Assembly: GCA_902785355.1 (NCBI GenBank)
Contig: CACZYF010000004.1
Location: 1-60,753 of the forward strand
Length of the DNA: 60,753 nucleotides
Source of the DNA: an uncultured Ruminococcus sp.
GTDB lineage: Bacteria; Bacillota; Clostridia; Oscillospirales; Acutalibacteraceae
Direction: 5' to 3'
Shown in pieces: positions 1 through 60,753 of this stretch. The position numbers were made by a program, and so were the translations under genes. The stretch's first letter is position 1. The number at the start of each line of letters is the position of its first letter. The notes below the pieces were generated by a model. The model had not been told where the DNA came from. It saw only the letters and a list, made by a program, of their open reading frames with translations, and did not search any database.

Positions 1-5
1 TCCTT

Positions 6-30
6 AAAAACGCCATCCCATGGCGTTTTT
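6..30. terminator. Bidirectional terminator-like hairpin
   Basis: A perfect palindrome with arms aaaaacgccat and atggcgttttt around a 3-base loop. The outer A and T runs make it a possible intrinsic terminator for either strand. The gene it serves lies outside the window, to the left. Confidence 0.6.
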
Positions 31-73
31 GTCTGCGCCGTGCGCTTGCCGCTTACGGCTTGACACAGTCGCC

Positions 74-95
74 TTCGAATCCCACCTCTTCCGCT
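74..95 (+). other. Remnant of a tRNA-Ser 3' end
   Basis: These 22 bases match the T-loop, 3' T-stem strand and acceptor strand of the tRNA-Ser encoded just to the right, with one mismatch over about 20 bases, but in the opposite orientation. The bases before it (agtcgcc) cannot form the 5' half of the T-stem, and no D-arm or anticodon arm precedes it, so it is not an intact tRNA. It could be the scar of a deleted tRNA gene or a recombination or attachment-site remnant. The match is seen directly; its origin is inference. Confidence 0.5.
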
Positions 96-107
96 GATTC
101 TTTTGTA

Positions 108-141
108 TATAAAAACAGGAGACACCTGATGGTATCTCCTG
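108..141 (-). terminator. Terminator of tRNA-Ser
   Basis: Read leftward, the arms caggaga and tctcctg form a hairpin followed by TTTTTATATAC. It lies about 10 bases beyond the 3' end of tRNA-Ser. Confidence 0.7.
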
Positions 142-150
142 CTTTTATTA

Positions 151-239
151 TGGCGGAAGCGGTGGGATTCGAACCCACGAGCCCGTGAGGACTACCTGAT
201 TTCGAGTCAGGCCCGTTATGACCACTTCGATACGCTTCC
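151..239 (-). tRNA. tRNA-Ser (anticodon CGA)
   Basis: On the minus strand a class II tRNA begins GGAAGCG and ends CGCTTCC-G-CCA, with the CCA encoded. The anticodon stem CTGA/TCAG encloses loop CTCGAAA, giving anticodon CGA, which reads UCG serine codons. The long variable arm and the G discriminator base agree with serine. It is transcribed away from hemW and followed by its own hairpin terminator. Confidence 0.93.
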
Positions 240-278
240 TTATTGCAAAGGTTATTTTACTGTTTTTTTCGCGTAATG

Positions 279-1385
279 TCAAGTGTTTTCTAATAAATAA
301 GCGATCACTGAATTGGAAACGAGAAAACCTTTGACCGTCAGCGAGATCCTGTAATCGTCTACATGACACAGGCCGTTTGCAGCTAAACGTCGTCCGGCTT
401 CGATTAATCTTGAACTGACCGTTTTGCCGAATCTTTCGCTGTATTTCTTAAATATCAGACCTTCCGTAAGCCGTAGCGCAAGCATGATATACTCTTCGCT
501 GTCACCGCCGTTTCCTTCGTGTATGGTACGACCTTCAAAAAAGCTTTGGAAATCATTATCATAATAAAACCGCTTTCCGTCTAGAAAAGAATGTGCCGAA
601 GGACCGATACCAAGATATTCTTCATCATGCCAGTAATGCAGGTTATGGCGGCTCTCAAAGCCTCTTTGCGAAAAGTTAGATATCTCGTACTGATTAAACC
701 CAAATTCTCGTAACCGTTCAGCAGTATGCTCATAGAACGCAGCCTGTTCATCATCGTCGAAAAGCGACAGCGTATCACGCATGGCGTAGAATGGCGTTCC
801 TTCCTCAATTTTCAGGATATAGCAGGAAATATGCTGTACATTCTGTGAAGCGCAGAAGCTCAACGTTTTATTCAATGACTCGATAGTTTGCTCGGGAATT
901 GCCAGCATCACGTCTAATGAAATGTTATTAAATCCGGCGTTTTTAGCGCTCTGCACTGATCGAGAAACCGCTTCGGCGTTATGTCGTCTGCCCAATATTC
1001 TAAGCTCATTATCGTTGACGCTTTGCATACCGATCGAAAGCCGATTAAAGCCCGCCTGACGCATGGCGGCAAAGTCGAGATCATTTGTAGAAGTCGGATT
1101 TACCTCTACCGTGATCTCTGCGTTGTCTGTAACTGTAAAGCTTTGTTCAACTGCTTTGAGAATTCGAATCAGCCGTTCGTGACCGAGCAGGGATGGGGTA
1201 CCGCCGCCGAAATATACGGTATCGACAGTACGTTTGATTATATCGCCCCAATCATGTATCGCCTTGATCAAGTGATCGGTATAACGATCAATAAAGGATT
1301 CGTCGGAACGCTTGCTGAAAAAGCTGCAGTAAGCGCACTTGCCGTCACAGAAAGGAATATGGAGATAAAGACCGATTTTACGCAT
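279..1385 (-). CDS. hemW: Radical SAM HemW-type protein (heme chaperone / coproporphyrinogen oxidase-like)
   Basis: A 368-residue cytoplasmic radical SAM protein. The N-terminus reads HIPFCDGKCAYCSF, giving the CxxxCxxC cluster motif with the extra Phe-Cys spacing of the HemN/HemW family, followed by VYFGGGTPSLL, the glycine-rich SAM-binding motif. It has the length of HemW, which binds and transfers heme, and is shorter than the true oxygen-independent coproporphyrinogen oxidase HemN. The ATG is preceded by AGGAG at good spacing. A consensus-like promoter about 100 bases upstream and a strong hairpin in the leader suggest that it is a single-gene transcript. No other heme gene lies nearby. 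HemN-type chemistry is unlikely but cannot be excluded from the sequence alone. Confidence 0.85.
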   Translation of the reverse strand: MRKIGLYLHIPFCDGKCAYCSFFSKRSDESFIDRYTDHLIKAIHDWGDIIKRTVDTVYFGGGTPSLLGHERLIRILKAVEQSFTVTDNAEITVEVNPTSTNDLDFAAMRQAGFNRLSIGMQSVNDNELRILGRRHNAEAVSRSVQSAKNAGFNNISLDVMLAIPEQTIESLNKTLSFCASQNVQHISCYILKIEEGTPFYAMRDTLSLFDDDEQAAFYEHTAERLREFGFNQYEISNFSQRGFESRHNLHYWHDEEYLGIGPSAHSFLDGKRFYYDNDFQSFFEGRTIHEGNGGDSEEYIMLALRLTEGLIFKKYSERFGKTVSSRLIEAGRRLAANGLCHVDDYRISLTVKGFLVSNSVIAYLLENT

Positions 1386-1406
1386 AGAATACTCCTACAA
1401 AGGGGT

Positions 1407-1432
1407 GAGGCAGGAACTTGCGTTCCTGCCTC
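1407..1432 (-). other. Leader hairpin of hemW
   Basis: A perfect 11-bp stem (gaggcaggaac / gttcctgcctc) with a TTGC loop lies in the presumed hemW 5' leader, about 10 bases before the AGGAG ribosome-binding site. It has no T-run on either strand, so it does not look like a simple terminator. Confidence 0.45.
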
Positions 1433-1482
1433 AATTTGGAAGGTATATGAAAAAACTTAGATGAATTCTTGTTTGTAAAGCT

Positions 1483-1511
1483 ATTTTAATAAAATATCAT
1501 CAAAAAGTCAA
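1483..1511 (-). promoter_or_regulatory. Promoter of hemW
   Basis: On the minus strand TTGACT and TAAAAT are separated by 17 bp, a good sigma-A-type match, reading toward hemW with a leader of about 90 bases. Confidence 0.6.
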
Positions 1512-1555
1512 GTGCATTTGTTTATTTTACCGTAGAAAAAACAAGTGCAAAGTTG

Positions 1556-1585
1556 TTGACTTTTACTATAGATTAATAGTAAAAT
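1556..1585 (+). promoter_or_regulatory. Promoter of prfC
   Basis: TTGACT and TAAAAT are separated by 18 bp, about 85 bases before the prfC start. AGTGCAAAG boxes lie immediately upstream (1544-1552, direct) and downstream (1624-1632, inverted). Confidence 0.55.
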
Positions 1586-1670
1586 TATGTTGTATCACCA
1601 AAAATAAGATTATTACTACAGCACTTTGCACTAAGGTGTTGTCATATTGACGAATACACGGAGGTTCCCA

Positions 1671-3257
1671 TTGAGCAATTTGACTGAACAAATCGACAAG
1701 CGCCGCACCTTTGCGATCATCTCACACCCTGACGCGGGTAAAACAACGCTGACCGAGAAGCTGCTGCTGTACGGCGGCGCAATCAACTTAGCTGGTTCCG
1801 TTAAGGGTAAAAAGACCGCCAAGCATGCGGTTTCCGACTGGATGGAGATCGAAAAGCAGAGAGGTATCTCCGTAACCTCCTCCGTATTGCAGTTCAAATA
1901 CGACGGTTATTGCATCAATATCCTTGATACACCCGGACATCAGGACTTCTCGGAGGATACCTACCGTACCCTGATGGCGGCTGACAGCGCGGTCATGGTC
2001 ATCGATGCCTCCAAGGGCGTTGAGAACCAGACAAAAAAGCTCTTCAAGGTCTGCGTCATGCGCCATATTCCGATCATCACCTTTATTAATAAGATGGATC
2101 GCGACGCGCAGAATCCCTTCGATCTACTCGAGGATATCGAAAATGTACTCGGTATCAATACCTGCCCGATGAATTGGCCGATCGGCTCAGGTAAGGAGTT
2201 CAAGGGCGTTTACGACCGCAAGAAAGGGAAGATCCTTTCCTATACCGCAAACAACGGTCAGCGCGAGGTCGAGCAGGAGGAGATCTCTCTCGATGATCCT
2301 GAGCTCGAATCCAAGCTGTTTTACGGGCAGAAGGATACTCTGTTCGATGATATCGACCTGCTTGACGGAGCGGGCAACGATTTTGATATAGACCTTGTAC
2401 GCAAGGGACAACTGACGCCGGTATTCTTCGGCTCCGCTTTGACCAATTTCGGCGTTGAGCCGTTTTTGCAGGAGTTCTTGCAGCTGACTACAGGACCGCT
2501 CCCGCGTGAAGCGGGGGATAAGCTGATCGCTCCCGATTCCGACTTTTTCTCCGCCTTTGTCTTTAAGATCCAGGCGAATATGAATAAAGCCCACCGTGAC
2601 CGCGTCGCTTTCATGCGAATCTGCTCGGGAAGATTCGATAAAAACATGGAGGTCTATCATGTGCAGGGTGACCGCAAGATGAAGCTGTCCCAGCCTCAGC
2701 AGATCATGGCGCAGGAGCGCGAGATCGTTGACGAGGCTTTCGCGGGCGACATCATCGGCGTATTTGATCCGGGCATGTTCTCCATCGGCGATACCATCGT
2801 TACCCCGGGACAGAAGTTCGCTTTCAAGGGTATCCCGACCTTTGCGCCCGAGCATTTCGCGCTGGTTCGTCAGAAGGATACCATGAAGCGTAAGCAGTTC
2901 GTCAAGGGTATGAATCAGATCGCGCAGGAAGGCGCCATCCAGATATTCCATGAGCCCGAATCCGGTATGGAGGAGGTCATTGTCGGCGTTGTCGGCGTTC
3001 TGCAGTTTGACGTGCTGAAATATCGTCTTGAGAACGAGTATAACGTTGAGATCATCATGGAGAATACGCCCTACCAGTTCATCCGCTGGATCACCTCGGA
3101 GGTCGATTACAAAGCTCTTGATCTTGCGTCAGATACCAAGGTTGTCGCTGATTTCAGAGATAACAAGCTTCTGCTGTTCCGTTCCGAGTGGAGCATCGAC
3201 TGGGCGCTGGAGCATAACAAGGGCTTGACCCTGCAGGACTTCGGCAACGCTGAATAA
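1671..3257 (+). CDS. prfC: Peptide chain release factor 3
   Basis: A translational GTPase that recycles release factors 1 and 2 from terminating ribosomes. Visible motifs are the P-loop SHPDAGKTT near residue 20, the switch I region ending RGISVTSS, DTPGHQDF (G3) and NKMD (G4), followed by elongation-factor-like domains; about 528 residues, normal for RF3. The reading frame is open from 1647, but a GGAGG at 1660-1664 sits 6 bases before the TTG at 1671. Starting there gives MSNLTEQIDKRRTF, the usual RF3 N-terminus, so TTG 1671 is preferred. It has its own promoter and is followed closely by sigK. Confidence 0.95.
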   Translation: MSNLTEQIDKRRTFAIISHPDAGKTTLTEKLLLYGGAINLAGSVKGKKTAKHAVSDWMEIEKQRGISVTSSVLQFKYDGYCINILDTPGHQDFSEDTYRTLMAADSAVMVIDASKGVENQTKKLFKVCVMRHIPIITFINKMDRDAQNPFDLLEDIENVLGINTCPMNWPIGSGKEFKGVYDRKKGKILSYTANNGQREVEQEEISLDDPELESKLFYGQKDTLFDDIDLLDGAGNDFDIDLVRKGQLTPVFFGSALTNFGVEPFLQEFLQLTTGPLPREAGDKLIAPDSDFFSAFVFKIQANMNKAHRDRVAFMRICSGRFDKNMEVYHVQGDRKMKLSQPQQIMAQEREIVDEAFAGDIIGVFDPGMFSIGDTIVTPGQKFAFKGIPTFAPEHFALVRQKDTMKRKQFVKGMNQIAQEGAIQIFHEPESGMEEVIVGVVGVLQFDVLKYRLENEYNVEIIMENTPYQFIRWITSEVDYKALDLASDTKVVADFRDNKLLLFRSEWSIDWALEHNKGLTLQDFGNAE

Positions 3258-3313
3258 TCTAATACTCGTATAGGACATACCGCCTCGTGAATAGACTTTC
3301 ATGGGGTGGTTTT

Positions 3314-4003
3314 ATGTTTGCTTTTTTATCCTATATCAGTCAGTATCTCTTCCTGTTCGTTCTGCATCTGGCTCACGGCGAGAGCTTCCCGAAACCGCTG
3401 AAAAAGGATGAAGAACAACGATATTTAGAACTTGCGGCTCAGGGTGATATCAAAGCGCGGAATATCCTCGTAGAGCATAATCTTCGGCTGGTCGCGCATA
3501 TCATCAAGAAGTATTACCAGAACTACGACGGTCAGGAGGATCTGGTCTCCATCGGTACGATCGGTCTGATCAAGGCGATAAACACCTATGACCTGAGCAA
3601 GAATATCAAGCTGTCGAGCTATGCCTCGCGTTGTATTGAGAATGAAATACTGATGCATTTTCGCGGTAATCGCAAATCGTCACAGAATGTATCGCTCAAC
3701 GATGCGATCGATACCGATAAGGACGGCAATCCGCTGACGCTGATCGATATACTCGCGTCCGATATGGATGTTGCCGAGGACGTCGACACCAAGCTGCATC
3801 TCGAGGTGCTGGACCGCTACATCGACGAGGTGCTGACGGACAGGGAGAAGCAGATCATCACCTGCCGCTACGGGATCAGAGGCGAGAAAATCCGGCCTCA
3901 GCGTGAATTGGCACAGTCGCTCGGTATCTCGCGTTCCTATATCTCGCGTATCGAGAAGAAGGCGCTGGAAAAACTCAAAAAGCGCTACGAAAAAGGTGAA
4001 TAA
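3314..4003 (+). CDS. sigK: RNA polymerase sporulation sigma factor SigK
   Basis: About 229 residues. A hydrophobic N-terminal stretch (FLSYISQYLFLFVLHLAHG) precedes SFPKPL, the layout of pro-sigma-K, whose N-terminal sequence holds it at the membrane until cleavage. Sigma region 2 is clear (LRLVAHIIKKYYQN, then DLVSIGTIGLIKAI), and region 4 carries a helix-turn-helix near the C-terminus (RELAQSLGISRSYISRIEKKAL). The start at 3314 follows GGGGTGG; an upstream in-frame codon at 3287 lacks a ribosome-binding site. The gene is continuous, so no skin-type element interrupts it. Sigma K drives late mother-cell genes, which in other spore formers include dipicolinate synthase, also in this window. 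Confidence 0.9.
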   Translation: MFAFLSYISQYLFLFVLHLAHGESFPKPLKKDEEQRYLELAAQGDIKARNILVEHNLRLVAHIIKKYYQNYDGQEDLVSIGTIGLIKAINTYDLSKNIKLSSYASRCIENEILMHFRGNRKSSQNVSLNDAIDTDKDGNPLTLIDILASDMDVAEDVDTKLHLEVLDRYIDEVLTDREKQIITCRYGIRGEKIRPQRELAQSLGISRSYISRIEKKALEKLKKRYEKGE

Positions 4004-4010
4004 ACAATCC

Positions 4011-4038
4011 TTGACTCCTATTGAAATAACGGTATAAT
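4011..4038 (+). promoter_or_regulatory. Promoter of cwlD-radA
   Basis: TTGACT and TATAAT are separated by 16 bp in the short gap after sigK, giving a leader of under 25 bases for the amidase gene. It resembles a vegetative sigma-A site more than a sporulation promoter. Confidence 0.6.
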
Positions 4039-4061
4039 GATAGTAGAGTCGCCATATACAT

Positions 4062-4790
4062 ATGATGGTGATTGGATTGAAAGTCAAGACATTATATATC
4101 ATAACTCTCTGCGTGGTCATCATATGCGTATGCGTACTATTGTACTCGGCTTTTTCAAACAGCGCGGTTCATACCTCTTCGGATAATATTACTGAAGATA
4201 TGCCGCATATCGTTATCGACGCGGGTCACGGCGGCGAGGACGGCGGGGCAGAGGTCGACGGCGTTTTGGAAAAGGATATCAACCTGAATATTGCGAATAA
4301 GCTTGCCGATATCCTACGACTGTGCGGGTATCAGGTAACGGAGATCCGCGATGAGGATATTTCCGTATATACCGACGACGCGGAGACGCTCCGGCAGAAA
4401 AAGACCTCCGACTTGAAGCACCGCGCTGAGATCTTTAACGAGGACGCAGACAATATCGTTGTCAGCATCCATCAGAACAAGTTCGACAACAGCGCCTACA
4501 GCGGAACGCAGGTGTTTTATTCGACCAACAATGAGAACAGCGCGATCCTCGCCGAGTCGATCAGGAACAGCGTGGTTTCACTGCTCCAGAAGGATAACAC
4601 GCGTGAACTGAAGCCGGCAAGCTCGGATATTTATGTTCTCGATCAAGCGGAAGTCCCCGCGGTGATCGTCGAATGCGGGTTCCTCTCGAACAGCGAAGAA
4701 CGCGCGAAGCTCCTCGACGAGAATTATCAAAGTGAAATGGCGTACGCCGTAGCGATGGGCGTACTGGAATATTCAGAAAAGGAACGGTAA
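4062..4790 (+). CDS. cwlD: N-acetylmuramoyl-L-alanine amidase, CwlD-like
   Basis: A secreted or membrane-anchored amidase_3 family zinc enzyme, 242 residues. An N-terminal hydrophobic segment (LYIITLCVVIICVCVLLYSAF) acts as signal anchor. The catalytic domain shows HIVIDAGHGGEDGGA (first zinc His and following Glu region), SIHQN (second zinc His) and VECGFLSN (catalytic Glu). CwlD removes peptides from muramic acid so that muramic lactam can form in the spore cortex; the single-domain architecture and its position after sigK fit that role. The start could be the ATG at 4062 or 4065, or a TTG at 4077; none has a strong ribosome-binding site. radA starts one base after its stop. Confidence 0.82.
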   Translation: MMVIGLKVKTLYIITLCVVIICVCVLLYSAFSNSAVHTSSDNITEDMPHIVIDAGHGGEDGGAEVDGVLEKDINLNIANKLADILRLCGYQVTEIRDEDISVYTDDAETLRQKKTSDLKHRAEIFNEDADNIVVSIHQNKFDNSAYSGTQVFYSTNNENSAILAESIRNSVVSLLQKDNTRELKPASSDIYVLDQAEVPAVIVECGFLSNSEERAKLLDENYQSEMAYAVAMGVLEYSEKER

Positions 4791-4791
4791 T

Positions 4792-6159
4792 ATGGCTAAG
4801 ATCAAAAGCGTTTATATATGCTCGGAGTGCGGCTATGAAAGCCCTAAGTGGTACGGTAAATGTCCCTCCTGCGGCGAGTGGAATACCATGAATGAGGAGA
4901 TCAAGGATACCTCTAAGGTTTCCACGGCGGCAGCGCGATCTCACGCGACCGCTTATGCGCCGCCTGTACATATCAGCGAGATCAGCACGACCGACGAGAT
5001 CCGTTATCAGACCGGCTCCAAGGAGCTCGACCGTGTGATGGGCGGCGGTATCGTCAAGGGCAGTCTGATCCTGCTCGGCGGCGATCCGGGTATCGGTAAA
5101 TCGACGATCCTACTCCAGATCTGTGAGCATTTAGGCAGAAATCTGAAGATACTCTATGTTTCGGGTGAGGAAAGCAAGCGACAGCTGAAGCTCCGCGCAG
5201 ACCGTCTGGGCGTCAACTCGGACAACCTCTATATCCTGACTCAGACGGACGTCGAGCTTGTGTGTGAGACTATTCGACAGGACAAGCCCGATATTGTGAT
5301 GATCGACTCTATCCAGACGATGTCCCTGTCGGAGCTGAATTCTTCGCCCGGTTCGGTAACACAGGTGAGAGAGAGTACCAACTTCTTCATGCGTGCCGCC
5401 AAGAGCCTCGATATCCCGATGATCATTGTCGGTCATGTCAACAAGGAGGGTTCGATCGCGGGTCCTAAGGTGCTTGAGCATGTTGTAGATGCCGTTCTGC
5501 ACTTTGAGGGCGACCGCCAGATGTCCTACCGTATTCTGCGAGCGGTCAAAAACCGTTACGGCTCTACCAATGAGATCGGCGTATTTGAGATGACGGATTC
5601 GGGACTCAGAGAGGTCGAGAACCCCTCGCTGATGTTGATATCCGGCAGGCCGAAGAACGTCAGCGGCACCTGTATCGCGTGCGCGATGGAGGGTACGCGA
5701 CCGATCCTTGCCGAGATCCAGGCGCTCGCGGCTTCTACCGGCTTCGGCAATCCGCGCCGTATGTGTACCGGCTTCGACTACAACCGCATGAATCTGATCA
5801 TCGCGGTGCTTGAAAAGCGCGCAGGCTATTATTTCAACAATACCGACGCTTATGTGAACGTTGTCGGAGGGTTACGACTGGATGAGACCGCAGTCGATCT
5901 GGCGGTAGCGATCTCGCTGATCTCGTCCTTAAAGGATGTTCCGATCAATGATAACGCCATCGCTTTCGGTGAGATCGGCTTGGCGGGGGAGATTCGCTCC
6001 GTCAGTCATGCCCAGCAGCGTCTGAACGAGGCGGTAAGACTCGGTTTTGAGAAGATCATCATTCCCGCTCACAACAGCAAGGATATCACGATCCCCGATG
6101 GGGTAGAGGTGATCCCGGTGAAGAATGTCCGTCAGGCGTTTGAGGCGATCTGTGAGTAA
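4792..6159 (+). CDS. radA: DNA repair protein RadA
   Basis: A RecA-related branch-migration ATPase that helps process recombination intermediates, 455 residues. It has an N-terminal four-cysteine zinc finger (CSECGYESPKWYGKCPSC), Walker A (GGDPGIGKST) near residue 100, the RadA-specific KNRYGSTNEIGVF motif near residue 250, and a C-terminal Lon-protease-like domain. It is translated with the preceding amidase gene (1-base gap), and its last codons overlap the next gene. Confidence 0.96.
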   Translation: MAKIKSVYICSECGYESPKWYGKCPSCGEWNTMNEEIKDTSKVSTAAARSHATAYAPPVHISEISTTDEIRYQTGSKELDRVMGGGIVKGSLILLGGDPGIGKSTILLQICEHLGRNLKILYVSGEESKRQLKLRADRLGVNSDNLYILTQTDVELVCETIRQDKPDIVMIDSIQTMSLSELNSSPGSVTQVRESTNFFMRAAKSLDIPMIIVGHVNKEGSIAGPKVLEHVVDAVLHFEGDRQMSYRILRAVKNRYGSTNEIGVFEMTDSGLREVENPSLMLISGRPKNVSGTCIACAMEGTRPILAEIQALAASTGFGNPRRMCTGFDYNRMNLIIAVLEKRAGYYFNNTDAYVNVVGGLRLDETAVDLAVAISLISSLKDVPINDNAIAFGEIGLAGEIRSVSHAQQRLNEAVRLGFEKIIIPAHNSKDITIPDGVEVIPVKNVRQAFEAICE

Positions 6160-6847
6160 AGCGATCCTGTCGACGCGGTATCCGCAGTTTGCAGAGAAGC
6201 TGAAAGCGCTCGGTTATGACGTTATACCAACTGAGAAGGTCAGCTGCTTAATCGACTACGAGCAGGATCACGCCGATTTGCAGTGTCTGATACTGGATGA
6301 TACCGCTTTTGTACTCAGCTGCTGTGATAAGCTTGCTAACGCGCTGAAAAGCGTCTGTAACGTCGTTTTGTGTGCGGATGATATCGGACACGATTATCCG
6401 TTGAATGTGCCTCTGAACGCCGCTCAGGTGGGTAAAACGCTGATTTGCCGCACCGACACCCTTGATAAGCAGGCTTCGGAGTACGCAAGAAGGAATAACT
6501 ACGAACTGATCCATGTCCGTCAAGGGTACGCCAAGTGTTCCTGTGCGGTGGTTTCCGATCGTGCGATCATCACTGCCGATCACGGGATAGAAAGAACGCT
6601 AAAAGGCTCAAAGATCAATGTACTGTTGACAGAGCAGGGGAGAGTCAGGCTCGACGGCGCGGATTACGGCTTTATCGGCGGCGCTTCGGGTTACGATCGA
6701 GCGAGTCGAACGCTGTATTTTACGGGAAATATCCGTAAGCATCCGGATTATGAGCGAATCGAGGACTTTTGTATCGATCACGGTACGAAGATCATATCAC
6801 TGACGGATGACGAGCTCGTTGATATTGGTGGGATCTTATTTTGTTAA
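6152..6847 (+). CDS. DUF6873-like protein
   Basis: About 231 residues, no signal peptide or membrane segment. The likely start is GTG 6152, which overlaps the radA stop by eight bases and has GAGG seven bases upstream. Repeated short blocks such as HVRQGYAKCSCAVVSDRAIITADHG resemble the arginine-deiminase-like (GME) fold of a clostridial family of unknown function that I know as DUF6873. Conserved-looking features are Cys-x-Cys, the ADHG motif and GFIGGASG. I cannot assign a reaction. Overlap with radA implies co-translation but not shared function. It is the last gene before a long non-coding stretch. Confidence 0.6.
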   Translation: MSKAILSTRYPQFAEKLKALGYDVIPTEKVSCLIDYEQDHADLQCLILDDTAFVLSCCDKLANALKSVCNVVLCADDIGHDYPLNVPLNAAQVGKTLICRTDTLDKQASEYARRNNYELIHVRQGYAKCSCAVVSDRAIITADHGIERTLKGSKINVLLTEQGRVRLDGADYGFIGGASGYDRASRTLYFTGNIRKHPDYERIEDFCIDHGTKIISLTDDELVDIGGILFC

Positions 6848-6925
6848 ATTATTAACAAATAGGGAAGTGCAACAAGCAGAAAATAGGGGTAAGACGAAAG
6901 CGATTGTCTGCTTTTGTCTTATCAT
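6836..6925 (-). CDS. Possible small hydrophobic peptide, 29 residues
   Basis: A minus-strand reading frame begins MIRQKQTIAFVLPLF and ends FVNNLTK. AGGAG lies ten bases before its ATG, and a TTGATA-N17-TATATA promoter lies upstream. The peptide is short and hydrophobic, with two adjacent cysteines. A 12-bp hairpin (6890-6922) covers the first codons. The end overlaps the last bases of the convergent rightward gene. No homologue is recognised; the frame could be chance, and the case rests only on the promoter, ribosome-binding site and start lining up. Confidence 0.25.
   Translation of the reverse strand: MIRQKQTIAFVLPLFSACCTSLFVNNLTK
6890..6922. other. Hairpin after the DUF6873-like gene
   Basis: The arms taagacgaaagc and gcttttgtctta pair over 12 bp with one G-T pair. 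It lies about 40 bases past the stop of the rightward gene. No T-run follows on either strand, so termination is uncertain. Confidence 0.4.
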
Positions 6926-6953
6926 CAAACGATCACTCCTAATCAGTACAAAG

Positions 6954-6982
6954 TATATATAAAAACAACGGTTAACTATCAA
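6954..6982 (-). promoter_or_regulatory. Possible promoter of the 29-residue ORF
   Basis: On the minus strand TTGATA and TATATA are separated by 17 bp, about 30 bases before the start of the small ORF. The region is AT-rich, so chance matches are likely. Confidence 0.3.
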
Positions 6983-7012
6983 TTTGAGGTTTATCGTAAG
7001 ATCGATCGCGCT

Positions 7013-7087
7013 GAATCATCCGCCGGACTGACAGAATCATTTCACATGATATATTTAATGAATCATTTTGAATACAGTTTATGATTC
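7013..7087. repeat. Four spaced GAATCAT boxes
   Basis: GAATCAT occurs at 7013, 7034 and 7060 and inverted (ATGATTC) at 7081. Start-to-start spacings are 21, 26 and 21 bases. This lies inside the gene-free stretch 6926-7579 and has no adjacent gene to regulate apart from the small ORF or the distant recombinase. Confidence 0.35.
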
Positions 7088-7172
7088 TGATATTTGATAA
7101 ATGTAAAACTCTTTATCGATAAAGCTTTATTTGTAAAACCATAATAGATAAATCCGAATAGCGTGAACAACC

Positions 7173-7228
7173 ATCGTCTCAGTTTTTTCTGAATGAGTCA
7201 GCCATCGTCTGAAAAAAACTGAGACGAT
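7173..7228. repeat. Perfect 16-bp inverted repeat
   Basis: The arms atcgtctcagtttttt and aaaaaactgagacgat flank a 24-base spacer that itself contains another atcgtctga. It could be a terminator-like structure, the end of a miniature element, or a long regulatory hairpin. No coding sequence is associated with it. Confidence 0.55.
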
Positions 7229-7426
7229 TCTATTTGAAGCCAAAAATCAGCAATCAGACCAAAATGACTGTATAAGGTTTCGAATTGGCTCAAAATGCGG
7301 TTGTCAGGCGTTTTCTGCGTTTATACCCTCCCCTAAATTACATAAAATATTAATTTTATGTAATTTTCTAAATTGGAATTTTCAGCCCCCTCTCTTCGGG
7401 TATAATTATATAAAAAGTTAAAGGTG

Positions 7427-7463
7427 GAGATTGCCACAGCTCCTTCGGAGCTTCGCAATGACG
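7427..7463. repeat. REP-like element, copy 1
   Basis: This is a copy of the dispersed element GAGATTGCCACAGCTC...GAGCTTCGCAATGACG. Nested arms ATTGC/GCAAT and AGCTCC/GGAGCT can form an imperfect hairpin. It lies in tandem with copy 2, upstream of the recombinase. Confidence 0.7.
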
Positions 7464-7477
7464 TATTCGATATGTTG

Positions 7478-7513
7478 GAGATTGCCACAGCTCTGTCGAG
7501 CTTTGCGGTGATG
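7478..7513. repeat. REP-like element, copy 2
   Basis: Same element as at 7427, degenerate in its 3' half (TTTGCGGTGATG). The two copies are about 51 bases apart, 65-150 bases before the recombinase start. Confidence 0.65.
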
Positions 7514-7579
7514 CTTTTCTTATGATTATCATAACGCGTATTTATAATGACTGTAATTTGAGATTGCTGAGGTGATATT

Positions 7580-8578
7580 TTGAGTAAGGGTAATTTTTCT
7601 GTTGAAGCCTCCGAGCCGATGAAAGATTTTTTATATTATTTGCAAACGGTCAAAGGCCGTTCGCCGTCGACGGTCGACGAATACTATAATGATCTTCGAT
7701 TGTTCTTTCGGTTTATCAAGCAGCGCAAGCGTCTGGTGCCTGCGGATGTCCCCTATCAGGATATCCCTGTCGATGACGTTGATATCGAGCTGATCTCATC
7801 CGTCACGCTGACCGACGGCTATGAGTTTATGAATTACCTGCTTCGTGAACGCAAGAACGACAAAGCCGCGCGTGCGCGCCGCACGACCAGTATCAAGTCA
7901 TTCTACAGCTATCTGACCGATAAAAAGCATGCTTTGAAGGTTGATCCGCTGAAGGATCTGGAGCGTCCGAACGCCCGTGAGAAGAATCCTCTGCCAAAAT
8001 ACCTGACTCTCGAACAAAGCATCGAACTGCTGAACGCGGTCGACGGCAAGTTCAAGGAGCGCGATTACTGCATCCTGACCTTCTTCCTCAACTGCGGTAT
8101 GCGATTGGCGGAGCTGGTCTCGATGGATTATCCCGATATTCGCTCCGATCACACGGCTCAGATCATCGGTAAGGGCAACAAAAAGCGTATCATTTACCTG
8201 AATGACGCCTGTATCTCAGCCTTTGAAGCGTATATGAAGGTACGTCCTGTCGAGGGTGTTCGCGCTCAGGATAAGTATGCTCTCTTCCTCTCTTCTCAGA
8301 AGCGCCGTATCTCGCGCGAAATGGTGCAGAAGATCGTTTATAAATACCTCGATAAGATCGGCTTGGATTCGCAGGGATACTCGGTGCATAAGCTGCGCCA
8401 TACCGCCGCCACACTGATGTATCAGCACGGCAACGTCGATATTCGCGTGTTGAAGGATGTACTGGGTCACGAGAACCTGAGCACGACCGAGATCTATACG
8501 CACCTCGATTCCTCTCAGATCGAAGCCGCTGCAAAGAGCAATCCTCTCTCTAAGGTCAAGCCGAAATCGGGAAAATAA
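7580..8578 (+). CDS. XerC/XerD-type tyrosine recombinase
   Basis: 332 residues. An N-terminal SAM-like core-binding domain (residues about 12-120) precedes the catalytic domain. All catalytic residues are visible: R175 (NCGMR), K198 (GKGNK), H270 and R273 (HKLRH), H297 (LGHENL) and the nucleophile Y306 (IYTHL). The start is a TTG with GAGGTGA eight bases upstream. Xer enzymes resolve chromosome dimers; this one fits in length and has no phage genes around it, so a housekeeping Xer role is more likely than prophage integration. Pairs of REP-like elements flank it on both sides. I see no dif site. Confidence 0.85.
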   Translation: MSKGNFSVEASEPMKDFLYYLQTVKGRSPSTVDEYYNDLRLFFRFIKQRKRLVPADVPYQDIPVDDVDIELISSVTLTDGYEFMNYLLRERKNDKAARARRTTSIKSFYSYLTDKKHALKVDPLKDLERPNAREKNPLPKYLTLEQSIELLNAVDGKFKERDYCILTFFLNCGMRLAELVSMDYPDIRSDHTAQIIGKGNKKRIIYLNDACISAFEAYMKVRPVEGVRAQDKYALFLSSQKRRISREMVQKIVYKYLDKIGLDSQGYSVHKLRHTAATLMYQHGNVDIRVLKDVLGHENLSTTEIYTHLDSSQIEAAAKSNPLSKVKPKSGK

Positions 8579-8585
8579 AGAGGTC

Positions 8586-8621
8586 GAGATTGCCACAGCT
8601 CTATCGAGCTTCGCAATGACG
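8586..8621. repeat. REP-like element, copy 3
   Basis: A near-identical copy of the element at 7427, with TATC in the loop. It begins eight bases after the recombinase stop codon. Confidence 0.7.
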
Positions 8622-8634
8622 TATTTGATAGGTC

Positions 8635-8669
8635 GAGATTGCCACAGCTCTGCCAAGCTTCGTAATGAT
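8635..8669. repeat. REP-like element, copy 4
   Basis: A diverged copy (TGCCAAGCTTCGTAATGAT in its 3' half), 49 bases after the start of copy 3, so the recombinase is bracketed by two tandem pairs. Confidence 0.65.
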
Positions 8670-8706
8670 ATTTGTATTTACCGGTAATTCTCACGTACAC
8701 CGTAGT

Positions 8707-8750
8707 AAAAAACTCCCCGCTGTGAGTTGATCACGGCAGGGAGATTTTTG
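8707..8750. terminator. Bidirectional terminator between recombinase and lipoprotein genes
   Basis: The arms ctccccgctgtga and tcacggcagggag form a stem flanked by AAAAA on the left and TTTTTG on the right. It can end both the rightward recombinase and the leftward ABC/lipoprotein transcript. Confidence 0.75.
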
Positions 8751-8758
8751 TTTTTCGG

Positions 8759-9592
8759 TTATCCTTCCTGATGAACGGCGTCTTCCGGCTGCGGCTCGTT
8801 TATCTCGGGTTCATATCCGATACGCCAGCGGATATTCTCATCTGTAAAGCCGTTGGGATTTTGGTCAAAGATATCTTCGATCATCTTTTCATCCTCGCCC
8901 TTGAACTGATAGATACAGTTTTCCATATAGGTTTTACCGTCCCAGAAGCAGTACTTCGACCCGTCGCGGAAGATATAATAGGTCGTGTAAGCGTCCGTCA
9001 GCAGCATATCCTTATCGCATACAGACAGCCGAATGGTTTTGATATCATACGCACCGTCGCTGAGCTCCGTGTACTTGAACTTATCTTTATCGGGAGCATT
9101 CAGCGCCTTATTGATCACCGCGATCTGCTTATCATCCAGCATGACGTATTTCGTCGGAGCATAGTCTCCGTCTCCATCCCATGCATCAAAATCACTGTAA
9201 TTGAAAAAGTAACGGTCAAGCTCAGCACTGTCTACCGCTTTCTTCACGGCGTCATATTGATCGCCGCGCACATAAGAGCGGTTGTTGCTGTATTTCAGAA
9301 TAGTGAAATCCTTGTTCGTGAATATCTGGTCGCCGAAGCTCGACGCGAGCAGAACGGGAACATCGGGAGTTGTGACATAATACACATCACTGCTGTCGTA
9401 ATCAATAATGAACTCGTACTTACCGATATCCATTTTACGGTACTCGTTGTCCCGGAAGGTAATGACGGATTTATCCTCGTTGTATATCGCGCGGTTTGCC
9501 TTCGCTTCATCCAAGGCGTTACAGGAGCAGAGCGAGAAGGTGGTCAGAACAGCGCATAGTATCAGCGCAGAAAGTTGAAATAATCGTTTCAT
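8759..9592 (-). CDS. Putative lipoprotein of a YtrA-type ABC operon
   Basis: 277 residues with a lipoprotein signal peptide: KR, a hydrophobic core, then the lipobox L21-C-S-C24. The rest is hydrophilic and rich in Asp, Tyr and Lys, with an acidic tail. No domain is recognised. It is the last gene of the leftward GntR-ATPase-permease operon, 13 bases after the permease stop, so it may be an accessory extracytoplasmic component of that transporter or a co-induced envelope protein. A strong terminator follows. Confidence 0.65.
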   Translation of the reverse strand: MKRLFQLSALILCAVLTTFSLCSCNALDEAKANRAIYNEDKSVITFRDNEYRKMDIGKYEFIIDYDSSDVYYVTTPDVPVLLASSFGDQIFTNKDFTILKYSNNRSYVRGDQYDAVKKAVDSAELDRYFFNYSDFDAWDGDGDYAPTKYVMLDDKQIAVINKALNAPDKDKFKYTELSDGAYDIKTIRLSVCDKDMLLTDAYTTYYIFRDGSKYCFWDGKTYMENCIYQFKGEDEKMIEDIFDQNPNGFTDENIRWRIGYEPEINEPQPEDAVHQEG

Positions 9593-9605
9593 CCTCTCCC
9601 CTCCT

Positions 9606-10445
9606 TTAGGTCAAATTGAGCTTTTTGCCCATGATAAATCTGGTCAGCGCGAAATAAACGACCGAGGCGATCGCGTATATGACAATACCGAACCACAAGA
9701 CAAAATGAACAGCGGACGAGTAGTTGTCGAACCATTCGCCAAGTTCAATAATCCAATTGGCTCCTATAGCTACCATCGCGATGAAGATGGTGCCGATGAT
9801 CTGTTTTGCAACATAAATGCCGAAGAACGCGCCGAAGGCAAGCAGAATCTTGCGCTTCTTTGCGAACTGTCCGACGGAGATACAGAAATACAGCTTGAGG
9901 TACATTGTGATCAACGTGATCAGCAACAAAAGTCCCGCTTCGACGATGTACAGTACGCCTTCTGCTCCCGCGGTACTGAAGAACTTTCCGACGAGAAAAC
10001 CGAACGCCTTGAATATCTCGATATTCACCTCGCCGAGCGTGATGACCATAAACGAGAGGAATATCGCGAACAGCGTACCGACGAAGAAGATCAGTGAGTT
10101 GAGCAGCTTCGCGAAGATATGCTGGGCGGGCGTAACCGGCAGCGTGTGATTCAGATAGCCCTCATTCGTGTACATGCCCTGATAGAATCGCACGATCGCT
10201 ACAATCACGGTAAGGATCAGAGCGGTCACGATCGCGATACCGTACAGCACCATGGAAGATACAAAGAAGGTGTTATATACAGCGTGTGCGTTTCGGGAAG
10301 CCTCAGAAGCGTCAACACCGATCGAAGCCGGTTCAAACAGCTGTACGATACGGTTGAGCGCCGCGATACCGATAACGATCAGCTGAACCGGAAGGATGAG
10401 CCGGATAAATGACTGAAAGTCGTATTTTATCAGCTTGCTTACCAT
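9606..10445 (-). CDS. ABC transporter permease
   Basis: 279 residues with about six hydrophobic segments, among them residues 17-31, 57-87, 106-133, 164-185 and two near the C-terminus (IYVAKQIIGTIFIAMVAIG; VLWFGIVIYAIASVVYF). It resembles the ABC-2-like permeases found with YtrA-type regulators. The start overlaps the end of the ATPase gene by seven bases, so the two are co-translated. The substrate is unknown; related operons respond to cell-wall-active peptides. Confidence 0.75.
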   Translation of the reverse strand: MVSKLIKYDFQSFIRLILPVQLIVIGIAALNRIVQLFEPASIGVDASEASRNAHAVYNTFFVSSMVLYGIAIVTALILTVIVAIVRFYQGMYTNEGYLNHTLPVTPAQHIFAKLLNSLIFFVGTLFAIFLSFMVITLGEVNIEIFKAFGFLVGKFFSTAGAEGVLYIVEAGLLLLITLITMYLKLYFCISVGQFAKKRKILLAFGAFFGIYVAKQIIGTIFIAMVAIGANWIIELGEWFDNYSSAVHFVLWFGIVIYAIASVVYFALTRFIMGKKLNLT

Positions 10446-11137
10446 CTGAACACCTCCCTGAAATACTCGTCGACGCTCATGTTATGCTGAGAGCGGATGC
10501 TATCGACAGAATCGTGCAAGGTTATCATGCCGTTTTGGATAAAGATCACCTCATCCAACACCGATTCGATATCGGAGATCAGATGAGTCGAGATCAGCAC
10601 CGAAGCGGCGGGATTGTAGTTATTGATAATGGTTGAGATGATGTAGTCGCGGGTAGCGGGATCAACACCGGCGATCGGCTCATCAAGCACATACAGCATT
10701 GCGTTACGACTCATCACCAGAATCAAGCAGACCTTCTCCTTGTTGCCCTTAGAGAGCGTTTTCAAGCGAAGCTTACGGTCGATCCCGAGTCTTGATATCA
10801 TCTCATAAGCAAGCTGAGGACGGAAATCAGCGTAAAAGTCGGTGAACATATCAACGATCTGTTCGACCGTCATCCAGTTGTTGAGGTAACTGACGTCGGG
10901 CAGATAGCTGACGAGCTGCTTCGTCGTCATACAGGGCGCCAACCCGTTGACGGTAATGGTGCCGGACGTAGGCTGCAGCAAGCCGTTGATCATCTTGATC
11001 AGCGTGGTTTTACCGGCACCGTTGGGACCTAAAAGGCCAATGATCCTTCCGCTTTCTATCGAAAGAGAAAGGTTATCGAGCGCTCTGAGTCCGCCGTAGT
11101 TCTTGGTAAGACCGACGCAGCGTAATATCTCACTCAT
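10439..11137 (-). CDS. ABC transporter ATP-binding protein
   Basis: 232 residues, a complete nucleotide-binding domain: Walker A GPNGAGKTT near residue 40, Q-loop region, the signature as LSKGNKEK rather than LSGGQ, Walker B LYVLDEP near residue 155, D-loop (AGVDPATRD) and switch histidine (STH). The SKGN signature is typical of YtrB/BcrA-like export ATPases. The start overlaps the regulator gene by eight bases and its end overlaps the permease, so the three form a tightly coupled unit. Confidence 0.88.
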   Translation of the reverse strand: MSEILRCVGLTKNYGGLRALDNLSLSIESGRIIGLLGPNGAGKTTLIKMINGLLQPTSGTITVNGLAPCMTTKQLVSYLPDVSYLNNWMTVEQIVDMFTDFYADFRPQLAYEMISRLGIDRKLRLKTLSKGNKEKVCLILVMSRNAMLYVLDEPIAGVDPATRDYIISTIINNYNPAASVLISTHLISDIESVLDEVIFIQNGMITLHDSVDSIRSQHNMSVDEYFREVFRW

Positions 11138-11492
11138 AACGAAACTCCTTTATGATATTGATAATATCCTTTTTGCCAAGTCCCAGCGACTCCATGTCGT
11201 TGAGATAAGCAACGGTTTTGGAATGAACCAATTCGTCAAAAACATTCTTCGCGACATCGACGTTATCGCTGACATACCATCCCGCGCCTCTGCGCGAATA
11301 GATCACGCCCTGCTGTTCAAGCATCTCAAAGGATTTCTGGACGGTATTCGGGGTCACGCCGGCATTCAGCGCGACGTCGCGAACGGACATCAGCCTGTCC
11401 CCCGCGCCGATCTCACCCGACGCGATCAGAACGCACAGCTTCTCGGCGATCTGCGGACATATCGGACGTTTTTTATCCAACAGCCAATTCAT
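11130..11492 (-). CDS. GntR-family regulator, YtrA subfamily
   Basis: 120 residues: an N-terminal winged helix (IAEKLCVLIASGEIGAGDRLMSVRDVALNAGVTPNTVQKSFEMLEQQG) and a short C-terminal dimerisation tail of about 40 residues, the size of YtrA rather than of FadR or HutC types. YtrA regulators repress their own ABC operon until a cell-envelope stress signal arrives. Here the promoter -10 lies within a palindrome just upstream, as expected for autorepression. The ribosome-binding site is AGGAGGAATGAT before ATG. Confidence 0.87.
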   Translation of the reverse strand: MNWLLDKKRPICPQIAEKLCVLIASGEIGAGDRLMSVRDVALNAGVTPNTVQKSFEMLEQQGVIYSRRGAGWYVSDNVDVAKNVFDELVHSKTVAYLNDMESLGLGKKDIINIIKEFRYE

Positions 11493-11505
11493 ATCATTCC
11501 TCCTG

Positions 11506-11553
11506 ACTGTATTATTGTATTACTACAGTAACACAATTTATAAGCTATGTCAA
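11506..11553 (-). promoter_or_regulatory. Promoter with overlapping GntR operator
   Basis: On the minus strand TTGACA (11548-11553) and TACTGT (11525-11530) are 17 bp apart. The -10 is embedded in a palindrome at 11506-11529 with outer arms ACTGTA/TACAGT and further inner symmetry. A repressor bound there would block the promoter of the regulator-ABC operon. Confidence 0.6.
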
Positions 11554-11611
11554 GAGGACTTTTACTACAAAATTGTAATCATTCGGGATGTCGAATTTCT
11601 TTAAACAAGAG

Positions 11612-11646
11612 TAAAAAAGCAGCCTCCCCTACCCCGGGAAGGCTGC
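11612..11646 (-). terminator. Terminator of the F420-ligase-like gene
   Basis: Read leftward, GCAGCCT pairs with AGGCTGC around a GC-rich loop and is followed by TTTTTTAC. Confidence 0.8.
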
Positions 11647-11667
11647 GCCTGAATATTATTAACTTGA

Positions 11668-12867
11668 TCAGTCGTTGGTATAGTTATCGAAGTAGCCCTG
11701 CACCAGTACGACGGGCGTACCCTTATCGCCGGAGCCGGAGGTCAGATCGCACAGCGAGCCGATCAGGTCGGTCAGCTGACGGGGCGTCGTGCCCTGAGAA
11801 GCCATATTACCGACGAGGTTCGCGTCCTTGGTCTTGATGCTCTGTGAGATCGCGGCTTTCAGCTCGTCGCCGCTGAGCTCCTTGAAGTCATTATCAGCCA
11901 GGTACTTGAGTTTAAGCTCGTTCGGCGTACCGATCAGACCGTCGGTATGAGCGGGAGATACGACCGGATCGGCGAGCTCCCAGATCTTGCCCTGAGGATC
12001 CTTGAAGGCGCCGTCGCCGTATATCATGACCTCAACATGCTTGCCGGTAGCGTCGAGTATCTTCTTCTGAATGTCCTCAACCAGCGGCTGAGCGTTCTGC
12101 GGGAAAAGCTTGACGGTGTCTTCGGTGGACTTGTTGGAGCCTAAGAGACCGTAATTCTCGTTATAGCCCGAGCCGTCTACGGGAGCGTTCATGATATCAT
12201 CGAGACCCAGTACGATCTTGGCGCCCGCGTCCTTTAAGATGCGCTTGGTGCGCTTACGGGTATGGATATCGCAGGTGAGTACGGTATCGGTGTACTCGAG
12301 GATGGTCTTGGGACGGTTGGCGAAGATGATCTCAACCTCTGCCCCGCTCTCCTTGATCAGATTCGCGTAATAATCGACGTAATCTACGCCGGTGAACTCA
12401 TGCTTATTCACGCCGAAGAGCTCGCGGTACTTCTCGAGTGTCAATACGTCGCTGTAGGGATTCACGCCTGCTTCGTCGATCTTATCGATGGATACGAGCT
12501 CATTACCGACCTCATCGGACGGATAAGACAGCATCAGCACGATCTTCTTACAGCCCATCGCGATACCGCGCAGGCAGATTGCAAAACGGTTACGGGACAG
12601 GATCGGGAAGATCACGCCTACCGTACCGCCGCCGAGCTTCGCCTTGACGTCGTCGGCAATATTCTGAACCGTGGCATAGTTGCCCTGAGCGCGTGCGACG
12701 ATCGACTCGGTGACAGCGATCACGTCGCGGTCACGCAGAGAGAAGCCCTCGCTGTCTGCGGCTGCAAGCACGCTGTCGGTCACGATCGAAGCGAGATCGT
12801 CACCGGTACGGATAATGGGACAGCGGATACCGCGGGATACGGTACCGACCAATCTTTCGTTACTCAT
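11668..12867 (-). CDS. F420-0:L-glutamate ligase (CofE)-like protein
   Basis: 399 residues, cytoplasmic. The N-terminal half resembles the F420_ligase family (PF01996): IRTGDDLASIV, then RDVIAVTESIVARAQGN and an acidic-rich nucleotide-binding region. In F420-producing organisms CofE adds gamma-linked glutamates to the cofactor; clostridia of this type are not known to make F420, and no other cofactor genes lie here. It is therefore more likely a related amide ligase of unknown substrate. It stands alone, with a good ribosome-binding site (AAAGGAG), a possible -10 at 12914-12919 and its own terminator. The family call is by resemblance only. Confidence 0.7.
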   Translation of the reverse strand: MSNERLVGTVSRGIRCPIIRTGDDLASIVTDSVLAAADSEGFSLRDRDVIAVTESIVARAQGNYATVQNIADDVKAKLGGGTVGVIFPILSRNRFAICLRGIAMGCKKIVLMLSYPSDEVGNELVSIDKIDEAGVNPYSDVLTLEKYRELFGVNKHEFTGVDYVDYYANLIKESGAEVEIIFANRPKTILEYTDTVLTCDIHTRKRTKRILKDAGAKIVLGLDDIMNAPVDGSGYNENYGLLGSNKSTEDTVKLFPQNAQPLVEDIQKKILDATGKHVEVMIYGDGAFKDPQGKIWELADPVVSPAHTDGLIGTPNELKLKYLADNDFKELSGDELKAAISQSIKTKDANLVGNMASQGTTPRQLTDLIGSLCDLTSGSGDKGTPVVLVQGYFDNYTND

Positions 12868-13020
12868 TTTGATTTACTCCTTTAACAGTTTACTAAATGA
12901 AAGCCAAAGAGTATTATAATGTCAGAAGAATCATTTTTAATTGCAAATTAGAATTATAATGCCTAAATTCATGAAAGCTCGATTCATAATGTATATTTAC
13001 GCATTAATTCCCGATGATTA

Positions 13021-13049
13021 TTGACATTTTATGGTGCGCTCGATATAGT
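13021..13049 (+). promoter_or_regulatory. Promoter of the dockerin protein gene
   Basis: TTGACA and TATAGT are separated by 17 bp, with GGTGAT before the ATG at 13068. The gap 12868-13020 is AT-rich and holds nothing else I can identify beyond the possible -10 for the leftward gene. Confidence 0.65.
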
Positions 13050-13067
13050 TATATATGGTGATAATAT

Positions 13068-14276
13068 ATGCTAACATTCAAGAGAATCATCAGTATAGTT
13101 TTAATGATCGTCATGGTATTGAGTGTGAATACACTCTCTGCTATCAATGTATCTGCCGCGAAAGCAGGCGATTCGTTTAAGGGTAGGACGGTCTGTGATG
13201 CGCTCGGTATGGACGGAGCTGCGTATATGAACTGGCTGCTCAGTCACGAGTACGACAATTATTATCTGGGTACTCCCTATCGTCCTTACGACCATCGTAA
13301 TCCCAACGGCGACTGTAAGGGCGCATACGGAACCTTAGACATCAAAGGTCAGCCCGGGATGAACTGCATGGGCTTTGTATGGCATGTTTTGTATAAGGCG
13401 ACTGCATACAGCAACGGGAATCAGGCAGCGGTCAATAAGTCGATGGGACGGTTATCCTTCTATCGCGGATTGAATATCACGCGCCGATACTTCACCAATA
13501 AGCAGGAGATGCTCGATTCGGGATATGCCGAAAAGGGCGATATTATATGGATGATCCTCGACCAGAACGAAAACGTCAACAATCAGTATGATCACACGGG
13601 CATCTACTGGGGCGACGGTCACAGCGACGTGCTGTGGCATTCCAACACCGTAACGGGAGGTCAGGGCTCGTGTAACGCGATCTCGGCAATTTATCCGATG
13701 AAGGATCGCAACACCATGTATATCGTGCTGAAGGTCGGCGCGGTCACGCTGGATACGCCGAAGCTGATCTCTGCGGTCAATACCGAGGATGGGATCGAGG
13801 TCAAGTGGGACAAGGTGGACGGAGCGGCTCGCTACCGCTATTATGTCCGCGAGAACGATACATGGAAACGCCTCGGAGATACGACCGATACATCGTTTGT
13901 CTACAAAGACGCCGCAGTCGGAGAGAAATGTACATTTACGGTTCGGTGCGTTACCGCGTGTAACAAAGGCTTCACCAGCATGTTTGACGCAGACGGGATC
14001 ACCTGTACGCGCGGAGAAAGTACAGAACCGGCAACAGAGCCACAGAAAAGCTTCTTACTAGGAGACGCGGACTGCGACGGCGTAATCACCGTTGCAGACG
14101 CAACAATCATTCAGCGTTATTTAGCTGAAATGGACGTGCCTGTATTCATCGAAACCGCTGCCGACGCAGATGAAGACGGAACGGTTGACGCGATGGACGC
14201 AGCCGTGATCCGGCGCCTCGTCGCGGGCTTACAAAGCTTTCCGAATATCGGCACTCCTGTGGAGAGCACAGAATAG
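13068..14276 (+). CDS. Secreted NlpC/P60-like protein with a dockerin-like domain
   Basis: 402 residues. A signal peptide covers about residues 1-31 (cleavage after VSA-A is plausible). Residues about 40-225 resemble an NlpC/P60- or CHAP-type cysteine peptidase, with candidate nucleophile C100 (GMNCMGF) and H176 (YDHTGIYWG). Residues about 229-315 look like a fibronectin type III domain. After a TEPATEPQ linker, residues 330-387 hold two EF-hand-like repeats, DADCDGVITVAD and DADEDGTVDAMD, each followed by a helix with paired Arg or Ile-Arg residues, the pattern of a type I dockerin. It is therefore probably docked to a cohesin-bearing scaffold outside the cell. Peptidoglycan cleavage is inferred from fold resemblance. 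It is a single-gene unit with its own promoter and terminator. Confidence 0.75.
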   Translation: MLTFKRIISIVLMIVMVLSVNTLSAINVSAAKAGDSFKGRTVCDALGMDGAAYMNWLLSHEYDNYYLGTPYRPYDHRNPNGDCKGAYGTLDIKGQPGMNCMGFVWHVLYKATAYSNGNQAAVNKSMGRLSFYRGLNITRRYFTNKQEMLDSGYAEKGDIIWMILDQNENVNNQYDHTGIYWGDGHSDVLWHSNTVTGGQGSCNAISAIYPMKDRNTMYIVLKVGAVTLDTPKLISAVNTEDGIEVKWDKVDGAARYRYYVRENDTWKRLGDTTDTSFVYKDAAVGEKCTFTVRCVTACNKGFTSMFDADGITCTRGESTEPATEPQKSFLLGDADCDGVITVADATIIQRYLAEMDVPVFIETAADADEDGTVDAMDAAVIRRLVAGLQSFPNIGTPVESTE

Positions 14277-14380
14277 CCGGTAAGAGTATGTATCGGACTG
14301 TATCGCTGATTATTCCAAGGTCAACTGATAATCTTCTCCCCTTTCCTATCTCATCTTTTATTCTTTCGACATATACAAAA

Positions 14381-14418
14381 GCAACGATCCCTCCGCAAAC
14401 CAGCAGAGGGATCGTTGC
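14381..14418. terminator. Hairpin after the dockerin protein gene
   Basis: A perfect 13-bp stem, gcaacgatccctc with gagggatcgttgc, about 105 bases after the stop. T-richness afterwards is weak on both strands, so termination is likely but not certain. The rest of 14277-14547 shows no gene. Confidence 0.6.
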
Positions 14419-14547
14419 TACGTATTTTGATGTTGTACGTAAAAAGGTATAACGATTTTTGAATTGGAACAAAAGAAATACTTATCTTATAAAAATAGTA
14501 ACCAGTTGTTTTAGTAATATCGTAGAACCACAGTATTACTGATGTCT

Positions 14548-15153
14548 TTAATGTATGACCGCTTGATTGCGTTTAGACGTGCCATTCACCTTATAGAGAA
14601 ACAGTGGAATAAATGTAAAAAATGCAATGAATATGAAAATATGCAGAATACGCATGACGTAATCCAATACAGGCATTTGAAAAACGATCTTTCCGTCCTG
14701 ATCATATACTGTAGTCCGTAGGAAAGGAAGCTTCACCTTGTAGACAGAACCCTTTTGATCGACAAAAACACGATTACTTTTTTCGATCTCACTTTGGAGG
14801 TGATAGTCATCTTCATAATCTTTCATGTTCAAAACATTACCGTCAAGATCCATCGTAAAAAATTTATCGCTAACACTTAACAGGAGCGTATCATCACTTT
14901 GTACAGTAAAGCTATATCCTCTGGTGGTTTGCGGATAAACACTCCCTATGACTTCGCCGTTTTGATATTTTTTGATTCCCGAATCTGTGCCCACATACAG
15001 TATTCCATGTGAGTCTATTCCAAAGCCGGAATACGAATATGTGAATAAGCCTTGCATATGGATCATAAAAATCACTAATAAAAGCATAGACATAAAAAAT
15101 GAAAATAACGCAAGTGCTAATACTTGTTTTGCTGATATATCACTTTTGTTCAT
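14548..15153 (-). CDS. Membrane protein of unknown function
   Basis: 201 residues. Two membrane segments, residues about 11-35 (VLALALFSFFMSMLLLVIFM) and about 165-187 (ILHIFIFIAFFTFIPLFLY), enclose an extracytoplasmic domain of about 130 residues. That domain has propeller-like strands with regularly spaced turns: GIDSHGILYVGTDSGIKKY, TVQSDDTLLLSV, MDLDGNVLNM, VDQKGSVYKV and YDQDGKIVFQ, which look like NHL or beta-propeller blades. The coding sequence is clearly more AT-rich than its neighbours, which suggests recent acquisition or relaxed constraint. Its start overlaps the 3' end of an interrupted upstream frame. No homologue is recognised. Confidence 0.6.
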   Translation of the reverse strand: MNKSDISAKQVLALALFSFFMSMLLLVIFMIHMQGLFTYSYSGFGIDSHGILYVGTDSGIKKYQNGEVIGSVYPQTTRGYSFTVQSDDTLLLSVSDKFFTMDLDGNVLNMKDYEDDYHLQSEIEKSNRVFVDQKGSVYKVKLPFLRTTVYDQDGKIVFQMPVLDYVMRILHIFIFIAFFTFIPLFLYKVNGTSKRNQAVIH

Positions 15154-15268
15154 ATTTTGTCACCAACCCAATCAGATCGCGCATCCGAATTCTATTCCTG
15201 ATTTAATTAGGAATTTCTTTGGTTGCAGCATATAGCGGACGCAACTCTGAAAATAACTTCTGTTCCAT
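15140..15268 (-). pseudogene. Small upstream ORF with an in-frame stop
   Basis: A perfect GGAGG (15274-15278) lies five bases before an ATG that opens a frame of 21 codons, MEQKLFSELRPLYAATKEIPN. A TAA (15203-15205) interrupts it, yet the same frame then runs for 20 more codons to a TGA at 15140, overlapping the first codons of the membrane-protein gene. A single-base change of the TAA would give one 42-residue product translationally coupled to that gene. It is either a functional 21-residue peptide or a nonsense-broken small gene. The composition is AT-rich, like the gene below it. Confidence 0.5.
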
Positions 15269-15303
15269 CTTTACCTCCGCGATATCTTATTTCTTTTTCT
15301 ATG

Positions 15304-15332
15304 ATTATAACAAACAGGCTCCGATTTGTCTA
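15304..15332 (-). promoter_or_regulatory. Promoter of the small ORF and membrane protein
   Basis: On the minus strand TAGACA and TATAAT are separated by 17 bp. The -10 is extended (TGTTATAAT) and lies about 35 bases before the small ORF start. Confidence 0.6.
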
Positions 15333-15364
15333 TCAAAAACATCTTATTCATAATGCATTCAACC

Positions 15365-15385
15365 ATTATTCTAAATTAGAATAAT
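15365..15385. repeat. AT-rich palindrome
   Basis: attattcta and tagaataat form a perfect 9-bp inverted repeat with a 3-base centre, about 35 bases upstream of the promoter at 15304-15332. It could be a regulator site for the membrane-protein locus. Confidence 0.35.
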
Positions 15386-15398
15386 AAAAGAAAATCAC

Positions 15399-15438
15399 CG
15401 CAAAAAGAAAAAGAACCCCGCAAAAAGCGAGGTTCTTT
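15399..15438 (-). terminator. Terminator of tRNA-Ala
   Basis: Read leftward, AAGAACCTCGC pairs with GCGGGGTTCTT (one G-T pair) around TTTTT, followed by TTTCTTTTTG. It lies just beyond the tRNA 3' end. Confidence 0.75.
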
Positions 15439-15443
15439 CGTTT

Positions 15444-15519
<76 letters not shown>

Positions 15520-15586
15520 AGAGCAGTATTATATTACCACATCTTTGCAGATAATGCAAGTGAAAAATGAAAATATTTCAATGAAT

Positions 15587-16510
15587 CTACTTTTCGAGTG
15601 ATAAAAACGGCGTTATTAACTGCTTATCGGCGATCTGCCAATCCTTGATATCCTTGACCTCGTTGTACATACGCACATAGCTGTCGTGGCGGGATTTGGG
15701 GATGACGCCGCGTTCTACTGCCTCCAGTACCCTGCAGCCCTTCTCGCATACATGGTTACAGGAGTTGAACTGACAGGTGCCGAAGTACTCTTCAAACTCC
15801 GGAAAGGAGAATTTCAGCTCATCCTTGCGTATCAGCTCAAAGCGTTCGATATCTACGGTAGAGAAACCCGGCGTATCGGCAATATAACCGCCGTGTTTTT
15901 TGAACAGCTCGACGGTACGGGTCGTATGTCTGCCGCGGCCGAGCTTATCACTGATCTCGCCTGTCCTTAGCTCCAGCTCGGGAAACAGAGCGTTTAGCAG
16001 CGTGCTCTTCCCCACTCCCGAATTGCCGCAAAAGGCGGTAACGCTGTCCTTGAGCTCGGCTTTGATTTCGTCTAAACCGCGCAGATCGAGAGAAGAAAAC
16101 TCATAGACGGGGATATTTACCGCCTTATATATCGCAGTCAGTTCCTCAGCGGATGAAAGATCACATTTGGTAAAAACTACCACGGGGCGAATCCCTTTGG
16201 ATACCGCCGCGGCAGTCATTTTATCGATCAGATAAAGATTCGCTTCCGGTTCTTTAACGGAGCTGATTATCATCAGTGTATCGAGATTTGCCAACGCCGG
16301 ACGAACGAGGGAGTTTTTACGATCGTAGATTCGATCAACGGAACAGTAACCGTCATCGGGAACAGTGATATCTACGCTGTCGCCGACAAGAGGAGACATG
16401 CCCCGCTTACGAAAAATCCCGCGCGCCTTGCACTCATAAATGGTATCGGCGGCTTCTACATAATAGAAGCCGCCTGTAATTTTAATGATAATACCCGTGT
16501 TTTGGTTCAT
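15587..16510 (-). CDS. rsgA: Ribosome small subunit-dependent GTPase RsgA
   Basis: A circularly permuted GTPase that acts in late 30S subunit maturation, about 307 residues. Order of features: an OB-fold N-domain, the G4 motif (FTKCDL), the P-loop GNSGVGKST, the switch region GRGRHTTRTVEL, DTPGFS (G3), and a C-terminal zinc-binding motif CQFNSCNHVCEKGCRV. The preferred start is the ATG at 16510, with GGAAGGT just upstream and one base after the prkC stop; an in-frame upstream codon at 16537 would lie inside prkC. The prpC-prkC-rsgA order is conserved in Firmicutes. Confidence 0.95.
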   Translation of the reverse strand: MNQNTGIIIKITGGFYYVEAADTIYECKARGIFRKRGMSPLVGDSVDITVPDDGYCSVDRIYDRKNSLVRPALANLDTLMIISSVKEPEANLYLIDKMTAAAVSKGIRPVVVFTKCDLSSAEELTAIYKAVNIPVYEFSSLDLRGLDEIKAELKDSVTAFCGNSGVGKSTLLNALFPELELRTGEISDKLGRGRHTTRTVELFKKHGGYIADTPGFSTVDIERFELIRKDELKFSFPEFEEYFGTCQFNSCNHVCEKGCRVLEAVERGVIPKSRHDSYVRMYNEVKDIKDWQIADKQLITPFLSLEK

Positions 16511-16511
16511 A

Positions 16512-18557
16512 TCAACCTTCCGCGATCGTAACTTCATCTATCTGCTGAGGAGCCTCGGTAGGCGTCTCAATGGCGGGAGCTTCAGTTGGCGTTTCGGTAG
16601 CCGGTACATACTCATGCGAGTTGAGCAGATCAACCTTATTGGTATCGTAAGTGATCTGGTACTCTCTGTACTCCTGATCATCCAACAGAATAACAACCTT
16701 AGCGTCCTTCTTGACCTTGACTTCTACATTATAATACGGGCTGTAAGCGGGTACAACGCTCTTGGTGTTGGAATCATCCACAGCGCCGTCGATCAGCACG
16801 GTCAGCTTGACATTATTCGTTACGGTAGAAGGCAGATCAACTTCGATAGTGACGGTTTTTTCGGTATTATCGCCCTTGGAGCAGACGATCTGAATCTTAT
16901 AATCAGAGGGAACCTCACTGCCCTGCATAGGATTCTGGCGAACGACCTCGTCCTTACCCGCCTTGACGGTATCGTCATACGAGACCTCATAGTTGGTGAA
17001 GCCGGCTTCCTTGAGCATATTCTCAGCCTCAGAAGCGGTATAACCCTTTAAGGACGGAAGCTTGAGGATCGGCTTGGTAATACCCTTGGATACAAAGACA
17101 TAAACGGTGGAGCCAAGCTTGAGCTCAGTGCCCGCAGGCGGATAGAGAGAGTCAACCTTCATAGCAGGCTGGTCGCTCTCAACATATAGGATCTTAGGAA
17201 CAAGATTGACTGCTTCGATCTTTTTTATGATCTCTTCGCTGCCCGCTGACTGCTGCAGAAAAGGCACGCTCACGGTAGAGTCGGAGGAGTTGATGGTAAG
17301 CTTGATGGTGGAGCCTTCCTTGAGCTTTTTTGAACCGCCGGCGGGACTCTGCTCGATAATCGTATCGGCAGGGATATCATCGCTGTAACGACTCTCATAG
17401 GTAAAGACAAACTGACCGTTATTCTTCGCGGAAGCTTCGCTGACGGTCATGTTAACAAAATTCGGGACCTCGACTTCCTTAGGCTGAGAGGAGGTATATC
17501 CCTGGATCAGCGCCAGACCTCCGAAGACGACAAGCGCGATGACTGCGGCGATGATAATACCCTTGATTGCCGAGAGCGCAGGGCTGCGGACAGGCATATC
17601 CTCATCATACGCGGGACGGGTCTTATCCTTCTTGGGATCCTCATACTGAGGCTTGGAGCGCTGCTTTCTTTGGGGGTCGGGATTATGCTGCTTCTTCTCG
17701 GCAGCATAGCGATAATTGAAACGAATACCGGGGTTGAGTCTGAAGCGCTCGATATCGCTGAGCATCTCAACAGCGGAACGATAGCGATTGTTAGGGTTCT
17801 TCTGCATCGCCTTCATGGTGATCTCTTCCAGACCCTCAGGGATGTCGGGATTGATCTCTCTGGGGCGTTTGGCGTTCGCCTGCAGCTGCATCAGAGCGAC
17901 GGACACGGCGGAATCTCCGTCGAAGGGAAGCTTACCGGTGAGCATCTCATACATCATCACGCCGACAGAATAGATATCGGTCTTTCCGTCGGTTTTCTCA
18001 CCTCTCGCCTGCTCCGGCGCGATGTAATGCACGGAGCCGATCGCCTGCTCGGTCATGGTGCGGGTCGCGTTGGATGAGAAGCGCGCGATGCCGAAATCGG
18101 TCACCTTGATGGTGCCGTCCTGCAGCAGCATGATGTTATGCGGCTTGATATCACGGTGGACAATGCCGTTCTCATGCGCGTGCTGCAGCGCTTTCAGAAT
18201 CTGAGTTGTCAGGTGGACGGTCTCTTTCCAATCCAGGACGCCCTGCATATCGATGTATTCCTTGAGTGTGATGCCGTCGATATACTCCATGACGATATAC
18301 TGGATCATATCGCCGAAGCTGACGTCGTAAACGCGAACGATATTCGGATGATTCAGTACGGCTATTGCCTTGCTCTCGTTTTTAAAACGGCGTATAAAAT
18401 CCTCGTTATCGAGGAACTCGTCCTTTAAAATCTTGATAGCTACCTCACGCGCATCGATCGTATCATAGCAATGATAGACGTTAGCCATACCGCCTACGCC
18501 GATCAATTCGCGGATCTCATATCTGCCGTCGAGCTTCTTGCCGGTATATTTATCCAT
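16512..18557 (-). CDS. prkC: PASTA-domain Ser/Thr protein kinase (PrkC/Stk1)
   Basis: A membrane receptor kinase of about 681 residues. The kinase domain (about 1-265) shows the Gly loop GVGGMANVYHC, catalytic loop HRDIKPHN, DFG and APEQARG. A cytoplasmic basic linker follows, then one membrane segment near residue 335 (GIIIAAVIALVVFGGLALIQ) and three extracellular PASTA repeats (about 362-430, 431-497, 498-566) that bind muropeptides or lipid II. A further beta-rich domain and a Thr/Pro/Glu-rich tail (ETPTEAP repeats) end the protein. The ATG at 18557 is chosen because AAGGAG lies eight bases before it. PrkC responds to peptidoglycan during growth and germination; its phosphatase is encoded just upstream. 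Confidence 0.95.
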   Translation of the reverse strand: MDKYTGKKLDGRYEIRELIGVGGMANVYHCYDTIDAREVAIKILKDEFLDNEDFIRRFKNESKAIAVLNHPNIVRVYDVSFGDMIQYIVMEYIDGITLKEYIDMQGVLDWKETVHLTTQILKALQHAHENGIVHRDIKPHNIMLLQDGTIKVTDFGIARFSSNATRTMTEQAIGSVHYIAPEQARGEKTDGKTDIYSVGVMMYEMLTGKLPFDGDSAVSVALMQLQANAKRPREINPDIPEGLEEITMKAMQKNPNNRYRSAVEMLSDIERFRLNPGIRFNYRYAAEKKQHNPDPQRKQRSKPQYEDPKKDKTRPAYDEDMPVRSPALSAIKGIIIAAVIALVVFGGLALIQGYTSSQPKEVEVPNFVNMTVSEASAKNNGQFVFTYESRYSDDIPADTIIEQSPAGGSKKLKEGSTIKLTINSSDSTVSVPFLQQSAGSEEIIKKIEAVNLVPKILYVESDQPAMKVDSLYPPAGTELKLGSTVYVFVSKGITKPILKLPSLKGYTASEAENMLKEAGFTNYEVSYDDTVKAGKDEVVRQNPMQGSEVPSDYKIQIVCSKGDNTEKTVTIEVDLPSTVTNNVKLTVLIDGAVDDSNTKSVVPAYSPYYNVEVKVKKDAKVVILLDDQEYREYQITYDTNKVDLLNSHEYVPATETPTEAPAIETPTEAPQQIDEVTIAEG

Positions 18558-18569
18558 GGTAATCACTCC

Positions 18570-19295
18570 TTAATAAATGACTGTAACGGTGATGTTATCG
18601 TGACCGCCGTGTCGTTTTGCGATTTCAACCAACGTATCGATCAAAATATCGCCCTTGCACTCGGATACGGTCTTGACCATATCGGCACGGCTGACAAAAT
18701 TAGATAAACCGTCGGAGCAGATAAGAAGAGTATCGCCCTTACTGAACTCCGCCTCGATATAATCGATCCTTACCTCATGGGCTACGCCAAGTGCACGGGT
18801 GATCAGGTTCTTGTTGGGATGCTTCATCGCCTGTTCAGCGGTGATCTCTCCCCTTCTGACCATCTCCTGTACCAGCGAATGATCCTCGGTGATCTGTAAG
18901 ATCTTGCCGTCACGGATAGAATAGGTGCGACTGTCGCCGACGTGGACAACATGCGCGATGTTCCCGCGTACAAATACGAGATCACAGGTCGTTCCCATTC
19001 CGGCGAGATCGGGGTCATCCATCGCCATCTTATATACGGTGAGATTCGCTCCGGCGACTGCTCCGGTGAGCATATCGGCAAGCGCCTCGTCATCCATATC
19101 GTTTTTGTACTCGCGTTCGATCAGTTCGGTGATATACTGAACAGCTACAGAGGAAGCGGTTTTGCCGCCCTGTGCGCCTCCCATACCGTCGCATACTACC
19201 GCCCAAACGCAGTCTGAGGATATGACAGAATAAGCGGAACTGTCCTGGTTCTCTTTACGAACCAGTCCGATATCGGTTTTGGTAAAAACTTCCAT
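18570..19295 (-). CDS. prpC: PP2C-type protein phosphatase (PrpC/Stp)
   Basis: About 241 residues of the metal-dependent PPM family. Motifs: RKENQDS (metal-binding region), VCDGMGGAQGG, VGDSRTY, TEDHSLV and the C-terminal GGHDNITV. It removes phosphates placed by the neighbouring PASTA kinase. The ATG at 19295 is preferred because AAGGGG lies nine bases upstream; an ATG at 19304 would leave no spacing. It starts one base past the end of rlmN and is followed 12 bases later by prkC. Confidence 0.94.
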   Translation of the reverse strand: MEVFTKTDIGLVRKENQDSSAYSVISSDCVWAVVCDGMGGAQGGKTASSVAVQYITELIEREYKNDMDDEALADMLTGAVAGANLTVYKMAMDDPDLAGMGTTCDLVFVRGNIAHVVHVGDSRTYSIRDGKILQITEDHSLVQEMVRRGEITAEQAMKHPNKNLITRALGVAHEVRIDYIEAEFSKGDTLLICSDGLSNFVSRADMVKTVSECKGDILIDTLVEIAKRHGGHDNITVTVIY

Positions 19296-19296
19296 G

Positions 19297-20328
19297 TCAT
19301 ACATCCCCTTTCATATAATTTCTCTTGAGCTGTCCGCATGACGCTTCTATATCCGAACCAAGCGTTCGCCTAACGGTAGCGTTGATTCCCTGAGCGGACA
19401 GTATATTCACAAAGGCCTGTTGCCTTTTGATCGAGCTTTTTCGGTAGCCTGCTCCCGTCACATTGTTGACGGGAATCAGATTGACATGACAGAGCATTCC
19501 CTTCAGCAGAGAAGCAAGCTCCCGCGCAGCGGCGTCGGAATCGTTCTCACCATCGATCAGAGCATACTCAAAGGTGATCCTACGATTCGTCTTTTCAACA
19601 TAATAGCGCGAGGCCTCAATCACCTGAGCGATCGGATAGCGGCGGTTGACCGGCATGGTACGCGATCGCGCTTCATCGTTCGGCGCATGGAGCGATACCG
19701 ACAGTCCGCACTGTAACTGAAGATCGGCAAATTCAAGCATACGCGGTACGATACCGCAGGTGGAGATCGTAATATGCCGCATGCCGATATTCAGCGAATC
19801 CTCGCTTGAAACGAGCCTTAAGAAGCGGATCACGTTATCATAATTATCGAACGGCTCGCCCATTCCCATCAAAACGACGTTGGAGATTCTTTCACCGCAG
19901 TCGCTTTCTGCCGAACAGATCTGAGCGATCATCTCAGAAGCGGTCAGCGAACGTGAAAAGCCGCTCTTACCGGTCGCGCAGAAGGTACAGCCCATCTTAC
20001 AGCCGACCTGCGTAGAGATACAGATGCTCCTGCCGTGACGGTAGGACATCAGCACGCCTTCAACATATTCGCCGTCGTTCAGACAGTAAAGATACTTGAC
20101 GGTCTCATCAAGCTTCGATCGGCGAGTACGGACAATCTCGGCAGTAGCGAGATATGCGTCACTCTTCAAAAATTCCCTGAGCCTCGCGGGGATATTCTTC
20201 ATATCATCAAAGCTGCTGACGTCATGCTGTATCCAGCTGAGTACCTGCTTAGCGCGGAATTTCTCAAATCCGTTGTCAGTCAGGTAGGCGGTGAGCTCCG
20301 AGAGGTTCATCGACTTGATATCCGTCAT
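19297..20328 (-). CDS. rlmN: 23S rRNA A2503 / tRNA A37 C2-methyltransferase RlmN
   Basis: A radical SAM methyltransferase of 343 residues that makes m2A2503 in 23S rRNA and m2A37 in some tRNAs. The cluster motif is CKMGCTFC near residue 115, the glycine motif is VLMGMGEP, and the C-terminal cysteine that carries the methyl intermediate is in EASCGQL. An N-terminal helical RNA-binding domain is present. It lies between rsmB and prpC, overlapping rsmB by four bases (ATGA). Confidence 0.96.
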   Translation of the reverse strand: MTDIKSMNLSELTAYLTDNGFEKFRAKQVLSWIQHDVSSFDDMKNIPARLREFLKSDAYLATAEIVRTRRSKLDETVKYLYCLNDGEYVEGVLMSYRHGRSICISTQVGCKMGCTFCATGKSGFSRSLTASEMIAQICSAESDCGERISNVVLMGMGEPFDNYDNVIRFLRLVSSEDSLNIGMRHITISTCGIVPRMLEFADLQLQCGLSVSLHAPNDEARSRTMPVNRRYPIAQVIEASRYYVEKTNRRITFEYALIDGENDSDAAARELASLLKGMLCHVNLIPVNNVTGAGYRKSSIKRQQAFVNILSAQGINATVRRTLGSDIEASCGQLKRNYMKGDV

Positions 20329-21659
20329 GAGCGTACCCTCCTGAGCTTTGCAATGAAAAAGCCGTCGGTATCATACACGCCGGGCAAAAGGGTCAGGCAG
20401 TGATCTTCTTCGGGAATCCGTCGTTCGATGCCCCTCGGCAGTTTCAGAGGCTCGGGGACAAAATCGGGATGTTCCTCCAGAAATCGATGAACGATCTGCT
20501 GATTCTCGGCACGGCGAAGCGTACAGGTCGAATAGACCAGCACGCCATCCGTAGAAAGGTGCTTTGCGCTCATACACAATATACTGTATTGCAACTTCGT
20601 TAAGATGTCAATATTTGTGTCTGTTTTGTAACGAATTTCGGGCTTTCGACGTAGGATTCCGAGTCCCGAACATGGTACATCACAGAGAATCCTGTCACAA
20701 TCGGGAAGGTCAGAATCGGTCGAAGCGTCGCGGATCGCGGGTTCAATCATGTCGATGCCGAGGCGTTTCGCGGAGTCGCGGATCAGGTTCAGTTTATGCT
20801 CGTGAACATCGTAAGAGTACACTTTGCCTTCATCGAACATAGAAAGCGCCAGATAGAATGATTTCCCTCCCGGGGCGGCGCAGACGTCGGCGATGTGATC
20901 GCCGGGCTTCGCGCCGAGCATCTCGGCACATAGCTGAGAGGCGGCGTCCTCGACGTAGAAATGTCCCGCCTTGAACTGCGGTATCTTATCGAGCGAACCG
21001 GTATTGCTAAGCTTTAGGCTGTCCTTGAGGAAGGGGATCTCCTCCACGCCTATCCCCTGCTCCTTCAAGCGGCGGACAAGGGTCGGTTTATCGGTTTTCA
21101 GCGTATTGACGCGAATCGTGACAGGCGGTCTGCCGATGAAGCCGTTGAGGATGGTCTCGGTATCCTCGGCTCCGTAATCGTCGATCAGCTCCTGTACGAT
21201 AGCTTCGGGACAGGAATAAACGACCGACAGATATTTGAGCGTCTGAGATTTATCGGGAAGTGTATAGTGCTTATCCGCCCTGACCAGATTGCGCAGTACG
21301 GCATTGACGAAGCCGGAGCTTTTGTAAAGCCTGAGCTTTTTGCAAAGCTTTACGCTTTCATTGACCGCAGCGGAATCGGGTACCTTATCCATATAGATCA
21401 GCTGATACACGCCGAGATACAGCACGATCAGCGTTTTCTTCTCTATCTTTCTGATACGCAGGGAGGAATACTGTCGGATGATATGCTCCAGCGTCAGCTT
21501 GCGTTCCAAAACACCGTAGACCAGCGCAGACAGAAAGCTTACGTCTACGCCGCTGAGCTTCTCTTCCCTAACGGCATGATTGATGGCAATAGCGGAATAC
21601 GCATCCTCGTGGAGGACACGGTACAGTACGTTATATGCTGTCATTCGCACATCAGCCAT
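20325..21659 (-). CDS. rsmB: 16S rRNA m5C967 methyltransferase RsmB
   Basis: 444 residues. The N-terminal NusB-like RNA-binding domain (about 1-140) is followed by a Rossmann methyltransferase domain with AAPGGKS (SAM motif), DVPCSGLG (motif IV, cysteine for product release) and YSTCTL (motif VI, catalytic cysteine). It forms part of the long leftward operon, in the conserved fmt-yugP-rsmB-rlmN-prpC-prkC-rsgA order. Confidence 0.95.
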   Translation of the reverse strand: MADVRMTAYNVLYRVLHEDAYSAIAINHAVREEKLSGVDVSFLSALVYGVLERKLTLEHIIRQYSSLRIRKIEKKTLIVLYLGVYQLIYMDKVPDSAAVNESVKLCKKLRLYKSSGFVNAVLRNLVRADKHYTLPDKSQTLKYLSVVYSCPEAIVQELIDDYGAEDTETILNGFIGRPPVTIRVNTLKTDKPTLVRRLKEQGIGVEEIPFLKDSLKLSNTGSLDKIPQFKAGHFYVEDAASQLCAEMLGAKPGDHIADVCAAPGGKSFYLALSMFDEGKVYSYDVHEHKLNLIRDSAKRLGIDMIEPAIRDASTDSDLPDCDRILCDVPCSGLGILRRKPEIRYKTDTNIDILTKLQYSILCMSAKHLSTDGVLVYSTCTLRRAENQQIVHRFLEEHPDFVPEPLKLPRGIERRIPEEDHCLTLLPGVYDTDGFFIAKLRRVRS

Positions 21660-21685
21660 CTTGGTCGTTTCCTTTAATCTATAGA

Positions 21686-22384
21686 TTATCTTCTGCGTCG
21701 GTTAAAGATCAGCAGGAGTCGCAGCAGCTGCATGATCGAGGTCGCGGCAGCTGCTACATAGGTCATCGCCGCGGCGGTAAGCACCTTTTTGGCGCCGTCG
21801 TATTCTGTCGTATTCAGCATACCGGTATCCTTGATCGTTTTGAGCGCGCGGGATGAAGCGTTGAACTCGACCGGCAGGGTGATCAGGGTGAAGAGAACAG
21901 ACGCGGAGAACATGATGATGCCGATCGTGATGAAAAAGGTGTACTTTGCCGGCAGCAGCATACCGATGATAAGGAATATCCAGCTGAGCTTTGAGCCGAT
22001 ATTTGCGACGGGAACGATTGCGGAGCGGACTTTGTTCGGGAAATAGCCCTCGGCATGTTGACAGGCATGACCTGCCTCGTGACAGGCAACGCCGACAGCC
22101 GCGACGGTCGTCGCGTTATAGACGGATTCCGAGAGACGGATAACGTTGGTTCTCGGGTCAAAATGGTCGGTCAGACTTCCGCCGACAGGCTCTATACGCA
22201 CACCGGTTACACCGTGAGCGTTCAGTACAGCCTGAGCAGCCTGAGCGCCGGTCATACGGCGGGTGTTTTGAACGCCGCTGTACTTTGAAAAAGCGCTTTT
22301 GACGCTTGCGCTGCAGATCATCGAGAGGATCAGACACGGCAGCATAAACGCGAGATACGTCCAGTCATAATAATATAAACCCAT
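21686..22384 (-). CDS. Zinc metallopeptidase, YugP family
   Basis: 232 residues, an integral membrane peptidase of the neutral zinc metallopeptidase_2 type (PF04298). It has an N-terminal membrane segment (YLAFMLPCLILSMICSA), the catalytic motif CHEAGHACQH near residue 107 and two or three membrane segments after it (VPVANIGSKLSWIFLIIGML; FFITIGIIMFSASVLFTLITL; a weaker one at the C-terminus). The substrate is unknown. The gene sits between fmt and rsmB, as in many clostridia, with a one-base gap after fmt. Confidence 0.88.
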   Translation of the reverse strand: MGLYYYDWTYLAFMLPCLILSMICSASVKSAFSKYSGVQNTRRMTGAQAAQAVLNAHGVTGVRIEPVGGSLTDHFDPRTNVIRLSESVYNATTVAAVGVACHEAGHACQHAEGYFPNKVRSAIVPVANIGSKLSWIFLIIGMLLPAKYTFFITIGIIMFSASVLFTLITLPVEFNASSRALKTIKDTGMLNTTEYDGAKKVLTAAAMTYVAAAATSIMQLLRLLLIFNRRRR

Positions 22385-22385
22385 A

Positions 22386-23306
22386 TTACTCTCCTAACCT
22401 TTCTTTCAATTGCAGCGGATGTCCGATCAGGAAGGTCTTGGCATCCATACGCTTTTTGCCCTCGAGCTGGAGTTCGCGGATGATCACCGAGCCTTCACTA
22501 CAAGCGATCGTCAGCGGATCGGTGCAGATCACGGTACCCGGCTCTCCGGACTTCTCACACGGCGAGGTGTGGTAGATCTTAAGCTTTTTTCCGTGCAGGG
22601 TGGTCTGAGCGATCGGCCAGCTGTATAAGCCGCGGACGAGGTTGTGTACCTCGATACCTGTTTTGTTCCAGTCGATAACAGCGATAGATTTATCCAGCAT
22701 CGGAGCATAGACCGCCAGGCTATCATCCTGTTTGACAGCGGTCAGCTCACCTTTTTCGAGCTTCTCGAGCGCTTCGACGATCATTTCGCCGCCTAAGGCG
22801 GACAGCTTGTCGAACATGGATTCGGCAGTGTCGTCGATCCCGATCGGGATCGCTTTGACATACATCATATCGCCGGTGTCGAGCCCGACGTCCATGTGCA
22901 TGACGGTGATGCCGGTCTCCTGCTCGCCGTTGATCACAGCCCACTGGATCGGAGCCGCTCCGCGATATTTCGGAAGGAGCGAACCGTGGATGTTGATACA
23001 GCCAAAGCGTGGATAATCGATGATCTCTTTAGGAAGAATCTTTCCGTAAGCGGCGACGACGATACAGTCAGGCTGCAGGGTCTCGATGATCTTCATCGCT
23101 TCACCGTCCTTTAAGGTGCTCGGCTGATAAACGGTCAAGCCGTGCTCGAGCGCGCAGACCTTCACCTCGGGAGGAGTCATCTCCTGCTTACGGCCGCGGG
23201 GCTTATCAGGCTGGGTAAAGACAGCGGCGATCTCATGCCCCGCTTCTATCAGGCTTTCAAGACACGGCACCGCAAAGTCGGGCGTGCCCATAAAAATCAG
23301 TTTCAT
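22386..23306 (-). CDS. fmt: Methionyl-tRNA formyltransferase
   Basis: 306 residues. It formylates initiator Met-tRNA using 10-formyl-tetrahydrofolate. The N-terminus is MKLIFMGTPDFAVPCLESL; the folate-binding and catalytic region reads NIHGSLLPKYRGAAPIQWAV with the Asn-His pair, then GLDTGDM; a C-terminal tRNA-binding OB fold follows. It lies one base after def, its functional partner, which removes the formyl group later. Confidence 0.97.
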   Translation of the reverse strand: MKLIFMGTPDFAVPCLESLIEAGHEIAAVFTQPDKPRGRKQEMTPPEVKVCALEHGLTVYQPSTLKDGEAMKIIETLQPDCIVVAAYGKILPKEIIDYPRFGCINIHGSLLPKYRGAAPIQWAVINGEQETGITVMHMDVGLDTGDMMYVKAIPIGIDDTAESMFDKLSALGGEMIVEALEKLEKGELTAVKQDDSLAVYAPMLDKSIAVIDWNKTGIEVHNLVRGLYSWPIAQTTLHGKKLKIYHTSPCEKSGEPGTVICTDPLTIACSEGSVIIRELQLEGKKRMDAKTFLIGHPLQLKERLGE

Positions 23307-23307
23307 C

Positions 23308-23790
23308 TTACTCTTCTTCTCTCATTGCGCGCAGTTCCTCTTCGGATAACATGCGCTCGACCTTGGATTTAAAAATAATGCCGTCCAGATGATCGAACTC
23401 GTGACACATCGCCTGTGCGAAGAGGTCGTCGCCCTCGATCTCACACAGATTACCCTCGCGGTCATTGAACTGCGCCTTGACGTGTGCGGGGCGCTTGATG
23501 ATACCGAACTCGCCGGGGCAGCTCAGACAGCCCTCCTGTACCTCCTGCTCACCGTCGGATTCAACGATGACGGGGTTTATAAACTCGATCGGACCGTCGC
23601 CGACATTGATAACGCAGACGCGGCGCATCACGCCGACCTGGGGAGCGGCTAAGCCGACTCCGCCGGAATCCTCCAGCGTATCGGCAAGATCATCCAGCAG
23701 ATCCCAGAGCCTTTTATTGAATTTTTCTACGGGGCGGCACTTCTTGGTCAGAATGGGGTCGCCCTCTTTTACGATATTTCTCAGTGCCAT
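23308..23790 (-). CDS. def: Peptide deformylase
   Basis: 160 residues, a metalloenzyme that removes the N-formyl group from new proteins. All three motifs are present: GVGLAAPQVG, EGCLSCPG (metal Cys) and CHEFDHLDG (the HExxH helix with two metal His and the catalytic Glu). It is part of the priA-def-fmt cluster; the 87 bases between priA and def hold a dispersed repeat. Confidence 0.97.
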   Translation of the reverse strand: MALRNIVKEGDPILTKKCRPVEKFNKRLWDLLDDLADTLEDSGGVGLAAPQVGVMRRVCVINVGDGPIEFINPVIVESDGEQEVQEGCLSCPGEFGIIKRPAHVKAQFNDREGNLCEIEGDDLFAQAMCHEFDHLDGIIFKSKVERMLSEEELRAMREEE

Positions 23791-23827
23791 ACTATATACT
23801 TACTCCTTGTGGTACTCAATCAAATCA

Positions 23828-23879
23828 TGCAATCTCTCAGTCAGCCTGCGCTGACAGCTCTCTTTACCTATGAGAGCCT
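23828..23879. repeat. Dispersed double-hairpin repeat, copy 1
   Basis: A 52-base element of the form TGCAATC(C/T)CTCAGTC...GACAGCTC(C/T)CTTT...GAGCCT that can form two short hairpins. It is related to the copy at 42068. Its right end runs into the priA stop codon, so the repeat supplies the last bases of priA and fills the priA-def gap. Confidence 0.6.
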
Positions 23880-26313
23880 ATATAGACAGCGGATCAATGT
23901 CCGCATAGACCGTGACGTCGCTAAAGTCGCGGATCGAGGCGAAATCCACCAGCATACGGCTGAGCATCTCGCGGAAACGCGCGTCGTTACGGCATTTTAG
24001 GATCAATTTATAACGATATTTATTACTGACCTTGAAAACCGCCGCCATTGACGGCCCGAGCACACGCAGCGGGATATCGGGGTACTCGCTCTTGACCAGC
24101 CCTGTCATACGATCGGTAAAGGCAAATGCAGCCTTCTCGGACAGCTTTCCGTTCTCACTGACGAAACCGACTAAGCAGATCGACGCGAACGGCGGGTACA
24201 GCATGGCGCGGCGAATCTCGATCTCGGAGGTGTAAAACGCGTCGTAATCCTGAGCTGCGGCAAGTGAGATGATCGGGTTCTCGGGGGTGAAGGTCTGGAT
24301 GATTGCTCTGCCCTTGTCGCTGCCGCGTCCGGAACGACCGACTACCTGAGTCAGAAGCGAAAACGTGTTCTCGTAACTGCGGTAGTCGTCAAGATACAGC
24401 ATCCTGTCGGCGTTAAGCACGCCTACTAAGGTAACATTCGGAAAATCCAGTCCCTTCGCGACCATCTGGGTACCGACGAGGATATCATATTCGCCGTTGG
24501 AGAAGGCGGTCAGCTTCTTCTCATGCGACGAGCGGGTCATGGTGGTGTCGGTGTCCATGCGCAGAATACGGGCGCTCGGGAATATCTCTGCCAATTCTAC
24601 CTCAGCTTTCTGAGTTCCCGTACCTGACAGTCTTAACTGATGACTGCCGCAGGTCGGACACTCGGATCGATACGGAACCGAATATCCGCAGTAGTGGCAC
24701 ATCAGGCGATTATTGGCGCTGTGGTAGGTCAGCGAGATCGAGCAGTTCGGACAGGTCAGCGGTTCCTTACAGCTGCAGCAGGTGACAAAGGAATTGTACC
24801 CGCGGCGGTTCAGGAGCAAAATGCTCTGCTTTCCTGTATCGAGATTTTCTTCAATATTCTGTAAAAGAATATTTGAGAAAGCGCTCGTGTTGCCGATCGC
24901 TACCTCTTCGTTCATATCGGCTATCACTACATCCGGCAGGGTCGCCGAGCCGTAGCGCTTTGTCAGCACATGCTTGTGGTATCTGCCGCTGTTGGCGTAA
25001 TAATAGGTCTCGACGGATGGCGTCGCAGAACTCAGCAATAATAAGGCGCGGTGATAGGAACAGCGAAACTTCGCAAGCTCCTTCGCGCTGAATCGCGGCT
25101 TGCTCTCGGATTTATAAGTGTGCTCCTGTTCCTCGTCCATGATGATCAGTCCGAGATCCTTGAACGGAGCGAATATCGCGGAGCGTGTACCGACGGCGAT
25201 CTTTGCGATTCCACGGCTGACGCGCTTGTATTCGTCGAGCCGTTCTCCAAGCGATAATGCGCTATGAAAAACCGCCACCAGATCACCGAAGCTCGCGCGG
25301 AAGATCGCGATCAGCTGAGGAGTCAGCGCGATCTCGGGAACCATCACGATCACGTCCCTGCCGTCGGCGACTGCGCGCTCGATCAGCTTGAAGAACACGG
25401 AGGTCTTGCCCGATCCGGTAATGCCGTAGAGGAGTGAAACCTCGGCGGTATCGCCCTGATACAGCTTCAAAAGCTCATCATACGCTTTCTGCTGTTCATC
25501 GGTGAGGATCACGTCGCGCTTTTTCGCCTGCATGGACTTGGGGATGCGGAACACCTCGTCGTCGAAGTACACGGCGACTCCTTTACGCACCAGCGTATCG
25601 GGTACGGAGACGGTCACGCCCGTATAGTAGCAGACTTCCTTCACGGAAGCGGAGCCGACGGTATTCAACAGATCGATCACGCTCTCCTGCTTCGGGCTTA
25701 GCTTCATGCCGTGGATGCGGGCTTCACAGTCATCTGCAAGGCGGATCATCTTGATGGTTTTATCACCGATACGGCGAAAAGCCGAGTCGTTCTTATACAG
25801 AACGCCGTCAGTCTCCATCTTGTCGAGAACCGATGTGTCGGAAAGTCCAAGCTCATGCAGAAGAGCGTATTTCTCCGCTTTATTATTCTTTGAACGAATA
25901 ATCGTAACGATCCTACGCTGTTCATCGGACAGGTCATAGAAGCGTTCGCCGAGCTTCTCACTGACGGAATACTCCTGCGACAGACGGTAGTTGATACCGG
26001 CGGGGAGCATCGCCTTCACTGCGTCATAATAGGTGCAGAAGAAGTGATTCTTCATGAAACCGCACATGCGCAGCATCTCGTCATTAAGGACAGGCTCGGT
26101 ATCGAGCAGCTCACAGACAGCCTTCAACTCCTCCCCTTCGTCCTCTCTTACAGCTAGCACGATACCCTGACGCCTTGCGTTCCCTCTACCGAAGGGCACA
26201 GAGACGCGGTATCCCGGTTGAACAGGCATTCCGTCGGGGATCCGATAGCTGAACGCTCGGTCAAAGTGATAGATCGCGTTTTCGACCGCGACGGATGCGA
26301 TCTTGGCGATCAT
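23878..26313 (-). CDS. priA: Primosomal protein N' (replication restart helicase PriA)
   Basis: 811 residues. An N-terminal DNA-binding domain (about 1-200) precedes an SF2 helicase core with Walker A (GITGSGKTS), DEEQ as the DExx box, SATPS and the later helicase motifs. Between the helicase lobes the zinc-binding insertion carries eight cysteines (CCSCKEPLTCPNC, then CHYCG and CPTC). PriA reloads the replisome at stalled forks. It overlaps rpoZ by one base at its start. Confidence 0.96.
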   Translation of the reverse strand: MIAKIASVAVENAIYHFDRAFSYRIPDGMPVQPGYRVSVPFGRGNARRQGIVLAVREDEGEELKAVCELLDTEPVLNDEMLRMCGFMKNHFFCTYYDAVKAMLPAGINYRLSQEYSVSEKLGERFYDLSDEQRRIVTIIRSKNNKAEKYALLHELGLSDTSVLDKMETDGVLYKNDSAFRRIGDKTIKMIRLADDCEARIHGMKLSPKQESVIDLLNTVGSASVKEVCYYTGVTVSVPDTLVRKGVAVYFDDEVFRIPKSMQAKKRDVILTDEQQKAYDELLKLYQGDTAEVSLLYGITGSGKTSVFFKLIERAVADGRDVIVMVPEIALTPQLIAIFRASFGDLVAVFHSALSLGERLDEYKRVSRGIAKIAVGTRSAIFAPFKDLGLIIMDEEQEHTYKSESKPRFSAKELAKFRCSYHRALLLLSSATPSVETYYYANSGRYHKHVLTKRYGSATLPDVVIADMNEEVAIGNTSAFSNILLQNIEENLDTGKQSILLLNRRGYNSFVTCCSCKEPLTCPNCSISLTYHSANNRLMCHYCGYSVPYRSECPTCGSHQLRLSGTGTQKAEVELAEIFPSARILRMDTDTTMTRSSHEKKLTAFSNGEYDILVGTQMVAKGLDFPNVTLVGVLNADRMLYLDDYRSYENTFSLLTQVVGRSGRGSDKGRAIIQTFTPENPIISLAAAQDYDAFYTSEIEIRRAMLYPPFASICLVGFVSENGKLSEKAAFAFTDRMTGLVKSEYPDIPLRVLGPSMAAVFKVSNKYRYKLILKCRNDARFREMLSRMLVDFASIRDFSDVTVYADIDPLSI

Positions 26314-26519
26314 CAGTCCTCGTCGTCCTCTTCCTCGAGGATATTGTACTTATGGTTCTTGAAGTCGTCGATCGCGAGCAGAACGGGCTTCTCATCGGTG
26401 ATAAGACCCTCTTCCTTGAACTCGTCAGCGATCTCACGGGCACGCTTTGCAACGCCGATTACCAGCGCGTAGCGGCTCTCCTTACCGGTCAGCATATCAT
26501 CTAAAGACGCTCTTTTCAT
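26313..26519 (-). CDS. rpoZ: RNA polymerase omega subunit
   Basis: 68 residues, beginning MKRASLDDMLTGKESRYALVIGVAKRAREI, the conserved omega sequence that chaperones the beta' subunit. The C-terminus is acidic (EEEDDED). It follows gmk by five bases, the widespread gmk-rpoZ order. Confidence 0.94.
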   Translation of the reverse strand: MKRASLDDMLTGKESRYALVIGVAKRAREIADEFKEEGLITDEKPVLLAIDDFKNHKYNILEEEDDED

Positions 26520-26524
26520 AACTA

Positions 26525-27106
26525 TTACTCCTTTATTTTTCTTTCGTTTTTGGTATCGGAAATGATGGAGAGGACCTCGTCGGTTGCTCTGTCAACATCA
26601 TCATTGATTACAATATAGTCGAATAAATTTTGGCTTTGCAGTTCTTCACGGGCGGTTTTGAGCCGCATCTCGATGACCTCATCGGTCTCGGTGCCTCTGC
26701 CCTTCAAGCGAGCCTCAAGCACCTCGAAGGACGGCGGCGCGATGAAGATGGTCACACAGTCGGGACAAGCCTTCTTAATCTGTAAAAAGCCCTTGACCTC
26801 GATCTCGAGGATAACGTCGAGTCCTTCATCCAGCATGCGAAAGACCGCTTCCTTCGGGGTGCCGTACTTGTTGCCGACATACTCTGCATGCTCCAGAAAG
26901 CCGTCCTCGGCAATCATCCGGTCAAACTTCTCACGGGATACGAAGTAGTATTCTCTGCCGTCGACTTCTCCCTCGCGCGGCGCTCTGGTAGTAGCAGAGA
27001 CAGACAGGCGTAGATTGGGATTTTTCCTGAGCAGTTCCTTCATGATCGTGCCCTTGCCGACGCCGGAAGCGCCGGTATAGACGATCAGTAAGCCTTTATT
27101 CTTCAT
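26525..27106 (-). CDS. gmk: Guanylate kinase
   Basis: 193 residues; phosphorylates GMP to GDP. The P-loop is GASGVGKGT; GMP-binding residues lie in SATTRAPREGEVDGREYYF, followed by the lid. The start lies inside the end of remA (11-base overlap), with GGAGG supplied by remA's last codons. Confidence 0.97.
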   Translation of the reverse strand: MKNKGLLIVYTGASGVGKGTIMKELLRKNPNLRLSVSATTRAPREGEVDGREYYFVSREKFDRMIAEDGFLEHAEYVGNKYGTPKEAVFRMLDEGLDVILEIEVKGFLQIKKACPDCVTIFIAPPSFEVLEARLKGRGTETDEVIEMRLKTAREELQSQNLFDYIVINDDVDRATDEVLSIISDTKNERKIKE

Positions 27107-27341
27107 GGGATTCCTCCATTCGGGACGCGATCGTCTCAGTTGTCAGCGCTGAGAGCACGATGTACTCGCTGTCGGTGATGATGACCGCCTTGCACTTACG
27201 TCCGAAGGTCGCGTCGATCAGGGTGGACGCCGCCTTGCTCATCTGTACGATACGCTTGATGGGCGCAGAATCCGGGCTGACCACGGAAACGATCTTGCTG
27301 ATATTCACAACGTTGCCGAAGCCGATATTCACAAAACGCAT
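27096..27341 (-). CDS. remA: RemA-family (DUF370) regulator
   Basis: 81 residues. MRFVNIGFGNVVNISKIVSVV and the IKRIVQ...LIDATFGRKCKAVIITD pattern are diagnostic for DUF370. In Bacillus, RemA is an oligomeric DNA-binding activator of matrix and osmoprotection genes. In this lineage the gene travels with yicC and gmk, as here. Its target in this organism is unknown. Confidence 0.9.
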   Translation of the reverse strand: MRFVNIGFGNVVNISKIVSVVSPDSAPIKRIVQMSKAASTLIDATFGRKCKAVIITDSEYIVLSALTTETIASRMEESHEE

Positions 27342-27353
27342 AGGCTCCTCCGT

Positions 27354-28232
27354 TTATTCGATATTCTGGACCTGTTCGCGGATTTTCTCGATCTCACCCT
27401 TGATCTCAACGACCTTATGAGCGAGCTTGGAGTCGTTGACCTTCGAGCCGATGGTGTTCGCTTCGCGGTTCATCTCCTGTACGATGAAATCGAGTTTTCT
27501 GCCGACCGGTTGATCGGAGTCAAGGAAGGACTTCATCTGGTCGAAGTGAGAGCGCAGACGGACGGTCTCTTCATCCACCGCGACCTTATCGGCAAAGATC
27601 GCCGCCTCGGTCAGGATACGCTGATCGTCGATGTTGGTGCTCTGCAATACCTCGCTGAGCTTTGCGTAGAGTCTGTCGCGGTATTCCTGAACGGTGATCG
27701 GAGAGCGCTCCTCGATCTCACCTACGATATTGATGATCGTCTCTGCACGGCTGAGAATATCCGCCGTGAGCTTCTCACCCTCCGCCTCACGCATTGCGAC
27801 AAAGTGACTCAGCGCCTCGTCTACAGCAGTCTTGACGTCGTTCCACACCGCGTCTTCATCCGCGGGCGGACGGCTGATCTGGAAGATATCGCCGAGACGT
27901 GACAGTGTAGATACCGAGATATCATCCTTTACTCCGTATTCTTCAACAAGCGAGCGCATCGCCTTGATATAACCCGACGCAAGCGGCTTGTTCAGCTCGA
28001 CCTCAACGGCAGTATCGTCATTCTCCGTGATTGAGACATACATATCGACCTTACCGCGGCTGACACGTGAGCCGACATACTTTTTGAGCTTATCCTCCAG
28101 AAAGCTGTATCCCCTGCCGGTGCGGCATGAAAACTCGAAATAACGGTGGTTGACGCTCTTGATCTCGACGATGATATCGCGGGTTCCGACAGACATCTCA
28201 GCTCTGCCGAAGCCGGTCATGGATCTTACCAC
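27354..28232 (-). CDS. yicC: YicC-family endoribonuclease
   Basis: 292 residues. It begins VRSMTGFGRAE, the family signature, and ends with the DUF1732 region (KLDFIVQEMNREANTIGSK). YicC proteins are homo-oligomeric endoribonucleases. The start is GTG 28232, with AAGGGGGA seven bases before it. It is the first gene of the long leftward operon and has its own promoter next to a palindrome shared with yebC. Confidence 0.93.
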   Translation of the reverse strand: MVRSMTGFGRAEMSVGTRDIIVEIKSVNHRYFEFSCRTGRGYSFLEDKLKKYVGSRVSRGKVDMYVSITENDDTAVEVELNKPLASGYIKAMRSLVEEYGVKDDISVSTLSRLGDIFQISRPPADEDAVWNDVKTAVDEALSHFVAMREAEGEKLTADILSRAETIINIVGEIEERSPITVQEYRDRLYAKLSEVLQSTNIDDQRILTEAAIFADKVAVDEETVRLRSHFDQMKSFLDSDQPVGRKLDFIVQEMNREANTIGSKVNDSKLAHKVVEIKGEIEKIREQVQNIE

Positions 28233-28264
28233 ATAGATTCCCCCTTATCCTTATTCTTTACAAT

Positions 28265-28293
28265 ATTTTACCACCACTCCTACGGAATCACAA
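28265..28293 (-). promoter_or_regulatory. Promoter of the yicC operon
   Basis: On the minus strand TTGTGA and TAAAAT are separated by 17 bp, about 30 bases before yicC. It appears to drive the operon that runs down to rsgA. Confidence 0.6.
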
Positions 28294-28296
28294 TAG

Positions 28297-28320
28297 AGTT
28301 ATTACAAGATTGTAATAACT
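28297..28320. promoter_or_regulatory. Palindrome between divergent promoters
   Basis: A perfect 10-bp inverted repeat, agttattaca and tgtaataact, with a 4-base centre (agat). It lies three bases from the yicC -35 and two bases from the yebC -35, so one bound dimer could control both promoters. Confidence 0.6.
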
Positions 28321-28322
28321 AT

Positions 28323-28350
28323 TTGCATTATCCTTGAAATGTGTTATATT
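28323..28350 (+). promoter_or_regulatory. Promoter of yebC
   Basis: TTGCAT and TATATT are separated by 16 bp, about 38 bases before the yebC start. Confidence 0.5.
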
Positions 28351-28387
28351 GTATAAGTTAAATTTGCTGATAAAGGAATGATAAACA

Positions 28388-29116
28388 ATGTCAGGACATA
28401 ATAAATGGAGCACTATTAAGCAGAAAAAGGGTAAAAACGACGCGGCTCGCGCCAAGGTCTTCACCAAGATCGGCAGAGAGCTGATGGTCGCGATCCGCGA
28501 CGGCGGCAGCGCCGATCCCGCGGTCAACTCCAAGCTCAGAGACTGTATCGCCAAGGCGAAAGCGGCGAACGTCCCCAACGACAACATCGAGCGCGCTATC
28601 AAGAAGGCGCAGGGCGGTGAAGGCGCGAACTACGAGTCTGTCACCTACGAGGGCTACGGTCCCTGCGGCGTCGCCGTCATCGTTGAAGCGCTGACCGATA
28701 ACCGTAACCGTACCGCGGGCGAAGTCAGACACTACTTCGACAAGTTCGGCGGCAACATGGGTACCCCCGGCTGCGTCGGCTTCATGTTCGAGAAGAAGGG
28801 CGTTATCGTCATCGATCGCGAGGATCTCGAGAAGGAAGAAGATACCGTTATGGAGGACGCTCTCGAGGCGGGCGCTTCCGACTTTGAGGCTGATGATGAC
28901 ATCTTCACCATCTACACCGAGCCCGACGATCTGAGCGGCGTTCGCGATGATATGGAGGCAAAGGGCTATGAGTTCGCTTCCGCCGAGGTCGAGCAGGTAC
29001 CCTCCACCTATACCAAGATCGACGATCCCGATACCCGCGTTCAGATGCAGAAGATGCTGGATATGTTCGACGATAACGACGATATCCAGAATGTCTGGCA
29101 CAACTGGGAAGCATGA
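28388..29116 (+). CDS. yebC: YebC/PmpR-family protein
   Basis: 242 residues. It begins MSGHNKWSTIKQKKGKNDAARAKVFTKIGREL, diagnostic for the family, and has the usual three-domain length. Members were described as transcription regulators; more recent work links the family to relief of ribosome stalling at proline tracts. It is monocistronic with its own promoter and a strong terminator, and diverges from the yicC operon. Confidence 0.95.
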   Translation: MSGHNKWSTIKQKKGKNDAARAKVFTKIGRELMVAIRDGGSADPAVNSKLRDCIAKAKAANVPNDNIERAIKKAQGGEGANYESVTYEGYGPCGVAVIVEALTDNRNRTAGEVRHYFDKFGGNMGTPGCVGFMFEKKGVIVIDREDLEKEEDTVMEDALEAGASDFEADDDIFTIYTEPDDLSGVRDDMEAKGYEFASAEVEQVPSTYTKIDDPDTRVQMQKMLDMFDDNDDIQNVWHNWEA

Positions 29117-29235
29117 TGCTTCACCCATTGCGCCTTTTGATAAGTTCAATATAACTGAAAAGAAGTGCAACGGCGCGTCTGACCTCAGCGATTTACTGTA
29201 CTATTCTCCGCCGTTACAGTTACCGATAAAGCAAA

Positions 29236-29275
29236 ATAAGGCTGTTCACATCATTGTGAGCAGCCTTATCTTTTT
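29236..29275. terminator. Terminator between yebC and rnmV
   Basis: ataaggctgttcaca pairs with tgtgagcagccttat around a short loop and is followed by CTTTTTG rightward, and by ATTTTGC leftward. It ends yebC and probably also the convergent comEC-holA-rnmV transcript. The rnmV stop codon lies within the stem. Confidence 0.8.
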
Positions 29276-29874
29276 GCCTGATTCAATTGTGACAGGTAGT
29301 TTTCAAATTCTTCTTTCGTAAAGAGGCAGTTAAGGGCGGCGATCATCGCGTTCGTCGTCAGATACTTCGGCAAGCCGAGGCTTTGCAGTATCATCGTCCT
29401 GTATTCGGCGGAGTGCTCCGAACCGGTCAAGCCGTAATCGTAGAAATCGCCTTTGGTGATCAGAGCGACGGGCTCACTTACCTCGCCTTCAATATGTGCG
29501 CCGCTGCTGCGGATAGCTTGAGCCAACAGTTCTTTATCAAGCCCCTCTACGCCGAGGATACCCTCCTTAGAGGGCTGCGCCTTGCGGCGTTCCTTACCCT
29601 CAACGGTCAGGATATAAGCGTGCCTGATCTGCTCCTCCGGAACGATACCGCGCAGGAAATTGCGGATGACGAAGCCCGCCGAATCCACGTCGGTCATCAC
29701 GAGGATCCCCCTGCGCTGAGCGATCGAGCGGATCAGCTCCTGCTTCTCCTTATCCTTGAACACACGAAAGCCGCCTGTCTCGATGATCGGGGTCGCGATC
29801 AGCTCGCTCAGGCGAATTTTATCATATTTGCCCTCGACGATGACCGCTTCACGCAGTCTGAGCTTTTCAGTCAT
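29266..29874 (-). CDS. rnmV: Ribonuclease M5
   Basis: 202 residues. A TOPRIM domain with the acidic motif AVIVEGKYDK at residues about 10-19 and VMTDVDSAG near 58-66, followed by a DUF4093 C-terminal region. RNase M5 matures 5S rRNA in Firmicutes. It overlaps holA by eight bases. It usually neighbours ksgA, which is not here. Confidence 0.9.
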   Translation of the reverse strand: MTEKLRLREAVIVEGKYDKIRLSELIATPIIETGGFRVFKDKEKQELIRSIAQRRGILVMTDVDSAGFVIRNFLRGIVPEEQIRHAYILTVEGKERRKAQPSKEGILGVEGLDKELLAQAIRSSGAHIEGEVSEPVALITKGDFYDYGLTGSEHSAEYRTMILQSLGLPKYLTTNAMIAALNCLFTKEEFENYLSQLNQAKR

Positions 29875-30922
29875 CTCTGCGATCCTCCGCGATCAAAGCA
29901 AGCTTACAGACCAGCCGCTCAATTTCGATACGTTCATCGGCGGTCTCGGTGACCAGCCTCGCCTGAACATCAATCAGTTCGTCCAGACTACGGCGCAGCG
30001 CTTTGGTTGTTACGGGACGTATCTGCTTGATAATCTTGCCGAGTACCCATGAGCGGTTTTTGTAGCCGAAGTCCTCCCCTATTTCGCCCGTTGACTTGCC
30101 TGCTTCAATGCCGATACGAACGCGGTAGGCGTCGAGATACGCGCCGGAGAGAACGGTACAAATATACACACCGCTGACCTGCTGATAAAACAGCACCGAG
30201 ATCGCGTTGATCGCCTTGTCGGTATTGCCCGCGACAATATAGCCGAACAGGTCATAGACGCTGGCTTCGGTTGATTTGCTGACGAGCAGCTCGATCATCT
30301 CTGGCGTGATCTCAGCGCCGTCGGCGTAGGCTGTCAGCTTCTTCATCTCGCCGTTGAGCCGATTCAGATCCTCGCCTGCGTATTGGATGAGCTTGTGTGC
30401 CGTTAGCTCAGACATGGTACAACCGCCAGCCTTCGCCCATTTGCATAAGTCTCGCTCCAGTGCGAGTCCGCTGCGGTGAGTAAGCTCGATACACACGCCG
30501 TTCTTATCGATAAAGGACATCAGCTTCTTGAACTGTGACTTCGCCGTTTTGGAGGTAAGCTCTAAGGTAGGCATCGCGAAGATCACAACAGTGGTATCGG
30601 GGAGCTTCTTCAATATCGTCATCAAGGCGTCAAAATCGCTCTTCTTCAGCTTGTCGATATCCATATCGTTGATACGTAGGATGTTCCGCTCGCTCATGAA
30701 GGGGATGATATCCGCCGTAACGGATATCTCGCCGATATCGCTGTCAGCGCCGAATATATGATAATTAAACTCGTTAAGCGCTTCTTCGCCCGAGACTTTC
30801 TTCTCGATAAGCTCGACGGAGCGCTTAACGAGCATTTTTTCCTCACCGAAGCAAAGATAAAGATTCTTGAAATGTCCGCTGTTCAGATGTTTTTTCAGTT
30901 CACTTTCCGTAAACATAGTCAC
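29867..30922 (-). CDS. holA: DNA polymerase III subunit delta
   Basis: 351 residues, clamp-loader delta subunit. The N-terminal AAA-like domain lacks a working P-loop (LYLCFGEEKMLVKRSVELIEKKV), as usual for delta; the linker and C-terminal collar follow. It overlaps comEC by four bases, and the comEC-holA pairing is common in bacteria. Confidence 0.92.
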   Translation of the reverse strand: MTMFTESELKKHLNSGHFKNLYLCFGEEKMLVKRSVELIEKKVSGEEALNEFNYHIFGADSDIGEISVTADIIPFMSERNILRINDMDIDKLKKSDFDALMTILKKLPDTTVVIFAMPTLELTSKTAKSQFKKLMSFIDKNGVCIELTHRSGLALERDLCKWAKAGGCTMSELTAHKLIQYAGEDLNRLNGEMKKLTAYADGAEITPEMIELLVSKSTEASVYDLFGYIVAGNTDKAINAISVLFYQQVSGVYICTVLSGAYLDAYRVRIGIEAGKSTGEIGEDFGYKNRSWVLGKIIKQIRPVTTKALRRSLDELIDVQARLVTETADERIEIERLVCKLALIAEDRRDD

Positions 30923-33045
30923 CTCAAATCGAGCGTGAAGCCGCCCTCGCAGGTATATTTGATATGGTCGGAGTCTAAAGCGGTCTGTGAGCCGCTGATG
31001 ATGCAGTCCGCTTCTCTCCAGGATAAGGGGATATCGGATACGGCAGCGCCTTCAGGGAGCAGCACCACCTGCTTATGTGGCGTTCGCAGCAGCATGACCG
31101 GCTGTCCGTCAGCGGTCGAGACACTCAGCGTCACTCCGTCGTCCAGGACAAAGTCGCTGTCGCCGCTGAATATCGTACTGCCTTCGCCTTCATCCTCTAT
31201 ATCATACAACAAATAGCGATGAATTGCAAATTCGTGATCGGAATAGTTCAGATACCGCTCGTATTCGGATTTATCAAGACACAGAGCGGATTCAGCCGAG
31301 CCGAAGCGATCTGATAATTCGTTCATGATTCTGTAGTAATCTCTGCTTTTGCAGTCCATCGCGAGCAGGTGCAGGTTCCCCCTGCTGTTCAGCGCAACGC
31401 TCATACCGCCGTCCGCGTCAGAAACGATCAGCTCGATCGTGTTCAGCTCAATAGCGGAATGGATTAAAAATCCGCCCAGAAATACAGCGAAGGCTGTCAG
31501 AGCCGCAGGCAAAAGCAGATTATATCTTCGCCTGAGCAGAAGCACCGCTGTCATCAGCACGGCGTTCACGAAAAAGCAGATCGGGACAAACGGCTCGTGA
31601 ACCGGGATATACGCGCCCGGAACGGACGCCAGTAATCCAACCGCCCACAGTACCAATTTCGTGAGGAAATACAGCGGCCATGACAGACCTGATGCCATCC
31701 ACCGAAGAAACGGCAGACACCACAATACACATATTGGCAGAGCCAAAAACAGGATCAAATAAACGCACGGGTACAGGATCACGGAGGACAGCAGCGTGAC
31801 CGGGGACAACTCGCGGAATAAGCAGACGCTGATCGGAACAACCAGTATATTTGCCGCAAGACTGACTGAAAGAATCCCCGAGATACTGTTCAGCAGCAGC
31901 TTCAGCAGTAATAAGAATCCGGATTTTTTTACAAATATAAGCCCGACCGCTCTGAAGCTCAGCTGCGGGATGTTCCCGGCTCCATCATGAAAACTCAGCT
32001 TATTACGGATCGGTTCCGCCCACAAAAGAATCGACAGGGTGGCATAGAACGAAAGGATCAAGCCGGGGTCCCCTGCCGCGTACGGCGACATAAAGGCGGG
32101 CAGAAGAATGCCGGCAACGCCGAGATGATTCAGCGGGTAGGTCTTTCGGCGGACGGTACCACCGATAATCAGCATAACCATCATCAGCCCGGAGCGCATC
32201 ACGGACGACTGAAACCCCGTGACAGACATATACAGTAAGATCAAAAGCAGCGATAACACGAGATTTACCCATCGGTTGAGCCGCTTGAAGCGTTTCAGCA
32301 GGCGTATGAGCAGCATGCATATCACAGAAAAATGCATACCCGATACCACGATGAAGTACGAAGCGCCGGCATAGCGGAACTGATCCCGTAAATCGTTATC
32401 CATCGCGTATTTATCGCCGAGGAGTATCGCCCGCGTCAGCTTTGCGGAATCTCCGGGCAGAAGCGAATCGAACGCGCTGCGCATCACACGGCGCAGCCGG
32501 ATCGCCTGAAAATACAGGCTGTGATCCGCGGCCTCCTCGATCTGTACATCCGCCTTGTATTCATCCGTCATCAACAGATAGCCCTTAGCACGGTAATAAT
32601 CGTTATTCGTCGGGACAAGCTCGCAGGTAAAGCGAAAAGCATCATCCACCTCGACGTTTATGGCCTTCGGCGTTTTCAGGAGGATATCAACCGACTTATC
32701 CTCATCGTCGATCTTGAGCGTCTTGAGGTGATAATAATACATGCGATAGTTTTTGTATGGTTCGTCGCATAGGACGGCGTGTACGCGGCGGGTACCGGAA
32801 TACCTATCATGAATCGGCTTGACGCTGAGATGCTCATAGCATAAGCTGAATATAGCGGAAAGCGCTACGGTGATCGCAATAACAGGCAGAAATACCGTTT
32901 TGCGAAGCTTTTGAATAACAGAAAACGCAACAGCGCCCGCCAGCCCCATTATTCCGAGAGCGATCACAGCCGTTTCATTCGCGAAAAAAGCGACTGACAG
33001 CACAGAAAAGCAGGTAATACCGATCTGTGCAGGCAATCGCTTCAT
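30919..33045 (-). CDS. comEC: ComEC/Rec2-type DNA uptake channel protein
   Basis: 708 residues. An N-terminal set of membrane segments and an OB-like extracellular domain (DUF4131) precede the competence domain with further membrane segments (SVICMLLIRLL onward), including the family motif ASYFIVVSGMHFSVI near residue 230. The C-terminal metallo-beta-lactamase-like domain has lost the usual HxHxDH motif: the region after LNTIELIVSDADGG shows no histidine cluster. So it may be a channel without nuclease activity. No other competence genes are in the window. Confidence 0.88.
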   Translation of the reverse strand: MKRLPAQIGITCFSVLSVAFFANETAVIALGIMGLAGAVAFSVIQKLRKTVFLPVIAITVALSAIFSLCYEHLSVKPIHDRYSGTRRVHAVLCDEPYKNYRMYYYHLKTLKIDDEDKSVDILLKTPKAINVEVDDAFRFTCELVPTNNDYYRAKGYLLMTDEYKADVQIEEAADHSLYFQAIRLRRVMRSAFDSLLPGDSAKLTRAILLGDKYAMDNDLRDQFRYAGASYFIVVSGMHFSVICMLLIRLLKRFKRLNRWVNLVLSLLLILLYMSVTGFQSSVMRSGLMMVMLIIGGTVRRKTYPLNHLGVAGILLPAFMSPYAAGDPGLILSFYATLSILLWAEPIRNKLSFHDGAGNIPQLSFRAVGLIFVKKSGFLLLLKLLLNSISGILSVSLAANILVVPISVCLFRELSPVTLLSSVILYPCVYLILFLALPICVLWCLPFLRWMASGLSWPLYFLTKLVLWAVGLLASVPGAYIPVHEPFVPICFFVNAVLMTAVLLLRRRYNLLLPAALTAFAVFLGGFLIHSAIELNTIELIVSDADGGMSVALNSRGNLHLLAMDCKSRDYYRIMNELSDRFGSAESALCLDKSEYERYLNYSDHEFAIHRYLLYDIEDEGEGSTIFSGDSDFVLDDGVTLSVSTADGQPVMLLRTPHKQVVLLPEGAAVSDIPLSWREADCIISGSQTALDSDHIKYTCEGGFTLDLR

Positions 33046-33072
33046 AAGATACCTCTATAATGGGCAAGTATA

Positions 33073-33612
33073 TTACTTGGGGAATACAGGGAGTTTGTTG
33101 AGGAAGATGATGTCGTCACGGTCAGCCGCGTCGCCCTCGGCGAGAACCGCGACCTTACCGACGATTATTCCGCCCGCCTTCTCGACCAGCGCTTCGAGCG
33201 CTCTGAGGCTCTCGCCGGTGGAGATAACGTCGTCGGCGATCAACACGCGCTTGCCGCGCATATGCTCCGCGTCGTCGCTTCCGAGGAACAGCGTCTGTTG
33301 GCTCAGGGCGGTGATGGACTTGACGTTCACGCTGATGGGATCGGGCATGTAGACCTTGACGCCCTTTCGCGCGATGATGTACTTGCCGCAGCCCTGGCGC
33401 GCCATCTCGTAGCACAGCGGGATTCCCTTTGCCTCGGCGGAGATGACCACATCATGCTCCGGAGCGATCTTAAGGAGCTCGGCGGCTGCTTTCTCGGTGA
33501 TCTCCACATCGCCGAACATGATGAAAGCGGCGATATCCAGATGCTCGTTGACCTCGCACAGCGGAAGCTCGCGCTCACAGCCCGCAATCGTCATTTTGAA
33601 TGTTTTTGCCAT
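33073..33612 (-). CDS. Purine phosphoribosyltransferase, Apt-like
   Basis: 179 residues. The PRPP-binding motif is RVLIADDVISTGES near residues 120-133, with the metal-binding DD pair, and the core resembles adenine phosphoribosyltransferase. The N-terminus (TFKMTIAGCERELPLCEV) is unlike that of classical Apt, and the region before the PRPP loop (KGVKVYMPDPISV) resembles xanthine or PurR-type enzymes as much as Apt. It salvages a purine base, but which base cannot be settled. It stands alone between comEC and the HIT gene. Confidence 0.75.
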   Translation of the reverse strand: MAKTFKMTIAGCERELPLCEVNEHLDIAAFIMFGDVEITEKAAAELLKIAPEHDVVISAEAKGIPLCYEMARQGCGKYIIARKGVKVYMPDPISVNVKSITALSQQTLFLGSDDAEHMRGKRVLIADDVISTGESLRALEALVEKAGGIIVGKVAVLAEGDAADRDDIIFLNKLPVFPK

Positions 33613-33644
33613 GTAAATACCTTCTTTAACTTATAAAATATCCT

Positions 33645-34040
<396 letters not shown>

Positions 34041-34054
34041 TTAGTCAAGTGAAT

Positions 34055-34087
34055 AAAAGAAAAAACCGGACGAAAAAGCTCGTCCGG
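34055..34087 (-). terminator. Terminator of the dacA operon
   Basis: Read leftward, CCGGACGA and TCGTCCGG form a stem followed by TTTTTTCTTTTATTC, 17 bases past the dacA stop. Confidence 0.85.
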
Positions 34088-34103
34088 CATTGTTTCTTAT
34101 CGA

Positions 34104-35417
34104 TTATCGGTGGTAGCGGCGGCCTGCTCTGGCGCGAGCTTTCCTACGGGCGGAAGCTCTGGCTGACGAGATTGCGACGATGACCGCGAGCAGTACCACT
34201 GCGACGACGATGATCCAGATGAAATTATTTTTAAGGAACTCGCCGGTTTTCGCGGTGATGTAGCTGAACGTATCGCGCTCGATATCCTCGGAGGCGACGA
34301 TGTTGATATCGCCGAGCTCCAGATCGTCGTAAGCGACATGTACGGTGCCAAGCACCTGACCCTTGGTAACGGGGGCTTGTACGCGCTCTTCACTGCTGAC
34401 GATGGTTTTCAGCAGGCTCTTGTCATAATTATTCGGCAGGAGCGCGAGGACCTCCCTCTCGGGAATGAGCGCCAGCTCCTGACCCTTTGATGCATACTCG
34501 ACGGGGATGGATTTCACGGTATCGGCAGGACCGTAGACGACCTGCTGAGCGAGGTTTTGAAAAACCCAGTCGTACAGGTTCGCGGTATCCTTCATGGCGT
34601 AGTTGATATCGTCCGCAAAGGAATACGCGGCGCCCATCGCGACGCAAAGGTAGCTAAAGCCGTCCTTCTCGGCGGTGGTGACCAGACACTTTCCCGCCTC
34701 GTCGGTATAGCCGGTCTTGATGCCCCTTACGTTGGGGTAATAGTATTCGCCGCGGTGGTAGTTCTCATCGAGCATATAGTTGGTATTATGCAGGGGATTG
34801 GTGAAGCCTGCCGGGGTGTAGTTCACGGTGGAGGTGATCTCCATGAACATCGGCTGCTTCATGGCGCACTTGGCGATCTTCGCCATGTCGAGCGCGGTGG
34901 TATAATGGTTGGTATCATGCAGACCGTGCGGGTTCACGAAATGGGTGTTCTCACAGCCCAGCTCCGCCGCTTTCTTGTTCATCATCTCAACAAAGCCCGA
35001 GATACCGTTTCCAACGTAATTTGCCAGCACCAACGCGGCGTCGTTGCCCGAGGGCAGCATCATACCGTAGAGCAGATCCTTGATCGAGACCTCCTCCCCT
35101 ACGTGCTCGGAGAGCCCCATGACGGTGCTCTCGGGATCAAGCCCCGTCAGCGCGTCGGCAGAGATCGCGACCTTGGTATTCTCGAGATCCTGTACGTTCT
35201 CTGTCGTGATGATATAAGTCATGATCTTGGTCGTAGAGGCGGGATACATTTTCTTGTTTGCATATTTATCGAGGATAACGGCGCCGGTGTCGAGGTTCTC
35301 GAGATATACGGATCCTGAGACGGTATCCACATTACAGCCGTAGTCGAACGCCGAGGCGGATATGGCGGTCACAAACAACAGCACGAATACAATCAATATA
35401 CAGCTCGCACGCTTCAT
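34104..35417 (-). CDS. D-alanyl-D-alanine carboxypeptidase with C-terminal membrane anchor
   Basis: 437 residues, peptidase S11 family (PBP5/DacA-like). A signal peptide covers about residues 1-24. The active-site motifs are S61-TTK64, PSGN and GIKTGY. A PBP5_C-like beta domain follows, then a C-terminal membrane segment (NFIWIIVVAVVLLAVIVAI) and a very basic tail. It trims the terminal D-Ala from muropeptides and so limits cross-linking. It is last in the DUF512-der-plsY-dacA operon, four bases after plsY. A second S11 enzyme is encoded at 42235-43371. Confidence 0.92.
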   Translation of the reverse strand: MKRASCILIVFVLLFVTAISASAFDYGCNVDTVSGSVYLENLDTGAVILDKYANKKMYPASTTKIMTYIITTENVQDLENTKVAISADALTGLDPESTVMGLSEHVGEEVSIKDLLYGMMLPSGNDAALVLANYVGNGISGFVEMMNKKAAELGCENTHFVNPHGLHDTNHYTTALDMAKIAKCAMKQPMFMEITSTVNYTPAGFTNPLHNTNYMLDENYHRGEYYYPNVRGIKTGYTDEAGKCLVTTAEKDGFSYLCVAMGAAYSFADDINYAMKDTANLYDWVFQNLAQQVVYGPADTVKSIPVEYASKGQELALIPEREVLALLPNNYDKSLLKTIVSSEERVQAPVTKGQVLGTVHVAYDDLELGDINIVASEDIERDTFSYITAKTGEFLKNNFIWIIVVAVVLLAVIVAISSARASARRKARARAGRRYHR

Positions 35418-35421
35418 TATA

Positions 35422-36138
35422 TTAACTCCTCTTTTCGGTCTTTTTCGGTTTGATACACTTTTCCTCTCCGTTGAAGAGGCGCTTTAAATTCTCGCGGTGC
35501 ATGATAATAACCATCAGCCCTACGGCGAGCGCGCAGGCTGTAGATATCAGGACGAAACGGAATCGCAGCTCATTCTCCGTCCCGAGATATGGCAGATATT
35601 CGAAGAAGTAGGTCACGATCATCGTGTAGACAGGGTACAGCGCTGCGCAGGCGACCGAGCCCAGCGAGATGATCCTGGTGATCAGGACGATAATCAGGAA
35701 GGAGGCAACGATCATGAGGAACACGCGCCAGTCAACGACCAGCATCAGCGCGTTCGCCGTAACGACACCCTTACCGCCCCTGAAGCCGTAATACAGCGGG
35801 AACACATGCCCGATGATAACGCACATGCCCGCAAGGTATCGTCCGTATTTGACGTATTCCAGCGGGGCTACGTCGTTGGTGACGGTCAGGTTGGAGAATA
35901 TCCACCAGCCGATCAGAACGGCGATGATACCCTTTAGGTAGTCGCAGATGATCGTAGCTACCGCGGGACCCGTACCCACGGAACGGAGCACGTTGGTAAA
36001 GCCGGCGTTGCCGGAGCCCATTTTGCGGATATCCTTACCGGTTTTCAGCTTGGTTATGATGATAGCGGGACTGAGACTGCCAAGCAGATACGCGATCAGC
36101 ATGGTGGCAATCGTCCGCATAATCAGCTCAAAAGTCAC
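35422..36138 (-). CDS. plsY: Glycerol-3-phosphate acyltransferase PlsY
   Basis: 238 residues, polytopic membrane enzyme that transfers acyl groups from acyl-phosphate to glycerol-3-phosphate in the first step of phospholipid synthesis. The motifs are SLSPAIIITKLKTGKDIRKMGSGNAGFTNVLR (shown across residues 21-52 in outline), GHVFPLYYGFRGGKGV and the C-terminal RHR-like loop HRENLKRLFNGEE. It overlaps der by four bases, the usual der-plsY pair. Confidence 0.95.
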   Translation of the reverse strand: MTFELIMRTIATMLIAYLLGSLSPAIIITKLKTGKDIRKMGSGNAGFTNVLRSVGTGPAVATIICDYLKGIIAVLIGWWIFSNLTVTNDVAPLEYVKYGRYLAGMCVIIGHVFPLYYGFRGGKGVVTANALMLVVDWRVFLMIVASFLIIVLITRIISLGSVACAALYPVYTMIVTYFFEYLPYLGTENELRFRFVLISTACALAVGLMVIIMHRENLKRLFNGEEKCIKPKKTEKRS

Positions 36139-37454
36139 TTCTTATCCCTCTCCCTTATCACAAATCTGATGGGTGTACCGCTGAAGTCGAAGGCTTCGCG
36201 GAGTCGGTTCTCAAGATAACGCTGATATGAGAAGTGGAACAGCTCAGCGTCGTTGCAGAAGAAGATGAAGGTCGGCGGCTTTACGGAAGCCTGCGTCATG
36301 TAGAAGATCTTCAGCCGTCTGCCCTTGTCGGTCGGCGGCTGTACACGAGCTGTCGCGGCAGCGAGCAGGTCATTTAAAAGTCCCGTGGTGATGCGCATGG
36401 CGGCGGTGTTGGTGACGTGGACGATGTTCTCAAAGAGATTATCCAGTCGCTGACCCGTTTTCGCTGAGATAAAGACGGTCGGGGCGTAGCTCATGAAGGC
36501 GAAATCCCGCTCGATATCCTTGCGGAAGTTCTGCATGGTCTTGTCGTCCTTCTCGATAGCGTCCCACTTGTTGACGGCGATGATCGTCGCCTTGCCGGCT
36601 TCCTTCGCGAGTCCCGCGACCTTGGTATCCTGTTCGGTGATACCGGTCTCGGCGTCGAGCATAACGACACAAACGTCACAGCGTTCAATCGCCATTTTGG
36701 CGCGTAGGATGGAATAACGCTCGATCTGGTCGGTGACCTTGCTCTTGCGTCTCATGCCGGCGGTGTCGATGAAGTTGAAGATGCCGTGCTTGTTCTCGAT
36801 CTTTGTATCGATGCTGTCGCGGGTGGTGCCGGCGATATCCGATACGATACAGCGGTTCTCACCGGTGATCTTGTTGATCAGCGAGGACTTGCCGACGTTC
36901 GGTCTGCCGATAACAGCGACGGAGATCACCTCAGGATCAGCTTCATCCTCACGATAATCCTCAAGGTGCTCAAAAACCGCGTCCAAAAGGTCGCCCGTAC
37001 CGTGACCGTGTACGGAGGATACCGCGATCGGCTCGATCGGGAGCTGATAGAACTCATAGAACTCAGGCGGCGGATCGCCGACGGAGTCACACTTGTTGAC
37101 AGCGAGCACCATGGGCTTGTTGCTTTTGAGCAGCATGTGGGCGACGTCCTGATCGGTCGCCACGAGTCCCGAGCGCACATCGGTGACCATGATGATGACG
37201 TCGGCATTGTCGATCGCCAGCTGTGCCTGTTCGCGCATCTGGGACAGGATCACATCGTCCGACTTGGGCTCGATACCGCCCGTATCGATCAGCATGGCGC
37301 TCCTTCCGCTCCACTCCACGTCGCCGTAGATACGGTCGCGGGTCACGCCGGGTGTATCGTCGACGATCGAGATACGTTCGCCGACAAGTTTATTGAATAA
37401 CGTGCTCTTGCCGACATTGGGTCTGCCGACAATCGCAATAATAGGTTTAGCCAT
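36135..37454 (-). CDS. der: GTPase Der (EngA)
   Basis: About 439 residues, with two tandem GTPase domains: GRPNVGKST, DTGG and NKCD in the first, GRPNVGKSS, DTAGMRRK and NKWD in the second, followed by a KH-like domain. It acts in 50S ribosome assembly. The ATG at 37454 is preceded by GAGGAGGGGG; the longer frame start at 37481 has no such site. It overlaps the DUF512 gene by eight bases. Confidence 0.97.
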   Translation of the reverse strand: MAKPIIAIVGRPNVGKSTLFNKLVGERISIVDDTPGVTRDRIYGDVEWSGRSAMLIDTGGIEPKSDDVILSQMREQAQLAIDNADVIIMVTDVRSGLVATDQDVAHMLLKSNKPMVLAVNKCDSVGDPPPEFYEFYQLPIEPIAVSSVHGHGTGDLLDAVFEHLEDYREDEADPEVISVAVIGRPNVGKSSLINKITGENRCIVSDIAGTTRDSIDTKIENKHGIFNFIDTAGMRRKSKVTDQIERYSILRAKMAIERCDVCVVMLDAETGITEQDTKVAGLAKEAGKATIIAVNKWDAIEKDDKTMQNFRKDIERDFAFMSYAPTVFISAKTGQRLDNLFENIVHVTNTAAMRITTGLLNDLLAAATARVQPPTDKGRRLKIFYMTQASVKPPTFIFFCNDAELFHFSYQRYLENRLREAFDFSGTPIRFVIRERDKK

Positions 37455-38763
37455 TGTCCCCCTCCTCTCCGAGAATCGCATTGAGCAGCATTACGCCGTC
37501 ATTGTTGATGGGGAAAATCTCAATATTCAGCTTCTTCATGGCGGCGTCGATATGAACGTCGTCAAGAAAGAGGTCATTTTCAAATCGTAACATTGCCGAG
37601 GAGATCAGCAGCGCGTCCCCCAGCGGTTTATCCTTCAGCTGTTCGATCAGATCATTGCCGACGATCAGACCGCTGACGTTGATCTGCTCGCCGAAGAAGC
37701 GGTTGACGATCGGATAGACGGTGATCTTCACGTTCGGATATTTTGCCTCTACCTCATTCATCAGCCCCCTCAGATACGGCGCTACGGACGTACCGCAGGC
37801 AATGGAAACATGCCGACGGATATTCTCGTCGGGATCGCGGAAGGAGAGCTCGTCGCGCAAGTCCTCGGTCAGCTGGGCTATCAGTCCGATACCGTTCTCG
37901 ATCGCCTCGAAGTCGCCGTAAAACGACGCGTCGGGGATGTCGTACCCCGCCTTTAGGTACAGCTCGTCGGCGGCGTAGGCGATACGCTTGCCGCGGGTTC
38001 TCAGGCACATTTCACCGAAGTCCTCAATGATATCGACGGTCTCCTGCGCTTTCTCCCGCGTGAACGGGGTCAGTTCAAAGAGCCCCTTGCGGTACTTGGT
38101 CAGTCCCACGGGCACGACCGCGATCAGGTTGACGTTCATCTCGTAAAGATCATGAAGAGAGCGCCTGAGTTCATCGCCGTCGTTAAGTCCGGGACAGCAG
38201 ACGATCTGGGTGTTCAGCGCGATCCCGTGATCGGATAGGCGCCTGAGAATCGATAGCGAACTACCGGCGAAGCGGTTGCCCATCATCTTCACGCGCAGCT
38301 CGGGGTTGGTGGTGTGAACGCTGACGTTGATGGGGCTGATATGCATTTTGATGATACGGCTGATCTCGTGCTCGGTGAGGTTCGTCAGCGTGACGTAGTT
38401 GCCGAAGAGGAACGACAGACGGCTGTCGTCATCCTTGAAGTAGAGCGATTCACGCATGCCCTTCGGAAGCTGATCGATGAAGCAGAACACGCATTTATTG
38501 CGACAGGAGCGCTCCTTATCCATCAGGTAGGAGTCGAATTCCAGCCCCAGCTCCTCATACTCGGGCTTACGCACCTTGACAGTGTGAATCACGCCCTTTT
38601 GATCTCTTATCTTTAATTCCAACAGAGAATTAAGCTGATAAAACCGATAATCGAGCACGTCGACGATCTCGTTGCCGTTGATCGAGATCAGGGTGTCCCC
38701 CGCCTCGCAGCCGACGCGTTCGGCATAGCTATGGCGGTAAACGTCTTTAATTGTAACTGCCAT
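37447..38763 (-). CDS. PDZ / radical SAM / DUF512 protein
   Basis: 438 residues. The N-terminus is a PDZ-like domain (EAGDTLISINGNEIVD), followed by a radical SAM-like cysteine motif, CRNKCVFCF near residue 88, and a C-terminal DUF512 region with GLNDG and SIACGTSVAPYL. This architecture is conserved upstream of der in Firmicutes; its reaction is not established. It is the first gene of the leftward operon, 186 bases from rpmF across a repeat region. Confidence 0.88.
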   Translation of the reverse strand: MAVTIKDVYRHSYAERVGCEAGDTLISINGNEIVDVLDYRFYQLNSLLELKIRDQKGVIHTVKVRKPEYEELGLEFDSYLMDKERSCRNKCVFCFIDQLPKGMRESLYFKDDDSRLSFLFGNYVTLTNLTEHEISRIIKMHISPINVSVHTTNPELRVKMMGNRFAGSSLSILRRLSDHGIALNTQIVCCPGLNDGDELRRSLHDLYEMNVNLIAVVPVGLTKYRKGLFELTPFTREKAQETVDIIEDFGEMCLRTRGKRIAYAADELYLKAGYDIPDASFYGDFEAIENGIGLIAQLTEDLRDELSFRDPDENIRRHVSIACGTSVAPYLRGLMNEVEAKYPNVKITVYPIVNRFFGEQINVSGLIVGNDLIEQLKDKPLGDALLISSAMLRFENDLFLDDVHIDAAMKKLNIEIFPINNDGVMLLNAILGEEGDNG

Positions 38764-38786
38764 AGTAAGCCTCCGGGGTCAGAAAT

Positions 38787-38814
38787 GAGGAATTAGGAAT
38801 GAGGAATTAGGAAT
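38787..38814. repeat. Heptamer tandem repeat, array 1
   Basis: Four 7-bp units, gaggaat-taggaat-gaggaat-taggaat, upstream of the DUF512 gene. They are followed by a short hairpin module (aaacgcttcgcgtttt) and GGATTGGTAT, an arrangement echoed at 39809. Confidence 0.65.
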
Positions 38815-38871
38815 TGCGGGAAACGCTTCGCGTTTTGGATTGGTATAACAACTTCAATATAAAAACTTATG

Positions 38872-38914
38872 CAATAATAACAAAAGGGCGGTACAGTAGA
38901 ATTGACTGCCCGCC
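38872..38914 (-). terminator. Terminator of rpmF
   Basis: Read leftward, GGCGGGCAGT and ACTGTACCGCC form an imperfect stem (ggcgg/ccgcc plus cagt/actg), followed by CTTTTGTTATTATT. Confidence 0.65.
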
Positions 38915-38949
38915 TTGCACTTTTGTTAGTTTCGCAGATTACGATAAGA

Positions 38950-39135
38950 TCAGTCAGCGTCCTTGACGATGACCTGTCTGCCCTTGTACATGCCGCAGTT
39001 GGGGCATACCTTATGGGGAGCCTTATACTCACCGCACTCGGGGCAAACGGACAGAGCGGGAGCCTGGAGCTTCCAAACATTGGATCTTCTCTTCATTTTA
39101 CGAGCATGTGAATGTTTTCTAGCCGGTACAGCCAT
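38950..39135 (-). CDS. rpmF: 50S ribosomal protein L32
   Basis: 61 residues. MAVPARKHSHARKMKRRS and the zinc ribbon CPECGEYKAPHKVCPNCG identify L32, with four zinc-binding cysteines. It follows yceD by 40 bases, the classic yceD-rpmF pair, and has a strong AAGGAGGG site. Confidence 0.97.
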   Translation of the reverse strand: MAVPARKHSHARKMKRRSNVWKLQAPALSVCPECGEYKAPHKVCPNCGMYKGRQVIVKDAD

Positions 39136-39175
39136 GAAAAACCCTCCTTACCATTTATATCTTTTATAATTATTA

Positions 39176-39670
39176 TCAGTTTAAAAGCGCTTTGAGCGCC
39201 TCGAGCCGCGGGTCAATCTCCTGTTTATCACAGCCGCAATCTCCCAAGTTAAGATTATGTCCACATTTTTGACAGAGACCTTGACAGTCTCCCCTGCAAA
39301 GAAACTTGGTCGGCAGCTCAAGCAGAATATCGGATGATACAAGTTCATCTAAATCCACGGTGAAGTCGGGCGTCTCGATGTAGTCGTCGTTATACTCCTC
39401 CTCGAGATTTTGAATCAGCTTATGGGAGAAGTGATAGTCGAACGTCTGACTGAGTTCCGAAAGGCAGCGGTCGCATAATGTATCATACACAAAATGCGAA
39501 TCGATATCGAGCGTGACGATACCCGCCTTGTTCTCAGCGTGAGCGATGATCTCAACAGGAGAGTTGAATGGATGCTCCCCCGCGATCTCGACGTCGCTCA
39601 TCGAAAGCGTATAACTGACGTCCTTACAGGCGCCGTCGGAAACGAAAAGCTCTTTCAAATCTAACAGCAT
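39176..39670 (-). CDS. yceD: YceD (DUF177) family protein
   Basis: 164 residues. A DUF177 domain with the cysteine pairs CDRC near residue 68 and CRGDCQGLCQKCG near residue 127. The family is almost always paired with rpmF, and in plants its relative is needed for 23S rRNA accumulation. The consensus promoter upstream suggests high expression. Confidence 0.92.
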   Translation of the reverse strand: MLLDLKELFVSDGACKDVSYTLSMSDVEIAGEHPFNSPVEIIAHAENKAGIVTLDIDSHFVYDTLCDRCLSELSQTFDYHFSHKLIQNLEEEYNDDYIETPDFTVDLDELVSSDILLELPTKFLCRGDCQGLCQKCGHNLNLGDCGCDKQEIDPRLEALKALLN

Positions 39671-39710
39671 AGTACCTCCGCACAGTTATCTACATTAAAC
39701 GCTGGTAATT

Positions 39711-39739
39711 ATTATAATAAGACAGCGGGTTTTTGTCAA
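39711..39739 (-). promoter_or_regulatory. Promoter of yceD-rpmF
   Basis: On the minus strand a perfect TTGACA, 17 bp, and a perfect TATAAT, about 40 bases before yceD. Confidence 0.85.
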
Positions 39740-39808
39740 GTAAAAATCTTGTAATTGATTAGATTTAATTGGAGAACGGTGATGGGAAAGCCTGACGGCT
39801 TTGTTGTA

Positions 39809-39850
39809 CTAAGAACTAAGAACTAAGAAATAAGAAATAAGAAATAAGAA
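39809..39850. repeat. Heptamer tandem repeat, array 2
   Basis: Six 7-bp units, three ctaagaa then three ataagaa, followed by acggaaagcctgacggctttt and GAATTGGTAT. The gene-free stretch 39740-40005 consists of this composite plus low-complexity sequence such as ttctccgttc; I see no gene in it. Confidence 0.7.
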
Positions 39851-40005
39851 GTTACGGAAAGCCTGACGGCTTTTGAATTGGTATGACGACTGCTTTTCAA
39901 ATATATGTGACTCTTTATCGGGTCGCAGGCATTACGGTTATTATCTGTTTTACAACTCAGGTGTGGGCGAAGGCTGCCTTCTACCGTTCTCCGTTCACAG
40001 TTCTC

Positions 40006-40040
40006 CAAAAGCAAAAGCCGCCCCTTTCGGAGCGGCAGTT
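40006..40040 (-). terminator. Terminator of the P-loop protein gene
   Basis: Read leftward, GCCGCTCC and GGGGCGGC form a stem around GAAA, followed by TTTTGCTTTTGG. Confidence 0.75.
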
Positions 40041-40058
40041 GCTTTGATTTATAATCAA

Positions 40059-40475
40059 TCAGATCTCTTCGCAAACAGCCTTTAAGCCCTCGGGGAGACC
40101 CGCCTCATCGGAAGATACCAGCAGGGTGATCTTCGCGCCGCTCTCCTCAGCGAGAGCGTTCAGCTTAGTGACGAAGTCCTCGATGCCCTCTACGCCGGCG
40201 GGAGCGATCTTGAAGGTGGAATCAACGAAAATATCGGTAACGTCGTAGTTACCCGCGCAGATACCGCTGATAAAGCCCAGCAGCATGTCGTAGCCCTTGA
40301 TGCCATATACGTCGGTATCGACCAGACGCGCCTTGTGAGTGACGTCGTAGGTCAGACCGTTGCCCTTTTCGATAACGACAACGTTACCGCTGGACTTGGC
40401 GACAGCCTCGTTAGCGAGCGCGATGAGCTTCTTGGTCTTGCCGGAGCCCTTTTTACCAATAATTAATGTAACCAT
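40059..40475 (-). CDS. Small P-loop NTPase-like protein
   Basis: 138 residues, cytoplasmic. A Walker A motif is at the very N-terminus (LIIGKKGSGKTKKL). A candidate Walker B is DIFVDSTFK near residues 82-90, and a beta-strand with Ser-Ser-Asp (LLVSSDEAG) lies near the C-terminus. The fold looks like a minimal ATPase related to kinases or Zot-like NTPases. No function is recognised. It is expressed alone, between pgi and a terminator, and its acidic, compact sequence has no membrane segment. Confidence 0.65.
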   Translation of the reverse strand: MVTLIIGKKGSGKTKKLIALANEAVAKSSGNVVVIEKGNGLTYDVTHKARLVDTDVYGIKGYDMLLGFISGICAGNYDVTDIFVDSTFKIAPAGVEGIEDFVTKLNALAEESGAKITLLVSSDEAGLPEGLKAVCEEI

Positions 40476-40521
40476 TTGTACATTCCTCCTATGTTTTATA
40501 ACAGTCTGTAGAACTGATAAC

Positions 40522-41859
40522 TTACTTTAATCTTGCTTCGAGAGCAGCCTTTTGATCTTCGTAGCCGGGCTTGCCGAGGAGAGCAAACATGTTCTTCTTG
40601 TAGCTCTCAACACCGGGTTGGTTGAAGGGGTTCACGCCGAGAATGTAGCCGGAGATCGCGCAAGCCTTCTCGAAGAAGTAGATCAGGTAACCGAGGTTAT
40701 ACTCGTCCATCTTATCAACGGTGAGCACGATGTTGGGTACGCCGCCGTCATTATGCGCGAGGACAGTACCCTCGAACGCCTTGCGGTTGACAAACTCCAT
40801 AGTCTTGCCGGAGAGGAAATTCAGTCCGTCAACGTTCTCGGGATCGGTACCGATGGTGATCTCTCTCTGAACGGAATCAAAGAGCACAACGGTCTCGAAG
40901 AGGTTGCGTCTGCCGTCCTGGATGTACTGACCCATGCTGTGCAGGTCGGTGGAGAAGATGACGGATGCCGGGAAGATACCCTTCTGATCCTTACCCTCGG
41001 ACTCGCCGTAGAGCTGCTTGAACCACTCGTTCATCAGAGTGAAGGCGGGCTCGTAGCTTACGAGTATCTCCGTGGTCTTGCCCTTATTATAAAGCATGTT
41101 GCGGATCGCGGCATACTTGTAGCAGTCGTTCTTCTCGAGGTCGGGCTCGGCAAATTTGTCCTGAGCGTCCTTAGCGCCCTGCATGAGCGCGTCGATATCC
41201 GCGCCGGATACAGCGATCGGTAAAAGACCGACAGCGGTCAGAACGCTGTAGCGTCCGCCTACGTCATCCGGAACGACGAAGGTCTCGTAGCCCTCGCGGT
41301 CAGCAAGCTGCTTGAGGGTGCCGCGCGCCTTATCGGTGGTGCAGAAGATGCGCTCCTTGGCGCCGTCCTTACCGTACTTTTTCTCGAGCATCTCGCGGAA
41401 TACGCGGAACGCGATCGCGGGCTCGGTGGTGGTACCGGACTTGGAGATCATGTTGATGGAAACATCCTTGCCCTCACAGATCTCGAGCAACTCGGAGAGA
41501 GCGTTGGAGCTGATGGAGTTACCGGTATAGTAGATCTGCGGGGTGTCCTTACACAGCGCGTTGTAGTTCGGGGACTTGATGAACTCGATCGCGGCACGGG
41601 CGCCCAGATACGAGCCGCCGATACCGATCACGACGAATATATCGGAGTTCTTCTTGATCTTCTCGGCAGCAGCCTTGATGCGGGCGAACTCCTCCTTGTC
41701 ATAGTCGGTAGGCAGATTGAGCCAACCGATAAAATCGTTGCCAAGTCCCTGACCGGAATGAAGCGCCTCGTGAGCCGCCTTTACCGCGGGAGCAATACCG
41801 ACATATTCATCAGTACCCAAAAAGCCCTGTAAATGCTTATCACTAAGAGTTGTAGGCAT
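40522..41859 (-). CDS. pgi: Glucose-6-phosphate isomerase
   Basis: 445 residues, the length of the bacterial short form. It interconverts glucose-6-phosphate and fructose-6-phosphate. Motifs: [12 protein letters not shown], the sugar-phosphate loop SKSGTTTEP, and the C-terminal signatures [15 protein letters not shown] and [11 protein letters not shown] with the active-site region. It is monocistronic with its own promoter and a leader hairpin. Confidence 0.97.
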
Positions 41860-41882
41860 GAAATACCCTCCTTATAATTCCC

Positions 41883-41908
41883 GAGAAGAACTAAACACAC
41901 TTCTTCTC
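41883..41908 (-). other. Leader hairpin of pgi
   Basis: gagaagaa and ttcttctc form a perfect 8-bp stem with a 10-base loop, between the pgi promoter and its AAGGAGGG ribosome-binding site. Confidence 0.4.
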
Positions 41909-41922
41909 ATATTAACTACATC

Positions 41923-41951
41923 ATTATACTATATTTCAAGCCCGTTTGCAA
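41923..41951 (-). promoter_or_regulatory. Promoter of pgi
   Basis: On the minus strand TTGCAA and a perfect TATAAT are separated by 17 bp, about 65 bases before the start. Confidence 0.65.
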
Positions 41952-42067
41952 CATTTTTATCGTATTAATTATGAATAAAAGCTAAATTTTGTTGGAGGAT
42001 GAGATCAGCGGCACAAGATGTTGTGAGGAGAACAGAGAAGGGTATCTCTCTTCGGTCGATCGATTTA

Positions 42068-42120
42068 TGCAATCCCTCAGTCCCCGTTCGGGGACAGCTC
42101 CCTTTACCAAAGGGAGCCTC
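42068..42120. repeat. Dispersed double-hairpin repeat, copy 2
   Basis: Related to the element at 23828. The stems gtcccc/ggggac and gctccctttacc/aaagggagc are near perfect. The whole gap 41952-42234 is non-coding: this repeat, then gcgggc/gcccgc and runs of ccattatccattctccgttctcc-type words. Confidence 0.7.
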
Positions 42121-42234
42121 GGAAAGTAACTGCTCTATATAGAGTCGCTGGTGTTGTTTCATAATCAAGCTTATTATAATCCGGGTGCGGGCTTAACCCG
42201 CCCATCACCATTATCCATTCTCCGTTCTCCGAAT

Positions 42235-43371
42235 TCACATCCTGATCAGCGACTGCCACAGAACCGATATAATGCTGCCGAAGCTCTTTTTCTCCGCGTC
42301 CTCAGCGGCGGTGATATCGAACTTCGCAATCTGCTCGCCGTTCAGTGAAAAGCTCAGCTCCCCTACCCTGTCGCCGCGTTTCACGGGAGCTGTGACAGAC
42401 TCGGGCAGGCTGATATTCTGCTCAATCGCTTCGCCCTCGCCCTTCGGCACGGTCAGCGACGCGCTCTGCTCACAGAGAATCTTCACGCTGTCCTTCATAC
42501 CGCCGTCAATGGCGATCGGCTCGAGAGTATCATTCAGACTCAGCCTTCTGCTCTCGTAATTCGCAAACCCGTGATCCAGCAGGGTCGCCGCGTCCTTGAA
42601 GCGTTCTTTACCGCTGTCGGCGCCCAGCACGACCGCGATCAGGCTCATGCCGTCGCGTTCGGCGGTCGCGCTGATACACGAACCCGCCGCGCCGGTCGTA
42701 CCGGTTTTCAACCCCGTGATCCCGTCGTAGGTTTTTAAAAGTTTATTGGTGTTGACGATCTGGGTCTCGCCGCCTCGAAGGGAATCCAGCCAGATGTTGG
42801 TGTAATCAAATATCTTTTTATGCTTCATCAGCTCGCGTGACATCAGTGCCACGTCGTAAGCAGAGGTAATATGACCGTTCTCATCCAGTCCGTTGCAGTT
42901 CTTGAACACGGTCTTATCCATGCCCAGCTCCCGCGCCTTCGCGTTCATTGCGGCGACAAAATCCTCCTCACTCCCGCTGACGAATTCCGCGAGCGCTACC
43001 GCCGCGTCGTTGGCGGAGGCTACCGCCGTAGCCTTGATCATATCGTCAACGGTCATCTGCTCGCCCTCCTCAAGCCAGATATCCGAGCCGCCCATTGAGG
43101 CGGCGTGCTGTGACGCCGTCACCACGTCGTCCATGTGGATCTTGCCGCTGTCTACCGCCTCCATTACAAGCGTGAGAGTCATGACCTTAGTGATCGAAGC
43201 ACAGGGGCGCTGTTCATGTGCATTTTTCTCATAGAGAATTTTACCTGAGTTTGCATCCATTAAAATCGCCGACGGCGAAGAGATATCCTCCTCAGATAAA
43301 GCAGAGGCCGATAGGACGGGTATGGTGAGGAATATCGCGGATAACAGGATCGTAAACCATTTTTTGAACAT
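42235..43371 (-). CDS. D-alanyl-D-alanine carboxypeptidase, DacF-like
   Basis: About 378 residues, peptidase S11. A signal peptide covers residues 1-25. The active site shows S59-ITK62, ASAND as the SxN motif and GLKTGTTGAAG. A PBP5_C-like domain and a C-terminal amphipathic helix (SIISVLWQSLIRM) for membrane association follow. The start is ATG 43371, whose Shine-Dalgarno GAGAGGTG is the 3' arm of a hairpin. It may be the sporulation-type DacF, but no forespore context is visible. The neighbouring isoprenoid genes make undecaprenyl precursors. Confidence 0.9.
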   Translation of the reverse strand: MFKKWFTILLSAIFLTIPVLSASALSEEDISSPSAILMDANSGKILYEKNAHEQRPCASITKVMTLTLVMEAVDSGKIHMDDVVTASQHAASMGGSDIWLEEGEQMTVDDMIKATAVASANDAAVALAEFVSGSEEDFVAAMNAKARELGMDKTVFKNCNGLDENGHITSAYDVALMSRELMKHKKIFDYTNIWLDSLRGGETQIVNTNKLLKTYDGITGLKTGTTGAAGSCISATAERDGMSLIAVVLGADSGKERFKDAATLLDHGFANYESRRLSLNDTLEPIAIDGGMKDSVKILCEQSASLTVPKGEGEAIEQNISLPESVTAPVKRGDRVGELSFSLNGEQIAKFDITAAEDAEKKSFGSIISVLWQSLIRM

Positions 43372-43408
43372 AAAAAACACCTCTCCCCACATGTGTATGA
43401 GAGAGGTG
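43372..43408 (-). promoter_or_regulatory. Terminator-like hairpin that holds the carboxypeptidase ribosome-binding site
   Basis: Read leftward: CACCTCTC, a 15-base loop, GAGAGGTG, then TTTTTT and ATG. The 3' arm is the Shine-Dalgarno sequence and the T-run is the spacer to the start codon. The structure could end transcription after ispF or block translation of the carboxypeptidase. Confidence 0.6.
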
Positions 43409-43446
43409 CGTGATATATTCTCTTTGAGTATTTTACGGTCAACAGC

Positions 43447-43920
43447 TTATATTTCCTCGATCAGGCAGACGGCGGTGGCGGAGATACCTTCGCCCGAGCC
43501 GGTAAAGCCCAAGCCCTCCTCGGTCGTCGTCTTGACGCTGACGGCGGTCTTTTTCAACCCGCAGGCAACCGCGATATTCTCGCGCATTTCATCAATATAA
43601 GGCGCAAGCTTCGGCGCTTGGGCGCAAACCGTACAGTCGATGTTATGAGGCTTGAAGCCTGCTTCCTTGAGCTCGCCGACGACCTCCCAGAGGAGCTTCG
43701 CGCTGTCGGCTCCCTCATACTTCGGGTCGGTATCGGGGAACAGCTTGCCGATATCGCCGAGAGCGGCTGCGCCCAAGAGCGCATCCATCACGGCATGCAG
43801 CAAAACATCCGCGTCGGAATGTCCGTCCAGACCCTTTTCATAGGGAATCTCAACGCCGCCGAGTATCAGCTCCCTGCCCTTCTTCAAACGATGTACGTCG
43901 TAACCGTGTCCGATCCGCAT
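43447..43920 (-). CDS. ispF: 2-C-methyl-D-erythritol 2,4-cyclodiphosphate synthase
   Basis: 157 residues; MEP-pathway enzyme that cyclises CDP-methylerythritol phosphate. The metal-binding DVHR (residues 8-11), [26 protein letters not shown] region and the C-terminal family motifs ([14 protein letters not shown]) are present. The ATG at 43920 has AAGGAA nine bases before it; a GTG at 43929 also fits the frame. It follows ispD directly. Confidence 0.96.
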
Positions 43921-43925
43921 AGCTG

Positions 43926-44615
43926 TCACTTCCTTTTTGATAATAACGCTTCGGCGATCGTGATATCCACCGGCGTTGTCAGCTTGATATTCGAGTATTC
44001 GCCGCGAACGGTCAGCACCTGCTCTCCGATGGCTTCGACCATCGAGCAGTCGTCCGTCACGTCGAGGTTATTCATCAGCGCGTTGCCCATCGCCCGCTTG
44101 TACAAATCCTTCTCAAAGACCTGAGGCGTCTGAACCGCCCACATAGAGGAGCGGTCGGGAGTCGAGAGGATCGCTCCGTCCTCACCGACGACCTTCACAG
44201 TATCCGTCACGGGAGTCGCGAGGGTCGCGGCGCCGTTCTCATAAGCGGCGGAAAGCACCCTCTCGATCTCCTCGGGAGTAATCAGTACTCTCGCACCGTC
44301 ATGGATCGCAAAATGCGTCACGCGCTTATCGGCGGCATGGATACCCTTTCTGACGCTTGCCATACGGGTGGAGCCGCCCGCGGTAACGGTGCTGACCTTT
44401 TTGAACTTGAAGGCGACCTCGGCGATATTCTCGATATCGACGGGACGCGCCACGACGACGATCTCGTCGATCAGATCGCAGCTCTGAAACGCCTTTAAGG
44501 TATATTCGATCGCGGCTCTTCCGTTGAGCGGGATAAGCTGCTTACTGAGCTTATAGCCCATGCGCGTGCTGTCGCCGGCGGCGACGATGATGGCACAGGT
44601 AAAACGTCCGTCCAT
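43926..44615 (-). CDS. ispD: 2-C-methyl-D-erythritol 4-phosphate cytidylyltransferase
   Basis: 229 residues. It starts with [12 protein letters not shown], the CTP-binding loop, where typical IspD has AAGxGx[11 protein letters not shown] and TPQVFEKDL follow. It makes CDP-methylerythritol for isoprenoid synthesis. It is two bases after metY and immediately before ispF, so the pair is co-expressed with a sulfur-assimilation gene. Confidence 0.95.
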
Positions 44616-44617
44616 AC

Positions 44618-45883
44618 TTACACGTTCTCCAGCGCCTGAGCGAGATCGGCGATGATGTCCTCGGGATCCTCGATACCGACGGACAGACGCACCATGTTCG
44701 GCGCGATACCGGCGTCGATCAGCTGCTGATCGGTGAGCTGACGGTGGGTCGTGGACGCGGGATGCAGAACGCAGGTACGGGCGTCGGCAACGTGAATGAC
44801 GATCTTGGCGAGCTTTAACGCCTCCATAAAGCGGACAGCGCCCTCCTTACCGCCCTTGATACCGACGGAGATAACGCCGCAGGTACCGTGGGGCATGTAC
44901 TTCTTCGCTCTCTCATAATACTGATTGGATTCAAGACCGGGATAGTTGACCCACTCGACCTTGTCGTGCTTCTCAAGGAACTCAGCCGCCTTCTGCGCGT
45001 TGGAGCAGTGGCGCTCCATTCTCAGCGCGAGGGTATCGAGACCGAGGAACAGCAGAAACGCGTTCTGAGGCGACTGCTGAGCGCCGAAATCACGCATAAG
45101 ATGGGTACAGCACTTGGTAATATATGCCGCCTTACCGAACTGCTCCGTATAGATCGTGCCGTGGTAGGTCTCGTCGGGCGTAGTCAGCATGGGATAATCG
45201 CCCTGCGTCCAGTCGAAATTGCCGGAATCGACGATGACGCCGCCCAGAGAAACGGCATGTCCGTCCATGTACTTGGAGGTGGAGTGAACCACGATATCCG
45301 CGCCCCACTCGAAGGGACGGCAGTTGATCGGGGTCGCGAAGGTATTATCAACGATCAGCGGAACATGATGCGCGTGAGCGATATTCGCAAAAAGCTCAAT
45401 GTCGATGACATCCAGAGAAGGATTGGTCAGGGTCTCGACGAAAACCGCCTTGGTGTTAGGCTTGAAAGCCTTCTGAAGATCCTCTGCAGAGATATTGGGG
45501 CTGACGAAGTCGAAGTCGATACCCAGATCGCGCAGGGTCTTGTTGAACAGGTTGAAGGTACCGCCGTAGATCGCTGCGGAAGCGATCACATGATCGCCCG
45601 CCTTGCAGATATTGGTAATGCTGATCAGCGAAGCCGCCTGACCGGAAGCGGTCAGCATCGCGCCTACGCCGCCCTCTAACGCGGCGATCTTAGCGGCGAC
45701 AGCGTTCAGGGTGGGGTTCGCCAGTCGGGTGTAGAAGCAGCCCTCGGCGGTCAGGTCAAACAGCTTGCCCATGGTCTCGGCGCTGTCATAGACGAAGGTC
45801 GTGCTTTGCATGATCGGCAGAACGCGGGGTTCGCCGTTCTGCGGTTCGTAGCCGGCTTGTACGCATAAAGAATCCAGTTTCAT
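44618..45883 (-). CDS. metY: O-acetylhomoserine sulfhydrylase (MetY-type)
   Basis: 421 residues, PLP-dependent Cys/Met metabolism family. The PLP lysine lies in VVHSTSKYMDGH near residue 205; LANPTLNAVAAKIAALEGG and the C-terminal SVGIEDPEDI are family signatures. It incorporates sulfide into O-acetylhomoserine to give homocysteine. The insert-bearing length of about 420 favours MetY over cystathionine synthase. The ribosome-binding site is GGAGGTAATTTGAT. Confidence 0.93.
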   Translation of the reverse strand: MKLDSLCVQAGYEPQNGEPRVLPIMQSTTFVYDSAETMGKLFDLTAEGCFYTRLANPTLNAVAAKIAALEGGVGAMLTASGQAASLISITNICKAGDHVIASAAIYGGTFNLFNKTLRDLGIDFDFVSPNISAEDLQKAFKPNTKAVFVETLTNPSLDVIDIELFANIAHAHHVPLIVDNTFATPINCRPFEWGADIVVHSTSKYMDGHAVSLGGVIVDSGNFDWTQGDYPMLTTPDETYHGTIYTEQFGKAAYITKCCTHLMRDFGAQQSPQNAFLLFLGLDTLALRMERHCSNAQKAAEFLEKHDKVEWVNYPGLESNQYYERAKKYMPHGTCGVISVGIKGGKEGAVRFMEALKLAKIVIHVADARTCVLHPASTTHRQLTDQQLIDAGIAPNMVRLSVGIEDPEDIIADLAQALENV

Positions 45884-45922
45884 ATCAAATTACCTCCAAA
45901 ATATTATATCGGGTGAAAATAC

Positions 45923-46447
45923 TCAGAATAGACTTTTGATCCATGAGGTGAGCGCGTCGGTCCCGAAAACGACGAGAGCGATTACGATCAAAAGCGCGAT
46001 CACGGAGAGCACCTTGACGGTGGTTCGCTTCGCCGCGCTCATGGGCTTGTCCTCTTTGTTCTCACTCTTCAGATGCTCGATCTGTGCCTTGATCTCGTCG
46101 ATATGAGGCTCGATCTCGTTGGGTACGGTTTCGAGAGAGCTCAACAGCTCGCTCGCCTTAGGCAGCGCCTGGAACGGTACGACAAGGCTGATATTCGAGA
46201 GCTTCACGTCGTAGCCGGTGACGATCTCGTTCGCAACGCCCTGGGGTTGGACGTTCTCCTCCATATAGGGGATCCCCTCATCCTTCAGCATACCGGTCAG
46301 CATCGCGCGCTCCGTACCGCCGACGATACACAGCCGTACAGGCTCGTTGATATCGGTGATCTCGGCGATCTTGTGCTTGCAGCCGTTCGCGGGTAATGTG
46401 TTGTCAAAGCAAAGGACTTTACAGGTTTTGCAGAATTTCAAAGCCAT
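45923..46447 (-). CDS. Zinc-ribbon / DUF2007-like tail-anchored protein
   Basis: 174 residues. An N-terminal cysteine cluster (FCKTCKVLCFD, then C-K-H) looks like half of a zinc ribbon. Residues about 35-95 (VGGTERAMLTGMLKDEGIPYMEEN) resemble the DUF2007 putative signal-transducing domain. A charged coil follows, then a C-terminal membrane segment (VLSVIALLIVIALVVFGT). So the soluble domains face the cytoplasm from a C-terminal anchor. The function is unknown; it precedes metY by about 40 bases and may be read with it. Confidence 0.6.
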   Translation of the reverse strand: MALKFCKTCKVLCFDNTLPANGCKHKIAEITDINEPVRLCIVGGTERAMLTGMLKDEGIPYMEENVQPQGVANEIVTGYDVKLSNISLVVPFQALPKASELLSSLETVPNEIEPHIDEIKAQIEHLKSENKEDKPMSAAKRTTVKVLSVIALLIVIALVVFGTDALTSWIKSLF

Positions 46448-46494
46448 CCCTCCTTACTAAACACTTATCTTAGCACAAAACCGATAGCATTTCA

Positions 46495-46533
46495 ATATTT
46501 TAGGGCAGAAAAGTTCAAATACTCTTCTGCCCT
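46495..46533 (-). terminator. Terminator of dpaA-dpaB
   Basis: Read leftward, AGGGCAGAA and TTCTGCCCT form a 9-bp stem followed by AAAATATT, just past the dpaB stop. The T-run is weak. Confidence 0.5.
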
Positions 46534-46539
46534 ACGGCT

Positions 46540-47112
46540 TCATCTGAATATCGGCTGAGCCTGCTTTCTCTGAATCGCGAGCTTCACACACGAGGGTATC
46601 AGGCTAAAGTCCGCCACCAGTGAATTCGGTTTATTCTCGGGATCATCCTGAGAGACCGGTACGATATAGACATTCTTGCGGTTTAAAAGCTTCCCGATAT
46701 TCTCGGCGGAAGCGCCTAAGGCGTCGTTTGACGCGATACACAGCAGTACCGGAGCGCCGATACGAAGCTGGGACTTCACAGCCATCGCGACAGGCGTATC
46801 GGTGATACCCAGCGCGAGCTTAGAGAGCGTGTTGCCGGTACAGGGAGCGACAACCAGCACGTCGCACAGCTTTTTCGGTCCGATGGGTTCCGCGCCGCTG
46901 ATGGTATGGATGACGCTCTTTTGACAGATATCCTCCACCTTTGCAACGATATCCCGCGCCTTGCCGAAGCGCGTCGAGGTCATATAGGCGTTCTCGGACA
47001 TGATCGGCAAGAGCTCGTATCCGTCGGCACAGAGCCGCGACATTTCTTTCAGACTTTTATCAAAGGTGCAAAAGGAACCTGTCATCGCATAGCCTACAGT
47101 TATCTTTTCCAC
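46540..47112 (-). CDS. dpaB: Dipicolinate synthase subunit B
   Basis: 190 residues, flavoprotein-like (HFCD fold). It begins MEKITVGYAMTGSFCTFDK and contains CDVLVVAPCTGNTLSKLALGITDTPVAMA, diagnostic for SpoVFB. With subunit A it oxidises dihydrodipicolinate to dipicolinic acid, the spore-core calcium chelator. It is 12 bases after dpaA. Confidence 0.95.
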   Translation of the reverse strand: MEKITVGYAMTGSFCTFDKSLKEMSRLCADGYELLPIMSENAYMTSTRFGKARDIVAKVEDICQKSVIHTISGAEPIGPKKLCDVLVVAPCTGNTLSKLALGITDTPVAMAVKSQLRIGAPVLLCIASNDALGASAENIGKLLNRKNVYIVPVSQDDPENKPNSLVADFSLIPSCVKLAIQRKQAQPIFR

Positions 47113-47124
47113 CGTTTTCCTCCT

Positions 47125-47979
47125 TCATACCGAGCCGGCTCCATTCAGCTCGGACAGTATTGTTATGATGGTATCCTTGATGATACACCCCGCCGCGAGC
47201 GGCGCCGTGCTTCCCGGGAGGGACAGGGCGTGAATACAGCTGAGTCCTCTCTCTCCAGCTCTGTTGAAGTCTACGCCGCCGGGAAGGGACGCGAGATCGA
47301 CGACGAACACATCCTCACGCATCCTGTCGATCTCCTCGGCGCCGATGATCGGGGCGGGAACCGTATTGAAGATGATATCATAAACGCTGTAATCAATCTC
47401 GCCGAAGCCGGTTGCAGTCATACCTCTCAGACCGATCAGCGCGCGATCAGCGTCCTTTCTCGCGGCAACAGTCACCTCAGCACCCATACATCTGAGCATT
47501 TCCGACAAAAGCTTCGCGATCCTGCCGTAGCCTGTCACAAGGATACGGCTGCCGCATACGGAGCCCTCGTAATCGCTGAGGATCAGACTCAGAGCGCCCT
47601 CGGCGGTCAGCTCGGCGTTACGGTAGGTAAAATCCTCCCGCGCGGCGTAATCATACAGGGAGTGATGCTTATACGGCAGGAGCAGCTGGGCAGAACCGCT
47701 GAACACCGGCTTCTCACCGGTCAGGCGGAGCAACTCGCCGATCCTGATCTTATCAGACGTATAAGGCGCGTTGAGATAACCGCCCTTGACCGGCATGACC
47801 GGCAGGATGATCATATCCGCCCACGATACCGCAGTTACGATATCCGTGATCCATATATCACACAGGCTCAACAATGAGTCAAAGCCTGCGATACAGACCC
47901 TATGACCGTCATTCAGTAGTTCCTTCGCAGTAAAGAGCATCCGCTTATCGCCGCCGATGACTGCAACCTTCAATCCCAT
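47125..47979 (-). CDS. dpaA: Dipicolinate synthase subunit A
   Basis: About 285 residues. A Rossmann NAD(P)-binding domain (VAVIGGDKR at the N-terminus, ILVTGYGRIAKLLSEMLR near residue 150) of the SpoVFA type. It acts in the mother cell late in sporulation under sigma K in known spore formers; sigK is about 43 kb away here. GAGGTGAT lies four bases before a TTG at 47973 (LKVAVIGG) and only just before the ATG at 47979, so the true start may be the TTG. Confidence 0.93.
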   Translation of the reverse strand: MGLKVAVIGGDKRMLFTAKELLNDGHRVCIAGFDSLLSLCDIWITDIVTAVSWADMIILPVMPVKGGYLNAPYTSDKIRIGELLRLTGEKPVFSGSAQLLLPYKHHSLYDYAAREDFTYRNAELTAEGALSLILSDYEGSVCGSRILVTGYGRIAKLLSEMLRCMGAEVTVAARKDADRALIGLRGMTATGFGEIDYSVYDIIFNTVPAPIIGAEEIDRMREDVFVVDLASLPGGVDFNRAGERGLSCIHALSLPGSTAPLAAGCIIKDTIITILSELNGAGSV

Positions 47980-48030
47980 CACCTCATCAAAGAATACAGT
48001 ATATACTATGTAAGCCCTGATAAAAAGGTG

Positions 48031-48057
48031 AAAAAAACCTCCCTCATCAGAGGGAGG
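48031..48057 (-). terminator. Terminator of the DUF1540 gene
   Basis: Read leftward, CCTCCCTC and GAGGGAGG form a perfect 8-bp stem followed by TTTTTTT. Confidence 0.85.
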
Positions 48058-48067
48058 CAGGTGCCGA

Positions 48068-48253
48068 TCAGTGCATACAGCTCTTATCGCAGTCGAAGGA
48101 GCGGCAGTCTACGCAGCTCTCGTCGGTGGGATTCTTCTCATGTGAACCCACCATGATACTGTCGAGCGAGCAGTAGTTATCTTCGCCGTAATGATATTTA
48201 CACTCATCAACGGTGCAGTGGATCGAGCGGTTCGGGTTATTTTCTTTTAACAT
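48068..48253 (-). CDS. DUF1540 protein
   Basis: 61 residues with eight cysteines: CTVDECKYHYGEDNYCSLDSI, then CVDCRSFDCDKSC. This is the DUF1540 pattern, probably zinc-binding. Such proteins are common in spore-forming clostridia and their role is not established. AGGTGA precedes the ATG. Confidence 0.85.
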   Translation of the reverse strand: MLKENNPNRSIHCTVDECKYHYGEDNYCSLDSIMVGSHEKNPTDESCVDCRSFDCDKSCMH

Positions 48254-48364
48254 CTTGTCACCTCAATAGTTATTGCCGGTGTTCCGGTAAGGTTAGTATG
48301 GTCAAAACGGAATGAATCATGCACAATTTACGATCAAACTAATAATATAAGGTGAGGTGAGTTG

Positions 48365-48658
48365 ATGTACATATTCTGTATGATACTATTGGTATTTTTC
48401 GCGATCATCGGGCTGAGCTCCTTTATCTCGGCGGTGCTGAACATGTCCTATAAAGGGAAAGGCGAGCTATTGATCGTGCTGAACGATTTGAAAGCCGATA
48501 ACGCCGAATTAAGAATACGACGAGCGGCAAGGCTCTGCAAAAGCACAAGAGGCAGTTGTATTCTCTGTGTATGTCGGGAAAACGACCCGGCTTATGATAT
48601 CGCAAGGCTCATGCAGCGGGAATACCCTTTCATTAAAATCTCGGATTCCGTCGCATAA
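48365..48658 (+). CDS. Small membrane protein of unknown function
   Basis: 97 residues. An N-terminal membrane segment (MYIFCMILLVFFAIIGLSSFISAVL) is followed by a cytoplasmic region with strand-helix character: GELLIVLNDLKADNAELRIRRAARLCKSTRGSCILCVCRENDPAYDIARLM. The ILCVCRENDPAYDIA block looks like the core of a small Rossmann-like or ferredoxin-like fold, and three cysteines cluster there. GGTGAGGTGA lies five bases before the ATG. It is a single gene with a strong terminator. I do not recognise the family. Confidence 0.65.
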   Translation: MYIFCMILLVFFAIIGLSSFISAVLNMSYKGKGELLIVLNDLKADNAELRIRRAARLCKSTRGSCILCVCRENDPAYDIARLMQREYPFIKISDSVA

Positions 48659-48660
48659 GG

Positions 48661-48695
48661 AAAGCTGTCATTCCGAAGCGGAGTGACAGCTTTTT
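48661..48695 (+). terminator. Terminator of the small membrane protein gene
   Basis: aagctgtca and tgacagctt form a 9-bp stem followed by TTTTT. Leftward it could also help end the ATP-grasp operon. Confidence 0.85.
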
Positions 48696-48700
48696 ACTGC

Positions 48701-49729
48701 TTACAGCTTGATTTGAAAATACTCGTCGCCGAGAACGTCGGCTATCTCTTTAAGGTGACCGGTGCGCTTATCGCGGAGCTTAAAATGCTGGACAAGTCCG
48801 TACCCGGGGTACTCGTTGCCCTCGACCATCACGGGACCGTTCACCGAGAAGGCGACGTCCCAGCCAATGTAACGCACCTGAGGAATACGCTGATGCGCCT
48901 CGACGCACATATCGAACGCTTCCTTTACGCCGTGGATGTAAACGTCCGAAAAGCGCTTGCCGGTCATAGGGTGGGTGTCGTAGACCTCGCCGTAATCATC
49001 AACGACGTTGCTGTCAATCTTACCGTCGGCGCCGATGCTGAAATACAGGTCGTTGGTACAGCCGATAACCTCGGCTTCATCCTGATTGATGCGCATGGCG
49101 TTGGCGATCATTGTCGCTTTTCCGTCCTTATACAGGGTGATGATGCGGAAGGAGCAGACGACGTAGGGATTGATCTGGTTCAAGTCCTCATGCTGGATGA
49201 TCGCGTCCTCTACGAGCAGCTGACCGTTCTTCCTGAGCTGATGATAGAGCGCTTCGGCGTCGGCAATATCCGAGACGCGGATCTTGGTGATGCCATGACC
49301 GCCTTCTCCGTGATTTTCTTTCGCGAAAACCGTCGTTTTATCACTCAGAAACGCCTTGAAATCTTCGGCGGAGCTGACCTGTAAATTGATGAAATCACGT
49401 CCGAGATATTCTCTGAACAGCTCGTCGAAGATCAGCTTATCGTTGAGAACGACCAGGTATTCCTCGCTGTTGAGGTAAGCGAGCAGCTTATAGAACTTCT
49501 TCGCGGTCACGAAGGTATCCTTCTCGCGGGAGTTCAGCTCGATGAAATTACAGCGGAAATAGTCCGTGTAACCTGTACCGCGGGTGAGAAAATTCCACAG
49601 CATATCCATACGAATGTAAAACTTGCTCTTACCGGTATTTTTATGGATGATCTCCACATGCTTGTCGAAGCGTTCGCGGTTGATATCCTTGAATTTATTC
49701 ATCAGCCATTTTGTAGCCGACATCGCCAT
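48701..49729 (-). CDS. ATP-grasp protein, sugar-transfer-associated type
   Basis: 342 residues. The C-terminal half has the ATP-grasp layout: TTVFAKENHGEGGHGITKI as the phosphate-binding loop, QLLVEDAIIQHEDLNQI as the adenine hinge, and IGWDVAFSVNGPVMVEGNEYPGY as the metal-binding Glu-x-Asn region. This matches the ATPgrasp_ST family (PF14397), found in capsule and cell-surface gene clusters. It should ligate a carboxylate to an amine through an acyl phosphate. It is 13 bases after the GatD-like gene and is last in the MurT-like operon. Its substrate is unknown; that context favours a cell-wall or envelope target. Confidence 0.75.
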   Translation of the reverse strand: MAMSATKWLMNKFKDINRERFDKHVEIIHKNTGKSKFYIRMDMLWNFLTRGTGYTDYFRCNFIELNSREKDTFVTAKKFYKLLAYLNSEEYLVVLNDKLIFDELFREYLGRDFINLQVSSAEDFKAFLSDKTTVFAKENHGEGGHGITKIRVSDIADAEALYHQLRKNGQLLVEDAIIQHEDLNQINPYVVCSFRIITLYKDGKATMIANAMRINQDEAEVIGCTNDLYFSIGADGKIDSNVVDDYGEVYDTHPMTGKRFSDVYIHGVKEAFDMCVEAHQRIPQVRYIGWDVAFSVNGPVMVEGNEYPGYGLVQHFKLRDKRTGHLKEIADVLGDEYFQIKL

Positions 49730-49742
49730 AATTATCCCTCCG

Positions 49743-50453
49743 TTATCCCTGAGCGCGCTCGCTGAGCTTTCTCAGGGTTGTTTCGTAGCCTTTTTGCTCG
49801 TAGGTCAGATGAGCCGTTTCGGGCTCTCTGCCGAGGATCAAAGCAGTGATATAGGTCAGAAAATGAGGATTCTTCATTAATACGGGCCCTGTGAGGTGTG
49901 TGCCGAAGTAGTTTTTATAACGGATACCCTCGGTCTTGTCGTCATCGGAGTTCCCGATACCGAACTGCGTGTGGAACAGGGTATCGTTGATCCCGAAGAT
50001 CACGCTTGACTTGTTGATGAAGCCGACCAGCGGACGATCGAGGAAGGACGCGGTGCAGATGATATCGGACGTCATGCGGACGCCGCTCTTCTCGATGGTC
50101 TCGTACTTAAAAAAACCTAAGCCACTGTATTCCGTACCCTTTCCGTCGGTAATCAGATTACCGAGCAGCTCGAAGGAATTACCCGTCATCAGCAGCACCT
50201 TTCCGGATTCGATATAATCCTTCAAGGCGTCTTTGTACTTTACGATGTCCTTCAAAACAACCTTCTGATTCTTCTCGGTACCCGAACCGATGAAGATGAA
50301 GTCGTAGTCGGAAAGGGTCGCTTCATCAGACAGGCTGAGCTTATCGACGGCGACCTCTTCCCCGCTCTTTTCCAGCATCCGCTTCACGGCGCTTATATTG
50401 GCGTAATCGCCGTAGAGGTTCATGATATCGTAGTATAAATGCAGCAGCTTCAT
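49743..50453 (-). CDS. GatD-like class I amidotransferase protein lacking the catalytic cysteine
   Basis: About 236 residues. The N-terminus LLHLYYDIMNLYGDYANI and IFIGSGTEKNQ match GatD, the glutaminase subunit of lipid II isoglutaminyl synthase. At the nucleophile elbow, where GatD has ICGGYQLLG, it reads T90-G-N-S-F-E-L-L-G98 with no cysteine. Where GatD has GTYLHGPLLPKNP, it reads GTHLTGPVLMKNP, so the catalytic His position is T188 with a His two residues earlier. The rest, including GIGNSDDDKTEG, is well kept, so it is a degenerate glutaminase rather than a random relic. The start ATG 50453 has GAGGAGG upstream inside the MurT-like gene's last codons. It may deliver another amine or act as a scaffold. 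Confidence 0.8.
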   Translation of the reverse strand: MKLLHLYYDIMNLYGDYANISAVKRMLEKSGEEVAVDKLSLSDEATLSDYDFIFIGSGTEKNQKVVLKDIVKYKDALKDYIESGKVLLMTGNSFELLGNLITDGKGTEYSGLGFFKYETIEKSGVRMTSDIICTASFLDRPLVGFINKSSVIFGINDTLFHTQFGIGNSDDDKTEGIRYKNYFGTHLTGPVLMKNPHFLTYITALILGREPETAHLTYEQKGYETTLRKLSERAQG

Positions 50454-50454
50454 C

Positions 50455-51780
50455 TTAAACCTCCTCAACGTCCGCTAGGAACTTATCTTTATCCGAGAAG
50501 CAAGTGATCGCGTAGATATACTCCTTACGACCGCTGTCGAGGTAACCTACCGCGTCGTCTATGCTCTCGTACAGGTGAATCTTGTCTTTCGGTATATCGG
50601 TATAAGAGAATCGGGCGGCGAGGTCGTTGACATAGGTGCCTGAAAGCACGATCTCATGGATGTTCTCGTCCTTAAGCATTTCAAAATCAATATCCCACAG
50701 CCACGACACGTCGCCGGTAAAGTACTTGCGGCTAATCGCGTCGACGATGATCAGCACGTCGCACCCGCCCTCGCAGGCGCACGCCACACGCAGGGAGTGG
50801 TCGTAGGACACGCTGTTCTCGTGCTTGCTGGTGAGCAGCGTACCCTTGCGCGAGCCGAGGTTGAAGTTGATGACTCTGCCGTTTTTCAGCACATAATCAT
50901 TCATCTCGAGGGCGATTTTCTCGCCGTCGATACCAACCAGAGAAGCAACCGTGAACGCCGCTAAGATATTATAGATATTATAGAGTGATTTCAGTGCTAA
51001 GGAGATATGATATTTGCCGTTGATCTCTAGCTCGCCCTTCTTCATATCGACTGCTGTGATGGTGTAATCGGTATCCTCGCGGCGATAGCCGCAGGCGGTA
51101 CAGCGATAGTGACCGATATGGTTATAGTGATGAGTGGTATAGACCATCGGCGCCTTGCAGATCGGACAGTAAGCGCCGTCATTATAGACGCTGTCAAGCT
51201 CCTTGGTATCGGTAGACAGCTCGTCCGCTCCGAACCAAACTACATTCTCTCTGTCGTGACCGAAGACGGACACCAGCGGATCGTCGGCGTTTAGGATCAG
51301 GCGGGTGCCGTCGTGAACGCTGTCGGCGATCGCGTCAAATACAAACTCGGGGTGACCGTTGCGGGTCAGCTGATCGCGGTACAGATTCGTGATGACGTAA
51401 TCCGTCACATTGATATAGCTGAACGTCTTGCGCGCGTAGCGCTCGTCACTCTCGATCAGCAGAATATCGCTCTTGACCTTGCCGGATAAGGTCGCGTTGG
51501 AGAGCACCATCGTGGTAACGCCCTCGATCTGGTTGGAGCCCTCGCGGTTCCAAGCGACCGACTTGCCCGCGCGGGTCAGGATATGGGCGATCATCTCGAC
51601 GGTAGAGGTCTTGCCGTTACTGCCGGTGATGGCGATGATGTACCGGGGCAATTCCATGCGCTTCAAGATATCGGGACAGAGCTTCAAGGCGACCTGTCCG
51701 GGCATACTGCTGCCCTTGCCGATCAGCTTTCCGACAAAGCGCAGAAGCTTGCATATCAAAATGGTCAGAAACTTTTTCAT
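50455..51780 (-). CDS. MurT-like Mur ligase
   Basis: About 441 residues. The Mur ligase P-loop is ITGSNGKTST (51-60), the middle domain carries the MurT zinc ribbon (C205-PIC, C227-TAC) and RDQLTRNGH replaces the usual RDQLDRYGE. The C-terminal DUF1727 domain keeps DVSWLWD (357-363), but the block that reads KNPAG in MurT is KHENS here (319-323). MurT adenylates the D-Glu carboxylate of lipid II and accepts ammonia from GatD. The altered motifs and the cysteine-less partner suggest another nucleophile or substrate. The start ATG 51780 follows AGGAA. It is the first gene of a three-gene operon with its own promoter. Confidence 0.8.
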   Translation of the reverse strand: MKKFLTILICKLLRFVGKLIGKGSSMPGQVALKLCPDILKRMELPRYIIAITGSNGKTSTVEMIAHILTRAGKSVAWNREGSNQIEGVTTMVLSNATLSGKVKSDILLIESDERYARKTFSYINVTDYVITNLYRDQLTRNGHPEFVFDAIADSVHDGTRLILNADDPLVSVFGHDRENVVWFGADELSTDTKELDSVYNDGAYCPICKAPMVYTTHHYNHIGHYRCTACGYRREDTDYTITAVDMKKGELEINGKYHISLALKSLYNIYNILAAFTVASLVGIDGEKIALEMNDYVLKNGRVINFNLGSRKGTLLTSKHENSVSYDHSLRVACACEGGCDVLIIVDAISRKYFTGDVSWLWDIDFEMLKDENIHEIVLSGTYVNDLAARFSYTDIPKDKIHLYESIDDAVGYLDSGRKEYIYAITCFSDKDKFLADVEEV

Positions 51781-51837
51781 AAGCATTTCCTATCTGTCAA
51801 AACTGATAATAATAGTATCATACAAAGAATTCGCCTT

Positions 51838-51866
51838 ATTATAGCCTAAAACGGTAAGAAATTCAA
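51838..51866 (-). promoter_or_regulatory. Promoter of the MurT-like operon
   Basis: On the minus strand TTGAAT and a perfect TATAAT are separated by 17 bp, about 58 bases before the start. A TATAAT at 51934-51939 faces the other way toward alr, but I see no clear -35 for it. Confidence 0.65.
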
Positions 51867-51962
51867 GTATTGTAACAAAATCGGAATATTCGTTAATTTT
51901 CTCTTACGGCAGAAAGCAATAATTGCACCATGATATAATAAATCTGTTTGTATATATCTGTT

Positions 51963-52000
51963 GAGATTGCCGCACCCTTTATCAAGGCTGTGCTGCAACG
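51963..52000. repeat. Possible diverged REP-like element
   Basis: Begins gagattgccgcacc like the elements at 7427 and 8586, but the second half (aaggctgtgctgcaacg) differs. It lies just before alr. Confidence 0.3.
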
Positions 52001-52019
52001 AACATAACGGAGGGTTATC

Positions 52020-53186
52020 ATGACTGACACCTATACCATCATCAATCTGAGCAATCTGAAGCATAATGTCGAAGCACTGCTCGCAAAATATCCGGAATAT
52101 AAGACCCATATCGGCATCGTCAAGGGCGACGCCTACGGTCACGGCTACGAAGCGATAAACGCCCTGTATGAGGGCGGGATCCGCTATTTTGCAGTTTCCT
52201 CGGTGGATGAAGCGGAGGATTTTCGCCGCCATAACAAGTCCGCAAAGCTCCTCTGTCTTGAGCCTGTCGCGATGGATCGTATCGACGACGCTGCCGAGCT
52301 GAACCTGACCTTAGCGATCCCCGATCTCGATTACCTCGAACAGCTTCTGAAGAATCCCTGCAAGCACGCCTTCTCCCTGCATCTACAGATCGACTCGGGC
52401 TTTAACCGTCTCGGCTTCAAGGACAAGCAGGAGGTGAAGAAGGCGGCTGACCTGATCGACGCCTCGATCCATACCTTGGAGGGCATTTACCAGCACTACG
52501 CCACAGCCGGCATCTTCGACCCCTATTATGACGCCCAGACCGCGCGCTTCAAGGAGCTGACTTCCCTGCTCGATCTGAGCCGTATTCCGCTGGTACACCT
52601 GGGCAGCGGCATCGCCATGATGGCTCATCCGAAGGACGAGATCGCTACCGCGACCCGCATGGGGCTGGTGATGTACGGTTATAACATCTCTCCCGAGAGC
52701 TACGGCGGCGGTATCAAGAACAAGCTGCGCGCCGCCAGGGACAAGCATTTCCAGAAGAAATATCATCTCAGCGAGACCATCCGTGACGTTGAGATCGATC
52801 TTAAACCCGCGATCTCGATGAAGACCCGCATCATCCAGCTAAAGGACGTCAAGGCGGGAGAACACATCGGCTATTCCGCAGGCTTTGAAGCGGCGGAGGA
52901 TATCCGGATCGCCGTACTGCCGGTCGGCTATAACAACGGTATCGGTCATAACGGCAGCGGCAGAGTCGTCGAGATCAAAGGTAAGCTGTACCCCGTCGTC
53001 GGCGCAGTCGGCATGAACATGATGTGCGTCAAGGTGGATAAGGACGTCAGCTATGATGACGAAGTCACCTTACTCGGCGGCAGAATCACCCTCGGCATGT
53101 TCTCTCGCTTCTCGGGGCTGGGACTCGCGGAGGTCATGCTCGGCGTCGGTAAGAACAACAAACGCTATTACGTACAGGATCAATGA
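52020..53186 (+). CDS. alr: Alanine racemase
   Basis: 388 residues, PLP-dependent fold-type III enzyme that makes D-alanine for peptidoglycan. The PLP lysine lies in IVKGDAYGHG near residue 38. HLGSG, RMGLVMYGY and HIGYSAGF (the active-site Tyr region) follow, with GMNMMCV near the C-terminus. One insertion near residues 225-260 (SPESYGGGIKNKLRAARDKHFQKK) makes it slightly longer than typical. AACGGAGGG precedes the ATG. It diverges from the MurT-like operon and overlaps recD2 by four bases. Confidence 0.92.
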   Translation: MTDTYTIINLSNLKHNVEALLAKYPEYKTHIGIVKGDAYGHGYEAINALYEGGIRYFAVSSVDEAEDFRRHNKSAKLLCLEPVAMDRIDDAAELNLTLAIPDLDYLEQLLKNPCKHAFSLHLQIDSGFNRLGFKDKQEVKKAADLIDASIHTLEGIYQHYATAGIFDPYYDAQTARFKELTSLLDLSRIPLVHLGSGIAMMAHPKDEIATATRMGLVMYGYNISPESYGGGIKNKLRAARDKHFQKKYHLSETIRDVEIDLKPAISMKTRIIQLKDVKAGEHIGYSAGFEAAEDIRIAVLPVGYNNGIGHNGSGRVVEIKGKLYPVVGAVGMNMMCVKVDKDVSYDDEVTLLGGRITLGMFSRFSGLGLAEVMLGVGKNNKRYYVQDQ

Positions 53187-55381
53187 TGTCTAACGAACAG
53201 TTATTTGAACTAAGCGGTCAGGTGGAGTCCATCATCTACCGTAATGAAGAAAACGGCTATACCGTGCTGGAATTAAGCGGCGAAGAAGCGCTTATCACCG
53301 CGACGGGCATTATTCCTCTCGTCAGCGAAGGCGAAACGGTCAAGCTCTTCGGCGTATTCAAGAATCATCCAACCTACGGCGAGCAGTTCGCGGTAACCGC
53401 ATTTGAGCGCATGATGCCCGAGAACCTCGACGGCATCCTCAAATATCTCTCCAGCGGCGCGATCAAAGGGATCGGACCCTCCACGGCACGACGGCTGGTC
53501 ACGGAGTTCGGTTCTGACACACTGACCGTTCTCGAGACCGACCCCGAAAGAGTCGCAAAGCTCAAGGGAATCTCGCTGACGAAGGCGCAGGATATCAGCG
53601 AACAGCTTAAACGCGTCATCGGAATCCGCGAGCTGATGGTGTATCTCGCCGCCTACAATATCTCCGCGAACGCCGCGGTGCGTATCTGGAAGAAGCTCGG
53701 CAACAACGCCATCGCCTCTATCGAGGAGAATCCCTACATCCTGTGTGAAGAAGGAATGGGGATCTCCTTTGAGACTGCCGATATGATCGCCCTGTCCCAT
53801 GACGGCGTAAAGGACTCCCGCGTTAGGATACGGGCGGCACTCGCCTTTGTACTCAGTCACAACCGACTCAACGGTCACACCTGTCTGCCGCAGGATAAGC
53901 TGGTTCATACCACCGCGAGCCTCTTGGAGATCGAGCCCGAATCCTGTGAATCGGCACTCAAAGAGATGATCGAGGACAACACGCTCATTCTCGATACCAT
54001 CGACGAGAAGGAATGTATCTTCCTCCCCTCTCTGTACGACGGCGAAGCCTATATCGCGGCGCGTATCAAAATGCTGCAGCGGTATCCCGCCATGCAGATT
54101 TCCGGCGCCGAGGAAAAGATCAGACAGATCGAAGAAAGCACGGGGATACAATACGCGAAGCGTCAGAAGGACGCGATCACCGCGGCGCTGAATACGGGTC
54201 TGCTGATCCTAACGGGAGGCCCCGGCACCGGCAAGACCACCACCCTCAACGCGATCATCCGGCTCTTGAAGGAAAGCGGCGAGAAGGTCACTTTATGCGC
54301 TCCTACCGGCAGAGCCGCCCAGCGCATGACAATGGTCACGGGAGAAGAAGCCAAGACCATCCACCGCATGCTCGAGGTCAGCTACGATATCGAGGACAAG
54401 CCGGTATTCAAGCGCAACGAACGCAATATGCTGAACACCGACGCGCTGATTGTTGATGAGGTCAGTATGGTCGATACCGCCCTGCTTGAATCACTTCTCC
54501 GCGCCCTTCCGCTGACCTGCCGTCTGATCTTGGTCGGCGACAGTAATCAGCTCCCCTCCGTGGGCGCGGGAAATGTCCTCTACGACCTGATCGCTTCGGG
54601 AACCATTCCCGTTATCACGCTCAATGAGATTTTCCGTCAGTCGATGCAGAGTCTGATCGTCACCTCCGCTCACCGTATCATCAACGGTGAGATGCCCGAT
54701 ATACGCGCGCGTGACAGCGACTTCTTCTTCATGCGTGATTACAATATGGAAAGCATCGCACACACCATCGGTGATCTCTGCGCCCGCAGACTGAAAAATG
54801 CCTTCGGCTACGATCTGCACGAGCATATCCAGGTGCTGTCCCCTACCCGCAAGGGTATTTTAGGCACTTATGAATTGAACAATCGCCTGCAAGCACTCGT
54901 CAACCCCAACCCCTCCCGCGGCGTGAAGGTCGGCTATTACACGCTGAACGAAGGCGATAAGGTCATGCAGAGCCGCAATAACTACGACATCCCCTGGGCA
55001 CGTGACGACGGCGAAATGGGCGAAGGCGTATTCAACGGCGATATCGGCGTGATGATCGAGGTGAACAACGCTTCCAAACTATACAAGGTGCGTTTTGACG
55101 ACAGGATCGCCGCCTATGACAGCGACAGCGTCGGCGATCTGGAGCTCGCCTATGCCTGTACCGTACACAAAAGTCAGGGCAACGAGTTCGAGTGCGTTGT
55201 CATGCCGATGTACCGCGGCGCGCCTCAGCTGATGTACCGCAACCTGCTCTATACCGCCGTTACCAGAGCGAAAAAGCTGTTGATCCTGGTCGGCGATGAG
55301 AAAGCGTTACAGTATATGGTGGAGAATAATCGCCGTATCCTGCGCTATACAGGGTTAAAAACGTTTTTGATCCGCTCATAA
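53183..55381 (+). CDS. recD2: ATP-dependent helicase RecD2
   Basis: 732 residues, SF1B 5'-3' DNA helicase not bound to RecBC. N-terminal OB and helix-hairpin-helix regions (IKGIGPSTARRLV near residue 95) precede Walker A (GGPGTGKTTT near residue 345), Walker B (IVDEVSMVD), GDSNQLPSVGAG, and the C-terminal motifs TVHKSQGNEF and YTAVTRAKK. It acts in replication-fork maintenance. The start codon overlaps the alr stop (ATGA); a second ATG follows immediately. Confidence 0.95.
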   Translation: MMSNEQLFELSGQVESIIYRNEENGYTVLELSGEEALITATGIIPLVSEGETVKLFGVFKNHPTYGEQFAVTAFERMMPENLDGILKYLSSGAIKGIGPSTARRLVTEFGSDTLTVLETDPERVAKLKGISLTKAQDISEQLKRVIGIRELMVYLAAYNISANAAVRIWKKLGNNAIASIEENPYILCEEGMGISFETADMIALSHDGVKDSRVRIRAALAFVLSHNRLNGHTCLPQDKLVHTTASLLEIEPESCESALKEMIEDNTLILDTIDEKECIFLPSLYDGEAYIAARIKMLQRYPAMQISGAEEKIRQIEESTGIQYAKRQKDAITAALNTGLLILTGGPGTGKTTTLNAIIRLLKESGEKVTLCAPTGRAAQRMTMVTGEEAKTIHRMLEVSYDIEDKPVFKRNERNMLNTDALIVDEVSMVDTALLESLLRALPLTCRLILVGDSNQLPSVGAGNVLYDLIASGTIPVITLNEIFRQSMQSLIVTSAHRIINGEMPDIRARDSDFFFMRDYNMESIAHTIGDLCARRLKNAFGYDLHEHIQVLSPTRKGILGTYELNNRLQALVNPNPSRGVKVGYYTLNEGDKVMQSRNNYDIPWARDDGEMGEGVFNGDIGVMIEVNNASKLYKVRFDDRIAAYDSDSVGDLELAYACTVHKSQGNEFECVVMPMYRGAPQLMYRNLLYTAVTRAKKLLILVGDEKALQYMVENNRRILRYTGLKTFLIRS

Positions 55382-55420
55382 AACTATTGAAATTTCTTAA
55401 TTAGCATTATATAATAGGTT

Positions 55421-55455
55421 GAGATTGTCGCAGCTCTATCGAGCTTCGCAATAAC
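55421..55455. repeat. REP-like element, copy 5
   Basis: A copy of the 7427-type element (gagattgtcgcagctc...gagcttcgcaataac) between recD2 and the mreB-like gene, ending 12 bases before the latter's GGAG ribosome-binding site. Confidence 0.65.
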
Positions 55456-55477
55456 ATTTGTAATAAGGAGCAAATAT

Positions 55478-56491
55478 ATGGATATTGCTTTGGACTTAGG
55501 TACTGCGAATTCACGCCTAAGAATCAATGATAACGGGAACGCGATCGACGAGCCCTCGGTCATCGCCTACAACCGTGATAATAACGAGATCCTAGCGACA
55601 GGCTCGGAAGCTTACGCCATGCTCGGCAAGACATCCAGCCGCATCGATGTTGTTTTCCCGCTGGAGGGCGGCGTGATCGCGCAGTCGGGACTGGTGGAGG
55701 AGCTGGTCAACATCTTCATGTGTGAGGTTTGCACCAGCCGCGTCGTCATGCCCCGCGTCGTCGCCTGTATCCCGGGAGAGATCACCGAGGTCGAGAAACG
55801 CGCCATCGTCGGCGCGATCTCAAGCTTCGGCGTACGCAGAGTTCTGCTGATCGAATCCACCAAGGCGGCTGCTTTCGGCATGGGCGTCGATATTATGACG
55901 CCTCACGGCTCGCTGGTCGTTGATATGGGCGCAGGAACCGTCGATATCGCGGTCATGTCGTTGGGCGGTATTTCCGTCAGCAAGACCCTCAAAACCGCCG
56001 GCAACAGCATGGATGAAGAGATCGCACGCTACATCCGCCGTCAGCACGGTCTGATCATCGGTAAAGCGATGGCGCAAAATTGTAAAGAAGCGATCGCCTG
56101 CGCGATCAAGCCGGAAACAGAGCTGACCTTCCGGGCAAAAGGAAGAGACAGCCTCAGGGGTCTGCCCAGAGCGGTCGAGATCACCTCAACGGAGCTGATG
56201 GAGCCGCTCGCGGATATCACGCGCGACATTATCGGCGCAATCACCGACGTTCTCGAAGAAACACCGCCCGAGCTTCTCGGCGATATCCAGGTGGACGGTA
56301 TCATGCTGTCGGGAGGACTTGCTCAGCTAAAGGGTATGGCGGAGCTGATCGAACAGGAAACGGGTATCACCGTTCATGTTGCCAAGCGTCCCACAGACTG
56401 CGTTGTCGCGGGCTGTTACAAGGCGACCGCCTTCATCGAGGAGGCAGAGGCACAGAGAGCGAATCTCAATCCTCTGATGACCGTATATTAA
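55478..56491 (+). CDS. mreB: Rod-shape-determining protein, MreB/Mbl family
   Basis: 337 residues, bacterial actin. Phosphate 1 loop DLGTANSR, the connect and phosphate 2 region VVDMGAGTVDIAV, and the adenosine motif LSGGLAQLKGM are all present. MreB filaments guide lateral cell-wall synthesis. It is not followed by mreCD, so it may be a second MreB paralogue such as Mbl; the sequence cannot decide. A REP-like element lies in the gap after recD2. Confidence 0.9.
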   Translation: MDIALDLGTANSRLRINDNGNAIDEPSVIAYNRDNNEILATGSEAYAMLGKTSSRIDVVFPLEGGVIAQSGLVEELVNIFMCEVCTSRVVMPRVVACIPGEITEVEKRAIVGAISSFGVRRVLLIESTKAAAFGMGVDIMTPHGSLVVDMGAGTVDIAVMSLGGISVSKTLKTAGNSMDEEIARYIRRQHGLIIGKAMAQNCKEAIACAIKPETELTFRAKGRDSLRGLPRAVEITSTELMEPLADITRDIIGAITDVLEETPPELLGDIQVDGIMLSGGLAQLKGMAELIEQETGITVHVAKRPTDCVVAGCYKATAFIEEAEAQRANLNPLMTVY

Positions 56492-56492
56492 G

Positions 56493-56537
56493 AGAAAAAC
56501 AGCGCTTGCGGACTTTTTGCCGTAAGCGCTGTCATAT
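56493..56537. terminator. Terminator between the mreB-like and SDR genes
   Basis: acagcgctt pairs with aagcgctgt, the stem extending as cgg/ccg around ACTTTTTG. AAAAA lies to its left, so it best serves the leftward dehydrogenase gene, and it also ends the rightward mreB-like gene. Confidence 0.65.
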
Positions 56538-57296
56538 TTATCGTTCGTTTTTCCTGCGCTGAAAACCGTAAGCAATCTTCAGCATGGTTTTCTCCGAGAG
56601 GAACTTGCGGAAGAACAGTCCCGCTTTCAGCAAAGCACCGGGGATGATGACCGGCTTGCCCTGCAGGGTTCCGTCGATCGCGACCTTCGCGCAATATTCG
56701 GAAGAGATACCGTCGATCGCGAATTTTACCTTGGCAACCTTATTGAATTCGGTGTTCACAGGTCCCGGACAGAGCGCGCTGATGCGGACGCGACTCCCCT
56801 TGCGGCGAAGCTCCTCATAGATCGCCTCGGTCAGACGCAGGACATAGTTCTTGGTCGCGTAATAGGTCGAGAGCAACGGGCCCGCCATGAAGCCCGCTGA
56901 AGAAGCGACGTTGAGGATAAAGCCGCGGTCACGCGCGACAAAATCACGCAGGAACAGCTTGGTCAGGATATGCACTGCCTTGATGTTTACATCGATCATG
57001 TTCAGCTCCGTATCAAGATCGGCACGAACATATTCGCCTGCAAGTCCGAAGCCGGCGTTGTTGACCAGCATGTCGACGCCGTCGTTCTTCGTCAGCTCAT
57101 ACAGACGGTAGCAGTCCTCTGCGCGTCCGACATCAAGCGAGATACAGCGGACGTCAACATTCTTGAGCTCCTTTTGTAATTCGCGGATCCTGTCCTCTCT
57201 GCGGGCGACCAGGATCAGATCCCAACCTTTCTGCGCCAGATAACGCGCCATATCGCGCCCGATTCCGGAGGATGCGCCTGTAATCAAAGCTTTCAT
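56538..57296 (-). CDS. Short-chain dehydrogenase/reductase
   Basis: 252 residues. Cofactor loop TGASSGIG, NNAG, catalytic Ser in VASSAG and YYATKNY as the YxxxK motif. The C-terminus is basic (FQRRKNER). It matches the classical SDR group related to YqjQ/DltE-like oxidoreductases; the substrate cannot be inferred. ATG 57296 has GAGGTG before it. Divergent from mscS. Confidence 0.85.
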   Translation of the reverse strand: MKALITGASSGIGRDMARYLAQKGWDLILVARREDRIRELQKELKNVDVRCISLDVGRAEDCYRLYELTKNDGVDMLVNNAGFGLAGEYVRADLDTELNMIDVNIKAVHILTKLFLRDFVARDRGFILNVASSAGFMAGPLLSTYYATKNYVLRLTEAIYEELRRKGSRVRISALCPGPVNTEFNKVAKVKFAIDGISSEYCAKVAIDGTLQGKPVIIPGALLKAGLFFRKFLSEKTMLKIAYGFQRRKNER

Positions 57297-57406
57297 CAAA
57301 GCACCTCTTTCGTTTATTGATCGCCGTTTTGGGGGCGTCAGCCCGCGACGATCGGGATTAATGCACTGAATAAGTTTATTAAAAGTTTACATCTAATCTC
57401 TTGTAA

Positions 57407-57434
57407 TTGTCAACCGTTTTTTATAAGATATTCT
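57407..57434 (+). promoter_or_regulatory. Possible promoter of mscS
   Basis: TTGTCA and TATTCT are separated by 16 bp, 16 bases before the mscS start. The same spot carries TTGACA on the minus strand, a possible -35 for the leftward dehydrogenase. Confidence 0.4.
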
Positions 57435-57450
57435 CATTGGTGGTGAATCT

Positions 57451-58269
57451 ATGAAAACTATTACAAATTTCTGGGATACGCTGACTCAAAGCGTGATAAA
57501 ATACCTGCCCGATCTCGGTGCAGCGCTGATCATCGCGTTGGTCGGGATCCTGATCGCTTTTATCGTAGTGCGCGTGACCCGCAAGGCGCTCGCTCGGCAT
57601 AAGGTCGATCCGTCTCTGGCGTCCTTCATCTGCCGGACGGAACGAATCATGATCTATGTATTTACCCTGTTCGCGGCGATGTCGAGCATGCATATTTCGA
57701 TCACCGGACTGGTTGCCTTCTTCTCGGCGGCTGCGGCTGCTGTCGCATTAGCGCTGCAGGGACGGCTTTCGGATATCGCGAGCGGTATCATACTGCTGTT
57801 CACTAAGCCATTTGTTACGGGCGATTTCATCGAATTCGGAAAGTATCAGGGATTTGTGCAGAAGATCGACCTCATCCATACCGATATTCTCACCTACGAC
57901 GGCACCAACGTTATAATCCCCAACTCCGTGATCGCGGGAGCGGAGATCAATAACTATACCGCTCATCCTCAGGTTCGTGTGACCGTGAACGTCCCGATCC
58001 CATACGACGCTGATGTTGAGAAGGTCAAGGATGTTCTGTATGATGTGATGTTGAATACCGAGCTGATCCTTCGTGAGGAACAATACGCTCCCAAGGTAAG
58101 GCTCGAAAAATTCGGCGACAGCGCGCTGGAGTTTACGACCCGCTGCTTCTGTGAGTATAAAGATTACTGGACGGTCTATTATTCTTTAACAGAAAATATA
58201 AAATCTGCACTGGATAAAAACGATATCGCCATTCCGTTCAATCAGCTTGATGTTCACCTTGATAAATAA
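57451..58269 (+). CDS. mscS: Small-conductance mechanosensitive channel MscS
   Basis: 272 residues. Three membrane segments (about 21-42, 67-85 and the pore helix 90-115 rich in Ala and Gly: FFSAAAAAVALALQGRLSDIASGI), then the MscS beta domain (FVTGDFIEFGKYQGFVQKIDLIHTDILTYDGTNVIIPNS, residues about 118-157) and the alpha-beta C-terminal domain. It releases solutes under hypo-osmotic shock. GGTGGTGA precedes the ATG. Confidence 0.95.
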   Translation: MKTITNFWDTLTQSVIKYLPDLGAALIIALVGILIAFIVVRVTRKALARHKVDPSLASFICRTERIMIYVFTLFAAMSSMHISITGLVAFFSAAAAAVALALQGRLSDIASGIILLFTKPFVTGDFIEFGKYQGFVQKIDLIHTDILTYDGTNVIIPNSVIAGAEINNYTAHPQVRVTVNVPIPYDADVEKVKDVLYDVMLNTELILREEQYAPKVRLEKFGDSALEFTTRCFCEYKDYWTVYYSLTENIKSALDKNDIAIPFNQLDVHLDK

Positions 58270-58279
58270 TAACATAAAG

Positions 58280-58310
58280 AAAACGGCTGCATCAACAGCC
58301 GTTTCTTTTT
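58280..58310 (+). terminator. Terminator of mscS
   Basis: aaacggctg and cagccgttt form a 9-bp stem followed by CTTTTTG. Confidence 0.85.
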
Positions 58311-58325
58311 GCAGCGGAAAACCGA

Positions 58326-58637
58326 TCAATTCAGCTTGACAGCTGTGCCGTAGACCATGATCTCGGCAGCTCCCTGCATGATCTCTGCCGAAGAGAATCG
58401 AACACTGACGATCGCATCGGCGCCGTAGGAAGCAGCCTGCTCCATCATGCGCTGCATAGCGAGATCACGGGCGTTACCCATCATCTCATTGTACTTCTTC
58501 AGCTCGCCGCCGACCAATGTTTTGAAGCTGGCGCCGATATCTCTGAGCGCGTTTACGGTTTGGACGGTACTGCCCGAGACCAGTCCGATGGTCTGGTAGG
58601 TTCTGCCGGAAATACTTTCAGTTGTAGTAATAATCAT
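58326..58637 (-). CDS. YbjQ (DUF74) family protein
   Basis: 103 residues. MIITTTESISGRTYQTIGLVSGSTVQ and ARDLAMQRMMEQAASYGADAIVSVRFSSAEI are diagnostic for the YbjQ family, which forms pentamers and is sometimes labelled as a heavy-metal-binding domain. Its role is unproven. It is expressed alone. Confidence 0.93.
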   Translation of the reverse strand: MIITTTESISGRTYQTIGLVSGSTVQTVNALRDIGASFKTLVGGELKKYNEMMGNARDLAMQRMMEQAASYGADAIVSVRFSSAEIMQGAAEIMVYGTAVKLN

Positions 58638-58704
58638 ATTTATTCCTCCAGATTTTTAGTGATGTTATTATACCAAGGTTTCACAGAGAAATCAAGACTT
58701 TTGC

Positions 58705-58733
58705 TTGACTTGTATATCCGAAAGTATTATTAT
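58705..58733 (+). promoter_or_regulatory. Promoter of pncB
   Basis: TTGACT and TATTAT are separated by 17 bp, about 50 bases before the pncB start. Confidence 0.55.
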
Positions 58734-58782
58734 ATATGGTAATGCTTGGCATAACAGCCATGATTTGAAAGGAATAAGCATC

Positions 58783-59979
58783 ATGAAACTCGATCCAATC
58801 GTTATATCGTTACTCGACACCGACCTGTATAAATTCAATATGGATCAGGTCATCTTCCATAAACATACCGATCTGTGCGGAAAATACTACTTTAAATGCC
58901 GTAACAAGGATGTGAAGTTCACACCCGAAATGCTCGAGGAGATCAACTCCCAGATCGACCATCTCTGTACCCTGCGATTCCGCAAGGATGAGCTCGACTA
59001 TCTGCGTTCCATCCGCTTCATCAAAAACGACTATGTAGAATTTCTCCGTCTGTGGCATCCCATCCGGGAGTATGTCACAACATCTCTGAGTAAAAGCGGC
59101 GAGCTCTCCATCATTGTCGAAGGTCCGTTGTTCTCCGCGATGCAATTCGAGATCCATCTCCTGGAGATCGTCAACGAAGTTTACTTCCGCATGTCTTACG
59201 ATTATGATACGCTCCTGAAAGCGGCAGAAGAAAAGCTGAACAAAAAGATCGAAGCGCTGAACAACGGCACCTATACCTTTACCTTTGCAGAGTTCGGCTG
59301 CCGCCGCAGACTCTCCCGCGAATGGGAGGACGTTGTTGTCCGCAGGCTTGCGACCGAAACAAAGAGCTGCACCGGTACCTCCAACGTCTATCTCGCGATG
59401 AAGTACAACCTCACCCCCATCGGCACCTATGCGCATGAGTTTGTGCAGATGTATCAGGGCATCGACCGTTACCCGCTCGCCTACACCAACCACTACGCGA
59501 TGCGCGACTGGTATGACGAGTATGACGGTGATAACGGTACCGCCCTCACCGACACCATCACCACCGACCTCTTCCTTATGGACTTCAACCGTTCTATGGT
59601 CAACAACTACAACGGCGTTCGCCATGACTCCGGCGATCCGTATGAATGGGGCGAAAAGATCATTAAGCACTACGAGAGCTACGGCGTCGATCCGCGTACC
59701 AAGCTCCTGCTGTTCTCCGATAGCTTGGACTTTGACCGCGCACAGAAGCTTTACGACTACTTCAAAGGCAGAGCAAAGGTCAGCTTCGGCATCGGTACCT
59801 TCTGCTCCAACGATACCAACGTCGATCCGCTGAATATCGTCATCAAGCTGCAGTATGTCAACGATAAACCTGTCGCGAAGCTCAGCGATAACCCCGAGAA
59901 GAGCATGTGCCACGATGAGGAGTATTTAAAATACCTCAAGCGTTCCGTTGCCTTCCGCTTAAAAAGAGAAAGCCTGTAA
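58783..59979 (+). CDS. pncB: Nicotinate phosphoribosyltransferase
   Basis: 398 residues. Begins MKLDPIVISLLDTDLYKFNM and contains GTYAHEFVQMYQG, with the histidine phosphorylated by ATP in PncB, and VRHDSGDPYEW and FGIGT in the phosphoribosyl-binding barrel. It converts nicotinate and PRPP to nicotinate mononucleotide in NAD salvage. The start at ATG 58783 follows AAAGGAA; the frame is open further upstream only through the promoter region. Confidence 0.94.
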   Translation: MKLDPIVISLLDTDLYKFNMDQVIFHKHTDLCGKYYFKCRNKDVKFTPEMLEEINSQIDHLCTLRFRKDELDYLRSIRFIKNDYVEFLRLWHPIREYVTTSLSKSGELSIIVEGPLFSAMQFEIHLLEIVNEVYFRMSYDYDTLLKAAEEKLNKKIEALNNGTYTFTFAEFGCRRRLSREWEDVVVRRLATETKSCTGTSNVYLAMKYNLTPIGTYAHEFVQMYQGIDRYPLAYTNHYAMRDWYDEYDGDNGTALTDTITTDLFLMDFNRSMVNNYNGVRHDSGDPYEWGEKIIKHYESYGVDPRTKLLLFSDSLDFDRAQKLYDYFKGRAKVSFGIGTFCSNDTNVDPLNIVIKLQYVNDKPVAKLSDNPEKSMCHDEEYLKYLKRSVAFRLKRESL

Positions 59980-59985
59980 TATCAT

Positions 59986-60021
59986 AAGCACTTCTGATCG
60001 TTTAGTCAGGAGTGCTTTTCT
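59986..60021 (+). terminator. Terminator of pncB
   Basis: aagcacttctga pairs with tcaggagtgctt (one mismatch) and is followed by TTCT. Confidence 0.7.
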
Positions 60022-60049
60022 ATATTTTACTGCTATCGGCACTTTGCTT

Positions 60050-60087
60050 GTAAAAATTTAGAGAGCATCACTATTGTGATACTCTCT
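60050..60087 (-). terminator. Terminator of tRNA-Leu
   Basis: Read leftward, AGAGAGTATCAC pairs with GTGATGCTCTCT around AATA and is followed by AAATTTTTAC. Confidence 0.7.
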
Positions 60088-60088
60088 A

Positions 60089-60175
60089 TGGTGCCGGTAG
60101 TGGGACTCGAACCCACACGTCCGCGAAGACAACAGATTTTGAGTCTGCCTCGTCTGCCAATTCCGACATACCGGC
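60089..60175 (-). tRNA. tRNA-Leu (anticodon CAA)
   Basis: A class II tRNA on the minus strand: acceptor GCCGGTA/TACCGGC, encoded CCA, discriminator A, anticodon stem GCAGA/TCTGT with loop CTCAAAA giving CAA, and a long variable arm. It reads UUG leucine codons. Confidence 0.94.
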
Positions 60176-60279
60176 GGCTACAAATGGTATTATACATCAA
60201 AGCAATTGATAAATCAAGTTTTATTTTTGATAATGATTCGATATTAAACCTTATTTTAGTTTGTACATAATTTGTTCAT

Positions 60280-60308
60280 TTGACTTTAAGATACATTGGC
60301 AGTATAAT
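60280..60308 (+). promoter_or_regulatory. Promoter of the small acidic protein
   Basis: TTGACT and a perfect TATAAT are separated by 17 bp, 32 bases before the start codon. Confidence 0.75.
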
Positions 60309-60340
60309 GTAGAAAAGATGACTGAAAGGAGTGTTATACT

Positions 60341-60580
60341 ATGTCAGATTTAAAGAAAGCATGGAAGCAGACTGCAAAATCCTTCATTCTCGCGTTCAAC
60401 GATCTTGGTGCTTCCGTGTTGGATTCCGTTAAGGCAGGCAGAGATATCGCCGTAGAATGGGCGCGCAAGGACAATCCGCATGTCGAGAACGATCAGCATG
60501 TAGAAGCTGAGGGCGTTGAGGTTACAGAAGATACAGCTCCTACGGAAGAAGCCGCTTCTACCGAAAACACCGCCGAATAA
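60341..60580 (+). CDS. Small acidic protein of unknown function
   Basis: 79 residues. An amphipathic N-terminal helix (KKAWKQTAKSFILAFNDLGASVLDSVKAGRDIAVEW) is followed by a disordered acidic tail rich in Glu, Thr and Ala (TEDTAPTEEAASTENTAE). AAAGGAG lies ten bases before the ATG, and promoter and terminator are strong, so it is probably well expressed. It resembles small phasin-like or stress-associated helical proteins only in composition; I do not recognise the family. Confidence 0.7.
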   Translation: MSDLKKAWKQTAKSFILAFNDLGASVLDSVKAGRDIAVEWARKDNPHVENDQHVEAEGVEVTEDTAPTEEAASTENTAE

Positions 60581-60596
60581 TATATTACGTAAGACT

Positions 60597-60630
60597 AAAG
60601 CCGCCTTCCGAAAGGAAAGCGGCTTATTGC
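60597..60630 (+). terminator. Terminator of the small acidic protein gene
   Basis: aagccgc pairs with gcggctt, with an inner ccttccgaaagg hairpin, followed by ATTGCTTATT. Confidence 0.75.
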
Positions 60631-60753
60631 TTATTAGTGAGCTTTTATCTCGGATTATACTAAGTATCCATTAAACGCTTTAACAAATTTGTTAGCGAGA
60701 AATTTCGCAGAGCAAGGCGGAGGACGCAGGCATACTGGCGTATGTCAAGGACG
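60631..60753. other. Unassigned right end of the window
   Basis: No gene start can be supported here. It ends with GCATACTGGCGTATG, a short palindrome, within a GC-richer purine-rich block that runs off the window and could be an intergenic repeat or the start of a coding region. Confidence 0.3.

Follow-up and report, generated by a model that had tools for sequence, protein, structure and literature searches.

The window, a stretch of 60,753 nucleotides from an uncultured Ruminococcus sp. (contig CACZYF010000004.1), encodes a MurT/GatD-like pair in which the GatD-like subunit has lost its glutaminase residues and the MurT-like subunit carries rebuilt loops. The pair belongs to a glutaminase-dead branch comprising 143 of 237 distinct adjacent MurT/GatD pairs, counted after removal of 12 repeated loci. 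We propose, with a probability of about 0.45, that it is an active ligase which joins the alpha-carboxyl of D-Glu to an amine, most likely an amino or diamino acid, in place of ammonia drawn from glutamine. As far as sequences can tell, the glutaminase residues are lost, the ligase core and subunit interface of clades A and B are kept, the pocket is under strong selection, and the MurT loop change is coupled and confined to one branch; we infer from these features that the pair is active, what it acts on, which kind of amine it takes and what a neighbouring ATP-grasp ligase may do. In R. bromii and many related gut bacteria the rebuilt pair thus probably attaches a group other than ammonia, perhaps an amino acid, and the cell wall would then carry a modification not yet described.

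Several pathogens cannot do without MurT/GatD (PMC6085368), whose role in the cited literature is that of a D-Glu amidase only. Most GatD-like proteins found in this Clostridia family lack the catalytic Cys: among 150 family genomes, 52 have a GatD match and 40 of these carry only Cys-less types. Named carriers include Ruminococcus bromii strains, and the clade-A pair of strain ATCC 27255 is L164; a literature search combining R. bromii and muropeptide returned, judging by titles, nothing on its cell wall. Annotation by Pfam domains alone would name such pairs MurT/GatD and predict D-iso-glutamine, perhaps wrongly. The branch predicts a wall modification in common gut bacteria and would represent a natural experiment, in which an amidotransferase was turned into another ligase.

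The locus

The features of the locus are collected in Table 1. The MurT-like protein also matches Pfam Mur_ligase_M (51.3 bits), and the two proteins can be aligned to solved MurT and GatD, respectively. The GatD-like gene is counted from an ATG at 50453, and a longer, TTG-started frame reaches 50468. The ATP-grasp gene, whose product was also aligned with ten relatives, starts 13 nt past the GatD-like stop. The MurT-like gene of the window is the sole MurT_C match in its genome.

Table 1. Genes and motifs of the MurT/GatD-like locus (window coordinates).
Feature	Position	Strand	Remarks
ATP-grasp ligase (PF14397 ATPgrasp_ST)	48701..49729	(-)	third gene of the apparent operon; 126.3 bits, cut-off 31.4
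GatD-like partner without glutaminase residues	49743..50453	(-)	236 aa from ATG, stop codon ending at 49743; GATase_3 53.1 bits (cut-off 27)
GatD-like, former His loop GTHLTGP	49884..49904	(-)	Thr188 at catalytic His position
GatD-like, Arg126	50076..50078	(-)	S. aureus R128 (glutamine sequestration); kept in 110/110 clade-A pairs
GatD-like, former nucleophile elbow TGNSFELLG (T90-G91-N92-S93-F94-E95-L96-L97-G98)	50160..50186	(-)	Gly91 at catalytic Cys position
MurT-like ligase, glutaminase-dead branch, clade A	50455..51786	(-)	443 aa; Pfam MurT_C 76.2 bits (cut-off 25)
MurT-like, DVSWLWD	50692..50712	(-)	D359 at S. aureus MurT D349 position (third triad residue)
MurT-like, SRKY (S352-Y355)	50722..50733	(-)	in place of canonical x-x-D-G preceding the DxSW motif
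MurT-like, KHENS (K321-S325)	50812..50826	(-)	HE, two-residue insertion between Lys and Asn of canonical K-N-P
MurT-like, RDQLTRNGH loop (R137-H145)	51352..51378	(-)	canonical counterpart RDQLDRYGE
MurT-like, P-loop GSNGKT	51607..51624	(-)	ATP site, intact
alr (alanine racemase)	52020..53186	(+)	divergent neighbour; TIGR00492 222.5 bits, cut-off 168

Loss of the glutaminase site

The dead site that the first-pass annotation had noticed in the GatD-like protein was read directly and is borne out by phmmer alignments with S. aureus and S. pneumoniae GatD, in which G91 falls at the nucleophile Cys (S. aureus C94) and T188 at the position of the catalytic His (S. aureus H189). The Cys is found in none of the 143 branch pairs and in all 91 canonical ones, while the His position is Thr, Ile or Ser throughout clade A (110/110) and His in 87/91 canonical pairs. 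Conversely, the Arg involved in glutamine sequestration in S. aureus (R128; PMC5871853) is present in the window, in all of clade A and in 27/29 clade-B members. The protein scores 135.8 bits against the GatD NCBIfam equivalog NF045636, whose cut-off is 400. A Cys elsewhere in the protein was considered as an alternative nucleophile and dropped, since the alignment columns of clade A include no strongly conserved Cys; no replacement is obvious, the single column with Cys above 30% reaching 69% and being Ser in the window.

The columns of the former active site are nonetheless conserved: their mean identity in the clade-A set (42 rows, drawn from loci including repeats) is 0.80 against 0.47 for the rest of the protein, and the same columns in canonical GatD give 0.85 against 0.52.

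Rebuilt loops on a conserved ligase core

In the MurT-like protein, the P-loop, the zinc ribbon (Cys at 207/210/229/232) and DVSWLWD are retained as first described, together with the Asp-Glu pair, the acceptor Asn and the MurT_C domain; across clades A and B the ATP, Mg and acceptor residues, the four zinc Cys and the Trp contacting GatD are all kept. Of the 110 clade-A pairs, 89 have Asp and 21 have Glu at the position of D359. The score against the MurT NCBIfam equivalog NF045635 is 209.2 bits, with a cut-off of 800. Both loops singled out in the first pass depart from the canonical sequence. The replacement of KNPAG by KHENS, initially taken as a plain substitution, is indeed an altered loop, but the alignments show a two-residue insertion (K-HE-NS against K--NP). 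The second loop, RDQLTRNGH, stands as first read; its canonical counterpart is part of the interface with GatD, where it may form the channel for ammonia (PMC6085368). The S-R-[K/R]-Y motif is present in all 110 clade-A and both clade-D distinct pairs, and new basic residues appear in the branch, R116 in 138/143 and H145 in 139/143 MurT sequences.

One ancestral split

The insertion is found in all 143 Cys-less branch pairs, across many genera, and in none of the 91 canonical ones, in agreement with the earlier suggestion that the changes in the two partners are linked. The co-occurrence of loop change and Cys loss holds throughout the branch and fails in three other pairs (L261, L262 and L267), where the GatD Cys is lost and the MurT K-N-P loop is unchanged; the MurT insertion is thus no automatic consequence of losing the glutaminase. 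The MurT and GatD trees (172 rows each, from loci including repeats) both split off the branch exactly, with supports of 0.979 and 0.984, and the covariation of Cys loss and insertion is one ancestral split rather than many independent events. When the tree is rooted with MurE and MurD, the branch is nested within canonical MurT, beside L228, which keeps the Cys, and L267, which has lost it but has no insertion; support is 0.955 for this group and 0.992 for the branch, deeper supports being low. Clade D has an altered P-loop (GSSGKG) and lacks the hinge Arg, and clade C is devoid of the interface Trp, H145 and Arg126, so that statements on clades A and B are not transferable to these two.

Neighbouring genes

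The ATP-grasp gene had been regarded as kept in an operon with the pair, but this arrangement is not general. It adjoins the clade-A pair in 11 of 80 named loci, which are the nearest relatives of the window; among distinct clade-A loci with more than 2.5 kb on both sides, it does so in 7/41 named and 1/17 other loci, the latter being the window itself, so that within clade A adjacency is limited to the window and its close relatives. A looser link with the glutaminase-dead pair is likely, because the gene recurs beside 5/26 clade-B pairs and branch genomes encode its subfamily more often (29/51) than canonical ones do (0/12). The subfamily also occurs in 5/17 genomes without a GatD match, and the comparison of these with branch genomes gives p = 0.09 in a test that ignores phylogeny. 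A Pfam scan of 63 of the 68 operon partners in clades B, C and D (five short or end-truncated ones were omitted) had ATPgrasp_ST as the commonest family, with 4/63.

The divergent alr, considered as a further partner, was dropped, as outside the window it was seen only in close relatives and in L060; two canonical loci, L256 and L284, have an alr-like gene on the same strand, three or four positions away. A RecD2-like gene recurs near clade A (13/85 loci; 9 clade-A and 2 canonical loci in another count), with ComF-like and MreB-like genes close to it. Among the clade-A neighbour clusters, part of which could be named, no recurrent amino-acid-specific gene was recognised.

In three genera (L036, L038 and L050), a diaminobutyrate transaminase gene is found at most four genes from the clade-B pair. 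The enzyme is encoded in 9/28 clade-B against 1/56 canonical genomes, and in 3/20 genomes without a GatD match; in tests that ignore phylogeny, the comparison with the latter gives p = 0.31 for clade B and p = 0.75 for all branch genomes. ATPgrasp_ST is a recurrent neighbour of this transaminase as well as of the glutaminase-dead pairs. Of 13 transaminase matches in one search, five are listed with one internal stop, and that of L050 is an open frame of 435 aa. No match to ectoine synthase was found in 16 of the 17 genomes with the transaminase, and the transaminase was not found in the window genome.

Proposed function and alternatives

The MurT-like subunit would activate a carboxyl as acyl phosphate, most likely that at the alpha position of D-Glu in a lipid-linked precursor of the cell wall. 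The glutamine-hydrolysing residues are missing from the GatD-like subunit, so the attacking amine should not be ammonia released from glutamine by the known mechanism; most likely it would be a small amino acid or a diamino acid, bound either by the rebuilt MurT loops or in what was the glutamine pocket of the GatD-like subunit. For clade B the best guess is 2,4-diaminobutyrate. The ATP-grasp ligase would be more loosely associated and may have a part in making the side group, lengthening it or altering it further. The earlier idea of a ligase that was repurposed to use free ammonia or a different amine is compatible with the linked, conserved, single-copy changes, but a general association with ATP-grasp and alr did not hold. 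In a more specific version, which is a rather unlikely guess, the branch would be an amino-acid ligase, the dead glutaminase subunit would hold the amino acid, and the D-Glu alpha-carboxyl of peptidoglycan would receive either an amino acid or a diamino acid, the latter being 2,4-diaminobutyrate in clade B. In type-B peptidoglycan, known for example from Eubacterium limosum, Acetobacterium and Microbacteriaceae, an amino acid is carried on the alpha-carboxyl of the wall D-Glu. If the amino-acid-ligase reading were true, R. bromii-like gut bacteria would have an undescribed wall chemistry and the pair would be, to our knowledge, the first candidate enzyme for a type-B-like branch point.

The pair might instead still make D-iso-glutamine on lipid II with cytoplasmic ammonia or ammonia supplied by a separate glutaminase, the GatD-like protein serving as scaffold; we consider this doubtful, though it is the strongest of the alternatives. 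R. bromii-like hosts inhabit ammonia-rich guts, and carbamoyl phosphate synthetase I is a precedent. Clade-A or -B pairs and canonical pairs (36 and 12 genomes) never occur together in the 150 family genomes, as if mutually replacing (chance 0.03). In S. aureus, the same Cys-to-Gly change (GatD C94G) leaves ammonia-dependent amidation of lipid II at pH 8.5, MurT still needing GatD (PMC3266927), which favours this explanation; at pH 7.5, however, ammonia was used by neither the wild-type nor the C94G complex (PMC3266927). Moreover, a scaffold leaves unexplained the conserved former pocket and its glutamine-capturing Arg, the MurT insertion, the new basic residues and the association with diaminobutyrate and ATP-grasp genes; L261, L262 and L267, which lost the Cys without the insertion, look like better candidates for such an enzyme.

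It is improbable that the pair acts on a carboxylate other than that of lipid II, for instance on an amino-acid-decorated surface glycan. ATPgrasp_ST is a sugar-transfer-associated neighbour, and flippase genes are located beside the clade-D pair L276 (Polysacc_synt/MurJ-like) and the ATP-grasp copy of L423 (polysaccharide flippase); furthermore, G084 and G107 each carry both a clade-A and a clade-B pair, so that one or both may act on a different target. Yet the acceptor Asn and the Asp-Glu pair are those of MurT, the mutual exclusion with canonical pairs extends to the whole family sample, and no recurrent sugar-pathway gene was recognised in the partly named clusters near clade A.

Finally, a vestigial GatD, in an inactive pair or as a pseudo-subunit heading for loss, would agree with the missing catalytic residues and with the greater variability of GatD-like than MurT-like proteins (mean column identity 39% against 58%), but decay was rejected as very improbable, since the changes are shared by 143 distinct pairs instead of being unique to this genome, MurT and GatD frames are adjacent in 80/80 named loci and 249/254 loci scanned (12 repeats among these), and pocket conservation is close to that of canonical GatD and exceeds the rest of the protein, contrary to decay.

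Comparison with known systems

MurD and MurE are amino-acid-adding Mur ligases, and acyl-phosphate chemistry is common by fold. The K-x-x-N-[S/P] spacing of the branch loop is similar to that of two motifs from relatives in the same order, K-A-T-T-P of MurD (L286) and Y-A-H-T-P of MurE (L307-L309, L312), whereas the window protein differs from both enzymes in having a zinc ribbon and a GatD-like partner; MurT is also described, in the excerpt cited, as lacking their UDP-binding N-terminal domain (PMC6113224). The MurD and MurE of the window genome itself read IASSP (L299) and YAHNA (L321), so only loop length matches, and hhalign aligned the MurT-like loop with MurE and not with MurD. An argument for amino-acid binding from the MurD loop (PMC3527612, excerpt on inhibitor carboxyls) was dropped, the window MurD having no Lys there. 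In the window genus, MurE reads EDNSR instead of the usual DNPR; a link to this unusual MurE was likewise abandoned, as MurE matches of the lower score class are spread over clade-A, clade-B, canonical and no-match genomes.

The best non-MurT match in PDB sequences is the pseudomurein ligase 6vr7, which we take to be pMurC, in an alignment that ends before the K-xx-N loop; within NCBIfam, too, pMurC is the best match apart from MurT (92.5 bits). It is archaeal and is not known to have a GatD partner.

With the lipid II isoglutaminyl synthase MurT/GatD of S. aureus and S. pneumoniae, the window pair shares gene pairing and order, Mur-ligase core, zinc ribbon, MurT_C domain, a class-I GATase_3 partner, the interface Trp and the glutamine-capturing Arg. 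It differs in the absence of Cys and His, in the K-xx-N insertion, in SRKY, in T141, N143 and H145 of the channel loop, and in scores below the NCBIfam equivalog cut-offs. The third gene scores above the curated cut-off for ATPgrasp_ST (PF14397), a family that here recurs beside glutaminase-dead pairs.

Operon organization and lost catalytic residues

In the window, the MurT-like, GatD-like and ATP-grasp genes follow in this order on the minus strand with almost no gaps and alr is divergent, so that the coordinates bear out the tight operon described in the first-pass annotation. Both partners score well under the cut-offs of the curated equivalogs (209 bits against 800 for MurT, 136 against 400 for GatD). 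A canonical MurT-GatD had been suggested as worth seeking elsewhere in the genome (2.23 Mb, 99% complete), but the only MurT_C match is the window's own gene. The open reading frame opposite the operon occupies the same place, among the best 80 related loci, only in the window's close relatives.

Features of the operon and of the facing reading frame
Feature	Coordinates	Strand	Profile match
MurT-like ligase gene	51786-50455	-	MurT_C, 76.2 bits (cut-off 25)
GatD-like partner gene	ATG 50453, end 49743	-	GATase_3, 53.1 bits (cut-off 27)
ATP-grasp gene	49729-48701	-	ATPgrasp_ST, 126.3 bits (cut-off 31.4)
98-aa ORF	48362-48658	+	no match in Pfam or NCBIfam

Alignment to solved GatD (9sq9, 5n9m, 6gs2, 6fqb) places Gly91 of the GatD-like protein at the nucleophile Cys and Thr188 at the catalytic His, confirming the dead glutaminase site claimed earlier; R126 (equivalent of R128) and, in the MurT-like protein, D359 (equivalent of D349) are kept. 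S. aureus complexes carrying C94A, H189A or R128A are reported to be inactive in glutamine deamidation (PMC5871853), and MurT D349N or GatD C94S/G to abolish catalysis (PMC6113224).

Cysteine loss and the MurT insertion

A scan for relatives gave 527 stretches encoding one, and the best 80 loci were retained; going by their record titles, these are chiefly from Ruminococcus sp. or unclassified Clostridia, with three from R. bromii (L135, L162, L164) and four from Lachnospiraceae or Lachnoclostridium, the nearest among them (98%) being from an uncultured Clostridia bacterium. The phylum sample (398 genomes, 135 with MurT_C; 30 best-scoring loci used) and the class sample (393 genomes, 213 matched; 30 best loci including the window, with 60 more hand-picked for family spread) are selected loci, hence no measure of prevalence. 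MurT and GatD are adjacent on one strand in 249 of the 254 loci scanned (exceptions L052, L056, L190, L227, L242); once 12 loci fetched twice are taken off the 249, 237 distinct pairs remain.

Cys goes with the canonical K-N-P loop of MurT in 91 of the 237, while 143 lack Cys and carry a two-residue insertion (K-xx-N), hereafter the branch; no pair combines Cys with the insertion, and three lack Cys and keep K-N-P (L261, L262, L267). Thus, the idea that an altered MurT loop always accompanies a Cys-less GatD holds in 143 pairs and fails in three, and the substitutions are far from unique to the window genome. The branch includes clades A (110 pairs, 79 from the relatives scan alone; the window pair is one), B (29), C (2) and D (2). 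The Cys column contains Gly in 142 pairs and Ser in one; at the His column every one of the 110 clade-A pairs has Thr, Ile or Ser, and no His is among the residues that the column counts list for the branch.

MurT and GatD trees (172 rows, some repeats) both set the branch apart exactly, with supports of 0.979 and 0.984; the covariation is thus a single ancient split inherited jointly, not a repeated coincidence. With a MurE/MurD outgroup the branch nests within canonical MurT, grouped with L267, which lost Cys but retains His and K-N-P, and with L228, which retains Cys; this suggests, with deep nodes poorly supported, that Cys loss preceded the MurT insertion. The three Cys-less K-N-P pairs are candidate users of free ammonia for amidation, or else intermediates.

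Among 150 Acutalibacteraceae genomes, 52 matched GatD and all were fetched and typed: canonical 12, clade A 18, clade B 15, A and B together 2, two B copies 1, clade C 2, and Cys-less GatD-like without a typable MurT 2. None of the 52 joins a canonical pair with A or B. Clade C (L045, L055, L390, L391, L392) is a fourth, highly divergent Cys-less type with K-xx-N-x-E-T and FTN[CA]LGP; G814 also carries a canonical pair, and G768 and G843 also carry clade B, so that clade C probably has a job of its own.

Conserved and new residues

Clades A and B keep, like canonical MurT, GxNGKT, the acceptor Asn, the Asp-Glu pair, the hinge Arg, the loop Lys and Asn, the four zinc Cys and the Trp matching W360, all of them present in 93% or more of members counted; roles are taken from the S. 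pneumoniae work, where W360 holds GatD, the RDQ loop lies at the interface with GatD and could make up the ammonia channel, and contact of the K-N-P loop with the ATP ribose is possible (PMC6085368). Exceptions are Tyr for this Trp in clade C, and GSSGKG with a missing hinge Arg in clade D (L280, L276); in L280 an asparagine-synthase-like amidotransferase gene (PF00733) follows the pair on the same strand. New in the branch are R116 after the Asp-Glu pair (138/143) and, in the RDQ loop, N143 and H145 (139/143 each); clades A and D have, in addition, a new S-R-[K/R]-Y before DxSW.

Over 46 author-chosen columns of the former GatD active site, mean identity is 0.80 against 0.47 in the remaining columns for clade A (42 rows), 0.71 against 0.49 for clade B and 0.85 against 0.52 for canonical proteins; in each group all 5000 random column sets stayed below the pocket value. 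The former pocket is thus still under selection, and decay of the pair is rejected.

Accompanying genes

The ATP-grasp gene adjoins the pair in the window and in 11 of the best 80 clade-A loci, the window's nearest relatives. Counting distinct loci with more than 2.5 kb of flank on both sides, it does so in 7/41 clade-A loci from the relatives scan and 1/17 from other samples, in 5/26 of clade B, 0/1 of C, 0/2 of D, 0/3 Cys-less K-N-P and 0/51 canonical loci, so that the expected constant neighbourhood is not found. The tests on this gene and on the transaminase below ignore phylogeny and are to be taken as leads. Outside the relatives scan, adjacency is 6/46 in the branch vs 0/51 canonical (p = 0.009), the window and three of five clade-B genes being profile seeds. 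Searches of whole genomes (E no higher than 1e-40) place the subfamily in 13/28 clade-B genomes (two also carry A), 14/21 of A (two matches partial: G105, G218), 2/2 of D, 0/12 canonical genomes and 5/17 family genomes without a GatD match; minus 11 query-source genomes, the branch has 20/42 vs 0/12 canonical (p = 0.002) and vs 3/15 without GatD match (p = 0.07). In L413 and L414 it lies beside genes for a PcsB-like M23 peptidoglycan hydrolase and FtsX, another cell-wall setting.

A diaminobutyrate transaminase gene (above the NF006733 cut-off) lies at most four genes from clade-B pairs in three genera (L036, L038, L050). Across 140 genomes it is found in 9/28 with B, 3/29 with A only, 1/4 with C/D, 0/3 with Cys-less K-N-P, 3/20 family genomes without GatD match and 1/56 canonical genomes, this one being G814, which also has the clade-C pair L391; the excess in B is clear vs canonical (p = 0.0001), not vs no-match genomes (p = 0.31). 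The window genome has none at the threshold used. In five further loci (L368, L371, L372, L381, L382) it adjoins the ATP-grasp gene as a small diamino-acid module, and the genomes of the last two (G020, G024) have neither GatD nor MurT match. Ectoine is an unlikely purpose, since ectoine synthase was unmatched in 16 of 17 transaminase-bearing genomes (one weak partial match, G062). Diaminobutyrate is reported in the type-B peptidoglycan of an actinobacterium (PMC4156110), and we infer that it may occur in type-B-like peptidoglycan here too.

Candidate amine and comparison with known systems

Free ammonia is a serious rival as the amine, since S. aureus C94G, which has the Cys-to-Gly change seen in the branch, is reported to lose the use of glutamine while still accepting ammonia at pH 8.5; neither C94G nor wild type uses it at pH 7.5, and MurT or GatD alone is inactive (PMC3266927). 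Support of a ligase by a dead GatD is therefore possible. We prefer an amino or diamino acid, predicted to be attached in place of glutamine-derived ammonia, because MurT is rebuilt, with new basic residues, in the loops where the nucleophile probably reaches the ligase, because three Cys losses exist without that MurT change, because conservation persists in the glutamine-capturing Arg and the pocket, and because the branch is accompanied by diamino-acid and ATP-grasp genes. In the window's genus, MurE (L314-L326; L321 is the window genome's own) reads EDNSR for the usual DNPR and DYAHNA for DYAHTP, and the third stem-peptide residue may be worth checking.

In the titles, opening abstracts and consulted passages of the open-access literature, neither a Cys-less GatD nor a K-xx-N MurT loop is described. 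The K-xx-N loop is similar in length to that of the amino-acid users MurD and MurE, a resemblance only. The window pair may act like MurT/GatD; differing from lipid II isoglutaminyl synthase in Cys, His, K-N-P loop and equivalog scores, it is classed here as a variant and not as a member of that enzyme family.
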